Shown here: positions 1 to 54,293 of the stretch, in pieces
How positions within the stretch are numbered: the first letter of the stretch is position 1
Layout: each line of letters opens with the position of its first letter
NCBI RefSeq assembly: GCF_003318165.1
Contig: NZ_QOCB01000029.1
Span: 1-54,293 of the forward strand
Direction: 5' to 3'
DNA length: 54,293 nt
From: Psychromonas sp. B3M02
GTDB taxonomy: Bacteria; Pseudomonadota; Gammaproteobacteria; Enterobacterales; Psychromonadaceae
Notes under the pieces: generated by a model
Databases searched by the model: none
What the model was told of the DNA's origin: nothing
Seen by the model: only the letters and a program-made list of their open reading frames with translations
Translations under genes and position numbers: made by a program

Positions 1-47
1 TAAAGTGGGTGAGCATCAAGTTCCGTTTAAACGCCTTGTTAACACTA

Positions 48-920
48 CTATTCGTAAGGCTTCATCCAGTATTCAGAGGAACCATTCATTCCAATGCGCT
101 CTAGTCCAATGGTGTGGTCACACCTTATTGCCTGATAAAATTGCGTTTTCTTTTTGTGGTACCGCAACAGATGAGATATTGCAGTTTTAGTTTCTATCGA
201 TGTTCGAAGACCAAAAGTAACACTGGTTATTGCATCAATTTCTAGATTGTAAACGCGCCCACCAATATCGGGGCATAAGAAACGCCACTCTTTTTCATAA
301 GCCCAATCTAATGACTTAGTCGATAGCATTTTAAAATAAACCTCCATAAGTGATTTATGGGAATTTGCCATACCAGATTTTGCATAGAGCAAGTATGCAT
401 TCCTGATAATTTCATTCTCTTCCATATAGGTAACTTTACGTAGCCAATCCATAGCTCCATTTGGTGATTTTGGAGCCAATTTCTCAGGATTGTAACCAAT
501 GCATATACCAGTATGATTATCTGCATAGTGAGACCACATAGTTGTACTTTGAGCATCTTCAGAAAGGGATAAAACACCTACTTTCTCTGATTCTTTTTCC
601 CAAAAATCACAGAACAGTTCGACTTTTTCCTTCAATAAATCACTTGGTTTATTATCTTTGAATAATCCATCTAATGAAATGGGATCATTATTATCTTTCA
701 AGTACAAATTTTTAAATTGTGAAAATGCTTCTTTGAACTGCTTTAAAGATACGTCGGTATTACTCAATTTTAGTTGAGCATCAAAAGGATCATTAAGTTG
801 AGATGGCTTTGGTATCCATAAACCTTTACTTAATAAACTTAATATTGAATATTTTTCAAAATCACGATATTTATATAATTCTCTTGGAATATCCAATAGA
901 CCACCTTGTAGTGTTAACAT
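48..920 (-). CDS. DUF2971 family protein
   Basis: This is a soluble protein of about 290 residues from the ATG at 920. The central stretch reads SLSEDAQSTTMWSHYADNHT followed by GICIGY, which is the hallmark of the DUF2971 family (a cysteine or small residue, then MWSHYA, then GxCIGY). The YEKEWRFL segment near residue 220 is also typical. The family has no settled biochemical role; members often lie in accessory or defence-rich regions. A longer reading frame starts at a TTG at 965, but that would place an inverted repeat (941-964) inside the coding region. I therefore prefer the ATG at 920, although neither start has a strong ribosome binding site. It stands alone, opposite in direction to sbmA. 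No signal peptide or membrane segment is visible. Confidence 0.75.
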   Translation of the reverse strand: MLTLQGGLLDIPRELYKYRDFEKYSILSLLSKGLWIPKPSQLNDPFDAQLKLSNTDVSLKQFKEAFSQFKNLYLKDNNDPISLDGLFKDNKPSDLLKEKVELFCDFWEKESEKVGVLSLSEDAQSTTMWSHYADNHTGICIGYNPEKLAPKSPNGAMDWLRKVTYMEENEIIRNAYLLYAKSGMANSHKSLMEVYFKMLSTKSLDWAYEKEWRFLCPDIGGRVYNLEIDAITSVTFGLRTSIETKTAISHLLRYHKKKTQFYQAIRCDHTIGLERIGMNGSSEYWMKPYE

Positions 921-940
921 ATTATTAGATGCCAAATTGT

Positions 941-1091
941 CACTTTTCCGGCGGAAATATGGCAAACAACTAATGATTAATAATAGACGTAGGTTACTTT
1001 AACCATCATTTTAATCAATTGTTTAATAAAAAATATGAAATATAAGTCATGAAGAAAGATGGCAAAATGCCATATTTACCGAGGAAAGGTG
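941..1091. repeat. imperfect inverted repeat upstream of the DUF2971 gene
   Basis: The arm 941-964 (CACTTTTCCGGCGGAAATAT then GGCA) pairs with 1068-1091 (TGCCATATTTACCGAGGAAA then GGTG) at 19 of 24 positions. Inside the right part, 1059-1073 is a perfect small palindrome (ATGGCA, AAA, TGCCAT). It could be an operator for the DUF2971 gene or the ends of a decayed small element. No target duplication is evident. Confidence 0.4.
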
Positions 1092-1401
1092 GTAAACAGA
1101 TAATGCTGTATAAATAAACACCCCACTCGCTACCATCAAACATTGCAGTAACACTGCATTATATTCTTCTAAAATTATCTACTGCTATGTTATCTACTGC
1201 ATTGTTAACCACTGCAATGAATAGGCACTTAACTCCCTCAATGATTTGTTTCACATTCACTTTATGAGATAGCTACAAATATAGGCAAACTAAGTCCTTA
1301 CTTCTATCACCTTCTTTTACTTAATTTTTATTGAAAACATAATGATGAATTCGGTTATCAATGTACAATCAGTGCAAAAATAATAAAGGGCTTATACATC
1401 T
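966..1401. other. non-coding stretch between DUF2971 gene and sbmA
   Basis: No convincing gene is present. Apart from the inverted repeat at its left end, it holds short direct repeats of a TTATCTACTGC-like unit at about 1166-1203 with a degenerate third copy, and it presumably carries the sbmA promoter. A purine-rich AAAGGG about ten bases before the sbmA ATG is the probable ribosome binding site. Confidence 0.5.
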
Positions 1402-2634
1402 ATGTTTAAATCGTTCTTTCCCAATCCTAAGATTTTCTTCATCTCGGCATTACTTTTTGCCGGACTTACTTGTGCTATTTGGTATGGATACAATGAGCAA
1501 ATGGCCACGTTACTGGGTCTTGATATTTCTCAGTCTGAACCTGTTATCGGCTTAAAGCATTTTGTCACTGACTCATTCTTACTGTTCTATGCTTACTATT
1601 TTGCTTGTACTGCGTTGTTTGCTTTGGTGTGGTTTAAGGTATCGCCACATAAATGGCAATGGTGGTCGATTATTGGTACATCGACCATTTTATTCTCTAC
1701 CTACTTCTCAGTACAGGTATCCGTTGCCATTAATAACTGGCGTCGCCCTTTCTTTGATTTAATTCAATCTTTATTAAAACCCGTTGGTAGTGATACCTCG
1801 ACACAAGCGGTTGATGCGCAAGCGACTAGCACGGCAACTGGACAGTTATTTGACCTATTAATCGTGTTTGGTGAAATCGCTTTCTTGGCTATCTTTATCT
1901 ATGTGGCAACTCGATTTTTAGTGAGCCACTATATTTTCCGCTGGCGAACCGCGATGAATGATTACTACACGTCACATTGGCAGGAGCTAAGACATGTAGA
2001 AGGTGCATCACAACGTATTCAAGAAGATACTATGCGTTTTGCGTCTATTATGGAAAACCTTGGTGTGGCCTTGGTAGATGCGATAATGACCCTGTTTGCT
2101 TTCTTACCTGTGTTATGGGCGCTGTCAGACTATGTTTCTGAATTACCAATTATTGGTAAAATTGCACATCCTCTTTTCTATGCGGCGTTATTCTGGTCTA
2201 TTTTTGGTACAGGATTATTGGCGTTAATTGGTATCAAGTTACCAGGCTTAGAATTTAATAATCAGAAAGTTGAAGCGGCGTTCCGTAAGGAATTAGTGTA
2301 CGGGGAAGATAATGCAGATCGTGCGACACCTATCGCGTTAAACGAGTTGTTTGCGAATGTGCGTAAAAATTACTTCCGTTTATACTTCCATTACATGTAC
2401 TTTAATGTAGCGCGTATGCTGTATTTACAAGCGGATAATATCTTTGTGTTTATCCTGTTAGTACCGACTATTGTTGTCGGCGCGATCACCTTCGGTATTC
2501 TGCAACAAATTCTAACGGCCTTTGGTCAAGTAAGCAGCTCCTTCCAATATTTAGTGAACTCTTGGACAACCATTGTTGAACTTTTATCTGTCCGTAAGCG
2601 TCTTACTGCATTTGAATCTACATTAGATAATTAA
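1402..2634 (+). CDS. sbmA: SbmA/BacA-family peptide transporter
   Basis: This inner-membrane protein imports microcin-type and proline-rich antimicrobial peptides using the proton gradient. Its 410 residues match the usual SbmA length of about 406, and it is recognisable from end to end. It opens with [13 protein letters not shown], contains [20 protein letters not shown], then [40 protein letters not shown] with VYGED, and [20 protein letters not shown] near the C-terminus. Several hydrophobic segments are visible, at about residues 10-30, 55-75, 90-110, 150-175, 225-245, 255-280 and 350-375. There is no fused ATPase domain, as expected for SbmA/BacA. The gene appears to be a single transcription unit ending in a hairpin at 2643-2681. 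Confidence 0.95.
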
Positions 2635-2642
2635 TCAAATTA

Positions 2643-2681
2643 TCCCCTATTTCACTTTGTTTTTAATAGTGAATTAGGGGA
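2643..2681 (+). terminator. hairpin downstream of sbmA
   Basis: TCCCCTATTTCACT (2643-2656) pairs with AGTGAATTAGGGGA (2668-2681) with one mismatch, leaving an 11-base T-rich loop. The T tract after the stem is poor, so termination strength is uncertain. Confidence 0.6.
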
Positions 2682-2805
2682 ATTGTTGATTAAACAAAAC
2701 TAACAATCTCATCGTGTGCCTATTAAGGCTATTCTGTAATTTTAGGAAATAATCGCTAAATAGGCACCATCATTAAAATTTGCATTTAAACCTTTTACCT
2801 TAATT

Positions 2806-2820
2806 TGTTATATTATAACA
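2806..2820. promoter_or_regulatory. Zur operator upstream of zevAB
   Basis: TGTTATA-T-TATAACA is a perfect 7-1-7 palindrome, identical in its arms to the core of the gammaproteobacterial Zur box (TGTTATANTATAACA). It lies about 50 bases before the zevA start, in the right place to cover a promoter. This indicates zinc-dependent repression of the two following genes. Confidence 0.85.
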
Positions 2821-2870
2821 TATTGTTTGGTAGCAATCATTTGCAGAATAGATAAATAGAATGAAATAAC

Positions 2871-3512
2871 ATGAAAACAAATCCTAAGCTCTTACCATTT
2901 ATCTTCATCCTTAGTTTACTTATGCCGATTGGGGCACAAGCTCACCCCCACTCATGGATCAACATGAAAACAAAAATTGAGGGCAATGAAGAGCAAATAA
3001 CAGGTTTAACGATGTCCTGGACTTTTGATTCATTAACTTCGGCCTACATGCTGGATGGAGAAAACTTATCTGCGGAGAATAAAGCGGCCACTTTCAAAAA
3101 GTTGAAAGATTCAGTCATGGAAAATATCAATGTAGAGCATTACTTTACCTACTTTTATGATGGTGAAACGCCGATTAAATATGCTTTTTCAAACCAAGGT
3201 ACATTAACGCAAAACGGCCCAAAACTGACGCTGGATTTTTACGTTCCTCTCTCTAAACCTAAAGCCATTTCTGACCGCCCTTTAAAGCTCGCTATTTTTG
3301 AGCCAAGTTATTACGTGGATATGAGTTGGGATAGTAAAAACGATATTGAATTGTCATCTGCATTAAGTAAACGTTGTTCGTTTGAATTGATTCCCCCTAA
3401 CCCAACACCGGAGCAAGTGACTTATGCGATGTCATTAAGTGTTGATCAAGATCCGGATAATGCGCTGGGTCAACTGTTTACTCAAACCGTCATTATTAAT
3501 TGCCTTAAATAA
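2871..3512 (+). CDS. zevA: periplasmic zinc-uptake protein ZevA (DUF1007)
   Basis: This 213-residue protein of the DUF1007 family has an N-terminal signal peptide (hydrophobic residues 7-24, cleavage likely after AQA, leaving HPHSWIN at the mature end). The mature N-terminus HPHSWI is the family signature and a likely metal ligand. In Haemophilus influenzae the ZevA-ZevB pair is needed for zinc acquisition, and here the same pair sits behind a Zur box. It is followed nine bases later by zevB, whose ribosome binding site overlaps the zevA stop. Function is inferred from the family, the neighbour and the operator, and I regard it as strong. Confidence 0.85.
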   Translation: MKTNPKLLPFIFILSLLMPIGAQAHPHSWINMKTKIEGNEEQITGLTMSWTFDSLTSAYMLDGENLSAENKAATFKKLKDSVMENINVEHYFTYFYDGETPIKYAFSNQGTLTQNGPKLTLDFYVPLSKPKAISDRPLKLAIFEPSYYVDMSWDSKNDIELSSALSKRCSFELIPPNPTPEQVTYAMSLSVDQDPDNALGQLFTQTVIINCLK

Positions 3513-3521
3513 GGAAACGCT

Positions 3522-4544
3522 GTGACAAATAAGACTACGTTCAACAAGCATTGGTTATACTTTGTAAGCTTGATTTTTATTAGTGCTGGATATGCTATCT
3601 GGCAAGCTTGGCCTTCGTTGATCATTACCAGTATGCAATGGCAAAAAGGTATCAATGAGCAGATCATTGAGCTTTTGTATTCTGCACAAACTCAATTATT
3701 AGCTTCTGGCATATCTCTGGTTTCTTTAGCCTTTATTTATGGGATATTGCACTCTCTTGGTCCTGGCCACGGTAAATTAATTGTCACTACCTATCTTGCT
3801 ACCCATCCGACAAAGGTAAAAATCAGCTTAGTACTGACTATTTTATCGGCGTTATTGCAAGCTATCGTTGCCATTGTTGTCGTTTCTGTATTATTAATGC
3901 TGTTTAACTCAACCATGCGCGAAGTGAATAATGAAGCGAACAATTTAATCACGTTAAGTTTTTATTCCGTGGTGATATTAGGTTTAATTGTTATTTGGCG
4001 TAATGCAAAATCGTTAATTCAGTCTTTTTATTCGCGCCCTACTCCTATCAAAATAAATACGATAAAACCTATTATGGCGCCTGTTAGTAATAAAAGTCAG
4101 CCAGCCACACACGTTCATAACCATGGGCCTGATAACGTCTGTGGTTGTGGTCATGTACATTTTGCAGGTGCAGCAGAGATTAATAAGGCCTCTTCACTGA
4201 AAGAATATTTAGCGATTATTTTCAGTGTCGGATTACGCCCTTGTACGGGAGCAATCATGGTATTGCTGTTTTCTAATACGTTGGGCTTGTATTGGTTAGG
4301 TATTGTAAGTGCATTTTTCATGTCGATTGGTACCGCATTAACCACTTCAAGTATTGCGGTAATGACAACCTTAGGGACTAAATTAATACAGGGATACCTG
4401 ACTGTCGGTAATAAAACTAATAAGCCTTCAAAAAGTGGCCAGCATATTAAGACTTTTATTAAATTAACCGGCGGTATTTTAATCGTATTAACGGGGTTGA
4501 TTTTACTGCAATCCCAACCTGTTGGCATGTCTCCAATATTTTAG
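3522..4544 (+). CDS. zevB: NicO-family metal transporter ZevB
   Basis: This is an integral membrane protein of 340 residues in the NicO/RcnA superfamily. Visible signatures are HSLGPGHGKLIVTTYLATHP (about residues 72-91) and GLRPCTGAIMVLLFS (about residues 237-251). Between them lies a histidine- and cysteine-rich loop containing THVHNHGP and CGCGHVH, a probable metal-binding segment. RcnA homologues export nickel and cobalt. Here the DUF1007 partner and the upstream Zur box point instead to the zinc-import ZevAB role. The start codon is GTG at 3522, preceded by AAGGA at the end of zevA. It is the last gene of the operon. Confidence 0.85.
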   Translation: MTNKTTFNKHWLYFVSLIFISAGYAIWQAWPSLIITSMQWQKGINEQIIELLYSAQTQLLASGISLVSLAFIYGILHSLGPGHGKLIVTTYLATHPTKVKISLVLTILSALLQAIVAIVVVSVLLMLFNSTMREVNNEANNLITLSFYSVVILGLIVIWRNAKSLIQSFYSRPTPIKINTIKPIMAPVSNKSQPATHVHNHGPDNVCGCGHVHFAGAAEINKASSLKEYLAIIFSVGLRPCTGAIMVLLFSNTLGLYWLGIVSAFFMSIGTALTTSSIAVMTTLGTKLIQGYLTVGNKTNKPSKSGQHIKTFIKLTGGILIVLTGLILLQSQPVGMSPIF

Positions 4545-4559
4545 ATTAGTCATTCATAT

Positions 4560-4581
4560 CGCCTAGCAATCACGTTAGGCG
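4560..4581. terminator. short hairpin between zevB and the DinB-fold gene
   Basis: CGCCTA (4560-4565) pairs with TAGGCG (4576-4581). The two flanking genes converge here, so it may serve both. The stem is only 6 bp and the T tract is weak. Confidence 0.4.
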
Positions 4582-4597
4582 TTATCTACTGATAGCG

Positions 4598-5134
4598 TTA
4601 ATTTACATTGGGTTGAATAAACACTAGGTCTGTTATTCCTATATCAATGCTTGATTGACTCAATAAAGTAGTAATTTGGCCTCGATGATGAGTCTGATGA
4701 TTAAACAGATGCATTAATAGGTTAAATAGTGTTTTATTTGCAGAGACACCTTTACTGTTTTGGTAACTAACGGGTTGAAGCAACACGTCATCTGTTAATA
4801 AACGAGCAATTTCTAATAAGGCTTCATCTAATAATACGCGACGGTCTTTCAAATCAATAAAGTTATTGGCTAAAAAGACATTTAAAGACTCAGGCATCGC
4901 TAATGCTGCAATTGGTTTGTAAGCCTCATAGCCATCTAAAACAGTAGAGAAACGCTTTAACCATAGTGTATCCGCTACACAAATATGGTTTAGTGAGGCA
5001 AACACAGAGCCAAAATAGGCCTTTTTATCTTCATGTAATTGTTCAGGAGATAAGGTGCTGGCTGCTTCATAGACTTTTTGATTCATCCATTGATTATAAT
5101 CTGCCATTAAATAAACATGTTCTTGAAGTTTCAT
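4598..5134 (-). CDS. DinB-family metal-binding protein
   Basis: This is a 178-residue four-helix-bundle protein of the DinB/YfiT superfamily. The metal-binding histidine triad typical of the fold is visible as H50 (in LNHICVADTLW), H146 and H150 (in HLFNHQTHHRGQ). The family includes thiol-dependent enzymes and damage-inducible proteins from Gram-positive bacteria, but the substrate cannot be told from sequence. It is not related to the DNA polymerase IV gene also called dinB. It is monocistronic and converges with zevB. Confidence 0.8.
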   Translation of the reverse strand: MKLQEHVYLMADYNQWMNQKVYEAASTLSPEQLHEDKKAYFGSVFASLNHICVADTLWLKRFSTVLDGYEAYKPIAALAMPESLNVFLANNFIDLKDRRVLLDEALLEIARLLTDDVLLQPVSYQNSKGVSANKTLFNLLMHLFNHQTHHRGQITTLLSQSSIDIGITDLVFIQPNVN

Positions 5135-5722
5135 ACAAGTTTTCCTTGAAAAGAGATTAATTTAAGATAATTTGCACCAAGGCATACTGCTAAATGGCGC
5201 TAATATCTAGATAGAAACATTTTATATGAAAAACCAAAATAGATGATCTATATGTTAAGTTTTTACAATTAACTAAAAACTTTGTTAATTTTCACTTTTG
5301 ATACTGCCTTATAGTCATTAAATAATAGCTCATAAATGTGTCCCCGTGCACAGACTTAGCGTTTCCCCTGTAGATTCAGGTCTCTAAAACCATCCCAAAT
5401 AACTTTTAAGAAACCATCAAAAAACATCGTAAAGCATTGTTTTTAAATGCCAATTTCCTCCACTCTATTTTAGATTAAATAATTAACACCATAAAAACCA
5501 TAAGCTCCATTGATTAATGCCGGTTAATCGTCTCAATTCACAATTCCAATATTCCACGATCAGTATGCTACACCCTCAGTTATTTCATTTAACAAATAAC
5601 AAACACTGTTTTAACACAACAAATGAAATTGAGGGTTTCCTCAGCTCAACTGGACGACACAAAGTGAGTTTGAAATTTTATTAGTTCAATACTCAATATT
5701 TTAGAAAACAAGCAAAGGATGT
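5135..5722. other. non-coding region before tctC
   Basis: This 588-base region has no supportable gene. Its left end carries the start signals of the DinB-fold gene on the minus strand. Its right end has a long inverted repeat (5573-5635) and the promoter and leader of tctC. The middle is AT-rich and featureless to me. Confidence 0.5.
5573..5635. promoter_or_regulatory. inverted repeat upstream of tctC, candidate regulator site
   Basis: CCCTCAgttATTTCATTT (5573-5590) is the reverse complement of AAATGAAATTGAGGG (5621-5635) except for a 3-base insertion, and the arms are separated by 30 bases. It ends 87 bases before the tctC start. It could bind the two-component regulator encoded downstream or form a leader hairpin. 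The assignment is by position only. Confidence 0.45.
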
Positions 5723-6715
5723 ATGTTAATGATTAGATTAAAAAGCATGTTCACAGGTATAGTGATTGCAACCACTTCACTTATTTCGACCAATTTTGCT
5801 ATCGCTGCAGATTATCCACCTCATACTATTAATATGGTTGCCCCTGCCGGTGCTGGCGGTGGTTGGGATTTAACTATTCGTACTGTTGCTAAAACCTTAA
5901 AAGATACAGGCCTGGTTGATGCCAATATGCCTGTGGTAAATCGTCCGGGCGGCGGTGGCGCAGTTAACCTTTCTTATATGCAAACTCAAAGCGGTAAAGG
6001 CGACCTTATTTCGGTTTATTCACCTCCTATTCTATTAACTAATTTAACTGGGCTCACGCAATACAGTTACCAAGATACAACTCCCCTTGCACGACTTATT
6101 ACTGATTATGCTGCATTTGTGGTACCGGAAAACTCAAAATACAAAACAATTAAAGAGGTAATGAATGCACTTAAGCAAGATCCTAAATCCGTAAAAATTG
6201 GTGGTACCTCTGCTGCAGGCTCAATGGATCACATTCAATTTTTGTTAGTGGCTAAAGCAGCAGGTGTAGAGAACCTTCGAAATATTGATTATGTGTCTTT
6301 CCAAAATGGCAGTTTAATCGCACAAGCATTAGGTGGGCACGTTGACCTAATATCCACTGGCTTAGGTGACGTTGCTGGTCTTGTTGAAAGTGGCAAATTA
6401 CATGCCTTAGCGCAAACTGCAGATAAACGTATCGGCACTGGCTTAATTGCTGAAATCCCAACAGTCAAAGAGCAAGGTATTGACGTTATTTTCGAAAACT
6501 GGCGTGGTTTGTTTGGCCCTAAAGATATGCCTAAAGAAGCTGTTGCATATTGGCATGATGCGTTACAAAAAATGGTCGCGACACCAGAGTGGAAAGCCGC
6601 ACTAAAACGTAATGGCTGGGATGATGCTTACCAAGACGAACAAGCGTTTACTGAATTCTTAGCTGACACTAATACACAATACAAAACGCTGATTAAAAGT
6701 GTATTTGGTAGATAA
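5723..6715 (+). CDS. tctC: tripartite tricarboxylate transporter substrate-binding protein TctC
   Basis: This is a periplasmic solute-binding protein of the Bug/TctC family with 330 residues. A signal peptide is visible (hydrophobic segment about residues 10-28, ending AIAA before DYPPHTINM). The motif APAGAGGGWDLTIRT after the first strand, and VNRPGGGGAVNL later, are family hallmarks for binding the carboxylate of the ligand. The ligand is probably citrate or another tri- or dicarboxylate, which sequence alone cannot decide. Two in-frame ATGs (5723 and 5729) are possible starts; AAAGGA sits just before the first. It is followed by a hairpin and then tctB and tctA. Confidence 0.9.
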   Translation: MLMIRLKSMFTGIVIATTSLISTNFAIAADYPPHTINMVAPAGAGGGWDLTIRTVAKTLKDTGLVDANMPVVNRPGGGGAVNLSYMQTQSGKGDLISVYSPPILLTNLTGLTQYSYQDTTPLARLITDYAAFVVPENSKYKTIKEVMNALKQDPKSVKIGGTSAAGSMDHIQFLLVAKAAGVENLRNIDYVSFQNGSLIAQALGGHVDLISTGLGDVAGLVESGKLHALAQTADKRIGTGLIAEIPTVKEQGIDVIFENWRGLFGPKDMPKEAVAYWHDALQKMVATPEWKAALKRNGWDDAYQDEQAFTEFLADTNTQYKTLIKSVFGR

Positions 6716-6817
6716 ACAACCAGTAATGTTATTAATGATATAAACAGTAAACCTGCGACAAATATAGTCCGCAGCGTTTACTGACAAATCAATATCAATT
6801 CAATTTAAAACTCAATA

Positions 6818-6841
6818 AAGCTTTGTGTAAAAGCAAAGCTT
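6818..6841 (+). terminator. intra-operon hairpin between tctC and tctB
   Basis: AAGCTTTG (6818-6825) pairs perfectly with CAAAGCTT (6834-6841) around an 8-base loop. It has no clean T tract. A hairpin after the binding-protein gene usually gives partial termination or protects the 3' end of the tctC message, so that the soluble component exceeds the membrane ones. Confidence 0.5.
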
Positions 6842-6939
6842 ACTTTCTAAAAATTATGCCAACAACATAAGCGCGATACACAATTAAACGCGAGTGTGGG
6901 CATAACTTAACAAACTCGATTATTTGGTAGAGGTGAAAA

Positions 6940-7428
6940 ATGTCAAATATAAAATCCAATTGGGATGGCCTAACAGGGTTATTTAGTATCGTATTTGGTC
7001 TTGCTTACGGTGGCTATGCCTACAGTTTACCTCAGCCTATGTTCGGCAATCCGTTAGAAGCAATATTCCTTCCTCTGACTGTTTCTGCCATTGCCATATT
7101 TATAGGCTTATTGCTGATTATCACTGGCGGAATGACACCTTCTTTTGCAGCCATTAAAGCATTATTGAATGAGAGTCCAAAACGTAAAAGTGACCGCAGA
7201 AAAGTTGCTATCACAGCCCTGCTTTGTGTGTTTTATGCCATGTTATTTGAACATGCAGGTTATGTAATTAGTACCTTCCTATTTATGTTCTCCATGTTAA
7301 CGGTTACTTGTGGCCTAGGATTCTGGAAAAAAAGTGCGTTAATTTCGGTGATATTTGCTGTTGCAATCTTCATTACTTTTAATGAAATGTTGTCAGTTAA
7401 TCTTCCTCCATTTCCATTTTTTAATTAA
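6940..7428 (+). CDS. tctB: tripartite tricarboxylate transporter small permease TctB
   Basis: This 162-residue inner-membrane protein has four hydrophobic segments at about residues 10-30, 43-63, 83-105 and 118-150, the topology and size of TctB. It forms the small membrane subunit that works with TctA. It starts at an ATG preceded by AGAGGTG and ends 14 bases before tctA. TctB sequences are poorly conserved, so the call rests partly on its place between tctC and tctA. Confidence 0.85.
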   Translation: MSNIKSNWDGLTGLFSIVFGLAYGGYAYSLPQPMFGNPLEAIFLPLTVSAIAIFIGLLLIITGGMTPSFAAIKALLNESPKRKSDRRKVAITALLCVFYAMLFEHAGYVISTFLFMFSMLTVTCGLGFWKKSALISVIFAVAIFITFNEMLSVNLPPFPFFN

Positions 7429-7442
7429 AGGACTAAACAGCT

Positions 7443-8942
7443 ATGGATATTTTAAGCAGTTTAATGGATGGCTTTAGTGTTGCACTGCAGCCTTATTATT
7501 TATTTTTAATTCTGGTCGGCGGTATTTTAGGTACGGTTATCGGTATGTTACCCGGTCTTGGCCCTGCTACAGGCGTTGCTATATTATTACCCATGACCTT
7601 TTCTATGGGCCCTACTGCATCACTTATTACTATGATGGGTGTTTACATTGGTGCCATGTTTGGTGGTTCTCGAAGCTCTATTTTGATTAACACCCCAGGC
7701 GATGGTGCTGCGTTAGCTGCAACATTCGATGGTTACCCAATGGCCATGAAAGGTCGCGCAGAGTCGGCATTAGCTATTTCAGCGATTGCTTCATTGATCG
7801 GTGGCACCATTGCTGCTGTTTTAATGACATTAATGGCAGAGCCTGTTGCTGGATTAGCCATTAAATTTGGTCCTGCTGAATATTGCTTATTAATGGTAGC
7901 AGCACTTTCTATGACGGTATCTATGTCTAAGGGCAATATGCTTAAGGGTTTCCTTTCTATGTGTATTGGTTTAGCCATTTCAACAGTGGGAATTGATGGA
8001 CAATCTGGCTTACAGCGATTCACTTTTGGTGTGTTGGAACTACAAACAGGCATCGATTTCTTGGTTGTTATCATTGGTATTTATGCATTGGGTGAGGTAT
8101 TTAAAAGTTTCAGTACACTGGGCGAAGGTGGTAAAAAAGCACAGACTAAATTTAAGAAAATTTGGATAAGCAAGGACGATTGGAAACGTTCTAAATGGCC
8201 TATTTTACGCAGTGCACCAGTTGGTTTTATCATTGGTGCATTACCAGGCGCTGGTGGCACTATGGCTTCATTAATGTGTTACAACAATGAAAAACAATTA
8301 TCTAAAAATAAAGAGGAATTTGGTCACGGTGCAATTGAAGGTTTAGCCGCACCAGAATCGGCTAATAATGCAGCGTCTATTGGTGCGATGATCCCAATGT
8401 TATCTCTAGGCGTACCAGGTTCAGGCACAACTGCGGTAATGATGGGTGCATTATTAATGCTGGGTATTCAACCTGGTCCACTATTATTTGCTCAACACCC
8501 AGACACTGCCTGGGGCCTGATTGCTAGTATGTTTGTTGCTAATGTTATCCTTGCGATAGTTAATTTACCACTAGCAGGTGTATTAGTTAGGTTGTTAGCG
8601 ATCCCACCAAAAGTACTCTACCCCATTGTACTAAGCTTAGCGTTTGTTGGTTGTTATGCGATAAGTGCGTCCGTTGTCGACTTCTATATTTTGATTATTT
8701 TAGGTGTGGCAGGCGTCTTAATGGCTCGCTTAGATATCCCTACTTCGCCAATGATTTTAGCGGCGATTGTTGGTGGTCAAATGGAACAGTCATTCCGTCA
8801 AGGTTACCGAATCTCCAACCAAGATTTGTCTGCCTTTATGGATTCAGGTATTGCTCAAGGTTTATTATTGGTTACTGTTTTGTCTGTACTGTTACCGCTT
8901 ATTAATACAATTCGTTCTAAGATGGTTAACAAACCTGCTTGA
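7443..8942 (+). CDS. tctA: tripartite tricarboxylate transporter large permease TctA
   Basis: This is the large membrane subunit of a sodium-coupled tripartite carboxylate transporter, with 499 residues and many hydrophobic segments. Family signatures are GTVIGMLPGLGPATGVAILL near residue 30, GGSRSSILINTPGDGAALAA near residue 77, and a second, internally repeated GALPGAGGTMASLM near residue 275 followed by GVPGSGTTAVMMGALLM. The full length and both signature loops are present. It is the last gene of tctCBA and is followed by a strong terminator. Confidence 0.95.
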   Translation: MDILSSLMDGFSVALQPYYLFLILVGGILGTVIGMLPGLGPATGVAILLPMTFSMGPTASLITMMGVYIGAMFGGSRSSILINTPGDGAALAATFDGYPMAMKGRAESALAISAIASLIGGTIAAVLMTLMAEPVAGLAIKFGPAEYCLLMVAALSMTVSMSKGNMLKGFLSMCIGLAISTVGIDGQSGLQRFTFGVLELQTGIDFLVVIIGIYALGEVFKSFSTLGEGGKKAQTKFKKIWISKDDWKRSKWPILRSAPVGFIIGALPGAGGTMASLMCYNNEKQLSKNKEEFGHGAIEGLAAPESANNAASIGAMIPMLSLGVPGSGTTAVMMGALLMLGIQPGPLLFAQHPDTAWGLIASMFVANVILAIVNLPLAGVLVRLLAIPPKVLYPIVLSLAFVGCYAISASVVDFYILIILGVAGVLMARLDIPTSPMILAAIVGGQMEQSFRQGYRISNQDLSAFMDSGIAQGLLLVTVLSVLLPLINTIRSKMVNKPA

Positions 8943-8975
8943 AGTAGCTAGATTGTTACTAATAAATATAAACTT

Positions 8976-9004
8976 AAGAAGCATACTTAAATGTATGCTT
9001 CTTT
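8976..9004. terminator. terminator after tctA
   Basis: AAGAAGCATAC (8976-8986) and GTATGCTTCTT (8993-9003) form a perfect 11-bp stem with a 6-base loop, ending in TTCTTT. It separates the transporter operon from the two-component genes. Confidence 0.85.
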
Positions 9005-9151
9005 ATTAATTTCAGTAATTTATTTGAGGGTACTCCTAAAAACAGACAAAGCATGATTGCTTATATAGATTTTTAAATTAACATGATTTTTTCAATTTAC
9101 TAACAAACAATACACTTGCCACTTGCACAACGATTAGGTCCTATAACAAAC

Positions 9152-10756
9152 ATGCCTTTCTCATTATCAAAATTGACCTTTCGCACTAAAATATTCCTGT
9201 TGTTATTTGGATTAGTGATTTTACAGATGTCTGTGATGGTGTGGCATTTTGAAACAACATTGTATAAATCAATTAAACACCAAGTTGGGACGCGCGCTCT
9301 GATACAAGCCAAAGAGATCTCCAGTGATCCCGCATTAATCAAACAAATTCAAAGCAATGACCTAACTGCATTACAAAAAAATATTGCCCGTTTAGCGACA
9401 ATATCTGATGCGAGCTTTATTGTGATTGGTGATAAAAATGGTATTCGACTCGCCCACCCAGTTGAAGACCGAATTGGCTTACCTATGACTGGTGGCGACA
9501 ATGCAGGAGTACTAGAAGATGGTGAATCTTATATCAGCCTGAGAAAAGGCAGTTTAGGCTATGGTGTCAGAGGGAAGTCACCTATTTTTGATCAGAACCA
9601 AAATATTATCGGTGTTGTTTCTGTTGGTTATTTATTAAATCGATTCGATCAATGGATTGAGGTGTATATGACGCCATTATTGATTGAAATTCTCAGTGTT
9701 CTAGTATTAACGTTATTAGCTGCATGGGGGTTCTCACGCCATATCCAGAAAAAAATGAATAACATGGAGCCTGAAGCCATAACCCTAGCGTTAAATTTAC
9801 AGAAATCTATTTTAAGCTCTGTATACGAGGGAGTAATTGCTATTGACCTCAAAGGCAACTTTCTAACTATTAACCATTCTGCCCGTCAATTGCTTAACAT
9901 AGAGCATGATATCACCTACTTAAAAACCAGAAATATCATTGAATACATTTCAAACACAGAGTTCTTTTTCCGACATCCATTAGTTGAAAATATCAAAGAT
10001 GAAATGCTTCTTTTTAATGAACATTATTTTATTGCTAATCGCGTTGCTATTTTTAAACAAAAAGAATTGATTGGCTGGGTTATCAGTTTTAGGGAAAAAA
10101 GTGATATTGACGCACTAACTAACGAGCTTAGCCAAGTTCAGCAACACACAGATACTTTACGTGTCTTACGCCATGAGTTCTCGAATCGACTAGCGACAAT
10201 TTCTGGTCTGATTCAACTACAACGATTTGATGAAGTTCAACAACTCATTACTACTGAAAATACCAATAAACAAAAACTACTGGATTTTATTCATCAGAAA
10301 ATACATTTACCTCAAGTTGCCGGTTTATTATTGGGTAAGTCTTTGAGGGCAAAAGAGTTAAACATCTCATTAATTTTTGATCCTACTTGTCAACTATCTG
10401 TACTTCACTCAAAGTTAAGTGAGGCTGAACTGTGTGCAATTATTGGTAATTTAATAGATAACGCCTTTGATGCCACTCAACAGAGCTTTGATATTCAATC
10501 CGTCGTTAACATATTAATAACGGATGCAGGAAGTGATTTGGTTATTGAAGTGACCGATAACGGCCCAGGAATCGCTGTTGATTTAATCGATGATATTTGG
10601 AAAAAAGGCGTCACTATCAAGCAGGATAATCATAGCCATGGCATTGGTTTATATTTAGTACATCGTTATGTCACACATGCAAATGGTTTTATCAATGTCG
10701 ATAATGCCGAACCACAGGGCTGTATTTTCTCTGTGTTTATCCCTAATAAATGTTAA
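9152..10756 (+). CDS. CitA/DcuS-family sensor histidine kinase
   Basis: This membrane sensor kinase senses carboxylates in the DpiB/CitA/DcuS manner. Domains in order: a first membrane segment (about residues 12-32), a periplasmic ligand-binding domain (about 33-170, with SDASFIVIGDKNGIRLAHP, typical of citrate/fumarate sensors), a second membrane segment (about 175-198), a cytoplasmic PAS domain (about 220-330), and the kinase core. The phospho-accepting histidine is H341 in RHEFSNRL. The ATP-binding boxes are NLIDNAFDAT, DNGPGI and GIGLYLV. The frame extends upstream to a TTG at 9116, but the ATG at 9152 gives a normal N-terminus and is my choice. It lies after tctCBA and 10 bases before the regulator gene. 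Confidence 0.9.
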   Translation: MPFSLSKLTFRTKIFLLLFGLVILQMSVMVWHFETTLYKSIKHQVGTRALIQAKEISSDPALIKQIQSNDLTALQKNIARLATISDASFIVIGDKNGIRLAHPVEDRIGLPMTGGDNAGVLEDGESYISLRKGSLGYGVRGKSPIFDQNQNIIGVVSVGYLLNRFDQWIEVYMTPLLIEILSVLVLTLLAAWGFSRHIQKKMNNMEPEAITLALNLQKSILSSVYEGVIAIDLKGNFLTINHSARQLLNIEHDITYLKTRNIIEYISNTEFFFRHPLVENIKDEMLLFNEHYFIANRVAIFKQKELIGWVISFREKSDIDALTNELSQVQQHTDTLRVLRHEFSNRLATISGLIQLQRFDEVQQLITTENTNKQKLLDFIHQKIHLPQVAGLLLGKSLRAKELNISLIFDPTCQLSVLHSKLSEAELCAIIGNLIDNAFDATQQSFDIQSVVNILITDAGSDLVIEVTDNGPGIAVDLIDDIWKKGVTIKQDNHSHGIGLYLVHRYVTHANGFINVDNAEPQGCIFSVFIPNKC

Positions 10757-10766
10757 AGGTAGATGT

Positions 10767-11468
10767 ATGGATCTCATTGATGTATTAATTGTTGAAGATG
10801 ATGCAAAGATTGCACAAACGCACAGTGAAATTTTACGCCAAACTGCGCGTTTCAATCCTATTGGTATTGCGGAAACGCTGCAAATGGCACGCACTATGAT
10901 TAAAATTCACAAACCAAATGTCATTATCTTGGATAACTATTTACCCGATGGTACTGGTATTGACCTGTTTCGTGAACTCATTGCAGATAAATCAATGCAC
11001 AAAACCAATGTGGTATTAGTTACTGCTTCCGATGAAATTGAGACAATTAAAACAGCGATGAAATTAGGTTGTTTTGATTACTTACTCAAACCTGTTTCCT
11101 ATGAACGTTTACAAGAAACGCTTAATCGATTTTTAGCCTTAAATACAGCAATGAAAGCATACGATAACTTGGAACAACGCCAAATTGATGAGCTATTTAA
11201 TATGCAGCTACGATATAAACAGCAGCAATCTTTACCTAAAGGTATTGAAAGCATTACTTTAGAAACGATCAAACGCGTGTTTTCCCAGAATATTGGCATA
11301 CGTTTTACTGTTGAAAAATTAGTGTTAGAAACTGGAATGAGTAAAACCACTGCTCGACGCTATTTAGAGTATTGTTCAGCAAATGGTTTGTTAACCGCAG
11401 AAAATGAGTACGGAAAAGTGGGGAGGCCAGAGCGCGTTTATGTCAAAAACGCTGACAATATCCAATAA
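10767..11468 (+). CDS. CitB/DcuR-family response regulator
   Basis: This 233-residue response regulator has an N-terminal receiver domain with acidic pocket E10/D11/D12, phospho-acceptor D56 (in VIILDNYLPDGTG), the conserved Thr in LVTASDE and Lys in LLKPVS. The C-terminal part has a helix-turn-helix ending in FTVEKLVLETGMSKTTARRY and then GRPERVYV, which identifies the CitB/DcuR/DctR group. AAAGGTAG precedes the ATG at 10767; longer in-frame starts would overlap the kinase gene and are unlikely. Its target is probably the tctCBA operon upstream, perhaps through the inverted repeat at 5573-5635; that is inference. Confidence 0.9.
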   Translation: MDLIDVLIVEDDAKIAQTHSEILRQTARFNPIGIAETLQMARTMIKIHKPNVIILDNYLPDGTGIDLFRELIADKSMHKTNVVLVTASDEIETIKTAMKLGCFDYLLKPVSYERLQETLNRFLALNTAMKAYDNLEQRQIDELFNMQLRYKQQQSLPKGIESITLETIKRVFSQNIGIRFTVEKLVLETGMSKTTARRYLEYCSANGLLTAENEYGKVGRPERVYVKNADNIQ

Positions 11469-11645
11469 TGACACTCAACACCTGTGTTTATTTTATAAGT
11501 GGCCTGTTTCATAATTAACAACAAGGGAGGTACTTTCTATTAAACAATAACTGTATTGTTTTCAATACATAAGCTAAAACACTCGCCTTTTTGTACTGAC
11601 ACGTTACAATTATTTCTTTTTAAATAACCAACAAAGAGAAAACTA

Positions 11646-11996
11646 ATGATTGAACGTCAACAAACTAAACAACGTATGAGCCGTGTAGTAAAACATAACG
11701 GTACAATCTACTTATGTGGTCAAGTATGTGCTGATGCAACTAAAGAGATCAAAGAACAAACACAAACTATGTTAGATAAAGTAGATCAGTTACTAATCGA
11801 ATCTGGTAGTTCACGTGAGCATATCTTATCTGCAACTGTCTACGTTAAAGATATGGCATTACACTTTGCTGGTATGAATGAAGTTTGGGATGCTTGGGTA
11901 CCTGAAGGTCACGCCCCTGCTCGTGCATGTGTAGAAGCAAGCATGGCACGTGAAGCTTTATTAGTAGAGATTTCAGTGATCGCTGCTGTTAAATAA
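11646..11996 (+). CDS. RidA/YjgF family protein
   Basis: This is a 116-residue member of the Rid family (trimeric enamine/imine deaminase fold). Visible features are [20 protein letters not shown] at the N-terminus, the segment [19 protein letters not shown], and R93 in [14 protein letters not shown], at the position of the family's substrate-contacting arginine. RidA itself hydrolyses reactive 2-aminoacrylate released by PLP enzymes. The N-terminus and the [13 protein letters not shown] segment look more like the YoaB subgroup, so the exact substrate is open. It is followed 21 bases later by selO on the same strand. Confidence 0.85.
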
Positions 11997-12017
11997 AAGT
12001 AACAATTAGAGGTATTC

Positions 12018-13643
12018 ATGAGTACTGTATTACCAAGCGCACATCCGACTTTTGTTTCACAATTGCCAGCGGATCCTGACGCTAGTAATCGCTGCCGTAC
12101 AGTTGAACACGCAGCTTACTCATGGGTAACTCCTTGCGCGACCAAAGCCACACAGATTATTTGTTGTAATCACAATTTGGCAGCGCAATTAGGCTTTAAT
12201 GAACAAGCCACTCAATCACAAGAATTTGCAGACTTAGTCTCAGGTAACCTTCACGATCCAAGTATTAAACCCTATGCGATGAATTATGGTGGTCATCAAT
12301 TTGGCCAATGGGCTGGGCAGCTAGGGGATGGTCGAGCGATTAACCTTGGTCAATATCAATTGCTTGATAGCCAACAACAAGTCACCTTACAATTAAAAGG
12401 AGCAGGTAAAACCCCCTACTCTCGTCGTGGTGATGGCATGGCCGTATTACGCTCTTCAATACGTGAATACTTATGCTCCGAAGCTATGTATCACTTGGGC
12501 ATACCAACCACCCGTGCGTTGACCTTAACTCTAACAGGTGAACAAGTCATACGCGATAAACTATACGATGGTCATGCCGCTTACGAACCTTGTGCCATTG
12601 TTGCTAGAGTGTCTCCCTCCTTCCTACGCTTTGGTTCTTTGCAGTTACCCGGTTCAAGGGGAGATCTAGATACCTTAAAACAAACCTTAGATTACTGTAT
12701 TAAACATGACTATGCTTCATTAATTCCTGAGTCTGGCATTATCGATAAAGCGGTTTACTTAGCCTGGTTTGAAAGTCTTTGTGAACGTACTGCTCAATTA
12801 ATTGTTGAATGGATGCGTGTTGGGTTTGTACATGGCGTGTTAAACACTGACAATATGTCATTAATTGGCGAAACCATCGACTATGGCCCTTATGGTTGGA
12901 TTGATAACTTCGATTTAGATTGGACACCGAATACATCAGATGCAGGTGAAAAACGTTATCGTTTTGGGCAGCAAGCCTACATTGGCCAATGGAATCTGTT
13001 TCAACTAGCCAATACCATTTACCCACTGATTAATGAAGCTGAGCCACTGCAAGCAATCTTTAATAATTACAATCATTTATACAATGAAAAATGGTTAAAG
13101 ATGATGCGTGAAAAATTGGGTATTGCTCAACATACCGATCTTAATGAGAGCACTTTAACAGAGTCAGATAAACAGCTTTGTACCGACCTAGAGACTGTAC
13201 TATCTACTATCAATACTGATATGACACTGTTTTATCGTTGTCTTGCTGACTATCCAACGAGCGCTTGCCCACAAAATTCGCAACAATTACAAGCGCATTT
13301 TGCTATCTGCTTTTATAATCAACAAGAGGTAACTGAAGATTATTTACAACAATTATCTAAATGGCTAATTAGTTACCAACAAAGGTTAAAATTAACAGAT
13401 CAAGATGATCAACAACGTAAAATACAAATGGATGCTATTAATCCTTGTTATATTTTACGTAACTTCCAAGTGCAGGAAGCGATAGAGCTAGCAGAACACG
13501 GTGATTATTCAAGAGTATTAACCCTTGCTGAACTATTAAAGACACCTTATCAACAGCAAGATAAGTATCAGCAGTTTGAAATGAAACGCCCAGACTGGGC
13601 CACCAACAAATTTGGCTGTTCAGCTTTATCCTGTAGCTCATAA
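12018..13643 (+). CDS. selO: SelO family protein adenylyltransferase (YdiU)
   Basis: This is a pseudokinase-fold enzyme that transfers AMP from ATP to serine, threonine or tyrosine of other proteins; in E. coli it acts on redox-linked targets. The 541 residues are longer than E. coli YdiU (478). Family signatures are MNYGGHQFGQWAGQLGDGRA, LKGAGKTPYSRRGDGMAVLR, and VHGVLNTDNMSLIGETIDYG followed by PYGWIDNFD, which includes the catalytic and metal-binding residues. The C-terminus is SALSCSS. The penultimate Cys corresponds to the selenocysteine of eukaryotic SelO and to the redox Cys of bacterial ones. It may be co-transcribed with the RidA-family gene. Confidence 0.93.
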   Translation: MSTVLPSAHPTFVSQLPADPDASNRCRTVEHAAYSWVTPCATKATQIICCNHNLAAQLGFNEQATQSQEFADLVSGNLHDPSIKPYAMNYGGHQFGQWAGQLGDGRAINLGQYQLLDSQQQVTLQLKGAGKTPYSRRGDGMAVLRSSIREYLCSEAMYHLGIPTTRALTLTLTGEQVIRDKLYDGHAAYEPCAIVARVSPSFLRFGSLQLPGSRGDLDTLKQTLDYCIKHDYASLIPESGIIDKAVYLAWFESLCERTAQLIVEWMRVGFVHGVLNTDNMSLIGETIDYGPYGWIDNFDLDWTPNTSDAGEKRYRFGQQAYIGQWNLFQLANTIYPLINEAEPLQAIFNNYNHLYNEKWLKMMREKLGIAQHTDLNESTLTESDKQLCTDLETVLSTINTDMTLFYRCLADYPTSACPQNSQQLQAHFAICFYNQQEVTEDYLQQLSKWLISYQQRLKLTDQDDQQRKIQMDAINPCYILRNFQVQEAIELAEHGDYSRVLTLAELLKTPYQQQDKYQQFEMKRPDWATNKFGCSALSCSS

Positions 13644-13747
13644 AACAATGATATTATTAAGTTAATCTTGCTTTTTTGAGATACATCTGAGATAAAGGTA
13701 ATAGGTTTTTTTGATGTAAATTGATATGTATATTTTAATGGAGTGTT

Positions 13748-15436
13748 ATGGTTCAGGACAAACTAAGCATGCAACATATCTTACTATCCGATGATAGTAA
13801 TGTTCTATTATTAAAAGTCAGCCCTCTCGATACAGACATTACTGTAGAAGAAATCCTTACTCTATTAAAAAGCCCCTCTTTACCGCAATTTAAAATCAAT
13901 ATTGATGGCATCAATCAAGCCATTGATGCATTTAACATGCTTGCCGATGGTCAGCTCGACTCTAAAGTGTTGATTGACCCAATTGTGATCGCTGAGAAAC
14001 AAGATGCGCAATTAAATATTACTATTTCCGAAGACAAAATGGATGCCTGCGCCAGTATTACTACGGCTTATGGTGGTCAAAGTATTACCTTTGATATGAT
14101 TAAAGCTAAATGCCAAGAGTTAGGATTAAAGTACGGACTAGTCCCGAAGAATGTGCTGGGCTTACTGAATGCTTGTAAACATGCTAAATCAGGTGAAACC
14201 CTTAAAATTACAATTGCACATGGTCTCGCACCTATTCACGGTGTTGATGCTTCCTTTGTTAAACTAGTCAATACCGAAACTCATCGTAAACCAGCACCGA
14301 AATTATTAGCGAACGGTAAAGTTGATATGCGTGACCTTGGACAGTCAATCACTGTTAAAGCTGGCACCGTATTAATGAAAAAAATACCTAAACAAACTGG
14401 TACACCAGGCAAAACAGTGACCGCTGAATTAATTCCCCAAATAGAGGGTAAAGATAGCGAGTTTGTCATTCATAAAAATGTACAAATTGATCCTAAAAAT
14501 CCACTGCAACTGATTGCTAAAAATTATGGTATTCCCATTGAACAAGATGGCTTTATTAAAGTTGATGACGTGATGTTGTTAGAGCAAGTCAGTAATAAAA
14601 GTGGTCATGTCGAATACGACGGTACTGTGGTCATTAGTGGCGATATTCATGACAATATGAAAGTTAAAGCGAGCGGTGATATTACTGTGATGGGCGTCAT
14701 TGAATCTGCTCAAGTTATTTGCGGTGGTGACCTGACGGTAGAAATGCCTATTATCGGTCATTTAAATAAAGAAGATGATACTTACACGTGTGAAATCATC
14801 TGTGATGGCAATTTAATTGGCACTATTGCGCAATATGCCAACCTTACTATCGGAAAAGACTTAACGCTTAGTAGTCAGTTAATACATTGCCGTACCGAAT
14901 GTTTAGGTAAAATAGAGGTTCACAATTCCAGTTATACCCAAGGTGCAATTATTGGTGGAGTTACATCCTGCCACAAAGGTATTACGTCGGTCAGTATAGG
15001 GACATCTGGCAATACCAAAACTGAGTTTCACCTGCAAGGTGATATCGAAAAGCTGAAAAAGGAAAAATTAAAACATATTAAAGAGATTCAGACTCTCGAT
15101 AAAATGATCAATAAGTTTAAACTTGCTGAAACTAAGGCTGATGCAATCACCAATATCGAGATACGTAGAGAAAAAAGATTAGCGCTAGCCAAAGAAAAAC
15201 AGATTTGTAGAGCACATAGTGACCTTGCCCAAGCGAGATTAAAGAATATTAAAGCCAAATTAAGAACTGCATATGAGAGCTTATATTTAATAGCAGTAAA
15301 AACAATACACAGTGAAACCCAGGTCTATTCAGCAGGCCAAGAATGGTGTAGTCATTGTGAATTGGGAGCAAGTAAAGTGTCTATGCAAAATAATTTATTA
15401 AACGTAGCCGAATTGAAAGAGTTAGTGCATAACTAA
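13748..15436 (+). CDS. DUF342/FapA-like protein
   Basis: This 562-residue protein belongs to the DUF342 (FapA, flagellar assembly protein A) family. The core from about residue 155 to 430 contains the family's VKAGTVLMKKIPKQTGTPGK motif and a series of short repeats (VVISGDIHDNMKVKASGDIT and following) that form a right-handed beta-helix. A charged coiled coil follows at about residues 425-520. In Vibrio, FapA influences polar flagellation, but no flagellar gene is nearby, so the role here is unproven. The N-terminal 100 residues are less conserved. It appears monocistronic, with GGAGTG just before the ATG. Confidence 0.8.
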   Translation: MVQDKLSMQHILLSDDSNVLLLKVSPLDTDITVEEILTLLKSPSLPQFKINIDGINQAIDAFNMLADGQLDSKVLIDPIVIAEKQDAQLNITISEDKMDACASITTAYGGQSITFDMIKAKCQELGLKYGLVPKNVLGLLNACKHAKSGETLKITIAHGLAPIHGVDASFVKLVNTETHRKPAPKLLANGKVDMRDLGQSITVKAGTVLMKKIPKQTGTPGKTVTAELIPQIEGKDSEFVIHKNVQIDPKNPLQLIAKNYGIPIEQDGFIKVDDVMLLEQVSNKSGHVEYDGTVVISGDIHDNMKVKASGDITVMGVIESAQVICGGDLTVEMPIIGHLNKEDDTYTCEIICDGNLIGTIAQYANLTIGKDLTLSSQLIHCRTECLGKIEVHNSSYTQGAIIGGVTSCHKGITSVSIGTSGNTKTEFHLQGDIEKLKKEKLKHIKEIQTLDKMINKFKLAETKADAITNIEIRREKRLALAKEKQICRAHSDLAQARLKNIKAKLRTAYESLYLIAVKTIHSETQVYSAGQEWCSHCELGASKVSMQNNLLNVAELKELVHN

Positions 15437-15617
15437 ATATTATGATCGTTTTAGGGGCTAACATGGGCATTTTTAGCTTAGTGCATCCTCTTCCTATGCT
15501 ATTTTAATGACTTATCTCAGTAAAATACCTTACATCCCCTAGCACCAAAGCCCATTACACGCTAAAATTCTGTCCAATATTTTTCCGGACAATCCATACA
15601 CAGAAGAGAGCATTCAG

Positions 15618-16340
15618 ATGGGAAGAGCATATCAAAACAAAAAATTAGACATGGCAAAAACGGCCGGCGCTAAAACTAAAGTTTACTCAAAATATGGTAA
15701 AGAAATATATGTTTGTGCCAAAAATGGTGGTATTGACCCTGATGGTAACTTATCACTTCGTCGTTTAATCGATAGCGCAAAGAAAGACCAAGTACCTGCA
15801 CACGTAATTGAACGTGCAATTGAGAAAGCAAAAGGTGGCGGCGGTGAAGATTATGAACGTGCAAGCTATGAAGGTTTTGGCCCTGGTGGTTGCTCAGTAA
15901 TCGTTGACTGTTTAACTGATAACGGTAACCGTACTTGGACTGAAGTACGTAACTGTTTTAATAAGACTGGTGCAAAAATTGGTTCTCCTGGCACAGTAGC
16001 TCACATGTTTGAACACCAAGCTGTATTCGTTTTTGTTGGCGAAGATGATGAAGCGGTATTAGAAGAGTTAATGATGGCAGATGTTGACGTTGTTGATGTA
16101 GTCAGTGAAGATGGTAAAATTTCAGTATTTTGTCCTCACACAGAATTCAACAATGCAAAAATTGCATTGCATGCAAGCTACCCAGATGTTGAATTAGAAG
16201 TGGAAGAGATCACTTACGTACCGCAAACTGATACAGAGATTACTGAAGAGCATGTTGAGAAATTTGAAAAGTTCTTAGAAATGCTTGAAGATTGTGATGA
16301 TGTACAAAACATCTATCACAACGGTGTATTGCCAGCATAA
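15618..16340 (+). CDS. yeeN: YebC/PmpR family protein, YeeN type
   Basis: The product has 240 residues and the three-domain fold of the YebC family. It opens with [20 protein letters not shown] and contains [20 protein letters not shown] and [19 protein letters not shown] followed by [14 protein letters not shown]. The start and the [14 protein letters not shown] segment match the YeeN branch rather than YebC itself. YebC proteins were called transcriptional regulators and are now also linked to rescue of ribosomes stalled at proline stretches; which of these applies to YeeN is unsettled. It is followed by a strong terminator shared with the convergent putA operon. Confidence 0.88.
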
Positions 16341-16390
16341 TTAAATACCATTTACATTAATGGTATTAGCACTGATTAAGCTATCAATAC

Positions 16391-16424
16391 AAAAAACCGC
16401 GCTAGGCAACTAGCGCGGTTTTTT
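16391..16424. terminator. bidirectional terminator between yeeN and the putA operon
   Basis: AAAAAACCGCGCTAG (16391-16405) and CTAGCGCGGTTTTTT (16410-16424) form a perfect 15-bp stem closed by a GCAA tetraloop (GNRA type). A and T tracts on both sides make it work in both directions, which suits the two converging genes. Confidence 0.95.
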
Positions 16425-16456
16425 ATTAGCAAATACTTAACTGGTTACTCTAGCGA

Positions 16457-17194
16457 TTATTCCTCACCACAACCAAGCGCTAGTAAGGTTGCATTCCCTC
16501 CTACTGCGGTAACATTAGTTGATAAGGTTTTTTCGGTGATAAAACGTAATACTAGGTTTTGATCTCGCGATGTTTCTAGTTGAAGTAAATCAGTCTCAGT
16601 AATAAAAGTCGCAATCTGCCCTGTTCTAGCAGCAATAATACGATTTAACTCAATCACTTTCTGTTCATCACCTACATAACCAACTCCAGCAACTACATCA
16701 TCATCTAATAGATCTTTTAATACTTGATTATCCTTCACAAAACACACTGGCATAGCAACCATTGATAAATCACAGGCTTGCTGTAACACATCAAATAATG
16801 CTTTATGTTCTTCTGTATCAGTGACAATCACACTGTTTCCGCCAACTAATGCACAGCTCAGCAAAGCAGTAAAAGCGATAACCGATGAGTTTTCTTCAGC
16901 CATAATTAGAAATACACCACGGCCAGAAGTACTAAGTACATTACTTTCACCTGTTGGGCCCGGCATATTCAATGGCTCAGCAATTAATTTCGTCGCTTGC
17001 TGGCAATGATACTCAATCACTTGAGAAGCTAATAAATCAATGCCCTGTTGAAACTTTAATAATGCACTCCATTGGTCCAATACCGCTAACCTTTCTTCGA
17101 CGCCAATAGCATTCCACGGAAGCCACGCATCTGCCGCTTGGTTGATAATACGTAAATCACTGACATTTGGTGCTATTTCAATTGTTTCTCTCAT
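16457..17194 (-). CDS. detached C-terminal domain of PutA (ALDH-superfamily fold)
   Basis: This 245-residue protein matches the C-terminal domain of long PutA proteins, not a complete dehydrogenase. The segment MPGPTGESNVLST aligns with LPGPTGERNTW of E. coli PutA, and the end STNVTAVGGNATLLALG aligns with the extreme C-terminus of E. coli PutA (SVNTAAAGGNASLMTIG). It has no catalytic cysteine motif of its own. In fused PutA this domain caps the aldehyde dehydrogenase site, helps oligomerise the enzyme and seals the substrate tunnel. Here it is encoded two bases after putA, so the two chains are probably made together and assemble. Annotation as an independent 1-pyrroline-5-carboxylate dehydrogenase would be misleading. 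Confidence 0.85.
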   Translation of the reverse strand: MRETIEIAPNVSDLRIINQAADAWLPWNAIGVEERLAVLDQWSALLKFQQGIDLLASQVIEYHCQQATKLIAEPLNMPGPTGESNVLSTSGRGVFLIMAEENSSVIAFTALLSCALVGGNSVIVTDTEEHKALFDVLQQACDLSMVAMPVCFVKDNQVLKDLLDDDVVAGVGYVGDEQKVIELNRIIAARTGQIATFITETDLLQLETSRDQNLVLRFITEKTLSTNVTAVGGNATLLALGCGEE

Positions 17195-17196
17195 GA

Positions 17197-20100
17197 TTAA
17201 CCCCCTTCACTCATTTCAACATCAACGGTCACAACTTGCTTGCTGAAACGTTGTAAATATCGTGGCCCACCTGCTTTTGGACCTGTACCTGATAATCCTT
17301 GTCCACCAAATGGTTGTACGCCTACTACAGCGCCAACTTGGTCACGATTGATATAGCAGTTACCTACTCGGCTAGCTTTCGCGATATGCGTATAAGTAGA
17401 TTCATTACGACTATGAATCCCCATGGTTAAGCCATAACCTGAACCGTTTATTTGATTAATCACTTCTTCTAACTGTGACGCTTTATAACGAATTACATGT
17501 AGAATTGGGCCGAACTGCTCTTCACTTAACTGATCTAAACTGTCTATTTCAATTGCAGTAGGTGCGATAAAGTCACCTTTTTGGCATGCATCACTTAATG
17601 ATACTTGAGCCAACAGTTTATGTTGCTCAGTCATGTTATTAATATGGCTAGTTAACTTATCTTTGGCTGTTTTATCGATCACAGGTCCAACATCTGTACT
17701 GTGCAGGTAAGGTAAACCAACGGATAATTCATTCATCGCACCTTCGATTAACTCAATAACACGTGGTGCAATATCCTGTTGAATAAATAACACACGTAAC
17801 GCTGAACAGCGTTGACCCGCAGAAGCAAACGCAGATCGTATTACATCTCTTACTACTTGTTCAGGTAACGCAGTACTGTCCACAATCATGGCATTTTGAC
17901 CGCCGGTTTCTGCAATAAAGGTAGCAGGCATGACGTCACGTTTAGCTAAGCTTCGGTTGATTACCTGTGCTGTTTTAGTTGACCCTGTAAAGACCACGCC
18001 AGCAATACGATCGTCAGAGGTTAAAGCATTACCGATTTCTGCCCCGTTTCCTGTTAACAGGTGAATACTTTGCTCATCAAATCCTGCTTCTAGCATAAAC
18101 TCAACCGCACGTGCAGCAATTAAAGATGTTTGCTCTGCAGGTTTAGCAATTACCGTATTACCCATCACTAATGCTGCGGTAATTTGTCCTAGGAAGATAG
18201 CTAATGGGAAGTTCCAAGGGCTAATACACACAAACACGCCTTTACCCTGATGCGTTACTTGCTGAATAATATTATCAAAGCTTACATTCGCTTCACTTCC
18301 AGCTAGCATATCGGTAGCTTGTTGAGCGTAGTAACGACAGAAGTCCACCGCTTCACGTACTTCATCAATACAATCGTGAATAGTTTTACCCGCTTCATGA
18401 TGGCAAAGCGCCACTAGTTCTGGCATATGCTTTTCTAACAAGTCAGCTAAGTTATATAAACACTGGGCACGCTCAGTAACTGCCGTGGTATCCCATTCTA
18501 AAAAGTGTTGTTGTGCATTTAATAATGCATTTTCAATCAGCTGTGGTGTTGAAAATAATACTGTTCCTACTTCAATCGAACGGTCGTAAGGTGCAGTGAT
18601 AGTTTGTACAGTAATATAACTTTCTTGTTCATCTAACTGCTGAGCATCAGTATAATGTATACCGTTGACTATCGGGCCCGCTCGCCACTGGTAACCTTTA
18701 AAGCTCTCGATAGCTTTATGTAATGGCGCAACTTCACTTTCAATATCAATATTGATACTAAATGAATTTTGTCTGTCACTAAATATCGCTGGCGGTAATT
18801 CAATCAGGTTATTATGTAAGGTTTTACGCTTGGTTAACGTGATCACAGGGTGTTCAATTAACTCTGTAATAGGACATTTAGCATCAACTAAACGATGTAC
18901 AAATGAGCTATTTGCGCCGTTTTCTAATAAACGTCTTACTAAGTAAGGTAAAAGATCTTTATGGTTACCCACTGGGGCATAAATACGTACATGGCTATTA
19001 AACATACTCATCACATGATGATACAAAGCATCACCCATACCGTGTAAACGTTGGAACTCATATTCTTGGTGCTCAGCAATATGAGTAATAGTGGTTACTG
19101 TATGTGCGTTATGACTAGCAAATTGTGGGAAAATTAACCCTTTAATTGCAGGGCTTAACAGGAATTTAGCACAAGCTAAGTAGGAAACATCTGTTGCTTC
19201 TTTACGCGTATACACTGGATAAGCTGCAAAGCCATTTTGTTGTGATATTTTAATCTCACTATCCCAATACGCACCTTTCACTAAACGCAGTGGAATAATA
19301 TCGCCCTGCTGTTTGGCCAAACCTGCTAACCAAGCAAGTACTGGTAGCGCACGTTTACTGTAAGCTTGTACTACTATACCTAATTTACCCCAGCCTTTTG
19401 TCTCTGGTGCGGCCATTAGTTTTTCAAATAATAATAAAGACAGTTCTAAACGATCTGCTTCTTCAGCATCAATGGTTAAACCGACATTGACTTCGCGTGC
19501 TTTTTTAATCAGTAGGATAACCGTATCGTACATTTCAGTTAATACACGTTGCGTATTTGCAACTTCATAACGTGGATGTAGTGCTGATAGTTTAATTGAT
19601 ACAGTCGCTGCGTTGTCTTGATCTTTTTGGTTAAGCGCTTTGCTACCCACAGACTCGATCGCCAACATATAAGCATCGAAGTATTTTTTAGCATCAGTTG
19701 CCGTTAAAGCTGACTCACCCAACATATCAAAGGAGTAACTACAGCCTTTATTAGTGAAGGTTTTACCGTTTGATTGTGCTTCATTAATATTGCGACCTAA
19801 TACAAACTGATGACCCATAATTTTCATCGCTTGTTGCATCACTTCACGTATAACCGGTTCAGTTAATTTATTCACTAGACCATTAACTAAGTGCGCAGAG
19901 CTCTTTTTGTTGGCTTTTTTTAGATTAACAATTTTACCTGTTAATAATAATCCCCACGTTGAAGCATTAACAAATAGTGAACTAGAGTTTTTTAGGTGAG
20001 CTTTCCAGTCTGCAACACTTAATTTATCTTTAATTAGTGCATCGGCTGTTTGTTTATCAGGAATACGCATTAACGCTTCTGCTAAACACATTAATAAAAT

Positions 20101-20370
20101 ACCTTCTTTGGTATCTAAACTGTATTCAGCTAATAATGCATCAATCATATGTACCGCATTTTTATCTTTACGGACACGCTCAATCAAGTTAGTAGCATCA
20201 TGATTGATTTCAGCTAATTGCTGTTCACTAGGAGTTGCTAAAGGCAACAGTTGACGAAGCCACTCACTTTCATCCACCATATACAATGGCGAAATATACG
20301 ACCACAATACAGATAATTCTGTATCCATAAAATCTTTACGTAGCACGTCTGCAGCAGTCAACAACGACAT
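17197..20370 (-). CDS. putA: bifunctional proline dehydrogenase / 1-pyrroline-5-carboxylate dehydrogenase PutA
   Basis: PutA oxidises proline to glutamate in two steps: an FAD-dependent proline dehydrogenase (about residues 200-480), then an NAD-dependent dehydrogenase (about residues 550-1040). The FAD-barrel end YAPVGNHKDLLPYLVRRLLE and the segment RLVKGAYWDSEIK are visible, as are CISPWNFPLAIFLGQ, the Glu motif ETGGQNAMIVDSTA, and the catalytic C855 in AGQRCSALRVL. At 1057 residues it is shorter than E. coli PutA (1320). The N-terminal ribbon-helix-helix DNA-binding domain is absent, and the C-terminal domain is a separate gene just downstream. It therefore cannot repress itself; an AraC-type gene lies immediately upstream. 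Confidence 0.95.
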   Translation of the reverse strand: MSLLTAADVLRKDFMDTELSVLWSYISPLYMVDESEWLRQLLPLATPSEQQLAEINHDATNLIERVRKDKNAVHMIDALLAEYSLDTKEGILLMCLAEALMRIPDKQTADALIKDKLSVADWKAHLKNSSSLFVNASTWGLLLTGKIVNLKKANKKSSAHLVNGLVNKLTEPVIREVMQQAMKIMGHQFVLGRNINEAQSNGKTFTNKGCSYSFDMLGESALTATDAKKYFDAYMLAIESVGSKALNQKDQDNAATVSIKLSALHPRYEVANTQRVLTEMYDTVILLIKKAREVNVGLTIDAEEADRLELSLLLFEKLMAAPETKGWGKLGIVVQAYSKRALPVLAWLAGLAKQQGDIIPLRLVKGAYWDSEIKISQQNGFAAYPVYTRKEATDVSYLACAKFLLSPAIKGLIFPQFASHNAHTVTTITHIAEHQEYEFQRLHGMGDALYHHVMSMFNSHVRIYAPVGNHKDLLPYLVRRLLENGANSSFVHRLVDAKCPITELIEHPVITLTKRKTLHNNLIELPPAIFSDRQNSFSINIDIESEVAPLHKAIESFKGYQWRAGPIVNGIHYTDAQQLDEQESYITVQTITAPYDRSIEVGTVLFSTPQLIENALLNAQQHFLEWDTTAVTERAQCLYNLADLLEKHMPELVALCHHEAGKTIHDCIDEVREAVDFCRYYAQQATDMLAGSEANVSFDNIIQQVTHQGKGVFVCISPWNFPLAIFLGQITAALVMGNTVIAKPAEQTSLIAARAVEFMLEAGFDEQSIHLLTGNGAEIGNALTSDDRIAGVVFTGSTKTAQVINRSLAKRDVMPATFIAETGGQNAMIVDSTALPEQVVRDVIRSAFASAGQRCSALRVLFIQQDIAPRVIELIEGAMNELSVGLPYLHSTDVGPVIDKTAKDKLTSHINNMTEQHKLLAQVSLSDACQKGDFIAPTAIEIDSLDQLSEEQFGPILHVIRYKASQLEEVINQINGSGYGLTMGIHSRNESTYTHIAKASRVGNCYINRDQVGAVVGVQPFGGQGLSGTGPKAGGPRYLQRFSKQVVTVDVEMSEGG

Positions 20371-20503
20371 AAATATCCCTCTAAAAACATAACCTTAATT
20401 TGACTATGTTTGCATGTGATTAAAACTCGATAGTATTGCTAAATGGTAAAAAACGCTTTATCAAAAACTACGATTAATATGTCAAAAAGTACGACCGAAA
20501 TTA

Positions 20504-20525
20504 AAACGTGATCTAGATCAATTTT
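20504..20525. promoter_or_regulatory. CRP-like site upstream of putA
   Basis: The 22-base site reads AAA-CGTGA-TCTAGA-TCAAT-TTT and agrees with the ideal cAMP-CRP operator at 19 of 22 positions, with a perfect core. It lies about 134 bases before the putA start, between putA and the AraC-type gene. This fits catabolite control of proline use. Confidence 0.65.
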
Positions 20526-20547
20526 TTATTGGCCTAAAAACGGGCAA

Positions 20548-21333
20548 TTATTGGCGATATTTAGAAGGAGATGTGCCCTGTGTTTTAGTGAAGCTGTGTG
20601 TGAAACTGCTTTGATTAGCAAAACCACAAGCGCTTGCTATGGCCGAAAGTGTTAATGAATGATCAGCTAATAATTTTTTAGCTAAATTCAAACGAGTTTG
20701 TAAAATATATTGATGCGGAGTCATTCCCACTTGTAATTTAAATAGCAGGTGGAACTGGCTCTCACCTAGATAAACACATCCAGCCAATTGAGCGACAGTA
20801 ATTTTAGCGGCGATATGCTGCAGTATATAGTTATCAATCAGGGTCATGTTGATTCTATTTTTTAAACTAAGTTTATTGGGGAAGTCTAAATGCATGTGGC
20901 GATGAAGCATGGCTATCACGGTATTTTTGCAGGCTTCCGCTAACAGAATATCATCAGGAGACTCTTTCATCTCCTGAACTAGTAATTGTAAAATCGATTG
21001 GAACTGTCTATCTAAACGAAAATACTGATTGCTACTGAATAAAGGCTCAATTCTTTTTACTATTTGTGTATCAACACTAAGCTCATAGGGTAAGTTTAAG
21101 GTTAGAATTTCTGATTCGCCTACTCCATTAAAGGCATGCTCAGAGCTAGTAGTTACAATGCAGCCCTGCCCTGGAACAATAAAATTCGGTGTGCCTTCAA
21201 TACAAAATTCAGAATACCCTTTAAGGGCGATCACCAATTGGTGATGTTCATGGTCATGATTTTCAATTTCATGCGGTAAAGAGATCACTTGTGCGGGTGG
21301 TAAACATCCCGAATCAAATACTTTCATCAGCAT
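20548..21333 (-). CDS. AraC-family regulator, probable PutR
   Basis: This is a 261-residue transcriptional regulator with an N-terminal cupin-like sensor domain (HDHEHHQLVIALKGYSEFCI near residue 26) and a C-terminal pair of helix-turn-helix motifs (KITVAQLAGCVYLGESQFHL, then LSAIASACGFANQSSFTHSF, ending GTSPSKYRQ). In Vibrio an AraC-type PutR activates the put genes. Its position directly upstream of a putA without DNA-binding domain makes the same role likely. The start may be the ATG at 21333 or the one at 21327, the latter having GGA at better spacing. It is separated from putA by 177 bases holding the CRP-like site. Confidence 0.85.
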   Translation of the reverse strand: MLMKVFDSGCLPPAQVISLPHEIENHDHEHHQLVIALKGYSEFCIEGTPNFIVPGQGCIVTTSSEHAFNGVGESEILTLNLPYELSVDTQIVKRIEPLFSSNQYFRLDRQFQSILQLLVQEMKESPDDILLAEACKNTVIAMLHRHMHLDFPNKLSLKNRINMTLIDNYILQHIAAKITVAQLAGCVYLGESQFHLLFKLQVGMTPHQYILQTRLNLAKKLLADHSLTLSAIASACGFANQSSFTHSFTKTQGTSPSKYRQ

Positions 21334-21515
21334 TCCATAGCAAGTTAAACAGATGATTTCACTTTATGCATATAATGAAATTGAGGCAAGAAAAATGTAT
21401 CATATAAGTGTCATTTTTTGCTTATATAATGGGGATTCAAGAGCTTTATTAAACCATTTACTACTAAGTGGTATCACTATGCAATAACACCACTTAATTT
21501 TTAGCAACTTATGGA

Positions 21516-21743
21516 TTAGTCTTTATATAATTGATTAAAGCCTTTAACACTAAAACCATTTAAGAACTGGTCACCGATTTTCAAAATAGGAACACCACGG
21601 AACCCCGTTTTAGCAAACTCTTTCTGTCCTGCAGGGCTTTTAACATCTACAGAACGAAAAACAATACCCTGTTGTTCAAGGTATTGTTTTGCTGTTTTAC
21701 AGTGTGGGCAATTAACCATAGTGTATAACGTAATACGTTTCAT
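21516..21743 (-). CDS. glutaredoxin family protein
   Basis: This small thioredoxin-fold protein has 75 residues from the ATG at 21743, which follows AAAGGTT at proper spacing; the longer frame would run into the preceding gene. The dithiol active site is C12-P-H-C15. The cis-proline segment GVPILKIG and the glycine pair in LNGFSVKGFNQLY complete the fold. It resembles the short NrdH or YruB-like glutaredoxins. It lies 17 bases after the SlyD-like gene and is very likely co-transcribed with it. Confidence 0.88.
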   Translation of the reverse strand: MKRITLYTMVNCPHCKTAKQYLEQQGIVFRSVDVKSPAGQKEFAKTGFRGVPILKIGDQFLNGFSVKGFNQLYKD

Positions 21744-21760
21744 TGGATTAACCTTTACGA

Positions 21761-22240
21761 TTAATGGCCACAACCGCCTTTAGCGTGGGCATGACCATGA
21801 GAAATTTCATCTGCAGTTGCTTCACGCACACTGGCAACTTGAATGTTAAAGGTTAGGGTTTTACCTGCAAATGGATGGTTTAAATCACAATCTGCATTAA
21901 AGCGCCCTACTTTAATTATTGTTACTTCCTGTTTGCCTTGGTTTGATTCAACAGTAGCCACCATCCCTGCAGACCACTTTTTAGCGCCTTGTAAGTGTTT
22001 TAGAGGGATACGTTGAATAGCTGACTCACGACGCTCACCATAAGACTGCTCCGGTGTTAACGTCACCTCAAACTCATCGCCTACTGATTTACCGACAAAA
22101 GCCGCTTCCATGGTTTCAAATAAACCACCATGACCGTGCAGATAAAGTAATGGATCATTACCTTGACTATTTTCTAATAAGGTTTCACCTTCACTGACGC
22201 GATAATGAAATTCAACAACACTATTTTTTGCTATTTGCAT
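21761..22240 (-). CDS. SlyD-like FKBP-type peptidyl-prolyl isomerase
   Basis: This 159-residue cytoplasmic isomerase/chaperone has an FKBP domain interrupted by an insert-in-flap domain. Visible signatures are LYLHGHGGLFETMEAAFVGK, GDEFEVTLTPEQSYGERRES and FAGKTLTFNIQVASVREATA. It ends with a short histidine- and cysteine-containing tail (SHGHAHAKGGCGH), a reduced version of the metal-binding tail of E. coli SlyD. SlyD assists folding and nickel delivery. It starts 39 bases after the Toprim gene of the SMC operon and runs in the same direction, so read-through is possible. Confidence 0.88.
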   Translation of the reverse strand: MQIAKNSVVEFHYRVSEGETLLENSQGNDPLLYLHGHGGLFETMEAAFVGKSVGDEFEVTLTPEQSYGERRESAIQRIPLKHLQGAKKWSAGMVATVESNQGKQEVTIIKVGRFNADCDLNHPFAGKTLTFNIQVASVREATADEISHGHAHAKGGCGH

Positions 22241-22279
22241 GTTTATTCCTGCTTTTTATAAATTAGTTTCTATTGTACG

Positions 22280-23167
22280 TTAATTTAATTTAGATACCGA
22301 CAAAGTTAATGCCTTTGCCAGCATATGCTCTTGTTTGATAGTTTTTCTTTGTGCTGACATTAAGCTGTACAGCTGTAATATTTTTAATGAATCCGATTGA
22401 TACTTAGCAATATAGGTTCTTGCACTATCTTGCTTAAAGTAATCAATATCTGCACCGGTGGCGTGAAAGGTTTTAATGCTCTCTACAGTCGGGGCAATAA
22501 AATACTCAGCACCACTGGTTAACGTAATTTCTATGCCTTTAGGATCAAAGTCTGCAAAACACACCAACTGATGGGAATCTTTAAAACGCCTGAAAAACTG
22601 ATAAGCCATACTGGTGGTTTGTTGTGCTTTAATATCGCCACGGTATAACCACAGTGCATTTTTTAAAAAGTCATGCTCAGGGGAAAAATTCAATGAGGCT
22701 AAATTAGCCATCACACTTAAATTCTCTACCAATACAATACAGCGATGTTCAATACTAGTTACACTGTTTGCATCTAGATATAGCCCAAGTGATTGAAGCT
22801 CACTAAGTAGAATGTTTGTATGGTTAATCTGCAAGGTATTGAGACTATTGACCAACACAAAATCATGACTTACCGCTAAAGTATGAGGCTTCTCATCATT
22901 AAAAGTATTAGCTCGTGTTACCCGCGCAGTCTTTTCAGGATACGCATCGTATAAGAGATCAACATGAAGCTGTGATTTCACCAAATCAATAATGTCTCGC
23001 CTGTCTTGTTCAGTGTAAACCCACTCTCCGTATGCAATTTTTCCTAACCGATGCTGTGCAACAATCCACTCACAGGATTTATTCTTTTTAACGCGATTGA
23101 TAGCCTGACTTAATTGTTTTGCAAAAAATTGATACTGGGTTTTATTAATAATATAACCGGGCATCAT
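22280..23167 (-). CDS. Toprim protein of an SMC operon (JetD/MksG-like)
   Basis: This is a 295-residue protein with a C-terminal Toprim-type nuclease domain. The catalytic pattern is visible as E148 in IVLVENLS, and D206-F-D208 in CFADFDPKGIEI, followed near the end by KQEHML (residues 278-283), matching the EQE-type motif of JetD/DUF2220 proteins. The N-terminal 130 residues probably form a DNA- or partner-binding arm. In Wadjet and MksBEFG systems this protein cuts plasmid DNA captured by the SMC complex. Its start codon overlaps the stop of the kleisin-like gene (TAATG), so the two are translationally coupled. Sequence identity to known JetD appears low, but the active-site residues are intact. 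Confidence 0.75.
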   Translation of the reverse strand: MMPGYIINKTQYQFFAKQLSQAINRVKKNKSCEWIVAQHRLGKIAYGEWVYTEQDRRDIIDLVKSQLHVDLLYDAYPEKTARVTRANTFNDEKPHTLAVSHDFVLVNSLNTLQINHTNILLSELQSLGLYLDANSVTSIEHRCIVLVENLSVMANLASLNFSPEHDFLKNALWLYRGDIKAQQTTSMAYQFFRRFKDSHQLVCFADFDPKGIEITLTSGAEYFIAPTVESIKTFHATGADIDYFKQDSARTYIAKYQSDSLKILQLYSLMSAQRKTIKQEHMLAKALTLSVSKLN

Positions 23168-24408
23168 TAATTCACTTTAACTACAATGTCACTGTAAGAC
23201 CAGTTATGAGAAATACCTTCAAGCTGCTTACCTTTTGGTTTGATATCAATTAGTGCCTGTTGTGCATTGGTTAATTTACAATAACTGCTAAACACTAATT
23301 CAACCCAGGCAATAGGTTCAATATGCTGCTGTAATTGATGCCAATTGACTAATGATTGCTGCCAATAAGCAACAGCAGAGACGGCTTCACCTGTGGTAAT
23401 TGCTTTTTCAAATAGGCGCTCTGTTTGCTCTTCAAAGTAATCATAACTAAAGCCCATCGCCACGTTTTCAATCACCTCTACTGATGACGTTTCACGAGCA
23501 TTAGGTTTAGTCGGATTATTAAGTTTACGTAATGACTGCACTATTCCCACTAATGCATGCTCATGTGCGGTTTCTTTAACATTAATATAAGACTTAATTG
23601 GCATCGCAGGTGCAAAACGTAAGGTTTCAGGCAAGCTTTTATCTTCGAATACATTTTCGTTAATTTCAAACTCAGGATGTTTTTGAAGGTAACGTGCCAT
23701 ATTACGTAACAGACTAGCTTGTTTCTCATCGCGTCTTAATTTAAATAAGCTTAAACGCATACTATCAATGATAAAGCGCAACCGTGGCAAGGTTTGATTA
23801 AACCAATAGATAAAACCACTAATCTTACGCGCCAGCTCAACAGGGCAAGCCCAATCCATCCATTCGTAACAGGTTTCAGGATCGATCTGTTGTAATTCAG
23901 TTAATAACTTTTGTGCATAGGTTAATGCACGTTCATTTTCACGCACTTTTGCACTGATCGTAGTAACGAACCCGAACTGACTTGAGATGGCATAATGCAT
24001 ATTATCTAGACTAACGTTTAGGTTATCTTTTGCTTCATAGAGAAGATCATCTAATTGATCTAAATAATATTCTGCATCATCCTGTTGATCGCTAATCACT
24101 GATAAACGATAGTCGTTCACTGTATCAGCTAACACATCAATCACTTTACCCATGTCCGTGAGCTGTCGGTAACTACTTTGCTTACGCATTAAACGGTTTA
24201 ACATGCGCTTAAGCTCAGCACTAACACGATAATCACCAGGTTCGTCATCAGGTCTTAATAGCGACTTTTTATGCAGTGCCGCTATCTTTCTGGCTTCATC
24301 ACCATCACCCTGCACCGAACCAAACACATAAGCCTCTGCTAACAGTTGGTCATGCGCTCCAAGCTGGCGTAAAAGTTCTGCAACATCTTTAGTATCGTAA
24401 CCTGCCAT
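23167..24408 (-). CDS. kleisin-like subunit of an SMC operon (MukF/JetA/MksF-like)
   Basis: This 413-residue protein is largely helical. Its early part (about residues 40-75, LLRPDDEPGDYRVSAELKRM) looks like a winged helix. A long helical region follows (about residues 95-185, with ISAKVRENERALTYAQKLLT). The C-terminal part is mixed. The size, the layout and the position between an SMC gene and a Toprim gene identify it as the kleisin that bridges the SMC heads. No single motif is diagnostic, so the call rests on architecture and neighbours. It overlaps both neighbours by TAATG junctions. Confidence 0.65.
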   Translation of the reverse strand: MAGYDTKDVAELLRQLGAHDQLLAEAYVFGSVQGDGDEARKIAALHKKSLLRPDDEPGDYRVSAELKRMLNRLMRKQSSYRQLTDMGKVIDVLADTVNDYRLSVISDQQDDAEYYLDQLDDLLYEAKDNLNVSLDNMHYAISSQFGFVTTISAKVRENERALTYAQKLLTELQQIDPETCYEWMDWACPVELARKISGFIYWFNQTLPRLRFIIDSMRLSLFKLRRDEKQASLLRNMARYLQKHPEFEINENVFEDKSLPETLRFAPAMPIKSYINVKETAHEHALVGIVQSLRKLNNPTKPNARETSSVEVIENVAMGFSYDYFEEQTERLFEKAITTGEAVSAVAYWQQSLVNWHQLQQHIEPIAWVELVFSSYCKLTNAQQALIDIKPKGKQLEGISHNWSYSDIVVKVN

Positions 24409-25031
24409 TAGAACAATAACTCTTCTTGTTGTTGCTCTACTGTTTCTGGAAGCTCAATACGTTCTGAATCATTTAAGAACTCAATTAACAGATAGATAAG
24501 ATCAAACTTAGCCGTTGCAAAATAACGGCTACTGCCGGCATTTTTACGCACAAAATAGCCCAGTTCTTCTAATTTATGAAATACAAAAACCAATTGCTCA
24601 CGGCTTTCTAATTTATTAGTTTTAAAGGGTCTGATTGCGGTTAAATGGCGTAATTGTTCACGTAAGGTTTGGTCATGTTCAAATGGGTCAAACAGTTCAT
24701 TAATATTGATAATCGACTTCGCATGGATAGGTAAGTCTGTTTGACTCGCTGTAAGAATTAACTCTAAGAACTCAACAAGTGGACGGAACATACCGCGAAT
24801 ATCGGTAAATAAAGCGGTTAATTCCGGTGTATTGTCACTGTCCACTTCATTAAAGGTGCAGTAGTAAGCATCTGCACTGTCTAAATAGGTTAATTGACGA
24901 TCTAAGTTGCTGAGGAAATCACTGACACGATCTTGGTTATCTTGGGCTTGTAGAAATAAGAACTCATCTGCAAAGCCTGTTTCACAAATCACTTCACCGG
25001 TTAAAAGTTTTTGAACGGTTTGCTTAAACAT
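24408..25031 (-). CDS. small winged-helix subunit of an SMC operon (MukE/JetB/MksE-like)
   Basis: This acidic 207-residue protein has a C-terminal winged-helix segment (about residues 145-195: LVFVFHKLEELGYFVRKNAG, then SSRYFATAKFDLIYLLIEFL). The size and this segment fit the MukE/KITE-type subunit that binds the kleisin and DNA. Its start overlaps the end of the SMC gene by 8 bases, and its stop overlaps the start of the kleisin-like gene. The assignment is from context and fold pattern, with no diagnostic motif. Confidence 0.65.
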   Translation of the reverse strand: MFKQTVQKLLTGEVICETGFADEFLFLQAQDNQDRVSDFLSNLDRQLTYLDSADAYYCTFNEVDSDNTPELTALFTDIRGMFRPLVEFLELILTASQTDLPIHAKSIININELFDPFEHDQTLREQLRHLTAIRPFKTNKLESREQLVFVFHKLEELGYFVRKNAGSSRYFATAKFDLIYLLIEFLNDSERIELPETVEQQQEELLF

Positions 25032-28000
25032 CTTGGCTCTCCAATTCAGTTGTTTGTGTCTGACTCGCTTGTTCTGCCACTTGTTTGCGCTGCATTAATA
25101 GCTCATCTAATCGTGATGTTGGGATATGTGCATGGAATATTTTGTTATCTTTAATCTTATAATGACGCTCATAGAGTGACAAGATATGGCGATCTGTAGA
25201 AGGCGAAGCAGATAACATAGTAATTGCATTGTCGTTAAACATAGTTAATAACAGGTCGATATTTTCGGCGGCTAATTCACCTAACTCATCTACCGGTAAT
25301 ATGATTTGGGTTTGCACATCACTTTCTCCACGTAACATGCCTAAAATCCCCGCATATAAAGACAACATGGCGAGGTATGACAGCCCTGTTGAACTGATTT
25401 TTTTCAGCTGTCTCGCATTACGTGCGTGTTTTAACTGCCCTTTTTCAGAGATAGTAAACTCGATATCAAACAGTTGATGGTGAGCTAGTGCAAACCCTTC
25501 ACTTGGTAGATAAGCAGAAAGTTTTTGCATTGCAACAATCAAGTCGTCAGGAATATCACCGACACCTTCACGTAAATCATCACGGTATTTATCAAATAAC
25601 TTAGCAAATTGCTGTAATGGTCCCCAGTAATCTAGCTCTTCCTGTTTCATTACTGTATTAACGTTAATATCAGCAAGTGCTTCAAAGTGCGCTAGTTTAG
25701 TGACGTTATTAGACAGTTGTTTACCGATACTTTTAATGCGACGCGCGAAGTGTTCAATATGTTGATAGAACTCATTGATCATATTGGCGTTGACCGTCAC
25801 CAACTGATAGGTATTCTTTTGTTTCTGTGCGGCACTACTGAGTAAGTCTGCAATCGGGTTTTGGTATTTAAACAAGCTTCTCGCGCCCTTATAAATATCA
25901 TTATCCGCCACTAACTTAACCCAGTTTTCATAGAGTTCACTATTTGCATTATTTTTTGCAAAGGCCGTATTAAACTGAGTTATTTGCGATTGTAGACGTT
26001 TATCAATGGTTTTGAATTGTTTGACCCAATCACCACAGAAAGTTACAGTTAACTCTGGGTTATTGCTTGGCTCTGACTCTGCAGCGATAGGTTCAATGCC
26101 ATACTGTTCACACTCACGTTGAGCCAAACTTAATTGCAGTAAAAGATCCGCATCATCATTGAGTTGCTGCGAAACTTTTTTAAGTAGTTTTTGTTTCTCA
26201 GTAATTAAACCAGTTTTTTCAATGGTTAAATCAGATAAGCTATTTTCTAAACCGCGTTTTTGTACTTCTCTATTTTGATTCTGCTCAACTAACTGATCGC
26301 GATTAATATAACGCTTATTCATGAAGTCTTCATATTCACGCGCTTTACGCGCCCAAACGGCACACTCTTCAAGCTGCTTTGTTAATTCAGCACGTTGTTT
26401 AATACGTTTATCAACTTCACCATCAGGGTCTAATTTGTCTAAGGCTTGGTCACGCTGCTGTTTGTAGTCTTTCTGACGTGTTTTAGCACTTTCTTGAATA
26501 GCAGCAAACTGCTCAGCAAGTTGATCAAGTTGACTGTCACGGTCTGACTCAACGACCATACGTTGATCTAACATTTGATTATTCAGCTCAAAACGTTGCG
26601 CTTGTTGAAGCTCTTTAAACTCAGCCAGTTTACTTTGTTGTTGTTTGATTTTAGTGGTTAACTTTTTAATATCACCTTCAAAGGTTGCTGCAGCTTGCTT
26701 CAAGAAGTGTTGCTTTTTAATCACCAAATTATCTTGTTGGGTTTTAAACTGCTGACGTTGTAGTTCTATTTTTTGTAAGGCTTGTTTACGCTCACTGATC
26801 AACAGTGTTTGTTGTTCAATTTGTTTATTTAGATCGTTTAACTGTGTTGTTAATTGTTGTTCTTTATCACTAAGTGACGCTATTTTATCATCTATTGTGG
26901 TGATTTTTTCACGCAGTTCATTTTCATTAAGCTGTAGGTCGTTATCTTGCAACTGGTCTAAATCAATTTGTAAGCCAAATAAACTCAACTTATCAGCGGG
27001 CTCTGTGACCCATTGAGGGTTAAGATCTTTTCGTGCTAATTGCTCGGCAGATAAAACTCGGCCGATGTTATCTTTCCAACCTTGTGCTTCATTCTCATGA
27101 CTTAAAAAGTGATGTAATGAATTCACCTCTGGTAACAATTGTAAATGTAACTGTTGACGTGATTTTTTGTAATCGTCCAACTGACGGTTATTTTTAGTAT
27201 GTTGGTCTAGGACTGACGTTCGCTGTTTTTCTAACGTATTGAGCTGCTGATTATCACTACTTAATACTTGTAATAGATCACTCAAACGATCTTTCACTTC
27301 AGACATATTAACTTGATTACTATCAATTTCAGCTTGTAAAGCAGGGTCAACAGTGATGTTTTGTTGTGCAGTCTCAGCCATCTTCAAGTCATTTTGTAAT
27401 AACTGCAGATCCATGTTCAATTTTAAAAAGCTGTCGTTTAACTGCTCATTCAATTTTGCTAACTGGCCTTGATAGGTTTCAGAAATAACCGATAGTTGAG
27501 TATTCGCTTGCTCTTTTACTTTAGCAACTTGCTCATGATTACGCGCTTCATCTTTGACCTTTTGTAAGGTAAGCGTCTGTAATAAGGATTCAAACTTTGC
27601 TTGTACTTTGTTTAAGTTACCTTCAAAGGCTTCAATGATCTCATTTACATCGTTCAACGCCTGTTGATAACGAGGTGCGTTATCTGCTTGTAATTGAAAA
27701 CTAGCCGCGTCATTTTCATCAAACTTAAGTTTATCTTCATCTAACAGATCAATACGGCCTTGGTCAGCTTCAATTTTCACCAACAATTTACTGATGTCGG
27801 TTTGCAGTGTTTGTGTTTGCTCTTTTAACTGTTTATCCAATTGCGTGATTTGCTCACGTAATTGAGTTTTCTGTTGGCTGCGCTCCGTTTGCTTGGTATT
27901 AATGCTTTCTTGATGCGCTAACATTTCAACATGTAAGTGCTGTAATTTAATTAGTAAGTTATCTAACTGAGTAAAATCTGTTTGCCACAGCGCAATTTTA

Positions 28001-28746
28001 TCGCTCACTTTTTGAATTGAACGACTGGCTTGAATATCCGCTAACCATAAGCTGATATCTTGTTTGTTGAGTGTTATCTGCTCTTTCTCTTGGCCAACAC
28101 TACGTGCAATATGGTCACCAGCAATCGCCACCAGCATCTGTTTAACAGCATCAAAGTCGAGGTTCTTTTCGATGGTACCATTAACCACTTTATCTAAATG
28201 TGGCGTGGCTAAATCACTAAATGCAAAGCGATTTTGTAATTGACGGATCTCTTTAACTTTACGACCAATACGCAGGTTTTGAATCACTTGACGAAATTTA
28301 TCAACACCTAAATAGACAGAGCATTCCACACCCAGCGAACGATATACTCGCTCAACTTCAGCAACGGTTAAGGGTATTTTATTTTCACCGATAAAAATCT
28401 GGCTATCAAAACCACTATCAATAAATTTAAACTGCACACCTCGGCCATCTGAACTGGCTAGTGCCATACAAGTTTGACCACCTGGACGCTGATATTCATA
28501 TACCAGCATGCTCGAATCTCTTGGTAAATAATAATCAGCAAAATTTTTGGCTTGATCCACTTTACTGACAATATCACTCGGGCGCATACCATAGAAAAGT
28601 GGTAGTAGACGCATTAAAGAAGTTTTACCTGCACCATTTGTCCCTTCTAATTGGGTATGACCAGATAGGTCTAGTTCATTCACTTGTCCCTTCCAAAAGC
28701 TATCGATAATAATAATGCGTAACAATTGATAAGCTTGTTCTGCCAT
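25024..28746 (-). CDS. MukB/JetC/MksB-like SMC ATPase
   Basis: This 1240-residue condensin-type ATPase starts with a nucleotide-binding head whose Walker A is G35-TNGAGKTS. Long glutamine-rich coiled coils (about residues 230-560 and 590-950) flank a central hinge. The C-terminal head has an ABC signature of the MukB kind, SSTGLSYLAM (about residues 1118-1127), and Walker B IILPVDELGEL with D1153/E1154. All ATPase residues are present. The short MukB-like head, without the LSGGE signature of canonical Smc, places it in the MukB/MksB/JetC group. It is the first gene of the four-gene operon; the usual order in JetABCD and MukFEB has the SMC gene third. Confidence 0.88.
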   Translation of the reverse strand: MAEQAYQLLRIIIIDSFWKGQVNELDLSGHTQLEGTNGAGKTSLMRLLPLFYGMRPSDIVSKVDQAKNFADYYLPRDSSMLVYEYQRPGGQTCMALASSDGRGVQFKFIDSGFDSQIFIGENKIPLTVAEVERVYRSLGVECSVYLGVDKFRQVIQNLRIGRKVKEIRQLQNRFAFSDLATPHLDKVVNGTIEKNLDFDAVKQMLVAIAGDHIARSVGQEKEQITLNKQDISLWLADIQASRSIQKVSDKIALWQTDFTQLDNLLIKLQHLHVEMLAHQESINTKQTERSQQKTQLREQITQLDKQLKEQTQTLQTDISKLLVKIEADQGRIDLLDEDKLKFDENDAASFQLQADNAPRYQQALNDVNEIIEAFEGNLNKVQAKFESLLQTLTLQKVKDEARNHEQVAKVKEQANTQLSVISETYQGQLAKLNEQLNDSFLKLNMDLQLLQNDLKMAETAQQNITVDPALQAEIDSNQVNMSEVKDRLSDLLQVLSSDNQQLNTLEKQRTSVLDQHTKNNRQLDDYKKSRQQLHLQLLPEVNSLHHFLSHENEAQGWKDNIGRVLSAEQLARKDLNPQWVTEPADKLSLFGLQIDLDQLQDNDLQLNENELREKITTIDDKIASLSDKEQQLTTQLNDLNKQIEQQTLLISERKQALQKIELQRQQFKTQQDNLVIKKQHFLKQAAATFEGDIKKLTTKIKQQQSKLAEFKELQQAQRFELNNQMLDQRMVVESDRDSQLDQLAEQFAAIQESAKTRQKDYKQQRDQALDKLDPDGEVDKRIKQRAELTKQLEECAVWARKAREYEDFMNKRYINRDQLVEQNQNREVQKRGLENSLSDLTIEKTGLITEKQKLLKKVSQQLNDDADLLLQLSLAQRECEQYGIEPIAAESEPSNNPELTVTFCGDWVKQFKTIDKRLQSQITQFNTAFAKNNANSELYENWVKLVADNDIYKGARSLFKYQNPIADLLSSAAQKQKNTYQLVTVNANMINEFYQHIEHFARRIKSIGKQLSNNVTKLAHFEALADINVNTVMKQEELDYWGPLQQFAKLFDKYRDDLREGVGDIPDDLIVAMQKLSAYLPSEGFALAHHQLFDIEFTISEKGQLKHARNARQLKKISSTGLSYLAMLSLYAGILGMLRGESDVQTQIILPVDELGELAAENIDLLLTMFNDNAITMLSASPSTDRHILSLYERHYKIKDNKIFHAHIPTSRLDELLMQRKQVAEQASQTQTTELESQDV

Positions 28747-29142
28747 GGAGGTTCCTTGTAGACGAAAATGGTTAAAGATTCAGATAAATAGCGAGTATTA
28801 ATAGTAAAGAATACAACACAGTATAACCACAATTTATTGTGGCTTTTATAATTAATCGACCGCTTTAAAAATGGATATCAGATTAATTTTTCAATTAAAA
28901 CAAACATTAATCAATCGGTAATCTAGCGCATTCTAATCCCAGAGTTAACGCAATACAAATGCACTTTGCTGTTTGCTTAATTACTACACAAATAGTCAAT
29001 TTCTTTATCAATCATTGCCTTACGTAACAACTACCACTAAATAGATAATTTTTTACCTCTTTTTGTTCACATCTCACAAAAAAGTGTCTATAGTTAAAAT
29101 TAATAAGGAATTAGCATCAATTTTAAAAGAAGGAACTTGCAA
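28747..29142. other. divergent intergenic region between the SMC operon and the TraF-like gene
   Basis: About 396 bases with no gene. It must hold the promoters of both the SMC operon (minus) and the outer-membrane protein gene (plus). GAGGTTCC lies beside the SMC start, and AGAAGGA precedes the plus-strand gene. I see no clear operator. Confidence 0.5.
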
Positions 29143-30282
29143 ATGGATAAAAAGTCATTAATTGCATTAAGCGTACTGGGATCGCTTACGGCTATCAGTG
29201 CTCAAGCAGCAAATAAAGTAGCCGATGCGCGTGGTAATGCCATGGGTAATACAGGTGTTGCTTCTGCCGACTATCTCACTGCTCCCTTCTATAACCCAGC
29301 ACTAGCTGCTAATTATCGTGACCATGATGATTTTGGTGTTTTCATTGGCATTGATGTTTCAGCTAGTGATAAAGATGATGCGATCAGTGAACTTGATGAC
29401 CTTCAAGATAACATCGATGATCTTAATGATTCAGGATCAACAGATACCACAGAAATTGATGCTAATCTTGCTGAATTAGATGGCTCAAAACCTGTTCAAG
29501 TTAGTGCTGGAACCGGTATTGCTGTTGCATTACCTACTGAACTGGTTTCCTCTAACTTATTTATACGCGGTTATGCAGAAATCATTGCGCAAACCGATGT
29601 AGCTGTTGAAAATGGTAATTACAATTACCAAACCTCTGATGTAGACTTTGTGGCTTTTGGTTATATAGAAGCGGGTTTAGCCTTAGCGCAATATTATACA
29701 ATCGCAGACCAACAATTCTCTTTTGGTATTACACCAAAATATCAACAAATGCGCACCTATGCACAAATTGCTACGGTTGAAGACTTTGAAGTGGATGATT
29801 ACGACGAAAGTGAAACGTCGAAAAGTGCCTTTAACTTCGATTTAGGCGCAGTTTGGTATCTAGATAACTTCCGCACAGCGATTGCGGTTAAAGACCTTAT
29901 TGCCCAAGAAATTGATGTAGTAGATACCAGTGGTGAAATTAATGGCTCTTACCACCTTGATACACAAGTAACGCTTGGTGTTGCCTACAGCTCTGATTAC
30001 TTTGTAGCGGCTATTGATGCAGACTTAACAACACAAAAGCGTTTTGAAGGAATCGGCACAGACGATGACACACAATTTGTTCGCTTTGGTGTTGAAGGGA
30101 ATGCTTGGGGTTGGGCGCAGTTACGTGCAGGTTATGAAATAGATTTAGAAGAAACATTAGATAACTCAATCACCGCAGGTATTGGATTCAGCCCTTTTGA
30201 CCTTGTAAGCTTAGATATCGCCGGTTCATATGCAGGTGAAAACCAAGCGGGTGTATCGGCTAACCTAGCATTAACATTCTAA
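29143..30282 (+). CDS. TraF-like outer-membrane beta-barrel protein
   Basis: This protein of about 379 residues has a signal peptide (hydrophobic residues 6-20, cleavage near SAQA before ANKVADARGNAMGNTG). The mature start, DARGNAMGNTGVASADYLTA followed by PFYNPAL, is shared by the family often labelled conjugal transfer TraF-like. Alternating strands with terminal FSPFDLVSLDIAGSYAGE and a final phenylalanine (LALTF) indicate an outer-membrane barrel. Despite the label, there is no conjugation gene here, and the true function is unknown. An acidic, Asp-rich segment (about residues 55-95) is probably an exposed loop. The ATG at 29143 has AGAAGGA eight bases upstream; the TTG two codons earlier is less likely. 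Confidence 0.8.
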   Translation: MDKKSLIALSVLGSLTAISAQAANKVADARGNAMGNTGVASADYLTAPFYNPALAANYRDHDDFGVFIGIDVSASDKDDAISELDDLQDNIDDLNDSGSTDTTEIDANLAELDGSKPVQVSAGTGIAVALPTELVSSNLFIRGYAEIIAQTDVAVENGNYNYQTSDVDFVAFGYIEAGLALAQYYTIADQQFSFGITPKYQQMRTYAQIATVEDFEVDDYDESETSKSAFNFDLGAVWYLDNFRTAIAVKDLIAQEIDVVDTSGEINGSYHLDTQVTLGVAYSSDYFVAAIDADLTTQKRFEGIGTDDDTQFVRFGVEGNAWGWAQLRAGYEIDLEETLDNSITAGIGFSPFDLVSLDIAGSYAGENQAGVSANLALTF

Positions 30283-30293
30283 CCAAACTTTTA

Positions 30294-30329
30294 GGTAAAT
30301 CGAGTGATCAATAGACCATTCGATTTACC
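30294..30329. terminator. hairpin after the TraF-like gene
   Basis: GGTAAATCGA (30294-30303) pairs perfectly with TCGATTTACC (30320-30329). The T tract is weak. It sits between converging genes. Confidence 0.6.
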
Positions 30330-30368
30330 AATACTCTTACCGATTATCCCCAACCTCTGATATAACAA

Positions 30369-30410
30369 CTAGTCCCTAGCATCTTGCACCTAGCATCTAG
30401 CACCTAAAAT
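30369..30410. repeat. degenerate 7-bp tandem repeat (CTAGCAT/CTAGCAC)
   Basis: Six units in a row read CTAGTCC, CTAGCAT, CTTGCAC, CTAGCAT, CTAGCAC and CTAAAAT. The same unit occurs in a cleaner array at 43315-43347, also just after a gene end. Confidence 0.75.
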
Positions 30411-30429
30411 CAACTAATCTATATTATTA

Positions 30430-30969
30430 CTATTTTGATAACATACAGCTTGCTAATAAATCTGCAAAAAATGGACTGCCCTTTTTATTTAAAAACTCGA
30501 TGTTTCTTTCTGGTATAGCATCCACATCAGGGTGGGCTGCAATGGCTCTTTCCATGCTACTTTCTCGAATGATATGCAGTGTTGGGTAGGGTGAACGATT
30601 GCTATAATTTGAAGCTGCCTCTTCAGGATCACCTTCAAAACAATAATCGGGATGAAAATGTGCCAGTTGATATACACCTTCATAGCGATTCATTTGTAAA
30701 TAGTGATTTGCTAGATACACACAATCTAAAAATGCGTCAAAGTCTGTACAGGCTTCACTTAATATTAATAAGGTGGTTTCTGTCTCTGGATGTTGATCTA
30801 AATGTTGCCACTCTTCAGTTAGCCTTTCTAACACAGCTTCAACCTCTGAGTTCGTTTCCTCGATGTAACGTATGCTTCCAGCTTCAACCTCTCTTCGAGC
30901 AAAGGGGCAAATATTATATTTAACAATGACTTTATTGACCCAAGCTTGGGTACTCGTAATGGCGTCCAC
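30430..30969 (-). CDS. DUF1415 family protein
   Basis: This is a 179-residue soluble protein of the DUF1415 family. The N-terminal WVNKVIVKYNICPFARREVE and the central VYQLAHFHPDYCFEGDPEEA, then NYSNRSPYPTLHIIRE, are the conserved family blocks. The conserved Cys of NICPFA and the HFHPDY histidines suggest a metal or redox site. No function is established. It stands alone, 45 bases downstream of the patatin-like gene and in the same direction, so it may share its transcript. Confidence 0.85.
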   Translation of the reverse strand: MDAITSTQAWVNKVIVKYNICPFARREVEAGSIRYIEETNSEVEAVLERLTEEWQHLDQHPETETTLLILSEACTDFDAFLDCVYLANHYLQMNRYEGVYQLAHFHPDYCFEGDPEEAASNYSNRSPYPTLHIIRESSMERAIAAHPDVDAIPERNIEFLNKKGSPFFADLLASCMLSK

Positions 30970-31014
30970 TTTGTATCCTTTAAACGGTAACTTCTTTGAT
31001 CTTTTAGTCTGAGG

Positions 31015-31938
31015 TTATGATTGAATGTTACTTAACACTTTATGCGCACTACGATAACCAAGGTCGATCATCTCCTTGGCACGATCAAACTCTAGGGTGC
31101 CACATGCATTACGAGCTATCACGATATTATAATCCGCAGGGTATGCTGCTAGCTTTAATCGAGCAATAGTGCCTTGCATCGCATCAAACGCTTGGTCTGC
31201 CACATCATAGGCGGCAATAGTAGAGGGTTTTGCTTCTGTAATACTCAGGTTTTCACTTAACTGTTTAATGTAGTGCCCTATCTTTTGATGAAAAGCCAAG
31301 TCTTCTACTTCATTGATAACATCATTTAAGGTATCTACCTCTTCACAGTTGTAATTAAATTCACCTGATAGGTTCACTGCAATAATAGCATCTGTATTAT
31401 CACCAAACACAGGGGCAATCGGCACAGGGTTTAACACACCACCATCAATCAATTGCACACCATCTCTTTCAACGGGAGTAAAGAATAAGGGTAACGAGAT
31501 AGAGGCACGTATCGCATCAAATAAACAACCTGAGTTTATCCACACCTCTTTCTCATTTTTAATATCTGCAGCCACAGCTGTATATTTAAGTGGCAAATCT
31601 TCAATGGTTTGATCGCCTAATAAACCGATTAGTGTATTAATGATTTTGTCACCACGTAATAAACCACTGGAAGTCCAAGAGATATCCAACAGTGAGATAA
31701 TAGAGAGCTTATCTAACCCACACACCCATTGTTCAAACTCTTTTAGTTTACCTGCAGCATAGACACCACCGATCAATGCACCAATAGAACAACCAGAGAT
31801 GGATTGGATTTGGTAGCCGTGTTCCACTAACCACTTAATAATACCTATGTGTACCATTCCCCTAGCGCCACCACTGCCTAATACCAGTGATATTTTCTTA
31901 TTAGTAGGCGGTACCAATTTAAGACTAAATTTAGACAT
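31015..31938 (-). CDS. patatin-like phospholipase family protein (RssA-like)
   Basis: This 307-residue putative lipid acyl hydrolase has a Ser-Asp dyad. The oxyanion glycine loop is GSGGARGM (residues 21-28), the nucleophile elbow is G49-C-S51-I-G53, and the catalytic aspartate is D165 in LIDGGVLNPVPI. The length and the early position of these motifs match RssA of E. coli. Substrates are unknown. No signal peptide is visible, so it is probably cytoplasmic or peripheral. It precedes the DUF1415 gene on the same strand. Confidence 0.88.
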   Translation of the reverse strand: MSKFSLKLVPPTNKKISLVLGSGGARGMVHIGIIKWLVEHGYQIQSISGCSIGALIGGVYAAGKLKEFEQWVCGLDKLSIISLLDISWTSSGLLRGDKIINTLIGLLGDQTIEDLPLKYTAVAADIKNEKEVWINSGCLFDAIRASISLPLFFTPVERDGVQLIDGGVLNPVPIAPVFGDNTDAIIAVNLSGEFNYNCEEVDTLNDVINEVEDLAFHQKIGHYIKQLSENLSITEAKPSTIAAYDVADQAFDAMQGTIARLKLAAYPADYNIVIARNACGTLEFDRAKEMIDLGYRSAHKVLSNIQS

Positions 31939-32179
31939 ATAAAACCTAGGTAATCAAACATATTAAGAGTGTAATCAAGTTTACAAAAATATTGAAGCGC
32001 TAAAGCCAAGTCACTGCTAACCCGTTACTTTTTACGCAACTATTTGTTGGTTAAACAATCAGATCAGTTATATCTGCCCTTTTAACAATTTATGAGTGCA
32101 ATTCAGTTTAACTTTACTTGTCCGTAATTGGTTAGCCTGTCATAATTTTGTTATTACATTTTTTATAATCAGGATCGTC

Positions 32180-32824
32180 ATGACAAGTTTCTCAACATCA
32201 ATTCACCAAGTGGTTAGCGATGCGTTAGCAGATTTAAACGAAGCGCAAGAAAAAGGCAAAATCCCACACAACCCACTTAGCGAGACTCATTTCTTAGCGG
32301 CATGGACAACCAACGCCATTAAGAAAAAACGCTTTGAAAGTGATGTCTTACCTACTTTGACGATTTGGCAGCGTAAAGCTCGTAGTTTAGGCAAAAATGC
32401 AGGCCTTGTAGCAACCTTCACTGCCATTAAAAATACCTATGAACATGTATTTGATGAAAGCCTGAGTGCAAAACCTGTTCACAAAGCGCAAGTATCTGCA
32501 CTGTGTGAGCAATTAACAACACAAGGTTGGATGGTTAATACAGATTTAGAAGTGGGTGAAAAACTTAATCGCCACAGTGGTGGACAAGCGTCGTTGATCA
32601 TTTGTAGTACAGAATTTGAATCACATTTTGAAGATGGCTTATTAATTAAACCTATTAGTTTATACATACGTGGCGATTTACCAGAAGCCCTAACAGCCGC
32701 TTACCAACAAACATTATTATTACACAAGGTAACGGATTACAAATCTAAAGTTAAATACCACGGTGAGTACATTGTTTACCCTGACAATAGTGGTGAGTTT
32801 TTGCCTGAGTTATTAGAAGTATAA
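32180..32824 (+). CDS. DUF2913 family protein
   Basis: This 214-residue protein starts at the ATG at 32180, with CAGGAT five bases upstream. It shows the DUF2913 pattern (HFLAAWTTNAIKKKRF near residue 37, then LTIWQRKARSLGKNAGL). The family is common in Vibrio and relatives and has no known function. It ends one base before the next gene, so the two are almost surely translated together. Confidence 0.75.
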   Translation: MTSFSTSIHQVVSDALADLNEAQEKGKIPHNPLSETHFLAAWTTNAIKKKRFESDVLPTLTIWQRKARSLGKNAGLVATFTAIKNTYEHVFDESLSAKPVHKAQVSALCEQLTTQGWMVNTDLEVGEKLNRHSGGQASLIICSTEFESHFEDGLLIKPISLYIRGDLPEALTAAYQQTLLLHKVTDYKSKVKYHGEYIVYPDNSGEFLPELLEV

Positions 32825-32825
32825 A

Positions 32826-34217
32826 ATGTTTAATTCACAACAGAGCTCAATATTAAGTGAACAAGAGTTACACCTTTTATTAAGCTCTGAGCAAACAGGC
32901 TATAAAGGCATATTTCCCCTTTACAGCTTGAATGCTGAAGATAACTTTGATGTTACACAGCAGATCAGCGACCTGTCTGCACTCACCTTACAACTGAACT
33001 CATCCCCTTTAGGTAGCGCCGTTATTTTAAATAATAGTATTGAATCACATAGTCAATGCGACTCTTTAATACAACTATTAAAAGAACGAGAAGATCTAAA
33101 AATTTTTTGGTTAGGAGAACTGCCTAGCATGGCAATAGATTTACCTAGCTTCGACTATTGCCAATCTAGATTGCAATTACAGCAAGCAGTAAAAGAATGG
33201 CAAAAAAATAGCCTCACATTGTTCAATCACTGGTTGAAGCACTATAAAACAGGGTTAATTTCGGCACATCCACACGTCACACAACCTGAACAGTTACAAG
33301 GGCTTGAAAATTTGTATGTATACACAGCAAAGCAATCTCTCACTAATATTGATGACTTACAGCTGTTGATTATAGATTTAAATACCCCCGATTTAAGGTT
33401 GATGGAAGTACTCAATAACTTAATCAATTTAAAGCAACGACCTTTTCTTATGCTCTTCGGAGAGATGCAAGCCAACTTGAGTCATGCACTTTATGACCTA
33501 ACTAATAGCCTAGGCTTTCCAATATTAGCCAGCCTGAGTCATGTTCCAAATACGCAACAATCACGCCAAATTTTGATCCGTTTGTTTTCTAAAATCTATT
33601 TAAAGCACTTAATCCAGCAGCAAAATACAGATATTACCGCTCTTCCATTATTTTTAATCAATCATGATACGGGTCAAACTCACCATCAGCCAGCGGCTCT
33701 ATTTTGCCCCTACGGTATGAGCCAACAACAAATTTCATCAATTCCACTGAATCGCAATGCTAATAAAATAGTCCATGTAAAGAGTATATTTGATTGGTTT
33801 CCAGATGGCGTGAATTATGACCGAGCTCTATTATTAGCTGAGCGCTTAAGCGGCGGTAACAACCAGATTGATTTATATATAAACTCGCCTCAATCTATCG
33901 CCAAACCATCTCCTTTTTTCTCGTTAATTGTGATGGCAAGGTTAAACAATTCAAAAGTCTATTGGTTTATTGAAGAAGCGCAAATGTTATCCATTGATAT
34001 GTTAATGTCCTTGCCTATTTCAGACATTATTTTCAGTAAGGCGTTGGCACTACAATTATTTGATAGCCCTTCACAATACCTACTGGATTTTATTCAAGCG
34101 GCACAACAACAAACCATTCGTTTAGGGGCATCAATAGAGTTTAATAAAGTGAGCATTGATGCGCTATCTTTACATGGTATTGAATTTATCCTTGAGCCAC
34201 ATAATAGCCAATTTTAA
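32826..34217 (+). CDS. unrecognised protein, possibly a degenerate receiver/EAL protein
   Basis: I do not recognise this 463-residue protein with certainty. Residues about 160-215 look like a receiver domain without its acidic pocket (LLIIDLNTPDLRLMEVLNNL, then PFLMLFGE). Residues about 325-463 follow the layout of the second half of an EAL domain: RALLLAERLS, then IDLYINSPQSI, then WFIEEAQML, then LLDFIQAAQQQTIRLGASIE and LHGIEFILEP. The EAL signature itself and the metal-binding acidic residues are missing, so it cannot hydrolyse c-di-GMP if this reading is right. It lies between a DUF2913 gene and a diguanylate cyclase. It could be a c-di-GMP or protein-binding adaptor. The domain reading is my inference. 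Confidence 0.4.
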   Translation: MFNSQQSSILSEQELHLLLSSEQTGYKGIFPLYSLNAEDNFDVTQQISDLSALTLQLNSSPLGSAVILNNSIESHSQCDSLIQLLKEREDLKIFWLGELPSMAIDLPSFDYCQSRLQLQQAVKEWQKNSLTLFNHWLKHYKTGLISAHPHVTQPEQLQGLENLYVYTAKQSLTNIDDLQLLIIDLNTPDLRLMEVLNNLINLKQRPFLMLFGEMQANLSHALYDLTNSLGFPILASLSHVPNTQQSRQILIRLFSKIYLKHLIQQQNTDITALPLFLINHDTGQTHHQPAALFCPYGMSQQQISSIPLNRNANKIVHVKSIFDWFPDGVNYDRALLLAERLSGGNNQIDLYINSPQSIAKPSPFFSLIVMARLNNSKVYWFIEEAQMLSIDMLMSLPISDIIFSKALALQLFDSPSQYLLDFIQAAQQQTIRLGASIEFNKVSIDALSLHGIEFILEPHNSQF

Positions 34218-34282
34218 GTTTCAATGATGGTCTAATCGAAAATAACGACTGTAACAAAACATAAAAATAATAAGAGAAACCT

Positions 34283-36289
34283 ATGACATTAAAGCAACTT
34301 CCCTCAACATCGGAACTACATTTGACCTCAATATGGCCCGTTATTATTAAGCGTTTCGTTTGGAGTTATGCATTATTAGCGATCTTAATAACCTTGTCAT
34401 TAACTTATATTCATCAACAATATACACAAAATATAGCGAAAGGAATGTTAGCTCAAGAAGAAGCTTTTGTGGCTTCTACCAAACAAGTACTTCAAAAAGA
34501 GATGCAAATGCAATTGATGGTGCTGCAGATGAGCTCGCGCGCTAACGTTTTAGCTAATTTTTTAGAGTATGGCAGTCCAATCAGTCGTCAAGGTTTAGAA
34601 AACTTGTTCATTAACCTAGCTGTTACTTTTAATCGTTACGATCAAATTCGTTTAATCGATATGCAAGGTAATGAGCGTATCAGAATGAATTATAATAATG
34701 GGCAACCCGCTATAGTAAAAAAACAAAACCTACAAAACAAAAAAAATTCTTCATATTTTCAAGAAAGTATCAAGCTCAAAAAAGGTCAAGTCTATGTTTC
34801 AGCTATGGAACTCAATATGGAGCATGGGCAAGTCGAACTCCCCTATAAACCAGTAGTCCGTTTTGCTACACCTATATTTAATGCAAAGGGTAACAAAGTC
34901 GGGATTATGGTAATGAACTATTTTGCCAACGAGTTACTTGAGGATTTCCGGAAGCAAATGGAGTTACGAATTAGTGGTCAAGGGATGTTGATCGATCCGC
35001 AAGGTTACTGGTTAAGCAATCACAACCGAAGTAATGAGTGGGGAGCAAGCCTTGATGATGTAGATCAACAGTTTAAAGACTTATACCCCAAAGCTTGGCC
35101 GACCGTTAGTCAACATGATGACGGTATCTATCATTCTAAATCAGGCATATTTCGCTATGTTTCTGTCAAGCCATTCAACCTAGATAGCATTGGCATGTTT
35201 CAAAATGAACACAATGTTAATTTAACAGTGGTTGAACGATCTAAACAAATTACTGATTGGAAATTAGTGATTTTCTTGCCTAATGAAACTATTAATGAGC
35301 ACTCTATCTTCAATACAGATATCGCTAACTATGCCATTGTATTACTTTATATCGGTACCGCAGCGATTTTATTATTACTGCTGTTTATCACTGAACAGAA
35401 ACGCAAAGAGATCCAGTATGATGGTATCATTAAAGAAGAACTAAATGATCTCTATGAAAACGCACCTTGTGGATATCACAGCCTAGACAATCAAGGGATT
35501 ATTCTCAAAATCAACAACACAGAATTAAGTTGGCTTGGTTATCAACGAGAAGAAGTGATAGGTAAACCTTTTACGGACTTTTTAACCTCCGCTAGCGTGA
35601 CAACATTTGAGCGTTTCCTGGCACAACTTCAAATGGATAATACAATTGAAGGTGTCGTATTAGAGATACAATGCAAAGACAGCCATACTTTCTTTGTATC
35701 CACGTCTGCGACCTCTATTTTAGAGAAAGGACATTTTGCCATCGCCCGTACTTCTGCTTTTGATATCACAGAGCGTATCGAATTAGAAAATCGCCTTGCT
35801 TACATTGCTAATACGGATGTATTAACCGGAATAAGCAACCGACGTCATTTTTTCCAAGAAGCAGAGCAATATTTACAAACTGAACAAGCTATATCAGTGA
35901 TGATGTTAGACGCTGATCACTTTAAAAAAGTGAATGATGTTTACGGCCATGATATTGGTGATGAAGTTTTAAAATCAATTGCAATCACCCTAAGAGCCGC
36001 ACTACCAGAGCAAGTCGTATTAGCTCGTTTGGGTGGTGAAGAGTTTGTCATCTTAGTGGCGAATTTGAATGCTCAACAAGCGCTACAACTTTCACAACAA
36101 ATCTGTGTCAAAATGGCCAATACACCCATTTCAGTCACAGACGATAAAGATATCTATATCACGCTATCTATAGGCACTGCACAACGTGATTTTTACGGTG
36201 AAGAGATTGATGAGATATTAAAACGTGCGGATATTGCCTTATACCAAGCAAAAGAAACCGGACGTAATCAAGCAATTCAATCGACTTAA
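34283..36289 (+). CDS. membrane diguanylate cyclase (Cache-PAS-GGDEF)
   Basis: This 668-residue enzyme makes c-di-GMP from two GTP. Domains in order: membrane segment (about 26-45), extracytoplasmic double-Cache-type sensor (about 50-340, including NEWGASLDDVDQQFKDLYP), membrane segment (about 348-370), PAS domain (about 388-500, LYENAPCGYHSLDNQGIILK) and GGDEF domain (about 505-668). The active site is GGEEF at residues 584-588, a functional variant. The RxxD inhibitory site normally just upstream is absent (the segment reads LPEQVVLARL), so product inhibition through that site is not expected. It is preceded on the same strand by the EAL-like gene, 65 bases away. Confidence 0.93.
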   Translation: MTLKQLPSTSELHLTSIWPVIIKRFVWSYALLAILITLSLTYIHQQYTQNIAKGMLAQEEAFVASTKQVLQKEMQMQLMVLQMSSRANVLANFLEYGSPISRQGLENLFINLAVTFNRYDQIRLIDMQGNERIRMNYNNGQPAIVKKQNLQNKKNSSYFQESIKLKKGQVYVSAMELNMEHGQVELPYKPVVRFATPIFNAKGNKVGIMVMNYFANELLEDFRKQMELRISGQGMLIDPQGYWLSNHNRSNEWGASLDDVDQQFKDLYPKAWPTVSQHDDGIYHSKSGIFRYVSVKPFNLDSIGMFQNEHNVNLTVVERSKQITDWKLVIFLPNETINEHSIFNTDIANYAIVLLYIGTAAILLLLLFITEQKRKEIQYDGIIKEELNDLYENAPCGYHSLDNQGIILKINNTELSWLGYQREEVIGKPFTDFLTSASVTTFERFLAQLQMDNTIEGVVLEIQCKDSHTFFVSTSATSILEKGHFAIARTSAFDITERIELENRLAYIANTDVLTGISNRRHFFQEAEQYLQTEQAISVMMLDADHFKKVNDVYGHDIGDEVLKSIAITLRAALPEQVVLARLGGEEFVILVANLNAQQALQLSQQICVKMANTPISVTDDKDIYITLSIGTAQRDFYGEEIDEILKRADIALYQAKETGRNQAIQST

Positions 36290-36327
36290 TCCATTTTGTC
36301 TTCTTGACCTTAATCTTTTCCCCTACT

Positions 36328-36369
36328 TCAATCAATTAACTGAGCGATATAGCTCAGTTAATTGATTGA
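36328..36369 (+). terminator. long perfect hairpin after the diguanylate cyclase gene
   Basis: An 18-bp perfect stem joins 36328-36345 (core ATCAATTAACTGAGC) and 36352-36369 with a GATATA loop. The sequence after it is only moderately T-rich. It probably separates the cyclase transcript from the photolyase operon. Confidence 0.7.
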
Positions 36370-36420
36370 TCCTAATCCCTTTATTTCCCGTATTAATTTT
36401 GTATTTATGGAATGATATAG

Positions 36421-37776
36421 ATGCAACGTACATTATATTGGGCAAACAAAGATCTACGTATTAATGATAACTTAGCACTGACTTTAGCCAGTCAAAGTGA
36501 ACAACTGATTTGTGTTGCTATCATTGACTCTTCATGGTTCCAAGTTAACCAACAGCAAGCCCTTGCAATGGGTGAACTTCGTTTACGTTTTTTGCTAGAA
36601 GGCTTACAAGCGTTAAGTAGTAATTTACAAAAGCTTGGTCAACATTTGCATATTATCTATGGGGATAGTGTCACCTCACTTAATGCCATTTGTGAACAAT
36701 ATGCCATTACCGACCTGATCATCACTAAAAGGCCTGGCAGCTATGAGCGAGACATCACAGCTAAGTTACAACAACTTCAACCAACTACAAATTTGCATCT
36801 GGTAGAACAATTCACACTGTTCACAGAACAAGCCTTACCTTTTGCATTAGCAGATTTACCTGCAAGTTACTCTAAATTCAGAAAAGCGGTTTCAGCTCTT
36901 GCTTCAAGCATTGAACAAGCAACAGTTTTTGCATTACCGCCTCAATTTGACCAAGAATTAGCTGACTGCCACCACTGTTGGGGTGAAACGGTGATTGAAC
37001 AACAGATCACAAAGCAGATTAACAAAGACCATAAACGGTCTGGTTACCATTTTACTGGTGGTGAACAAGCGGGGTTTGAACAACTTCAGCAATACTTCTC
37101 ATGCTCAGCTCCAGCAAGATACAAAGAGGTCAGAAACAAGCTTGATGGTTGGGATAGTAGTAGCAAATTATCAGCGTGGCTGAATTATGGTTTTATATCT
37201 GTCAGACAAGTCATGGGTAGTATTAATGAATTTGAACAGTTACATGGTGAAAGTGCATCAACACGAAGCCTTTATCATGAATTACTATGGCGCGAGTACT
37301 TTCAATGGTTACATTATAAAATCCAAGATAAGTTATATCAGTTTAAGGGACTAGCTAAGACATCACCGTTAACCTCTTTTTACCCAGAGCGCTTTAAAAA
37401 GTGGTGCAACGCCAACACCCCTTTTCCTTTAGTAAACGCTTGCATTAATGAATTGCGCGAAACCGGCTATTTAAGTAATCGTGGAAGACAAATAGTCGCC
37501 AGCTGTTTAGTCAATGAATTAAGTATCGATTGGCGATACGGTGCTGCATGGTTTGAACAACATTTAATAGATTATGATGCTGCGATTAACTGGGGAAATT
37601 GGCAATATATCGCCGGCGTAGGTGTTGACCCACGTGGAGGTCGACATTTTAACTTAGACAAACAAACACAGCAGCATGACCCGGATGGCGAATACCAAGA
37701 GATTTGGCTAGAGAATGCTGAACAACACACCACCACTTTAGATTCTGTGTCAGCAGATGACTGGCCAGTGCATTAA
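36421..37776 (+). CDS. cryptochrome DASH
   Basis: This 451-residue FAD-binding photolyase/cryptochrome protein belongs to the DASH class. It starts with RTLYWANKDLRINDNLAL (the N-terminal alpha/beta antenna domain). The FAD-binding domain contains STRSLYHELLWREYFQWLHY, then LSNRGRQIVASCLVNELSID, WRYGAAWFE and DYDAAINWGNWQYIAGVGVD. The final block DKQTQQHDPDGEYQEIW is typical of the class. Cry-DASH proteins repair UV dimers mainly in single-stranded DNA and may sense light. It is the first of four tightly packed genes, with a 2-base gap to the next. Confidence 0.9.
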   Translation: MQRTLYWANKDLRINDNLALTLASQSEQLICVAIIDSSWFQVNQQQALAMGELRLRFLLEGLQALSSNLQKLGQHLHIIYGDSVTSLNAICEQYAITDLIITKRPGSYERDITAKLQQLQPTTNLHLVEQFTLFTEQALPFALADLPASYSKFRKAVSALASSIEQATVFALPPQFDQELADCHHCWGETVIEQQITKQINKDHKRSGYHFTGGEQAGFEQLQQYFSCSAPARYKEVRNKLDGWDSSSKLSAWLNYGFISVRQVMGSINEFEQLHGESASTRSLYHELLWREYFQWLHYKIQDKLYQFKGLAKTSPLTSFYPERFKKWCNANTPFPLVNACINELRETGYLSNRGRQIVASCLVNELSIDWRYGAAWFEQHLIDYDAAINWGNWQYIAGVGVDPRGGRHFNLDKQTQQHDPDGEYQEIWLENAEQHTTTLDSVSADDWPVH

Positions 37777-37778
37777 CC

Positions 37779-39308
37779 ATGAATAAGGTTTTAAGCAAAG
37801 CACAACCAGCGATTAACGTAGTTTGGTTAAAGCGAGATTTAAGGTTAAGCGATCATCAACCATTAGCCTCTGCTGTGGAGTCTGGTTTAACCCTACTGTT
37901 TTACGTATTTGAACCTTGCTTAGTCAATGATCCGCATTATGACCTTCGTCATTGGCGCTTTGTATGGCAATCCATACAAGATTTAAACCGGCAACTCGCG
38001 AGGTTTAACACGCAAGTTTATCTGTTTTATGGTGACACCCAAGCAGGTTTGGAGTCAATTCAACAACAATTTAATATTAAACAGTTATTCAGTCATGAAG
38101 AAACCGGGTTATTGGTTACCTTTAAACGAGATAAACAGATCAAAGCCTGGTGTCAACGACAGCAAGTTCAGTGGCATGAAACACCGACGGGTGCAGTCGT
38201 ACGCGCGAAAAAAGATAGACAAGGTTGGGATACACAGTGGCGAAAAGTCATCAATGGAGAATTCGCGTCCCCAAGGCTTTCTGAACAGGATTTATTAACA
38301 AATGACCAAATTGCAGCATTACCACAAGCAAGCTTACCCAATACTTGGCTAATACCTGACCCTTTGATGCTAACCGGCGGGGAACAATGGGCTCACAAAA
38401 TACTTAACTCATTTCTTGCAGGGCGTGGAAAAGATTACCACTTTAATATTGGTAAGCCCTTAGCAAGTCGTAAAAGTTGTTCTCGTTTATCACCTTACCT
38501 AGCTTGGGGAAATATTAGTTTAAAACAGTGTTATCAAGCTATTTTGCAAAAACGTCCTGAACTTGGTTGGAAGAAACCCATTGATGGCTTAGCTTCACGC
38601 TTACATTGGCACTGTCATTTTATTCAAAAGTTTGAAAGTGAACATCAAATGCAATGGCAACATGTTAACAAAGCTTACCATCATCTCCATTATCCAGAAC
38701 AACACTGTGGCTTATCGATAGAGACGAGACTATCGCGTTGGAAAAATGCTCAAACCGGTTATCCACTGGTTGATGCTTGCATGTTGTGTTTAATCAAAAC
38801 AGGTTATATCAACTTTAGAATGCGTGCCATGTTAGTCAGTTTTTTATGCCATCATTTACTCGTTGATTGGCGTTTAGGAGTTACTTATTTAGCCAGGTTA
38901 TTTCTTGATTTCGAGCCGGGTATTCATTATCCACAATTCCAAATGCAATCAGGTGTTACTGGTACTAATACTATTCGTGTTTACAACCCGGTAAAACAAT
39001 CACAGGAAAAAGATCCCGATGGCGAATTTATAAAACAATGGTTACCACAGCTATCGGAAATTCCTAAAGAAATCATACATACACCTTGGGTACTTTCTCC
39101 TATGGAACAACAGCTGTATCAATTCGTCATTGGTGACACCTACCCTGAACCAATGGTCGATATAGAAGAGACAGGCAAGATAGCAAGAGATTTATTATGG
39201 GGTTTCCGTCAACGTTTGGACACTCGCCAAGAAGGTAAACGTATTGTGGCTAAACATGTTCGAAAACGTCGTTCCACATCCAGCATGAGTAAACAGTCAA
39301 ATGCATAA
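37779..39308 (+). CDS. photolyase/cryptochrome family protein, second paralogue
   Basis: This 509-residue FAD-binding protein starts with [20 protein letters not shown], the photolyase N-terminal domain. Its C-terminal half has [55 protein letters not shown] and [20 protein letters not shown] followed by DPDGEF. This last block differs from Cry-DASH and from classical CPD class I enzymes. I assign it to the broad photolyase/cryptochrome superfamily without naming its lesion specificity. The stop codon region overlaps the next small gene: the ATG of the DUF2256 gene is at 39301. Confidence 0.85.
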
Positions 39309-39477
39309 AAAACCTTTTTTACCGAGCAAAGTTTGCATGACATGTAACAAACCATTTAATTGGCGCAAAAAATGGCAACGTAATTGGGATCATGTACGTT
39401 ATTGCTCTGAGCGATGCCGTCGCCAAAAAGAGAGCAATCAAACTGATTCCTATGTAAACGATACAAAAACAATGTGA
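39301..39477 (+). CDS. DUF2256 small zinc-ribbon-like protein
   Basis: This 58-residue gene is easily missed because of its size. The protein begins [20 protein letters not shown], then [20 protein letters not shown]. The pattern C12-x2-C15 and C35-x3-C39, with the WRKKW and W-x3-V-x-YC blocks, is the DUF2256 signature. Members are often found beside photolyase or cryptochrome genes, as here, and probably bind zinc. Function is unknown. Its ATG overlaps the last codons of the preceding photolyase gene, and its end overlaps an in-frame GTG upstream of the next gene, so all four genes are tightly coupled. Confidence 0.88.
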
Positions 39478-39488
39478 AAGGAAAAACG

Positions 39489-41039
39489 ATGAAAGCAAAA
39501 CAGCTTAGATTGATATTAGGCGATCAACTTAACCCCTTACACAGTTGGTTTCAGCAAGTTGATAATGATGTTATTTATGTCATTGCAGAATTGAAGCAAG
39601 AAGCAGACTATACAAAACATCATATTAAAAAAATAACCGCCTTCTTTGCCGCAATGGCCGACTTTGCTGATTATTTAAAACAGCAAGATCATCAAGTGTG
39701 TTACCTTACTTTAGATGAGACTGAGGAATATAAAGACTTACCTGATCTACTCACTCAATTAGCAGTGCAATACAAATGTGAGGCTATCCATTATCAGCAA
39801 CCCGATGAATATCGTTTACGAGACCAATTACAGCAGATGGCAAAACAAGTTGCTTTGCCATTGTTTGAAGAAGACACCGAGCACTTTTTATTACCCTTTG
39901 AGCAATTACGTGAACACTTTACGCCCCAAAAACATGTTCGTATGGAAACCTTTTATCGGTTTATGCGTAAACGCTTCGATATATTAATGGAAGTAGGTAA
40001 ACCACAGGGAGGCGCTTGGAATTATGATTCAAATAACCGTCAATCATTTAATGCAACGGATCTTAAACAGATCCCATGCCCATTAATTTTTGATAACCCA
40101 GCAGAATCTTACTTAACACGTATTCAGGCACATAATATTAAGACTATCGGTGAATCATCGAAACAAGTCGACTACCCGATTAATCGCCAACAATCATTAC
40201 AACTACTACATTATTTTTGTGAACATCAATTACCCAACTTTGGTAATTTCCAAGATGCGATGACGGTAAACTCCCCTTATGCTTGGAGCTTATACCACTC
40301 TCGATTGAGTTTTTCTTTAAACTGTAAAATGATTAACCCTATGGAAGTGGTACAAACGGCATTACATGCATTTACTCATTCACGAGGGGTGATCACCCTA
40401 CCCCAAATTGAAGGCTTTGTTCGCCAGATCATAGGTTGGCGTGAGTATGTAAGAGGTATGTATTGGATTAACATGCCAGATTACTCAGAGCAAAATTTCC
40501 TATCTGCTAATAACGACCTCCCTCAATACTTCTGGGATGGGAAAACAAAAATGCAATGTCTGAAGAGCGCTATTACGCAATCTTTAGAGCATGCTTATGC
40601 GCATCATATTCAACGATTAATGATCACTGGTAATTTTTCACTATTAGCTGAAATTTCACCTAATCAAGTAGATGAATGGTATTTAGGCATTTATATTGAT
40701 GCTATCGAATGGGTGGAATTACCTAACACACGCAGTATGGCTCTATTCGCTGATGGTGGCTGGATTGCTACCAAGCCTTATGCTGCTAGCGGAAATTACG
40801 TTAATAAAATGAGTGATTACTGCAAAAACTGTCGTTATAAAGTAAAAGAAAAAGTCAGTGAAGATGCTTGCCCACTTAATAGTTTGTATTGGAACTTTAT
40901 CGATCAGCATTATGAAAAATTTTCTAAAAATCCAAGAATGTCTTTTCCCGTACGTAATTGGGATAAAATAGATAATGCTCAAAAAATCGCTATTAGAGAA
41001 AAAGCATCAGGTATTTTATCTAATCTAGATAAGTTATGA
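39489..41039 (+). CDS. iron-sulfur bacterial (6-4) photolyase/cryptochrome, PhrB type
   Basis: This 516-residue protein of the FeS-BCP group repairs (6-4) photoproducts in characterised members. The start KQLRLILGDQLNPLHSWF is typical. The four cysteines that hold the 4Fe-4S cluster are visible: C357 (KMQCLKS), C445 and C448 (YCKNCRYK) and C461 (DACPLN). The last three have the C-x2-C-x12-C spacing known from Agrobacterium PhrB. The FAD-binding region includes RQIIGWREYVRGMYW and MITGNFSLLAEISPNQVDEW. The ATG at 39489 follows AAAGGAAAA at good spacing; a GTG at 39474 is less likely. It ends the light-repair operon. Confidence 0.92.
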   Translation: MKAKQLRLILGDQLNPLHSWFQQVDNDVIYVIAELKQEADYTKHHIKKITAFFAAMADFADYLKQQDHQVCYLTLDETEEYKDLPDLLTQLAVQYKCEAIHYQQPDEYRLRDQLQQMAKQVALPLFEEDTEHFLLPFEQLREHFTPQKHVRMETFYRFMRKRFDILMEVGKPQGGAWNYDSNNRQSFNATDLKQIPCPLIFDNPAESYLTRIQAHNIKTIGESSKQVDYPINRQQSLQLLHYFCEHQLPNFGNFQDAMTVNSPYAWSLYHSRLSFSLNCKMINPMEVVQTALHAFTHSRGVITLPQIEGFVRQIIGWREYVRGMYWINMPDYSEQNFLSANNDLPQYFWDGKTKMQCLKSAITQSLEHAYAHHIQRLMITGNFSLLAEISPNQVDEWYLGIYIDAIEWVELPNTRSMALFADGGWIATKPYAASGNYVNKMSDYCKNCRYKVKEKVSEDACPLNSLYWNFIDQHYEKFSKNPRMSFPVRNWDKIDNAQKIAIREKASGILSNLDKL

Positions 41040-41080
41040 GCATGCTTATAACAAGGTCTACTGAATCAGCAACTTTAACA

Positions 41081-41623
41081 CTACAGCAATCGCTGTTTTA
41101 TCTGCTGCATTAAATAGGTTTCACGTTGAATAGATAAGCCCTGCTTTTGGTCATGCTCAATGGTATGTAAGTTATGTTTAATCGCTTCATCAATATCCAC
41201 CCAACATACGCGCATACCATTGTTTACCTCGTAATCTTCTAACTGACTCTCGCCCAGTTGTTCAGCAATTTCACAGGTATAACAATAGGACAGCATATGC
41301 ATAATAGAGCATTCAGCTTGATGTTTTGTGCTGTTGTGTGGGCGATACTCTTCAAATAAACCAAAGGGTTGAATATTAGTGATCTGTTGTGCACCTGTTT
41401 CTTCAGCTAGTTCGCGCTGCAATCCATCAATAAGTTCCTCACCAAGGTCAACACCACCACCGGGTAATGAGTAATCATTATAACGCTCAGTAAACATTAA
41501 TAGTATTTTTCCTTGTTTAAACACAATCGCACGCGTAGCAAGGCGGGTAAAACTTTCTGGATGTTCTGGGGTTAAATTAGTGTCTGGGATCGACGAGTGA
41601 ACAACGCGCTTTAATAACTGCAT
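41081..41623 (-). CDS. Nudix hydrolase
   Basis: This 180-residue pyrophosphohydrolase has a complete Nudix box: GGGVDLGEELIDGL followed by QRELAEETGA, which fits G-x5-E-x7-REU-x-EE-x-GU exactly. The family cleaves nucleoside diphosphates linked to another group. The substrate cannot be told from sequence. The flanking regions (LLMFTERYNDYSLPGGG, FGLFEEYRPHN) suggest a small-molecule-type Nudix enzyme rather than an mRNA decapping one. It is transcribed alone and converges with the photolyase operon. Confidence 0.88.
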   Translation of the reverse strand: MQLLKRVVHSSIPDTNLTPEHPESFTRLATRAIVFKQGKILLMFTERYNDYSLPGGGVDLGEELIDGLQRELAEETGAQQITNIQPFGLFEEYRPHNSTKHQAECSIMHMLSYCYTCEIAEQLGESQLEDYEVNNGMRVCWVDIDEAIKHNLHTIEHDQKQGLSIQRETYLMQQIKQRLL

Positions 41624-42558
41624 AACAATCTCTAAATAAAAAGGTAGATAAAATAATATAGAGCGGCATCATACTTAAAATGTATTACACATCATACTAA
41701 TACCAATCACACTAAGTAACTGATCTATTTTACTGTCAAAATAATTGACTCCTTCGTTGTCATTTTCGCAAATAGAACAACTAATAAAGCATTAACCTCT
41801 TTTGGTTAATTCTCCGATAGGCTATTAACCAAGTTAACCGTCAAAAGGCTTAAATGACGCCTTGAACTAAGCCATTTTTCCTGCGCAAAATTTATATCTC
41901 TTATTTAATGCAATTGTATAAGAGAACAGCAGATAAAAAATCTTAAAATATCAAATAAAAGTGTCATTACAGCCTTCATGTACAACAAATAGGGTATAAA
42001 CTGGTGAGGTCTTGATCACAATTTTACACTTAATTAAATCATACAAAATAGATTGTAAATCATTCTCTCAAGTTATAAATAAAATAAAGTTAATGAGCAT
42101 TACTTTGCAAAACCAATAAAATTAAAAAAACAGAATAAACTTAAAAATAGAATAAAAACAATGATATAAATAAATTTATTTTAAGTGAACCCACCAATAA
42201 ATAAGTGTTCAAACAGAATTCAGCTAATATAATCGGATAAAATCTCGCACTGAATATAGGTGATTCCAGATTAAAAGACACTCCACATTGATTGATAAAT
42301 AATTTTACAAACGCATTATTTGTAATACAATAACACCGTAATTTAAATTGATATCTGTTTACAATAAATGTTTTATATCAATTAACTTTTTAAAGGTGGT
42401 CACCAAGGTTATAAAGTAACAAGCTGACATTGTGTATATAGAAACAATTTCTTCTTTAATACCAAACCTTAATATTACATTAAGGACTTCTTTATAAACT
42501 TGTTGAGCACCTCCTTCGTGCCTTTGGCATAACGATCAATTAACGAATCAATGAGAAT
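41624..42558. other. long non-coding region with a MITE copy
   Basis: At 935 bases this is the largest gap in the window. 41700-41919 is a copy of the 220-bp repeat described separately. The rest (41920-42558) is very AT-rich with no supportable gene; it presumably holds the promoter and a long leader of the SDR gene. Confidence 0.6.
41700..41919 (+). mobile_element. MITE-like repeat, copy 1
   Basis: This 220-bp non-coding element begins ATACCAATCACACTAAGTAA and ends with the inverted form of ATACAATTGCATTAAATAAG. It shares internal blocks (ACTAAGCCATTTTTCC, TGCGCAAAATTTA, ACTCCTTCGTTGTCATTTT) with the copies at 49988-50208 and 54141-54293. It carries no transposase, so it would depend on one supplied elsewhere. 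Confidence 0.75.
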
Positions 42559-43320
42559 ATGAATATGTCTAAAAAAATTGCTTTAATCACTGGTGCAACT
42601 GGTGGAATTGGTTTCCAAGTAGCTAAACGCCTTGGTCAAGATGGTTACACAGTAGTATTGAACGGTATCGAAGATGAAGTCGGTGCAGCACGTGTTGCTG
42701 AACTTAACGCTGAAGGTATCGAAGCTGAGTACTACGGTTTTGACGTAACTGATGATGTTGCAGTAACAGAAAACGTCACTGCAATTGGTAATAAATATGG
42801 TCAAATTGATGTTGTGGTTAATAATGCTGGTGGGTTAGGCGGTCGTAGTCCAATCGAAGAGATGACAACTGAATTTTACCGTTTTGTAATGGCACTTAAC
42901 CTTGATAGTGCTGTATTTGTTTCTCGTGCAGCGATTCCATTCTTGAAAAAAACTGAAGGTGGTTCAATCATCAACTACACTTCTAATGCAGCTTGGAATG
43001 CGGGTGGCCCTGGTGCTGGTATTTACGGTACCTCTAAAGCAGCGGTACATACTCTAACACGTGCACTTGCTAAAGAATTAGCACCTGCTGGTATCCGCGT
43101 AAATGCAGTATCTCCAGGTACTATCGATACGCCGTTCCACGCACAAATCAAAGAAACTAAACCAGAAGTATTCGCTTCTTGGAAAGATAGCATCATGTTA
43201 GGTCGTTTAGGTCAGCCTGAAGATGTTTCTGGCGTTATCTCTTTCTTAGTCAGTAAAGACGCAGCCTTTATCACTGCTGAGACAATCCAAATTGGTGGCG
43301 GTCAAGCACTAGGTATCTAG
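42559..43320 (+). CDS. short-chain dehydrogenase/reductase, FabG/PhaB-like
   Basis: This 253-residue classical SDR has the nucleotide-binding motif TGATGGIG (residues 11-18), the structural NNAGG, the catalytic Ser region (INYTSNAAW) and Y-G-T-S-K. The C-terminal part (RVNAVSPGTIDTPFHAQIKE, ending ETIQIGGGQALGI) is typical of acyl- or sugar-reductases in the FabG group. The substrate is unknown. It is isolated from fatty-acid genes, so it is unlikely to be the essential fabG. Starts at 42559 and 42565 (both ATG) are possible. Its stop codon lies inside the 7-bp tandem repeat. Confidence 0.85.
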   Translation: MNMSKKIALITGATGGIGFQVAKRLGQDGYTVVLNGIEDEVGAARVAELNAEGIEAEYYGFDVTDDVAVTENVTAIGNKYGQIDVVVNNAGGLGGRSPIEEMTTEFYRFVMALNLDSAVFVSRAAIPFLKKTEGGSIINYTSNAAWNAGGPGAGIYGTSKAAVHTLTRALAKELAPAGIRVNAVSPGTIDTPFHAQIKETKPEVFASWKDSIMLGRLGQPEDVSGVISFLVSKDAAFITAETIQIGGGQALGI

Positions 43321-43347
43321 CATCTAGCATCTAGCATCTAGCATCTA
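43315..43347. repeat. 7-bp tandem repeat (ATCTAGC)
   Basis: Four exact ATCTAGC units plus a partial fifth run from 43315 to 43347. The array contains the SDR stop codon (TAG at 43318-43320). A degenerate array of the same unit lies at 30369-30410. Confidence 0.85.
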
Positions 43348-43368
43348 AAAATCTAGCTTAACCAAAGT

Positions 43369-43402
43369 AAAAAGCCACATAATATATTATGTGGCGTTTT
43401 TT
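43369..43402. terminator. bidirectional terminator between the SDR gene and trmK
   Basis: GCCACATAATA (43374-43384) and TATTATGTGGC (43385-43395) form a perfect palindrome flanked by an A tract (43369-43373) and a T tract (43397-43402). The genes on either side converge. Confidence 0.88.
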
Positions 43403-43413
43403 GCTTAATAAAG

Positions 43414-44109
43414 TTAACAGCATTGCTCTTTTAGACGACAATAATCGTCTAACGCTGACTGGTATAACAGGTCACGCTGATTGGCTCGTAAGCTACGCTG
43501 ATAATGACCGATCAGTTTGTTAAGATAATCTGAGGCCAAAGGATTATTTTTCCACATCATATCGCTACCTGTTAAGCTCATAGCTTGTCCTGCGGAGTGA
43601 CTTATTAACATCAATTCATAACCCCGATTATTTTCTAACACTAGACGTTCATCTTTTGATTTAAACTGTAATTCCCTTAATCTCTTTCTTAATTTATAGG
43701 TATGTTGTACGGGGCATAATAGAAAATCAACGTGTAAGCCGCTGCAGTTTGGGGTAAGTTTGTTCAGTATTTCAATGATTAAGTCACCACCAATCCCACT
43801 AATAATAACTAATTGTCGCGCATCGTTAGGTAGTTGAGAAGCTAACTTAGCCAGTGCGATTTCACTGACATCCTGACATAACACTTGCCACTGTGCATCT
43901 TTAGGTAAGTGATGCCCGTGCTGTTGTAGTTTTCGCTTTAGTTTATTAGTAATGTCAGGGACTAAATCTACAAAATTCAGTTCCTTTATGACGCCGTCAG
44001 CTAATATTTTAAAGCCTAATAAACCATGATCACAGCAACAATCCCAAACCAGATCGTAATGCTCGTTTACCATCTCAGAAAGCGTTAATAGTCTTTTATT
44101 TAATTTCAT
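43414..44109 (-). CDS. trmK: tRNA (adenine(22)-N(1))-methyltransferase TrmK
   Basis: This 231-residue SAM-dependent methyltransferase would modify A22 in the D-loop region of tRNA. The N-terminal KRLLTLSEMV and the SAM-binding DLVWDCCCDHGLLG (residues 19-32) match the TrmK family as found in Vibrio and relatives. ISGIGGDLIIEIL and NRGYELMLIS are further conserved blocks. It is encoded 12 bases downstream of tex on the same strand and probably shares its transcript. Confidence 0.85.
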   Translation of the reverse strand: MKLNKRLLTLSEMVNEHYDLVWDCCCDHGLLGFKILADGVIKELNFVDLVPDITNKLKRKLQQHGHHLPKDAQWQVLCQDVSEIALAKLASQLPNDARQLVIISGIGGDLIIEILNKLTPNCSGLHVDFLLCPVQHTYKLRKRLRELQFKSKDERLVLENNRGYELMLISHSAGQAMSLTGSDMMWKNNPLASDYLNKLIGHYQRSLRANQRDLLYQSALDDYCRLKEQCC

Positions 44110-44121
44110 ATATCGCTCAAC

Positions 44122-46308
44122 TTAACTATTAGGCTGAGTAACTTGTTTCATGGTTAAAGCGATACGCTTGCGTTGTACCTCAACACTAACCACTTTTACA
44201 TTAACGATCTGCCCTACTTTTACCACTTTATGTGGGTCATCAACAAAACGGTCCGCTAACATTGAAATATGTACCAAACCATCTTGATGTACGCCGATAT
44301 CAACAAAAGCCCCGAAGTTAGCAACGTTAGTCACTACCCCCTGTAACTCCATCTCTTCCTCTAAATCACCAATTTTATTAATTGATTGGGCAAAATCTGC
44401 TGTTTTAAACTCTTCCCTTGGGTCGAGTCGGGCTAAGGTTAAGGTGGCTAATATCGCTTTATATTGTTCAACCGTTTGTGCATCGTTAGCGGGTGGTAAG
44501 TTTAAGTTAGTGGTTTGCTTTTCAACAACAATTTTGGTTAATGTTTGTTTATTATAAGCGGCTAACTGTTTCGCTTGCGGGTATTGCTCAGGATGTAAAA
44601 TTGTTTGATCAAGACAATTATCGCCACCAACAACTCTTAAGAACCCAGCCGCTTGCTGAAAAGCCTTAGCACCTAAACGAGGCACTTTGTTAAGTGCTTG
44701 TCTTGAGTTGAAACGTCCGTTTTCTTCTCGATAAGCCACAATATTAGTCGCTAAAGTGACATTTAAACCAGCCACATGAGCTAACACACAACTAGACGCT
44801 GTGTTCAAATCAACACCAACGTTATTAACACAATCTTCAACAACTGCTTGTAGTCGATTAGCAAGCGCAGTCTGATTAACGTCATGCTGGTATAACCCAA
44901 CACCTATCGCTTTTGCTTCTATTTTAACTAATTCTGATAATGGATCTTGCAATCTACGTGCAATCGACACCGCACCACGCAGGGTCACATCTAACTGTGG
45001 AAACTCTTGTGCAGCTAACGCTGAAGCAGAATAAACTGATGCGCCGGCTTCACTCACTGAAATAGCCTGAATAGCCACGGGCAGATCTTTAATGATATTG
45101 GCAATAAACTGCTCACTTTCTCGTGAGGCGGTACCATTACCAATAGCAATTAACTCCACTTTATAGTGTTTAATTAAACGACTTACCACCTGCGTTGCTT
45201 TATCAGATTGGGCTTGTGGTTGGTGAGGATAAATCGTTTCTGTGGCTAATAATTTACCCGTTTGATCAACGACTGCTAGTTTACAACCACTTCTAAAACC
45301 AGGATCTAAGCCTAAAGTCACTTTTGCGCCTGCAGGTGAAGCCATCAATAACGCTTTGAGGTTATTTGCAAACTGTTCAATAGCCTCGTCATCTGCTTGC
45401 TCTTTGAGTTGTACCAAACACTGTTTTTCTAAACTAGGCAATAATTTGGTACGCCAAGCATTTTCAATCACATACCTGTGCCACGAATCATGGTCTTGTT
45501 TATCAAGATAGATCCCTAGCTGTTTGGCTATGATAGTTTGGCAGTAGCTGTAAGCTTTTTTATCTTTTTGAAACGGGTCTGCATTGATTTTTAAACGTAA
45601 AAACCCTTCCGCTTTACCTCGCAACATAGCTAAAACACGGTGGGCAGGCAAACGATTTAAGCGCGCCTTGAAATCAAAATAATCTTTAAACTTAATCGCT
45701 TCATCAATTTTAGATTTAACCACTGTGGCAGTCAGCTCCGCCTGCTCAACTAAGTGTGCCTTTAACAGTCCCTGTAACTTCACATCTTGTGTGATTTTAT
45801 CAATGGCAATTGCTAATGCACCTTCTATGACCTTATCTTTGCTTTCAAAGCCTTTAGCCACATTGATAAAACGCCCAGCTAACCAACTTGTATCTTGCTT
45901 TGGAGATTGCCAAAGTTGTTCTGCTAAAGCAGCTAATCCAGCCTCTTCCGCTAATTTTGCTTTAGTGACACGAGAGGTTTTAAAAGGTGCATAACAATGC
46001 TCTAAGGTTACTTTATCTTTGATCGATTCGATTTCACGCTTTAATGCACTAGTTAACTTACCTTGCTGTGCAATAGCTTTAACAATACTCTCTTTACGTG
46101 AAGCTAACTCTCTGAAATAGATTAACTTACTTTCTAGCAGGCGCAACTGAGTGTCATCTAATGATTCAGTTAGATGTTTTCTATAACGTGCAATAAATGG
46201 CACAGTATTACCATCATCCAATAGCTCAATAGCACTTTTTACTTGAGAGGGTTTGATTTTGCATGCTGATGCAAGGTCGTCGATAAGTTGATTGGCAGAT
46301 AAAGGCAT
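44122..46308 (-). CDS. tex: Tex-family RNA-binding transcription accessory protein
   Basis: This 728-residue protein belongs to the Tex/YhgF family. In order it has an N-terminal helical region (VPFIARYRKHLTESLDDTQL), a YqgF-like RNase-H-fold domain (LGLDPGFRSGCKLAVVDQTG near residue 333), helix-hairpin-helix motifs (around residues 500-560, AYREENGRFNSRQALNKVPR), and a C-terminal S1 RNA-binding domain (about residues 645-720, ELQGVVTNVANFGAFVDIGV). Length is slightly below E. coli YhgF (773). Tex proteins bind RNA and affect transcription and gene expression under stress. It is followed by trmK. Confidence 0.93.
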   Translation of the reverse strand: MPLSANQLIDDLASACKIKPSQVKSAIELLDDGNTVPFIARYRKHLTESLDDTQLRLLESKLIYFRELASRKESIVKAIAQQGKLTSALKREIESIKDKVTLEHCYAPFKTSRVTKAKLAEEAGLAALAEQLWQSPKQDTSWLAGRFINVAKGFESKDKVIEGALAIAIDKITQDVKLQGLLKAHLVEQAELTATVVKSKIDEAIKFKDYFDFKARLNRLPAHRVLAMLRGKAEGFLRLKINADPFQKDKKAYSYCQTIIAKQLGIYLDKQDHDSWHRYVIENAWRTKLLPSLEKQCLVQLKEQADDEAIEQFANNLKALLMASPAGAKVTLGLDPGFRSGCKLAVVDQTGKLLATETIYPHQPQAQSDKATQVVSRLIKHYKVELIAIGNGTASRESEQFIANIIKDLPVAIQAISVSEAGASVYSASALAAQEFPQLDVTLRGAVSIARRLQDPLSELVKIEAKAIGVGLYQHDVNQTALANRLQAVVEDCVNNVGVDLNTASSCVLAHVAGLNVTLATNIVAYREENGRFNSRQALNKVPRLGAKAFQQAAGFLRVVGGDNCLDQTILHPEQYPQAKQLAAYNKQTLTKIVVEKQTTNLNLPPANDAQTVEQYKAILATLTLARLDPREEFKTADFAQSINKIGDLEEEMELQGVVTNVANFGAFVDIGVHQDGLVHISMLADRFVDDPHKVVKVGQIVNVKVVSVEVQRKRIALTMKQVTQPNS

Positions 46309-46446
46309 TAGATTATTCTTTTATTGTTCAGATAATTAGCCAGTGTTTTTATCACACTTTGTTACTTTGTTCGATGCGATTTTATTGTTAACCTTAATTT
46401 ATTGGCGATAACCACAACTAACAGTAATTTTATATGGGACTGAATA

Positions 46447-47445
46447 ATGATTAAATTTGCAGTGATTGGCACAAACTGGATAACAGAAAAGTTTATTGAT
46501 GGTACAAATAACCCGCCTGAAAACCATGCACAAGCAATGAAATTACAGGGTGTATATTCGCGTGATATAGAAAAAGCTGAACGTTTTGCTAAACAGCATC
46601 AAGCCCCTTTTACCTTTGATGATTTAGCAAGCTTAGCCACATCAACCGAGATCGATGCAGTCTACATTGCCAGCCCAAACTCTCTGCATTTTGAGCAAAG
46701 TAAATTGATGTTAGCGCATGGTAAACATGTAATCTGTGAAAAGCCATCATGCTCTAGCTTAGAACAGGCGCAAGAGTTATATCAAACCGCTAAAGACAAC
46801 AATGTGATCTTCTTTGAAGCGTATATGACAGCGCATTTACCAAACTTTAAAGTGATTCAAAACAACTTAACGCGTTTAGGTAAAGTGCGTAAAGCACATA
46901 TCCAGTATTGCCAGTACTCTTCAAGATACCCAGCCTATTTAGCAGGTGATAAACCAAACACCTTCTACCCTGAGTTTTGTAACGGCTCGATCATGGATAT
47001 AGGCTTTTATTGTGTTGCATTAATCTGTGCTTTGTTTGGTAAACCTGACACTATTAAAGCACAAGCAACCTTACTTGAAACCGGTGTCGATGGCTGTGGT
47101 AGCGTGATACTAGGTTACCAAGACTTTGCAGTCACTATCGACCACTCAAAAATATCTGGTTCAAGCCAAGCGAGTGAGATTCAAGGAGAGTCAGGGTCTT
47201 TATTGATAGAACATGTGGGACAATGCTTTAATATTATGTACCAAGATAATAAAGGACAAAATCAACAGACATTATCGCAACCTCAGTCTGATAATAGTAT
47301 GTGTTATGAAGCCTTAGCCTTTGCAGAGCAGATTAACCAAAAGAAAATAAACCCTGTTTATGAAGTACGTACTTTACAAACGGCACAGGTGATTCAGGAA
47401 GTGCGTAAACAAACCGCTGTTATTTTCCCATCAGACAGTCAATAA
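46447..47445 (+). CDS. Gfo/Idh/MocA-family oxidoreductase
   Basis: This 332-residue NAD(P)-dependent oxidoreductase has an N-terminal Rossmann domain (MIKFAVIGTNWITEKFI) and the conserved HVICEKPSCSS, with the E98-K99-P100 motif. In the C-terminal domain, FCNGSIMDIGFYCVALICAL carries the family's G-x-D-x-G-x-Y pattern. The substrate is probably a sugar, polyol or related compound, but cannot be named. The VIGTNWIT start marks a subgroup seen in many Firmicutes and Vibrio genomes. It stands alone. Confidence 0.88.
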   Translation: MIKFAVIGTNWITEKFIDGTNNPPENHAQAMKLQGVYSRDIEKAERFAKQHQAPFTFDDLASLATSTEIDAVYIASPNSLHFEQSKLMLAHGKHVICEKPSCSSLEQAQELYQTAKDNNVIFFEAYMTAHLPNFKVIQNNLTRLGKVRKAHIQYCQYSSRYPAYLAGDKPNTFYPEFCNGSIMDIGFYCVALICALFGKPDTIKAQATLLETGVDGCGSVILGYQDFAVTIDHSKISGSSQASEIQGESGSLLIEHVGQCFNIMYQDNKGQNQQTLSQPQSDNSMCYEALAFAEQINQKKINPVYEVRTLQTAQVIQEVRKQTAVIFPSDSQ

Positions 47446-47466
47446 ACGACATAACTACCCGACTAT

Positions 47467-47499
47467 GCTACGCGATATAGATGGGCTACGCGATATAGA
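47467..47499. repeat. 18-bp period direct repeat
   Basis: GCTACGCGATATAGA occurs at 47467-47481 and again at 47485-47499, with a shorter GCTACGGCGC at 47505. It lies in the gap between two converging genes. Confidence 0.7.
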
Positions 47500-47577
47500 C
47501 GACTGCTACGGCGCTTATTAACATACAATGTTCAATAAACGCCATAGCGTCATTAAATTAAAGAAGCCATGTAAAGT

Positions 47578-47916
47578 TTAACGACCAAAGAACTGGTCGA
47601 TGATCGCCTCTAAATTGCTTTCTAACTGATCTTCAAAATGACTATACTCTTCACCAAATAAGTCTAAATACTTTTCAACCTGTTGTTGATTTAAGCTTTT
47701 ATTGGCTAAAATAAAGCTCATCTCTGCTAAGGTTTTATCAAACCTTGGTTCAATAAAAAAATTAATGTAATAAGCCGCGCAGGCTTGAAGTTGCGTTTGT
47801 GCAAAATCACAAAATTCTTTAATGTATTGGCCACCATCAGGACCCAGAGAGCCTGGTTCCATACGGAAGATGACCGACATTTTCTTTTCATCAGGGAATG
47901 AGGTAGCTGAACACAT
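47578..47916 (-). CDS. conserved hypothetical protein beside a thioredoxin-like gene
   Basis: I do not recognise a named family in this 112-residue protein. It is acidic, mostly helical, with no signal peptide or membrane segment, and contains RMEPGSLGPDGGQYIKEFCD and a C-terminal helical stretch. The ATG at 47916 has a strong AAGGGG just upstream, so I prefer it over the internal Met at residue 13. It follows the thioredoxin-like gene by 11 bases on the same strand, which implies co-expression and perhaps a shared function. Confidence 0.7.
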   Translation of the reverse strand: MCSATSFPDEKKMSVIFRMEPGSLGPDGGQYIKEFCDFAQTQLQACAAYYINFFIEPRFDKTLAEMSFILANKSLNQQQVEKYLDLFGEEYSHFEDQLESNLEAIIDQFFGR

Positions 47917-47927
47917 AAGGCCCCTTT

Positions 47928-48296
47928 TTACGCCACTAATAACGCATTAAATTTGATAGCAAGATTAATGAGATCTTGTGAGTCTATCACTTCCACATTA
48001 TCTGTACTTAATACTTTACCAGCAACCACTAACACAGTACGCGGATACCCATGGCCGCCGAGTTCTTCTACTAATGCTTCAGCCTCCTGGTCTACATAGA
48101 CACCTTTATCCTGTTGCGCTAATAATTGTAAAACAGGCAACTTATTACTTAATGCATCAACAAAGTCACTGATGTTTTCTTGTTGCTCAATACAATCAGG
48201 GCACCATCCTGCAAGTATATTCAGCACAAAACTATGTTGTTGTTCGACCTTTTCATAAAAAGTAACAGGTTTAATCGATTCAATAAGTTGAGGCAT
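47928..48296 (-). CDS. thioredoxin-like protein
   Basis: This is a 122-residue thioredoxin-fold protein with active site W31-C32-P33-D34-C35 (in LAGWCPDCIEQQ) and a cis-proline region GYPRTVLVVAG. The CPDC site instead of CGPC suggests a specialised partner rather than general thioredoxin. There is no signal peptide, so it is cytoplasmic. It is the first gene of a two-gene unit with the hypothetical gene at 47578-47916. Confidence 0.85.
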   Translation of the reverse strand: MPQLIESIKPVTFYEKVEQQHSFVLNILAGWCPDCIEQQENISDFVDALSNKLPVLQLLAQQDKGVYVDQEAEALVEELGGHGYPRTVLVVAGKVLSTDNVEVIDSQDLINLAIKFNALLVA

Positions 48297-48475
48297 GGTA
48301 GTTCCTTGTTAGCTATTTTTATTAGCTTCTATAGTACAGTAGATACAGCAATATAAAAACCTATGTTATCAGCAGCTTAAGATGCCTCTTCAGATAAGGT
48401 GTTAACTCATTATTACAGATTTTATTAAGATACTATTGTTCAGTGTTTTTCATAACATTACAAAACAGAGTTTGT

Positions 48476-48481
48476 TATACT
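48476..48481 (+). promoter_or_regulatory. candidate extended -10 for the helicase gene
   Basis: TGT-TATACT matches an extended -10 element (TGn-TATAAT type) about 40 bases before the helicase start. A -35 is not convincing, as expected for extended -10 promoters. Confidence 0.35.
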
Positions 48482-48520
48482 GCGCGATTATTTTGTAGTG
48501 TATTAATTTAGGATGTAAAT

Positions 48521-49813
48521 ATGAGTGTTGATGCAGCAGGTTTATCTGCAAATCTATTAAAGGCAGTTAAAGCATGTGGTTATTCAAAACTAACGCCGAT
48601 TCAACAACAGGCTATCCCACTGATCAAATCTGGTCATGACGTCTTAGCAAGTGCCCAAACAGGCACAGGCAAAACAGCCGCTTTCACATTGCCTTTATTG
48701 GATATAATAGCAAAAAACCAACCTGAGAATATAGGCTCATCACGTACCATTAAGGTATTGATTCTTACCCCTACTCGTGAACTTGCCTTACAGGTTGCTG
48801 AAAATGTCAAACAATACAGTCAATTTTTACCATTAACATCAGGCGTGGTAACGGGTGGAGCAAATATGTCTCCACAAACTCAAATGTTAAAAACAGGTGT
48901 TGATGTATTAGTGGCCACACCCGGGCGTTTAATTGAACATGTTAATGCCAGACAAGTTGATTTAGCACACATCAAACATTTAGTACTTGATGAAGCTGAT
49001 CGTATGTTAGATATGGGCTTTTTAACCGACATACAACAAATCACTGATATTATTAAACAAAAACACCAAACCTTGATGTTCTCTGCTACTTTCTCAAATA
49101 AAGTAAAGACACTGGCTAATCAAATATTACATACGCCTAAAAATATTGAGACAGCAAAACAAAACTCTACATCGGGTAAAGTAAAACAACAGGTCTATTG
49201 GGTAAGTGAAGCACGTAAACGTGAACTATTATCAGAACTAATTGGTGTTAAAAACTGGAAACAAGTACTTGTATTTGCAGGCACCAAAGAGAGCGCGAAT
49301 ATGCTTGCTAAAGAGCTAAAGCTTGATGGTATCAAAACCGCTTTATGCCATGGAGATAAAACGCAAGGAGCACGTAATAAAGCGATTCAACAGTTTGCTG
49401 AAGGCAGTGTTCGTGTTTTAGTTGCAACCGATGTAGCAGCACGTGGTTTAGATATTCCTGATTTACCGCATGTCGTTAACTTCCACCTACCATTTTTAGC
49501 AGAAGATTACGTACATCGTATTGGCAGAACTGGCCGTGCGGGTAAAAGTGGCCATGCCGTTTCTTTAGTTAGCCCTAAAGATGAACAATTTCTGGATAAT
49601 ATAGAAACCTTAATTGGGCGTAAATTCGAGCGGATTATGTATCCAGGCTATGAGTTTAATAGTGCAATTGATGTACAAGAAGATGGGAAAAAACTCAAAA
49701 AAAGCCGTTACAAAGCAACACAAGAACGTAATCAGTTAATGGCAAAACGTAAAGCCGAAAATAAACCTTCAGCTATCAGAAAAGCAAAGAATAAAACACG
49801 AAAAGCAAGATAA
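48521..49813 (+). CDS. rhlE: DEAD-box RNA helicase, RhlE type
   Basis: This ATP-dependent RNA helicase of 430 residues shows all DEAD-box motifs: the Q motif (LTPIQQQAIP), ASAQTGTGKTAAF, PTRELALQ, TPGRL, DEADRMLDMGF, SATF, then DVAARGLDIPDLPHV and HRIGRTGRAGKSGH. The C-terminal tail (about residues 385-430) is lysine- and arginine-rich. The core is closest to the RhlE group, which acts in ribosome assembly and RNA decay and often helps growth in the cold. It is monocistronic, with a terminator at 49827-49861. Confidence 0.9.
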   Translation: MSVDAAGLSANLLKAVKACGYSKLTPIQQQAIPLIKSGHDVLASAQTGTGKTAAFTLPLLDIIAKNQPENIGSSRTIKVLILTPTRELALQVAENVKQYSQFLPLTSGVVTGGANMSPQTQMLKTGVDVLVATPGRLIEHVNARQVDLAHIKHLVLDEADRMLDMGFLTDIQQITDIIKQKHQTLMFSATFSNKVKTLANQILHTPKNIETAKQNSTSGKVKQQVYWVSEARKRELLSELIGVKNWKQVLVFAGTKESANMLAKELKLDGIKTALCHGDKTQGARNKAIQQFAEGSVRVLVATDVAARGLDIPDLPHVVNFHLPFLAEDYVHRIGRTGRAGKSGHAVSLVSPKDEQFLDNIETLIGRKFERIMYPGYEFNSAIDVQEDGKKLKKSRYKATQERNQLMAKRKAENKPSAIRKAKNKTRKAR

Positions 49814-49826
49814 TTAACCTCATCTA

Positions 49827-49861
49827 TTAAAAAGCAAAGGCTGTAAAGCTTTGCTTTTTAA
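49827..49861 (+). terminator. terminator after the helicase gene
   Basis: TTAAAAAGCAAAG (49827-49839) pairs perfectly with CTTTGCTTTTTAA (49849-49861). The right arm contains the T tract. Confidence 0.85.
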
Positions 49862-49987
49862 TGCGTCATATTGATGACATTAATTGCTAAGTTTGTACGC
49901 AATAATAACACCATAAATCCCCTTCATGCTGGCTACTTTAACTCCCTATCACCGAAAACTTAACCCAAGTACCTTCCAAGTAAAATT

Positions 49988-50208
49988 ATACCAATCACAT
50001 AAAATAAGTGTTCTAAATTTTGCGCAGGAAACATGGCTTAGTTCAAGGCGCAATTTAAGCCTTTCGACGATAACTTCGTTAATAGTCTATCGGAGAATTA
50101 ACCAAAAAATGTTAATGCTTTAATAGTTGTTCTATTTACTAAAATGACAACTAAGGAGTCAGTTATTTTCACAAGTAAAATAAATCAGTTACTTAGAGTG
50201 ATTGGTAT
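49988..50208 (-). mobile_element. MITE-like repeat, copy 2 (complete)
   Basis: This 221-bp copy lies in the opposite orientation to copy 1. It starts ATACCAATCACATAAAATAA and ends with the reverse complement of CATACCAATCAC minus its first base, so both ends carry the terminal inverted repeat ATACCAATCAC. Shared internal blocks include TGCGCAGGAAACATGGCTTA and CTATCGGAGAATTAACCAAA. No coding capacity is seen. Confidence 0.78.
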
Positions 50209-50509
50209 GACTGCATATTCACCAATAACTGCACGCGATATTAAGTTTAAAGAACGGTATTAGGTTTAATAATAGCGTAATAAATAGATTTTTAAAAAAC
50301 GCTAAAGCAACTCAACGGATCATTTAATCACAATGATAGAAAGTAAATATACCTTTACAAACAAACCGCTAGCCATTAAATTAACATCAAACCTTTATTT
50401 GTAATACAATACTACCTTGAGTGTTATTATTCAGAGGTAGCTCACACCTTTAGACAAACAAAAATTGTTAGTTAGCTTATAATTGTAAGGCAAACTTATT
50501 GGAGAGCAT

Positions 50510-51511
50510 ATGATCACATTAGGCGAATACATAATTGAAAAGCAACATGATTTCCCAGAAGCTAGTGGGGAATTAACGGGGTTATTAGGTGCAATACGTT
50601 TAGCATCTAAAATAGTTAACCGTGAGATCAACAAGGCCGGGATTGCCAATATTATTGGTGCCACTGGCGTAGAAAATATTCAAGGTGAAACACAACAAAA
50701 ACTCGATTTATACGCAAATGATAAATTTAAACAGGCTTTAGAAGCTCGTGGTGAAGTATGTGGTATTGCTTCTGAAGAAGAAGATGATTATGTAAGTTTT
50801 GATAGCGAACGTGCAGTAAATAGTAAATATGTTGTATTAATGGACCCATTAGATGGCTCTACTAATATTGATGTAAATGTGTCTGTTGGTACTATTTTTT
50901 CAATTTATAAACGTATTAGCCCTGTCGGTACGCCAGTGACTTTAGAAGATTTCTTGCAACCTGGTATTAAACAAGTTGCTGCAGGCTATGTTATTTACGG
51001 CTCTTCAACCATGCTTGTATATACTACTGGTAATGGAGTTCATGGCTTTACCTGTGACCCGTCACTGGGTGTATTCTATTTATCACACGAGAATATGCAG
51101 CAGCCAACAACTGGGAAATGTTACTCGATCAATGAAGGTAACTACCTAAAATTCCCGTTAGGCATTAAGAAATACATTAAATACTGCCAAGAAATTGTCC
51201 CTGAAGATAACCGTCCATACACTTCTCGTTACATCGGTTCTTTAGTTGCAGACTTCCACCGTAACTTATTAAAAGGTGGCATATTTATGTACCCTTCTAC
51301 GGCCCAAGCTCCTGAAGGTAAGTTACGTTTATTATATGAATGTAACCCGATTGCTTTCTTAGCTGAACAATCAGGTGGTATCGCCAGCACAGGCACCCAA
51401 CGTATTATGGAAATTAACCCTACAGAGTTACATCAACGTGTACCTTTCATGTGCGGTAGTGCTGAGATGGTTAAAAAAGCTGAACAATTTATTGCTGACA
51501 ATCCAGAGTAA
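50510..51511 (+). CDS. fbp: class I fructose-1,6-bisphosphatase
   Basis: This cytoplasmic enzyme of 333 residues hydrolyses fructose 1,6-bisphosphate to fructose 6-phosphate in gluconeogenesis. Motifs are [11 protein letters not shown] (metal ligands), [20 protein letters not shown], the sugar-phosphate region [20 protein letters not shown], and [13 protein letters not shown]. Length matches E. coli Fbp (332). It begins at an ATG preceded by GGAGAG and ends in a good terminator. Confidence 0.97.
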
Positions 51512-51534
51512 AGTTCGCTTTATTTACTCCCTGC

Positions 51535-51561
51535 AAAAGAGGCTATTAACAGCCTCTTTTT
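51535..51561 (+). terminator. terminator after fbp
   Basis: AAAAGAGGCT (51535-51544) pairs with AGCCTCTTTT (51551-51560), loop ATTAAC, with a T tract. Confidence 0.92.
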
Positions 51562-52033
51562 AGTTTTGACACGCTTTACTTTTATGATGCACTCATTCAG
51601 CGATTCTCCCCAAAAAAACATTTGTATTACTTGTTAGATAATAATAAATCTTACCTTTTCTCTATCTATACTAGGATTTTAGTTTTATTAGATAATTACC
51701 ACTTTCTAAGCATATCTTTCATAAGTTAATTGGAAACGAATTAGTGCTAAACCAATATATTCCTACTCTCTTTTCCTATACAAAGTAGGTGATACCAACT
51801 ATTACAACATTTTTAAGTAAAGGATCGTCTAATTGAAACATAACTCCTTTATATTTCATCACAAATTCGTTTTAATAATGAGTGTAGTGAATGGTTTACT
51901 TTAATTAGTTTGAAATTTATACATTCAATTCATTTTATTGTCGTTTTATGGACATAAATCATTTATCACGATACCAAAATCGTTACTGATCTGTCATATT
52001 CGGGTAATCAACTATATTAAGTTAGGAAAACAT
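51562..52033. other. non-coding stretch between fbp and the DUF2057 gene
   Basis: About 470 bases of AT-rich sequence. I see no gene, repeat or clear operator beyond the expected promoter and ribosome binding site (TTAGGAAAA) of the following gene. Confidence 0.5.
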
Positions 52034-52603
52034 ATGAGATTCACAGGATTAATTTTGTCACTTGCCATCAGCCCTTTTGCATTTTCGGGTGAAATCGTTA
52101 CCCATAGCGACCTAGAGTTAATGGCCGTTGATGGCGCAAAGGTAAAAAGCTCTTTTTTTACAGATAACTCAATGGAAGTAACAGACGGCACGCATCAGGT
52201 TGTTGTCAGATATTCAAACTCTTTCAGAGATGAACGTTTACTTCAAAGTAGACCTTATGTGTTTAATATTACTGTTGATGGCGACACAGAAATCTCTACC
52301 AATAAGTTACTCAGCTTTGCACAAGCGGAACAAAAAATATCAACTGAATTAGATTGGTTTGTTGAAAACGATGCAGGTGAATATCAGGTAGAAACATCGG
52401 ATCAATTACATGGTGATGGTTTTGCGCCTTATGCCGATATTGAAGGGCTGGTTGGACAATATAACCAAAAAAATAATTTACAAGTAACCGAAGGTACAGT
52501 GACTAAAATCACGACTAATAGCTTAATTGAACAATATAAAGCAGCCACTGCAGAGCAAAAGAAACAGTTTAAAATTTGGTTAATTAATAACGACATCAAA
52601 TAA
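52034..52603 (+). CDS. DUF2057 family periplasmic protein (YccT-like)
   Basis: This 189-residue protein has a signal peptide (hydrophobic residues 4-17, cleavage near AFSGE). It shows the DUF2057 pattern: HQVVVRYSNSFRDE near residue 55 and LLQSRPYVFNITVDGDTEI, with a helical C-terminus. E. coli YccT (CsgI) of this family restrains curli formation. No curli gene is present here, so the function is not transferred. The ATG at 52034 is chosen because it begins the signal peptide and follows TAGGAAAA; the longer frame from 51938 has no good start site. Confidence 0.8.
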   Translation: MRFTGLILSLAISPFAFSGEIVTHSDLELMAVDGAKVKSSFFTDNSMEVTDGTHQVVVRYSNSFRDERLLQSRPYVFNITVDGDTEISTNKLLSFAQAEQKISTELDWFVENDAGEYQVETSDQLHGDGFAPYADIEGLVGQYNQKNNLQVTEGTVTKITTNSLIEQYKAATAEQKKQFKIWLINNDIK

Positions 52604-52912
52604 CTTAAACTAGATAACTAAATCAGATGGTTGTGTTGATATATCGATAGGCACTTTTCTGATTTAGTTACGAAGCCTCAAAGCCACATACTAACACCAC
52701 TTAGTCACAACACTCTCTTCTGTTATCGCTAATGCGTTATCCTCGTAATACTAAGCACCTTGAATACGCTATTTTAACAAGCACAATAAAAGCGTTAGAT
52801 ATAAATCTCTTTAATCCGATAACTACCTCATTACGCTACTTTATTTTCATTCGCTTTATGCTTATAGTGGTGTGCTTAGATTAAGATATATAAATGTCAT
52901 AAGGAGCTGCAG
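52604..52912. other. non-coding stretch with a wide inverted repeat
   Basis: Contains the 13-bp inverted repeat at 52615-52670 near its left end. The remainder is AT-rich and shows nothing else, apart from AAGGAGCTGC just before the next start, an ideal ribosome binding site. Confidence 0.5.
52615..52670. repeat. 13-bp inverted repeat with 30-base spacer
   Basis: TAACTAAATCAGA (52615-52627) and TCTGATTTAGTTA (52658-52670) are perfect reverse complements. It follows the DUF2057 gene and may end its transcript, although there is no T tract. Confidence 0.65.
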
Positions 52913-53515
52913 ATGGTCACAGTAGAAACACCTAACGGATTTGAATGGAATGATCTCAATCGTCATTGGGTGAAACACTATTTAATGCCTAAATCTGCTT
53001 TGTTAACTCCACTATTAAATGGTGACCAACTAGATGTAGATAGTATGGATGAAGGAGACTTTATTAATTTCTGTCACCTATTAGAAACTTCAGCTGAAGG
53101 CCGAGAACTGCGTAATAAAATGTTTAAAGCCTGGCGTAGTAAGAAGTCTAGGGACAGTGATAACGGTAAGAAGCTTTATACCTTTAACATGTCAGTAAAA
53201 GCCGGAGACCAACTTAAAAAAATAGCTAAAAAAGCACCATTAAATGCTACCTTAGAGCTATTAATTTTTGCAGAAAGTGAAAGTCACCGCTCAATTCACT
53301 CTTTACAGCAACAACTTAAACAAGCACAACAAGAAAACCTACAATTAAAAGCCCAACTCAATTCAGCTTCATTGCAAACAACATTAGCCGATGATCAGGC
53401 TGACATGCAAGCTTTAATGAATACGGAATTACAAGTGACTGAGTTAGCGAAACTAGAAAAGTCTAAATTGATTAAACAGATATTATTATTGAAAAGACAA
53501 TTGGATGAAAAATAG
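52913..53515 (+). CDS. MatP-like protein (ribbon-helix-helix plus coiled coil)
   Basis: This 200-residue protein is not a plain MatP but has its layout. An N-terminal helical region (about residues 10-80) ends in RELRNKMFKAWRSKKSR, comparable to ALLNRMKQTIRARRKRH of E. coli MatP. A ribbon-helix-helix-like segment follows (KKLYTFNMSVKAGDQLKKIA at residues 86-105, then LNATLELLIFAESE). A C-terminal glutamine-rich coiled coil spans about residues 125-195. MatP binds matS sites in the replication terminus and contacts ZapB and MukB. The N-terminal half looks diverged and the protein is 50 residues longer, so it may be a paralogue with another target. An AAGGAGC ribosome binding site supports the start. 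Confidence 0.5.
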   Translation: MVTVETPNGFEWNDLNRHWVKHYLMPKSALLTPLLNGDQLDVDSMDEGDFINFCHLLETSAEGRELRNKMFKAWRSKKSRDSDNGKKLYTFNMSVKAGDQLKKIAKKAPLNATLELLIFAESESHRSIHSLQQQLKQAQQENLQLKAQLNSASLQTTLADDQADMQALMNTELQVTELAKLEKSKLIKQILLLKRQLDEK

Positions 53516-53518
53516 AAA

Positions 53519-53547
53519 AACAAAGTCGATTATCAACCGACTTTGTT
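53519..53547. terminator. bidirectional hairpin between the MatP-like and VF530 genes
   Basis: AACAAAGTCG (53519-53528) pairs with CGACTTTGTT (53538-53547), loop ATTATCAAC. The genes converge here. Confidence 0.75.
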
Positions 53548-53556
53548 AGATATTGA

Positions 53557-54075
53557 TTATACATTCCAAGGATTGCTTGGGTCGTATTTCGGCTCATTCT
53601 TGCTTGACGTTGTAGATTGAGACTTAACTTTTGCATCACGCATTGGGTGTTTACTACCCTGCTCTTTTCGATGACGCATATTATTACTATGACGCTTTTC
53701 ATTCTGTCTTTCTTGGAAAGCAGAAGCCGCCTTAGCTTGAGACAACTCAATTGACTCAATTGTTAACTTCATCGGCGACAATGGCACTATGCCATGCTCA
53801 AAACCACGCTCACGTGGATTCAGGTTAAACTCAACGTCATTTGGTTTTGGCATACGTTTAAAACGATACAAATAGAAGCTTTCTAGCTTCAGTCTTGCCC
53901 ATTCTTGTTTTTGTAAAAACTTCAAGCTGCCTTTGATGGTTGGATTAACATCAAAACACTTGAAACGTGTTGCGGCAAATAAAATTTTCCAGCCATAAAA
54001 CTCAACGAGTTCAGTTAACATGGTTTCTGTTTTTAAACCATGTAGTGGATTGTTACGTTGCAACTCTGCAGACAT
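53557..54075 (-). CDS. VF530-family DNA-binding protein with basic tail
   Basis: This 172-residue protein has an N-terminal VF530 (DUF2132) domain at about residues 5-70, with NNPLHGLKTETMLTELVEFY, then CFDVNPTIKGSLKFLQKQEW and ARLKLESFYL. This domain is a small DNA-binding fold first solved from Vibrio fischeri. The C-terminal 100 residues are charged, rich in lysine, arginine and serine, and probably disordered; most VF530 proteins are shorter and lack this tail. The function is unknown. It converges with the MatP-like gene. Confidence 0.82.
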   Translation of the reverse strand: MSAELQRNNPLHGLKTETMLTELVEFYGWKILFAATRFKCFDVNPTIKGSLKFLQKQEWARLKLESFYLYRFKRMPKPNDVEFNLNPRERGFEHGIVPLSPMKLTIESIELSQAKAASAFQERQNEKRHSNNMRHRKEQGSKHPMRDAKVKSQSTTSSKNEPKYDPSNPWNV

Positions 54076-54140
54076 CTGTATTCCTAAGGATATTTCGTAA
54101 TTAAATTAAGTATAGCAGGCTTCATCTTTTGAAGCCCATT

Positions 54141-54293
54141 ATACCAATCATAGTAAGTAACTGATCTATTTTACTTGTTAAAACAACTTATTTTTTCGTT
54201 GTAAGTTTCGTATAGGGAACAACCATTTACATCAACTTACGCCTCAAACTAAGCCATTTTTCCGGCGCAAAATTTAGATCAGTTATTTAATAC
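54141..54293 (+). mobile_element. MITE-like repeat, copy 3 (runs off the window)
   Basis: It begins ATACCAATCATAGTAAGTAA and keeps the blocks ACTGATCTATTTTACTTGTT, CTAAGCCATTTTTC and GGCGCAAAATTTAGATCAGT. It is shorter inside than copies 1 and 2, and its right end lies at or just beyond the window edge. Confidence 0.72.

Follow-up and report, generated by a model that had tools for sequence, protein, structure and literature searches.

The locus studied here raises the question whether an SMC complex encoded together with a Toprim protein restricts plasmids, organizes the chromosome, or does both. It lies in the window, that is, the whole stretch of DNA analysed (54,293 nucleotides of Psychromonas sp. 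B3M02, contig NZ_QOCB01000029.1), and comprises four ORFs in the order SMC, KITE, kleisin and JetD-like Toprim. Because the minus strand carries all four, transcription runs from 28746 to 22280. The SMC stop and the KITE start overlap by 8 bases (ATGTTTAA, 25024..25031, minus strand), and the KITE/kleisin and kleisin/Toprim junctions both read TAATG; every ORF of the overlap-coupled operon described in the initial annotation was found in its place. Of 80 named loci, 78 kept the SMC-KITE-kleisin order and two were interrupted where a contig ended within the SMC gene, indicating that the SMC-first order pointed out in the same annotation holds among relatives and is not due to chance. The window carries no tRNA genes, and no viral contigs were found. 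A promoter scan gave a chance-level result (24 found, 25.1 expected), and 11 terminator-like sites were identified against 5.4 expected, none of them directly after the Toprim gene. Flanking genes were judged by eye: close relatives share no conserved upstream gene, as these genes vary by clade, and they resemble housekeeping genes.

The SMC ATPase (1240 aa, 25024..28746, minus strand) matched Pfam DUF3584 (PF12128) with 1040 bits over residues 12-1200 and is present as a single copy in its own genome. By alignment of relatives, we located on the minus strand Walker A (residues 33-46, LEGTNGAGKTSLMR, 28609..28650), the signature region (residues 1114-1130, LKKISSTGLSYLAMLSL, 25357..25407), which is not LSGGQ, and Walker B (residues 1147-1160, 25267..25308) with D1153 and E1154. 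The motifs GTNGAGKTSL, ISSTGLSYL and PVDELGEL have counterparts in 12 aligned relatives, which agrees with the earlier description of an intact SMC. The C-terminal head was aligned with MukB by hhalign at 93% probability, while no alignment with JetC was obtained. However, when hhalign was restricted to the heads it recovered nothing beyond the P-loop and a short segment at Walker B, and the MukB alignment became much weaker; therefore, the SMC is not firmly nearer MukB than JetC. Comparison of the SMC profile with solved structures was uninformative, listing apolipoprotein coils. Two further candidates, L041 and L042, were rejected as other ATPases with weak AriA matches.

The small protein (207 aa, 24408..25031, minus strand) is, by its modelled fold, a KITE subunit of the MukE/MksE/JetB type. 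Its AlphaFold model (pLDDT 87.6) was compared with the PDB by Foldseek, and the first 16 matches were JetABC, MukBEF, MukEF or MukE entries, matched as JetB or MukE, with a JetB entry at rank 1. The window KITE matched no Pfam model; among 68 aligned members, 42 matched Pfam MksE and 16 matched DUF4194. In hhalign, the family was related to a set of 13 JetB/MksE sequences at 90% and to a smaller set of 6 at 6.5%, and no kinship with MukE was found. Judged from the model, the subunit has the identity expected of JetB in Wadjet. Similarly, the kleisin (413 aa, 23167..24408, minus strand) gave a model with pLDDT 78, of which the first 11 PDB matches were MukBEF, MukEF or JetABC entries, with E <0.001 at rank 1 only. 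The matched chains were assigned to MukF or JetA by their length, and the model was nearest MukF. When 71 kleisin members were searched against family models, the scattered weak matches included none to any kleisin; JetA models matched 0/71, hhalign found kinship neither with JetA nor with MukF, and the profile search against solved structures was uninformative, listing designed helical proteins. Thus, the kleisin and KITE folds proposed for the two middle proteins are borne out by structure prediction.

The fourth protein (295 aa, 22280..23167, minus strand) matched Pfam DUF7281 with 162 bits. Its putative catalytic glutamate E148 (codon 22724..22726, minus strand) and D206-x-D208 (22544..22552, minus strand) were invariant in 69/69 members, consistent with the Toprim residues read earlier from the window. 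Pfam JetD_C was matched by 22 of 60 members and the TOP6A-Spo11 Toprim by 7 of 60. The window protein alone matched no JetD model; at the family level, hhalign related the catalytic region to that of JetD (50%, E 1.7e-4), and the family carries the E and DxD residues of JetD. The Toprim profile was likewise uninformative against solved structures, SPO11 (E 0.14) and MksG (E 0.65) ranking under two chance-like matches.

We then compared the conservation of the four genes. The Toprim gene is absent from 2 of 24 Psychromonas genomes and from 18 of 77 named loci, its presence switches many times on the tree, and in one Psychromonas (L250) it was lost with synteny retained. In seven close pairs, dN/dS was 0.02-0.11 for the SMC, 0.005-0.04 for the KITE, 0.01-0.08 for the kleisin and 0.07-0.24 for the Toprim protein, which was the least conserved in 210/210 pairs from 21 Psychromonas loci. 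By sequence comparison, the Toprim protein is the dispensable, fastest-evolving and loss-prone part, with its active-site residues intact.

The operon SMC scored over the family cut-off in 24/24 Psychromonas genomes, including three incomplete ones (51, 79 and 85%), as expected from the suggested core-genome status. Canonical Smc over the cut-off was found in 0/24, the best score being 42.7 bits against a cut-off of 567, while 10 of 14 control genomes exceeded it; at most 18 candidates were scored per genome. Among the matches listed, sub-threshold coiled-coil matches occurred in 24/24 genomes. The five listed open frames >1000 aa among them were rejected by eye as not SMC-like: two begin like phage tape-measure proteins, two like CheB/CheR hybrids and one like a response regulator, with an EAL end. 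Genuine MukB was found in 0/24, since the single match was partial (23.8 bits, cut-off 23), within a 541-aa ORF, and was not considered genuine. ScpB was found in 0/3 Psychromonas tested, compared with 19/40 genomes of the order. Neither ScpB nor MukB was detected in the other genomes G300, G318 and G319. In the window's own genome, TIGR02168 gave sub-threshold matches only, PF04079 was negative, and PF04310 and the JetA model DUF3375 gave no match; MksE gave none either, a weak negative because this model misses the window's own KITE. The observation that is new here is the presence of this SMC in every Psychromonas genome searched, together with neither canonical Smc over the cut-off nor genuine MukB. 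As these searches found no other condensin, chromosome work is likely, and the complex is probably the sole condensin of the genus. In the relatives G007, G015, G210, G216 and G240 the operon coexists with ScpB; therefore, it need not be a condensin there.

Plasmids, a Tn7-like element and a jumbo phage also carry the operon set, and the Toprim gene was present in 15/15 plasmid or phage loci fetched. Plasmid-borne sets lie near methyltransferase or BREX genes, and the Tn7-like element holds its set alongside CBASS-like genes. Therefore, of the proposed core-genome branch, the core status in Psychromonas stands, but the family is not confined to a quiet existence in core genomes.

Based on the above results, we somewhat favour the explanation that a Wadjet-like complex has become the chromosome condensin of Psychromonas, usually keeping an optional plasmid-cutting subunit. 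The operon would encode a complex of the MukBEF/JetABC type, an SMC dimer with kleisin and KITE, for which DNA loading and loop extrusion powered by ATP hydrolysis are predicted. In Psychromonas it would act as the housekeeping condensin, because neither Smc-ScpAB nor MukBEF was found there. The JetD-like Toprim nuclease would be carried or recruited by the complex and would cut small circular DNA once it is fully reeled in, the chromosome being too large for full extrusion. We infer the loop extrusion, the chromosome function, the DNA cutting and the size rule from knowledge of Wadjet and MukBEF. One point against this explanation is that a nuclease linked to the sole condensin might endanger the chromosome. 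More tentatively, and with slightly less confidence than in the explanation itself, we suggest that in a genus devoid of Smc-ScpAB and MukBEF one Wadjet-like machine serves as both condensin and plasmid cutter, and that the repeated nuclease loss reflects a transition in progress from defence to pure condensin.

It is rather unlikely that the operon is a plasmid restrictor only, fixed in Psychromonas, with the chromosome folded by something else or by nothing. Retention of the Toprim gene in 22/24 Psychromonas with an invariant active site, as well as the methyltransferase, BREX and CBASS-like genes that accompany the set on plasmids and the Tn7-like element, would fit this idea; however, the searches detected neither of the usual condensins in the genus, the three-gene core survives where the Toprim gene is lost, the core genes are strongly constrained and the supposed effector less so, and the surroundings show synteny common to many Psychromonas. 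We consider it equally improbable that the complex is a condensin only and the Toprim protein a chromosome-acting partner, e.g. a decatenase-like or repair subunit, rather than a plasmid nuclease. No conserved tyrosine was found outside the Toprim core, which a topoisomerase would need, Toprim presence switches repeatedly on the tree, and mobile elements keep the gene in all loci fetched, although no other condensin-type SMC was detected in the genus and some members match the TOP6A-Spo11 Toprim.

Finally, the operon was compared with the PADLOC Jet models, with jetA-B-C-D as the order of comparison. The window proteins matched none of them, and relatives gave weak matches to JetB, JetC and JetD but none to JetA: JetB1 in 12/68 KITE members, JetC1 in 10/13 aligned SMCs (best 3.6e-5), JetC3 in 6/13 (best 3.4e-6) and JetD1 in 24/60 Toprim members. 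In contrast, two true type I loci used as positive control reached best-model scores of 288 to 1597 bits. To obtain reference loci of types II and III, one PADLOC JetD2 and one JetD3 model were each run against 200 genomes; only weak matches resulted, in 7 and 12 genomes, several of which carry type I by DUF3375; therefore, types II and III were compared through the PADLOC models only. It is very improbable that the operon is an ordinary Wadjet (type I, II or III) whose genes have been shuffled, since the weak matches of relatives are set against unmatched window proteins, JetA in none of the kleisins, strongly scoring controls, and no hhalign relation of the SMC head to JetC or of the kleisin to JetA. 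The profile comparison places the window proteins in none of the subtypes covered by the PADLOC Jet models and is consistent with the separate branch proposed initially.

According to a review, no JetABCD system has yet been documented to extrude chromosome loops, and it is not settled where Wadjet originated or how it is related to other SMC complexes (PMC10586767, section 4). If our explanation is true, a nuclease-linked SMC as the only detectable condensin, together with nuclease-less sister strains such as RZ5, would make both questions directly testable, and Psychromonas would offer a setting in which to ask if a defence machine that cuts DNA is also able to run a chromosome. In addition, the family represents a system borne by plasmids, a transposon and a phage, and the PADLOC models used miss its members in the window.

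Among known systems, Smc-ScpAB is set apart by the own genome, which has neither canonical Smc over the cut-off nor ScpB. Lamassu consists of LmuB with an LmuA effector and is not known to include a kleisin or KITE. Both are present in the operon, despite matches to an LmuB model in 6/13 SMCs (best 1.3e-6, about as good as JetC; window SMC 0.007). MksBEF of Pseudomonas has the order mksF-E-B; in the operon family the nuclease gene is missing from scattered members and mostly kept in Psychromonas. MukBEF is resembled in the core gene role and in the SMC C-terminal head, which aligns with MukB and not JetC, weakly with heads only. However, the mukF-E-B order differs, a Toprim gene is missing from the mukFEB locus of E. 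coli, and the operon SMC does not match the MukB N-terminal family (PF04310). Wadjet (JetABCD, MksBEFG or EptABCD), type I especially, has four genes in common with the operon (kleisin, KITE, MukB-like SMC and Toprim nuclease), of which the KITE and Toprim are detectably related and the kleisin has the MukF/JetA fold. Unlike in type I Wadjet, with its order jetA-B-C-D, the SMC comes first and the kleisin third, SMC and kleisin give no hhalign alignment with type I, the Toprim protein has 295 aa compared with about 400 for its counterparts from the fetched type I loci and is often absent, and the complex is core and apparently the sole condensin in Psychromonas.

The operon lies on the minus strand, and its four open reading frames encode an SMC protein of 1240 aa (28746-25024), a KITE protein of 207 aa (25031-24408), a kleisin of 413 aa (24408-23167) and a Toprim protein of 295 aa (23167-22280). 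The SMC and KITE genes overlap by 8 bases, and the other two junctions are TAATG. As named by eye from the sequence, FKBP-type isomerase-, glutaredoxin-, AraC regulator- and PutA-like genes follow downstream on the same strand, and an outer-membrane-protein-like gene lies upstream in divergent orientation. The SMC matched Pfam DUF3584 across its full length (1040 bits), with intact Walker A and Walker B motifs and an atypical signature. Its C-terminal head aligned with MukB at 93% probability, the coiled coil was the sole part aligning with JetC, and a heads-only comparison was weak against MukB and JetC alike.

The KITE of the window had no Pfam match itself. Among 68 aligned family members, 42 matched MksE (best 1e-12) and 16 matched DUF4194, the JetB family; a genome search with the MksE model also placed the KITE of one relative (G007) above the cut-off. 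By hhalign, the probability was 90% against 13 JetB/MksE sequences, 6.5% only against a smaller set of 6 JetB and 1.7% against MukE. In a Foldseek search with the AlphaFold model (pLDDT 87.6), JetB or MukE chains occupied PDB ranks 1-16, four matches having E <0.001, with TM-scores of 0.37-0.49. For the kleisin, 71 members gave only scattered and weak family matches, none of them to kleisin families, and hhalign found no match to JetA or MukF. The structure search with its predicted model (pLDDT 78, pTM 0.40) returned MukF or JetA chains, assigned by entry title and chain length, at all of ranks 1-11, with E <0.001 at rank 1 only. Query-based TM-scores stayed low (0.10-0.26), which may be the case for flexible proteins of several domains, so the assignment depends on how consistently MukF and JetA chains fill the top ranks. 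These predicted structures support the initial annotation in its proposal of a KITE fold for the small winged-helix protein and a kleisin-like fold for the 413-aa protein.

DUF7281 was present in all 60 Toprim members, of which 22 also matched Pfam JetD_C (best 4e-7) and 7 the TOP6A-Spo11 Toprim; the PADLOC models JetD1, JetD3 and JetD2 were matched by 24, 22 and 10 of the 60, respectively. Comparison with JetD by hhalign gave 50% (E 1.7e-4) and spanned the catalytic region. Residues E148, D206, D208, K93 and Q279 were invariant in 69/69 sequences. No conserved tyrosine was found outside the Toprim core, which argues against a topoisomerase.

Relatives of the SMC were collected by scanning one genome per species with two peptide patterns, and the best 80 of 437 were used. 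The order SMC-KITE-kleisin was found in 78 of these 80 loci, the remaining two ending inside the SMC; the SMC-first arrangement, pointed out initially for the window, is thus common to the family. Thirteen of 299 phylum genomes, that of the window included, exceeded the DUF3584 cut-off, all with the same gene order. At one further locus (L185, G335:C100), a 413-aa ORF, an MksE match, a 936-aa ORF with an SMC-like start and a 277-aa ORF stand in a row, apparently another divergent MksE-type operon.

The suggestion that the operon belongs to the core genome holds within Psychromonas, where its SMC was above the cut-off in 24/24 genomes (three of them 51-85% complete; that of the window 99.99%). 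Canonical Smc, searched with up to 18 scored candidates in each genome, was over the cut-off in none of the 24 (best 42.7 bits against 567) and in 10 of 14 control genomes. Sub-threshold Smc matches occurred in all 24, mostly to coiled coil; among those listed, five open frames >1000 aa were read by eye and none was SMC-like. A single MukB match, in one of the 24 genomes (23.8 bits, cut-off 23, spanning 55 residues of a 541-aa ORF), was not counted as MukB. ScpB was not found in the three Psychromonas examined. Across 40 genomes of the order, 19 had ScpB, 12 had MukB, none had both and nine had neither; the nine include all three Psychromonas, and some of the other six are incomplete or tiny. 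Neither protein was found in G300 and G319 (family code f72) or in G318, genomes of the same order that are 98-100% complete. The window genome contained no match to DUF3375 (JetA) and none to MksE; the MksE result carries little weight, since that model fails on the KITE of the window itself. Taken together, these searches indicate that the operon's SMC complex is probably the sole condensin of Psychromonas. In relatives G007, G015, G210, G216 and G240, the operon and ScpB occur together.

The Toprim gene is the optional part of the set. It was found in 22 of 24 Psychromonas loci, the other two having none in the locus stretch examined. In two Psychromonas loci (L233 and L234) it lies ~5 kb off, with kbl-, tdh-like and other genes between kleisin and Toprim. 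L250, one of the two loci without it, has the same flanking genes as the window, the Toprim alone being gone. Among 77 named loci (the 80 minus L068, L081 and L082, which lie at contig ends), 18 lacked the Toprim, with no remnant of >=10 bits in the locus stretch; it was also absent from five of the 12 phylum loci L029-L040 (L030 and L033-L036). A quick tree built from KITE plus kleisin for 94 loci implies at least 11 changes in Toprim presence, nine of them forced by starred branches; this count merges gain and loss, and long branches leave deep placements unsure. Pairwise comparison of the 21 Psychromonas loci that have four intact genes showed Toprim to be the least conserved gene in 210/210 pairs (mean identity 45%, against 68% for SMC, 79% for KITE and 72% for kleisin). 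Its dN/dS was the highest in 7/7 hand-chosen close pairs, yet below 0.25, with dS near saturation in one. The Toprim is a fast-evolving but constrained protein with an intact active site.

Among 72,556 plasmid records, 35 matched the SMC and 17 the KITE. Of the 17 KITE records, 13 were examined; with a further plasmid from the SMC list they make up 14 plasmid loci, and the only phage locus brings the total to 15. All 15 carried the four genes in the same order, Toprim included, two with broken genes. At L125 (NZ_OR497351.1 132912-153514), from Enterobacter hormaechei, the host element is Tn7-like and is carried by an IncC plasmid; the set adjoins CBASS-like genes, and its SMC gene is split by an insertion sequence. 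An Acinetobacter plasmid has a BREX gene ~8 kb from the operon, and methyltransferases lie nearby at some plasmid loci. The 209-kb cyanophage Dolichospermum phage Dfl-JY45 encodes the full SMC-KITE-kleisin-Toprim set (L128, 8968-15323), all annotated hypothetical; no SMC relatives were found in viral contigs. The Toprim was thus kept in 15/15 plasmid and phage loci, against 59/77 among the named loci, which are presumably chromosomal (one-sided Fisher test, p 0.028, uncorrected for relatedness).

In the simplest account, the SMC complex would extrude loops and maintain the chromosome; with the Toprim fitted, it would cut small circular DNA after full reeling-in, as in the total extrusion model outlined for Wadjet, where circular DNA is cut once fully reeled in (PMC10586767). 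The pattern of Toprim presence and absence would then represent a route from nuclease-linked defence system to chromosome condensin, caught at many stages. The literature searched held no mention of DUF7281 and, as far as the entries reveal, no link of DUF3584 to SMC function. Titles and abstract openings on Psychromonas condensin, on MksBEF/MukBEF in related genera and on Wadjet subtypes, gene order or type IV describe no such system; subscription journals and preprints fall mostly outside this coverage, so an earlier description may exist.

The window proteins matched none of the PADLOC Jet models, and matches among their relatives were weak. Of 13 aligned SMCs, ten matched JetC1 (best 3.6e-5) and six JetC3 (best 3.4e-6), roughly equal to the Lamassu model LmuB (6/13, best 1.3e-6); JetB1 was matched by 12/68 KITEs (best 1.6e-5) and JetA by none of 71 kleisins. 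Two true type I loci served as a positive control, and their eight proteins scored 288 to 1597 bits with their best models. This comparison supports the separate branch suggested as a possibility in the initial annotation. PADLOC labels its own JetC1 and JetC3 models 'DUF3584 domain', the family of the window SMC, so the kinship between DUF3584 and Wadjet had already been noted by others. On these profile comparisons, we place the operon among the KITE-type SMC systems as a new form that falls outside Wadjet I-III.
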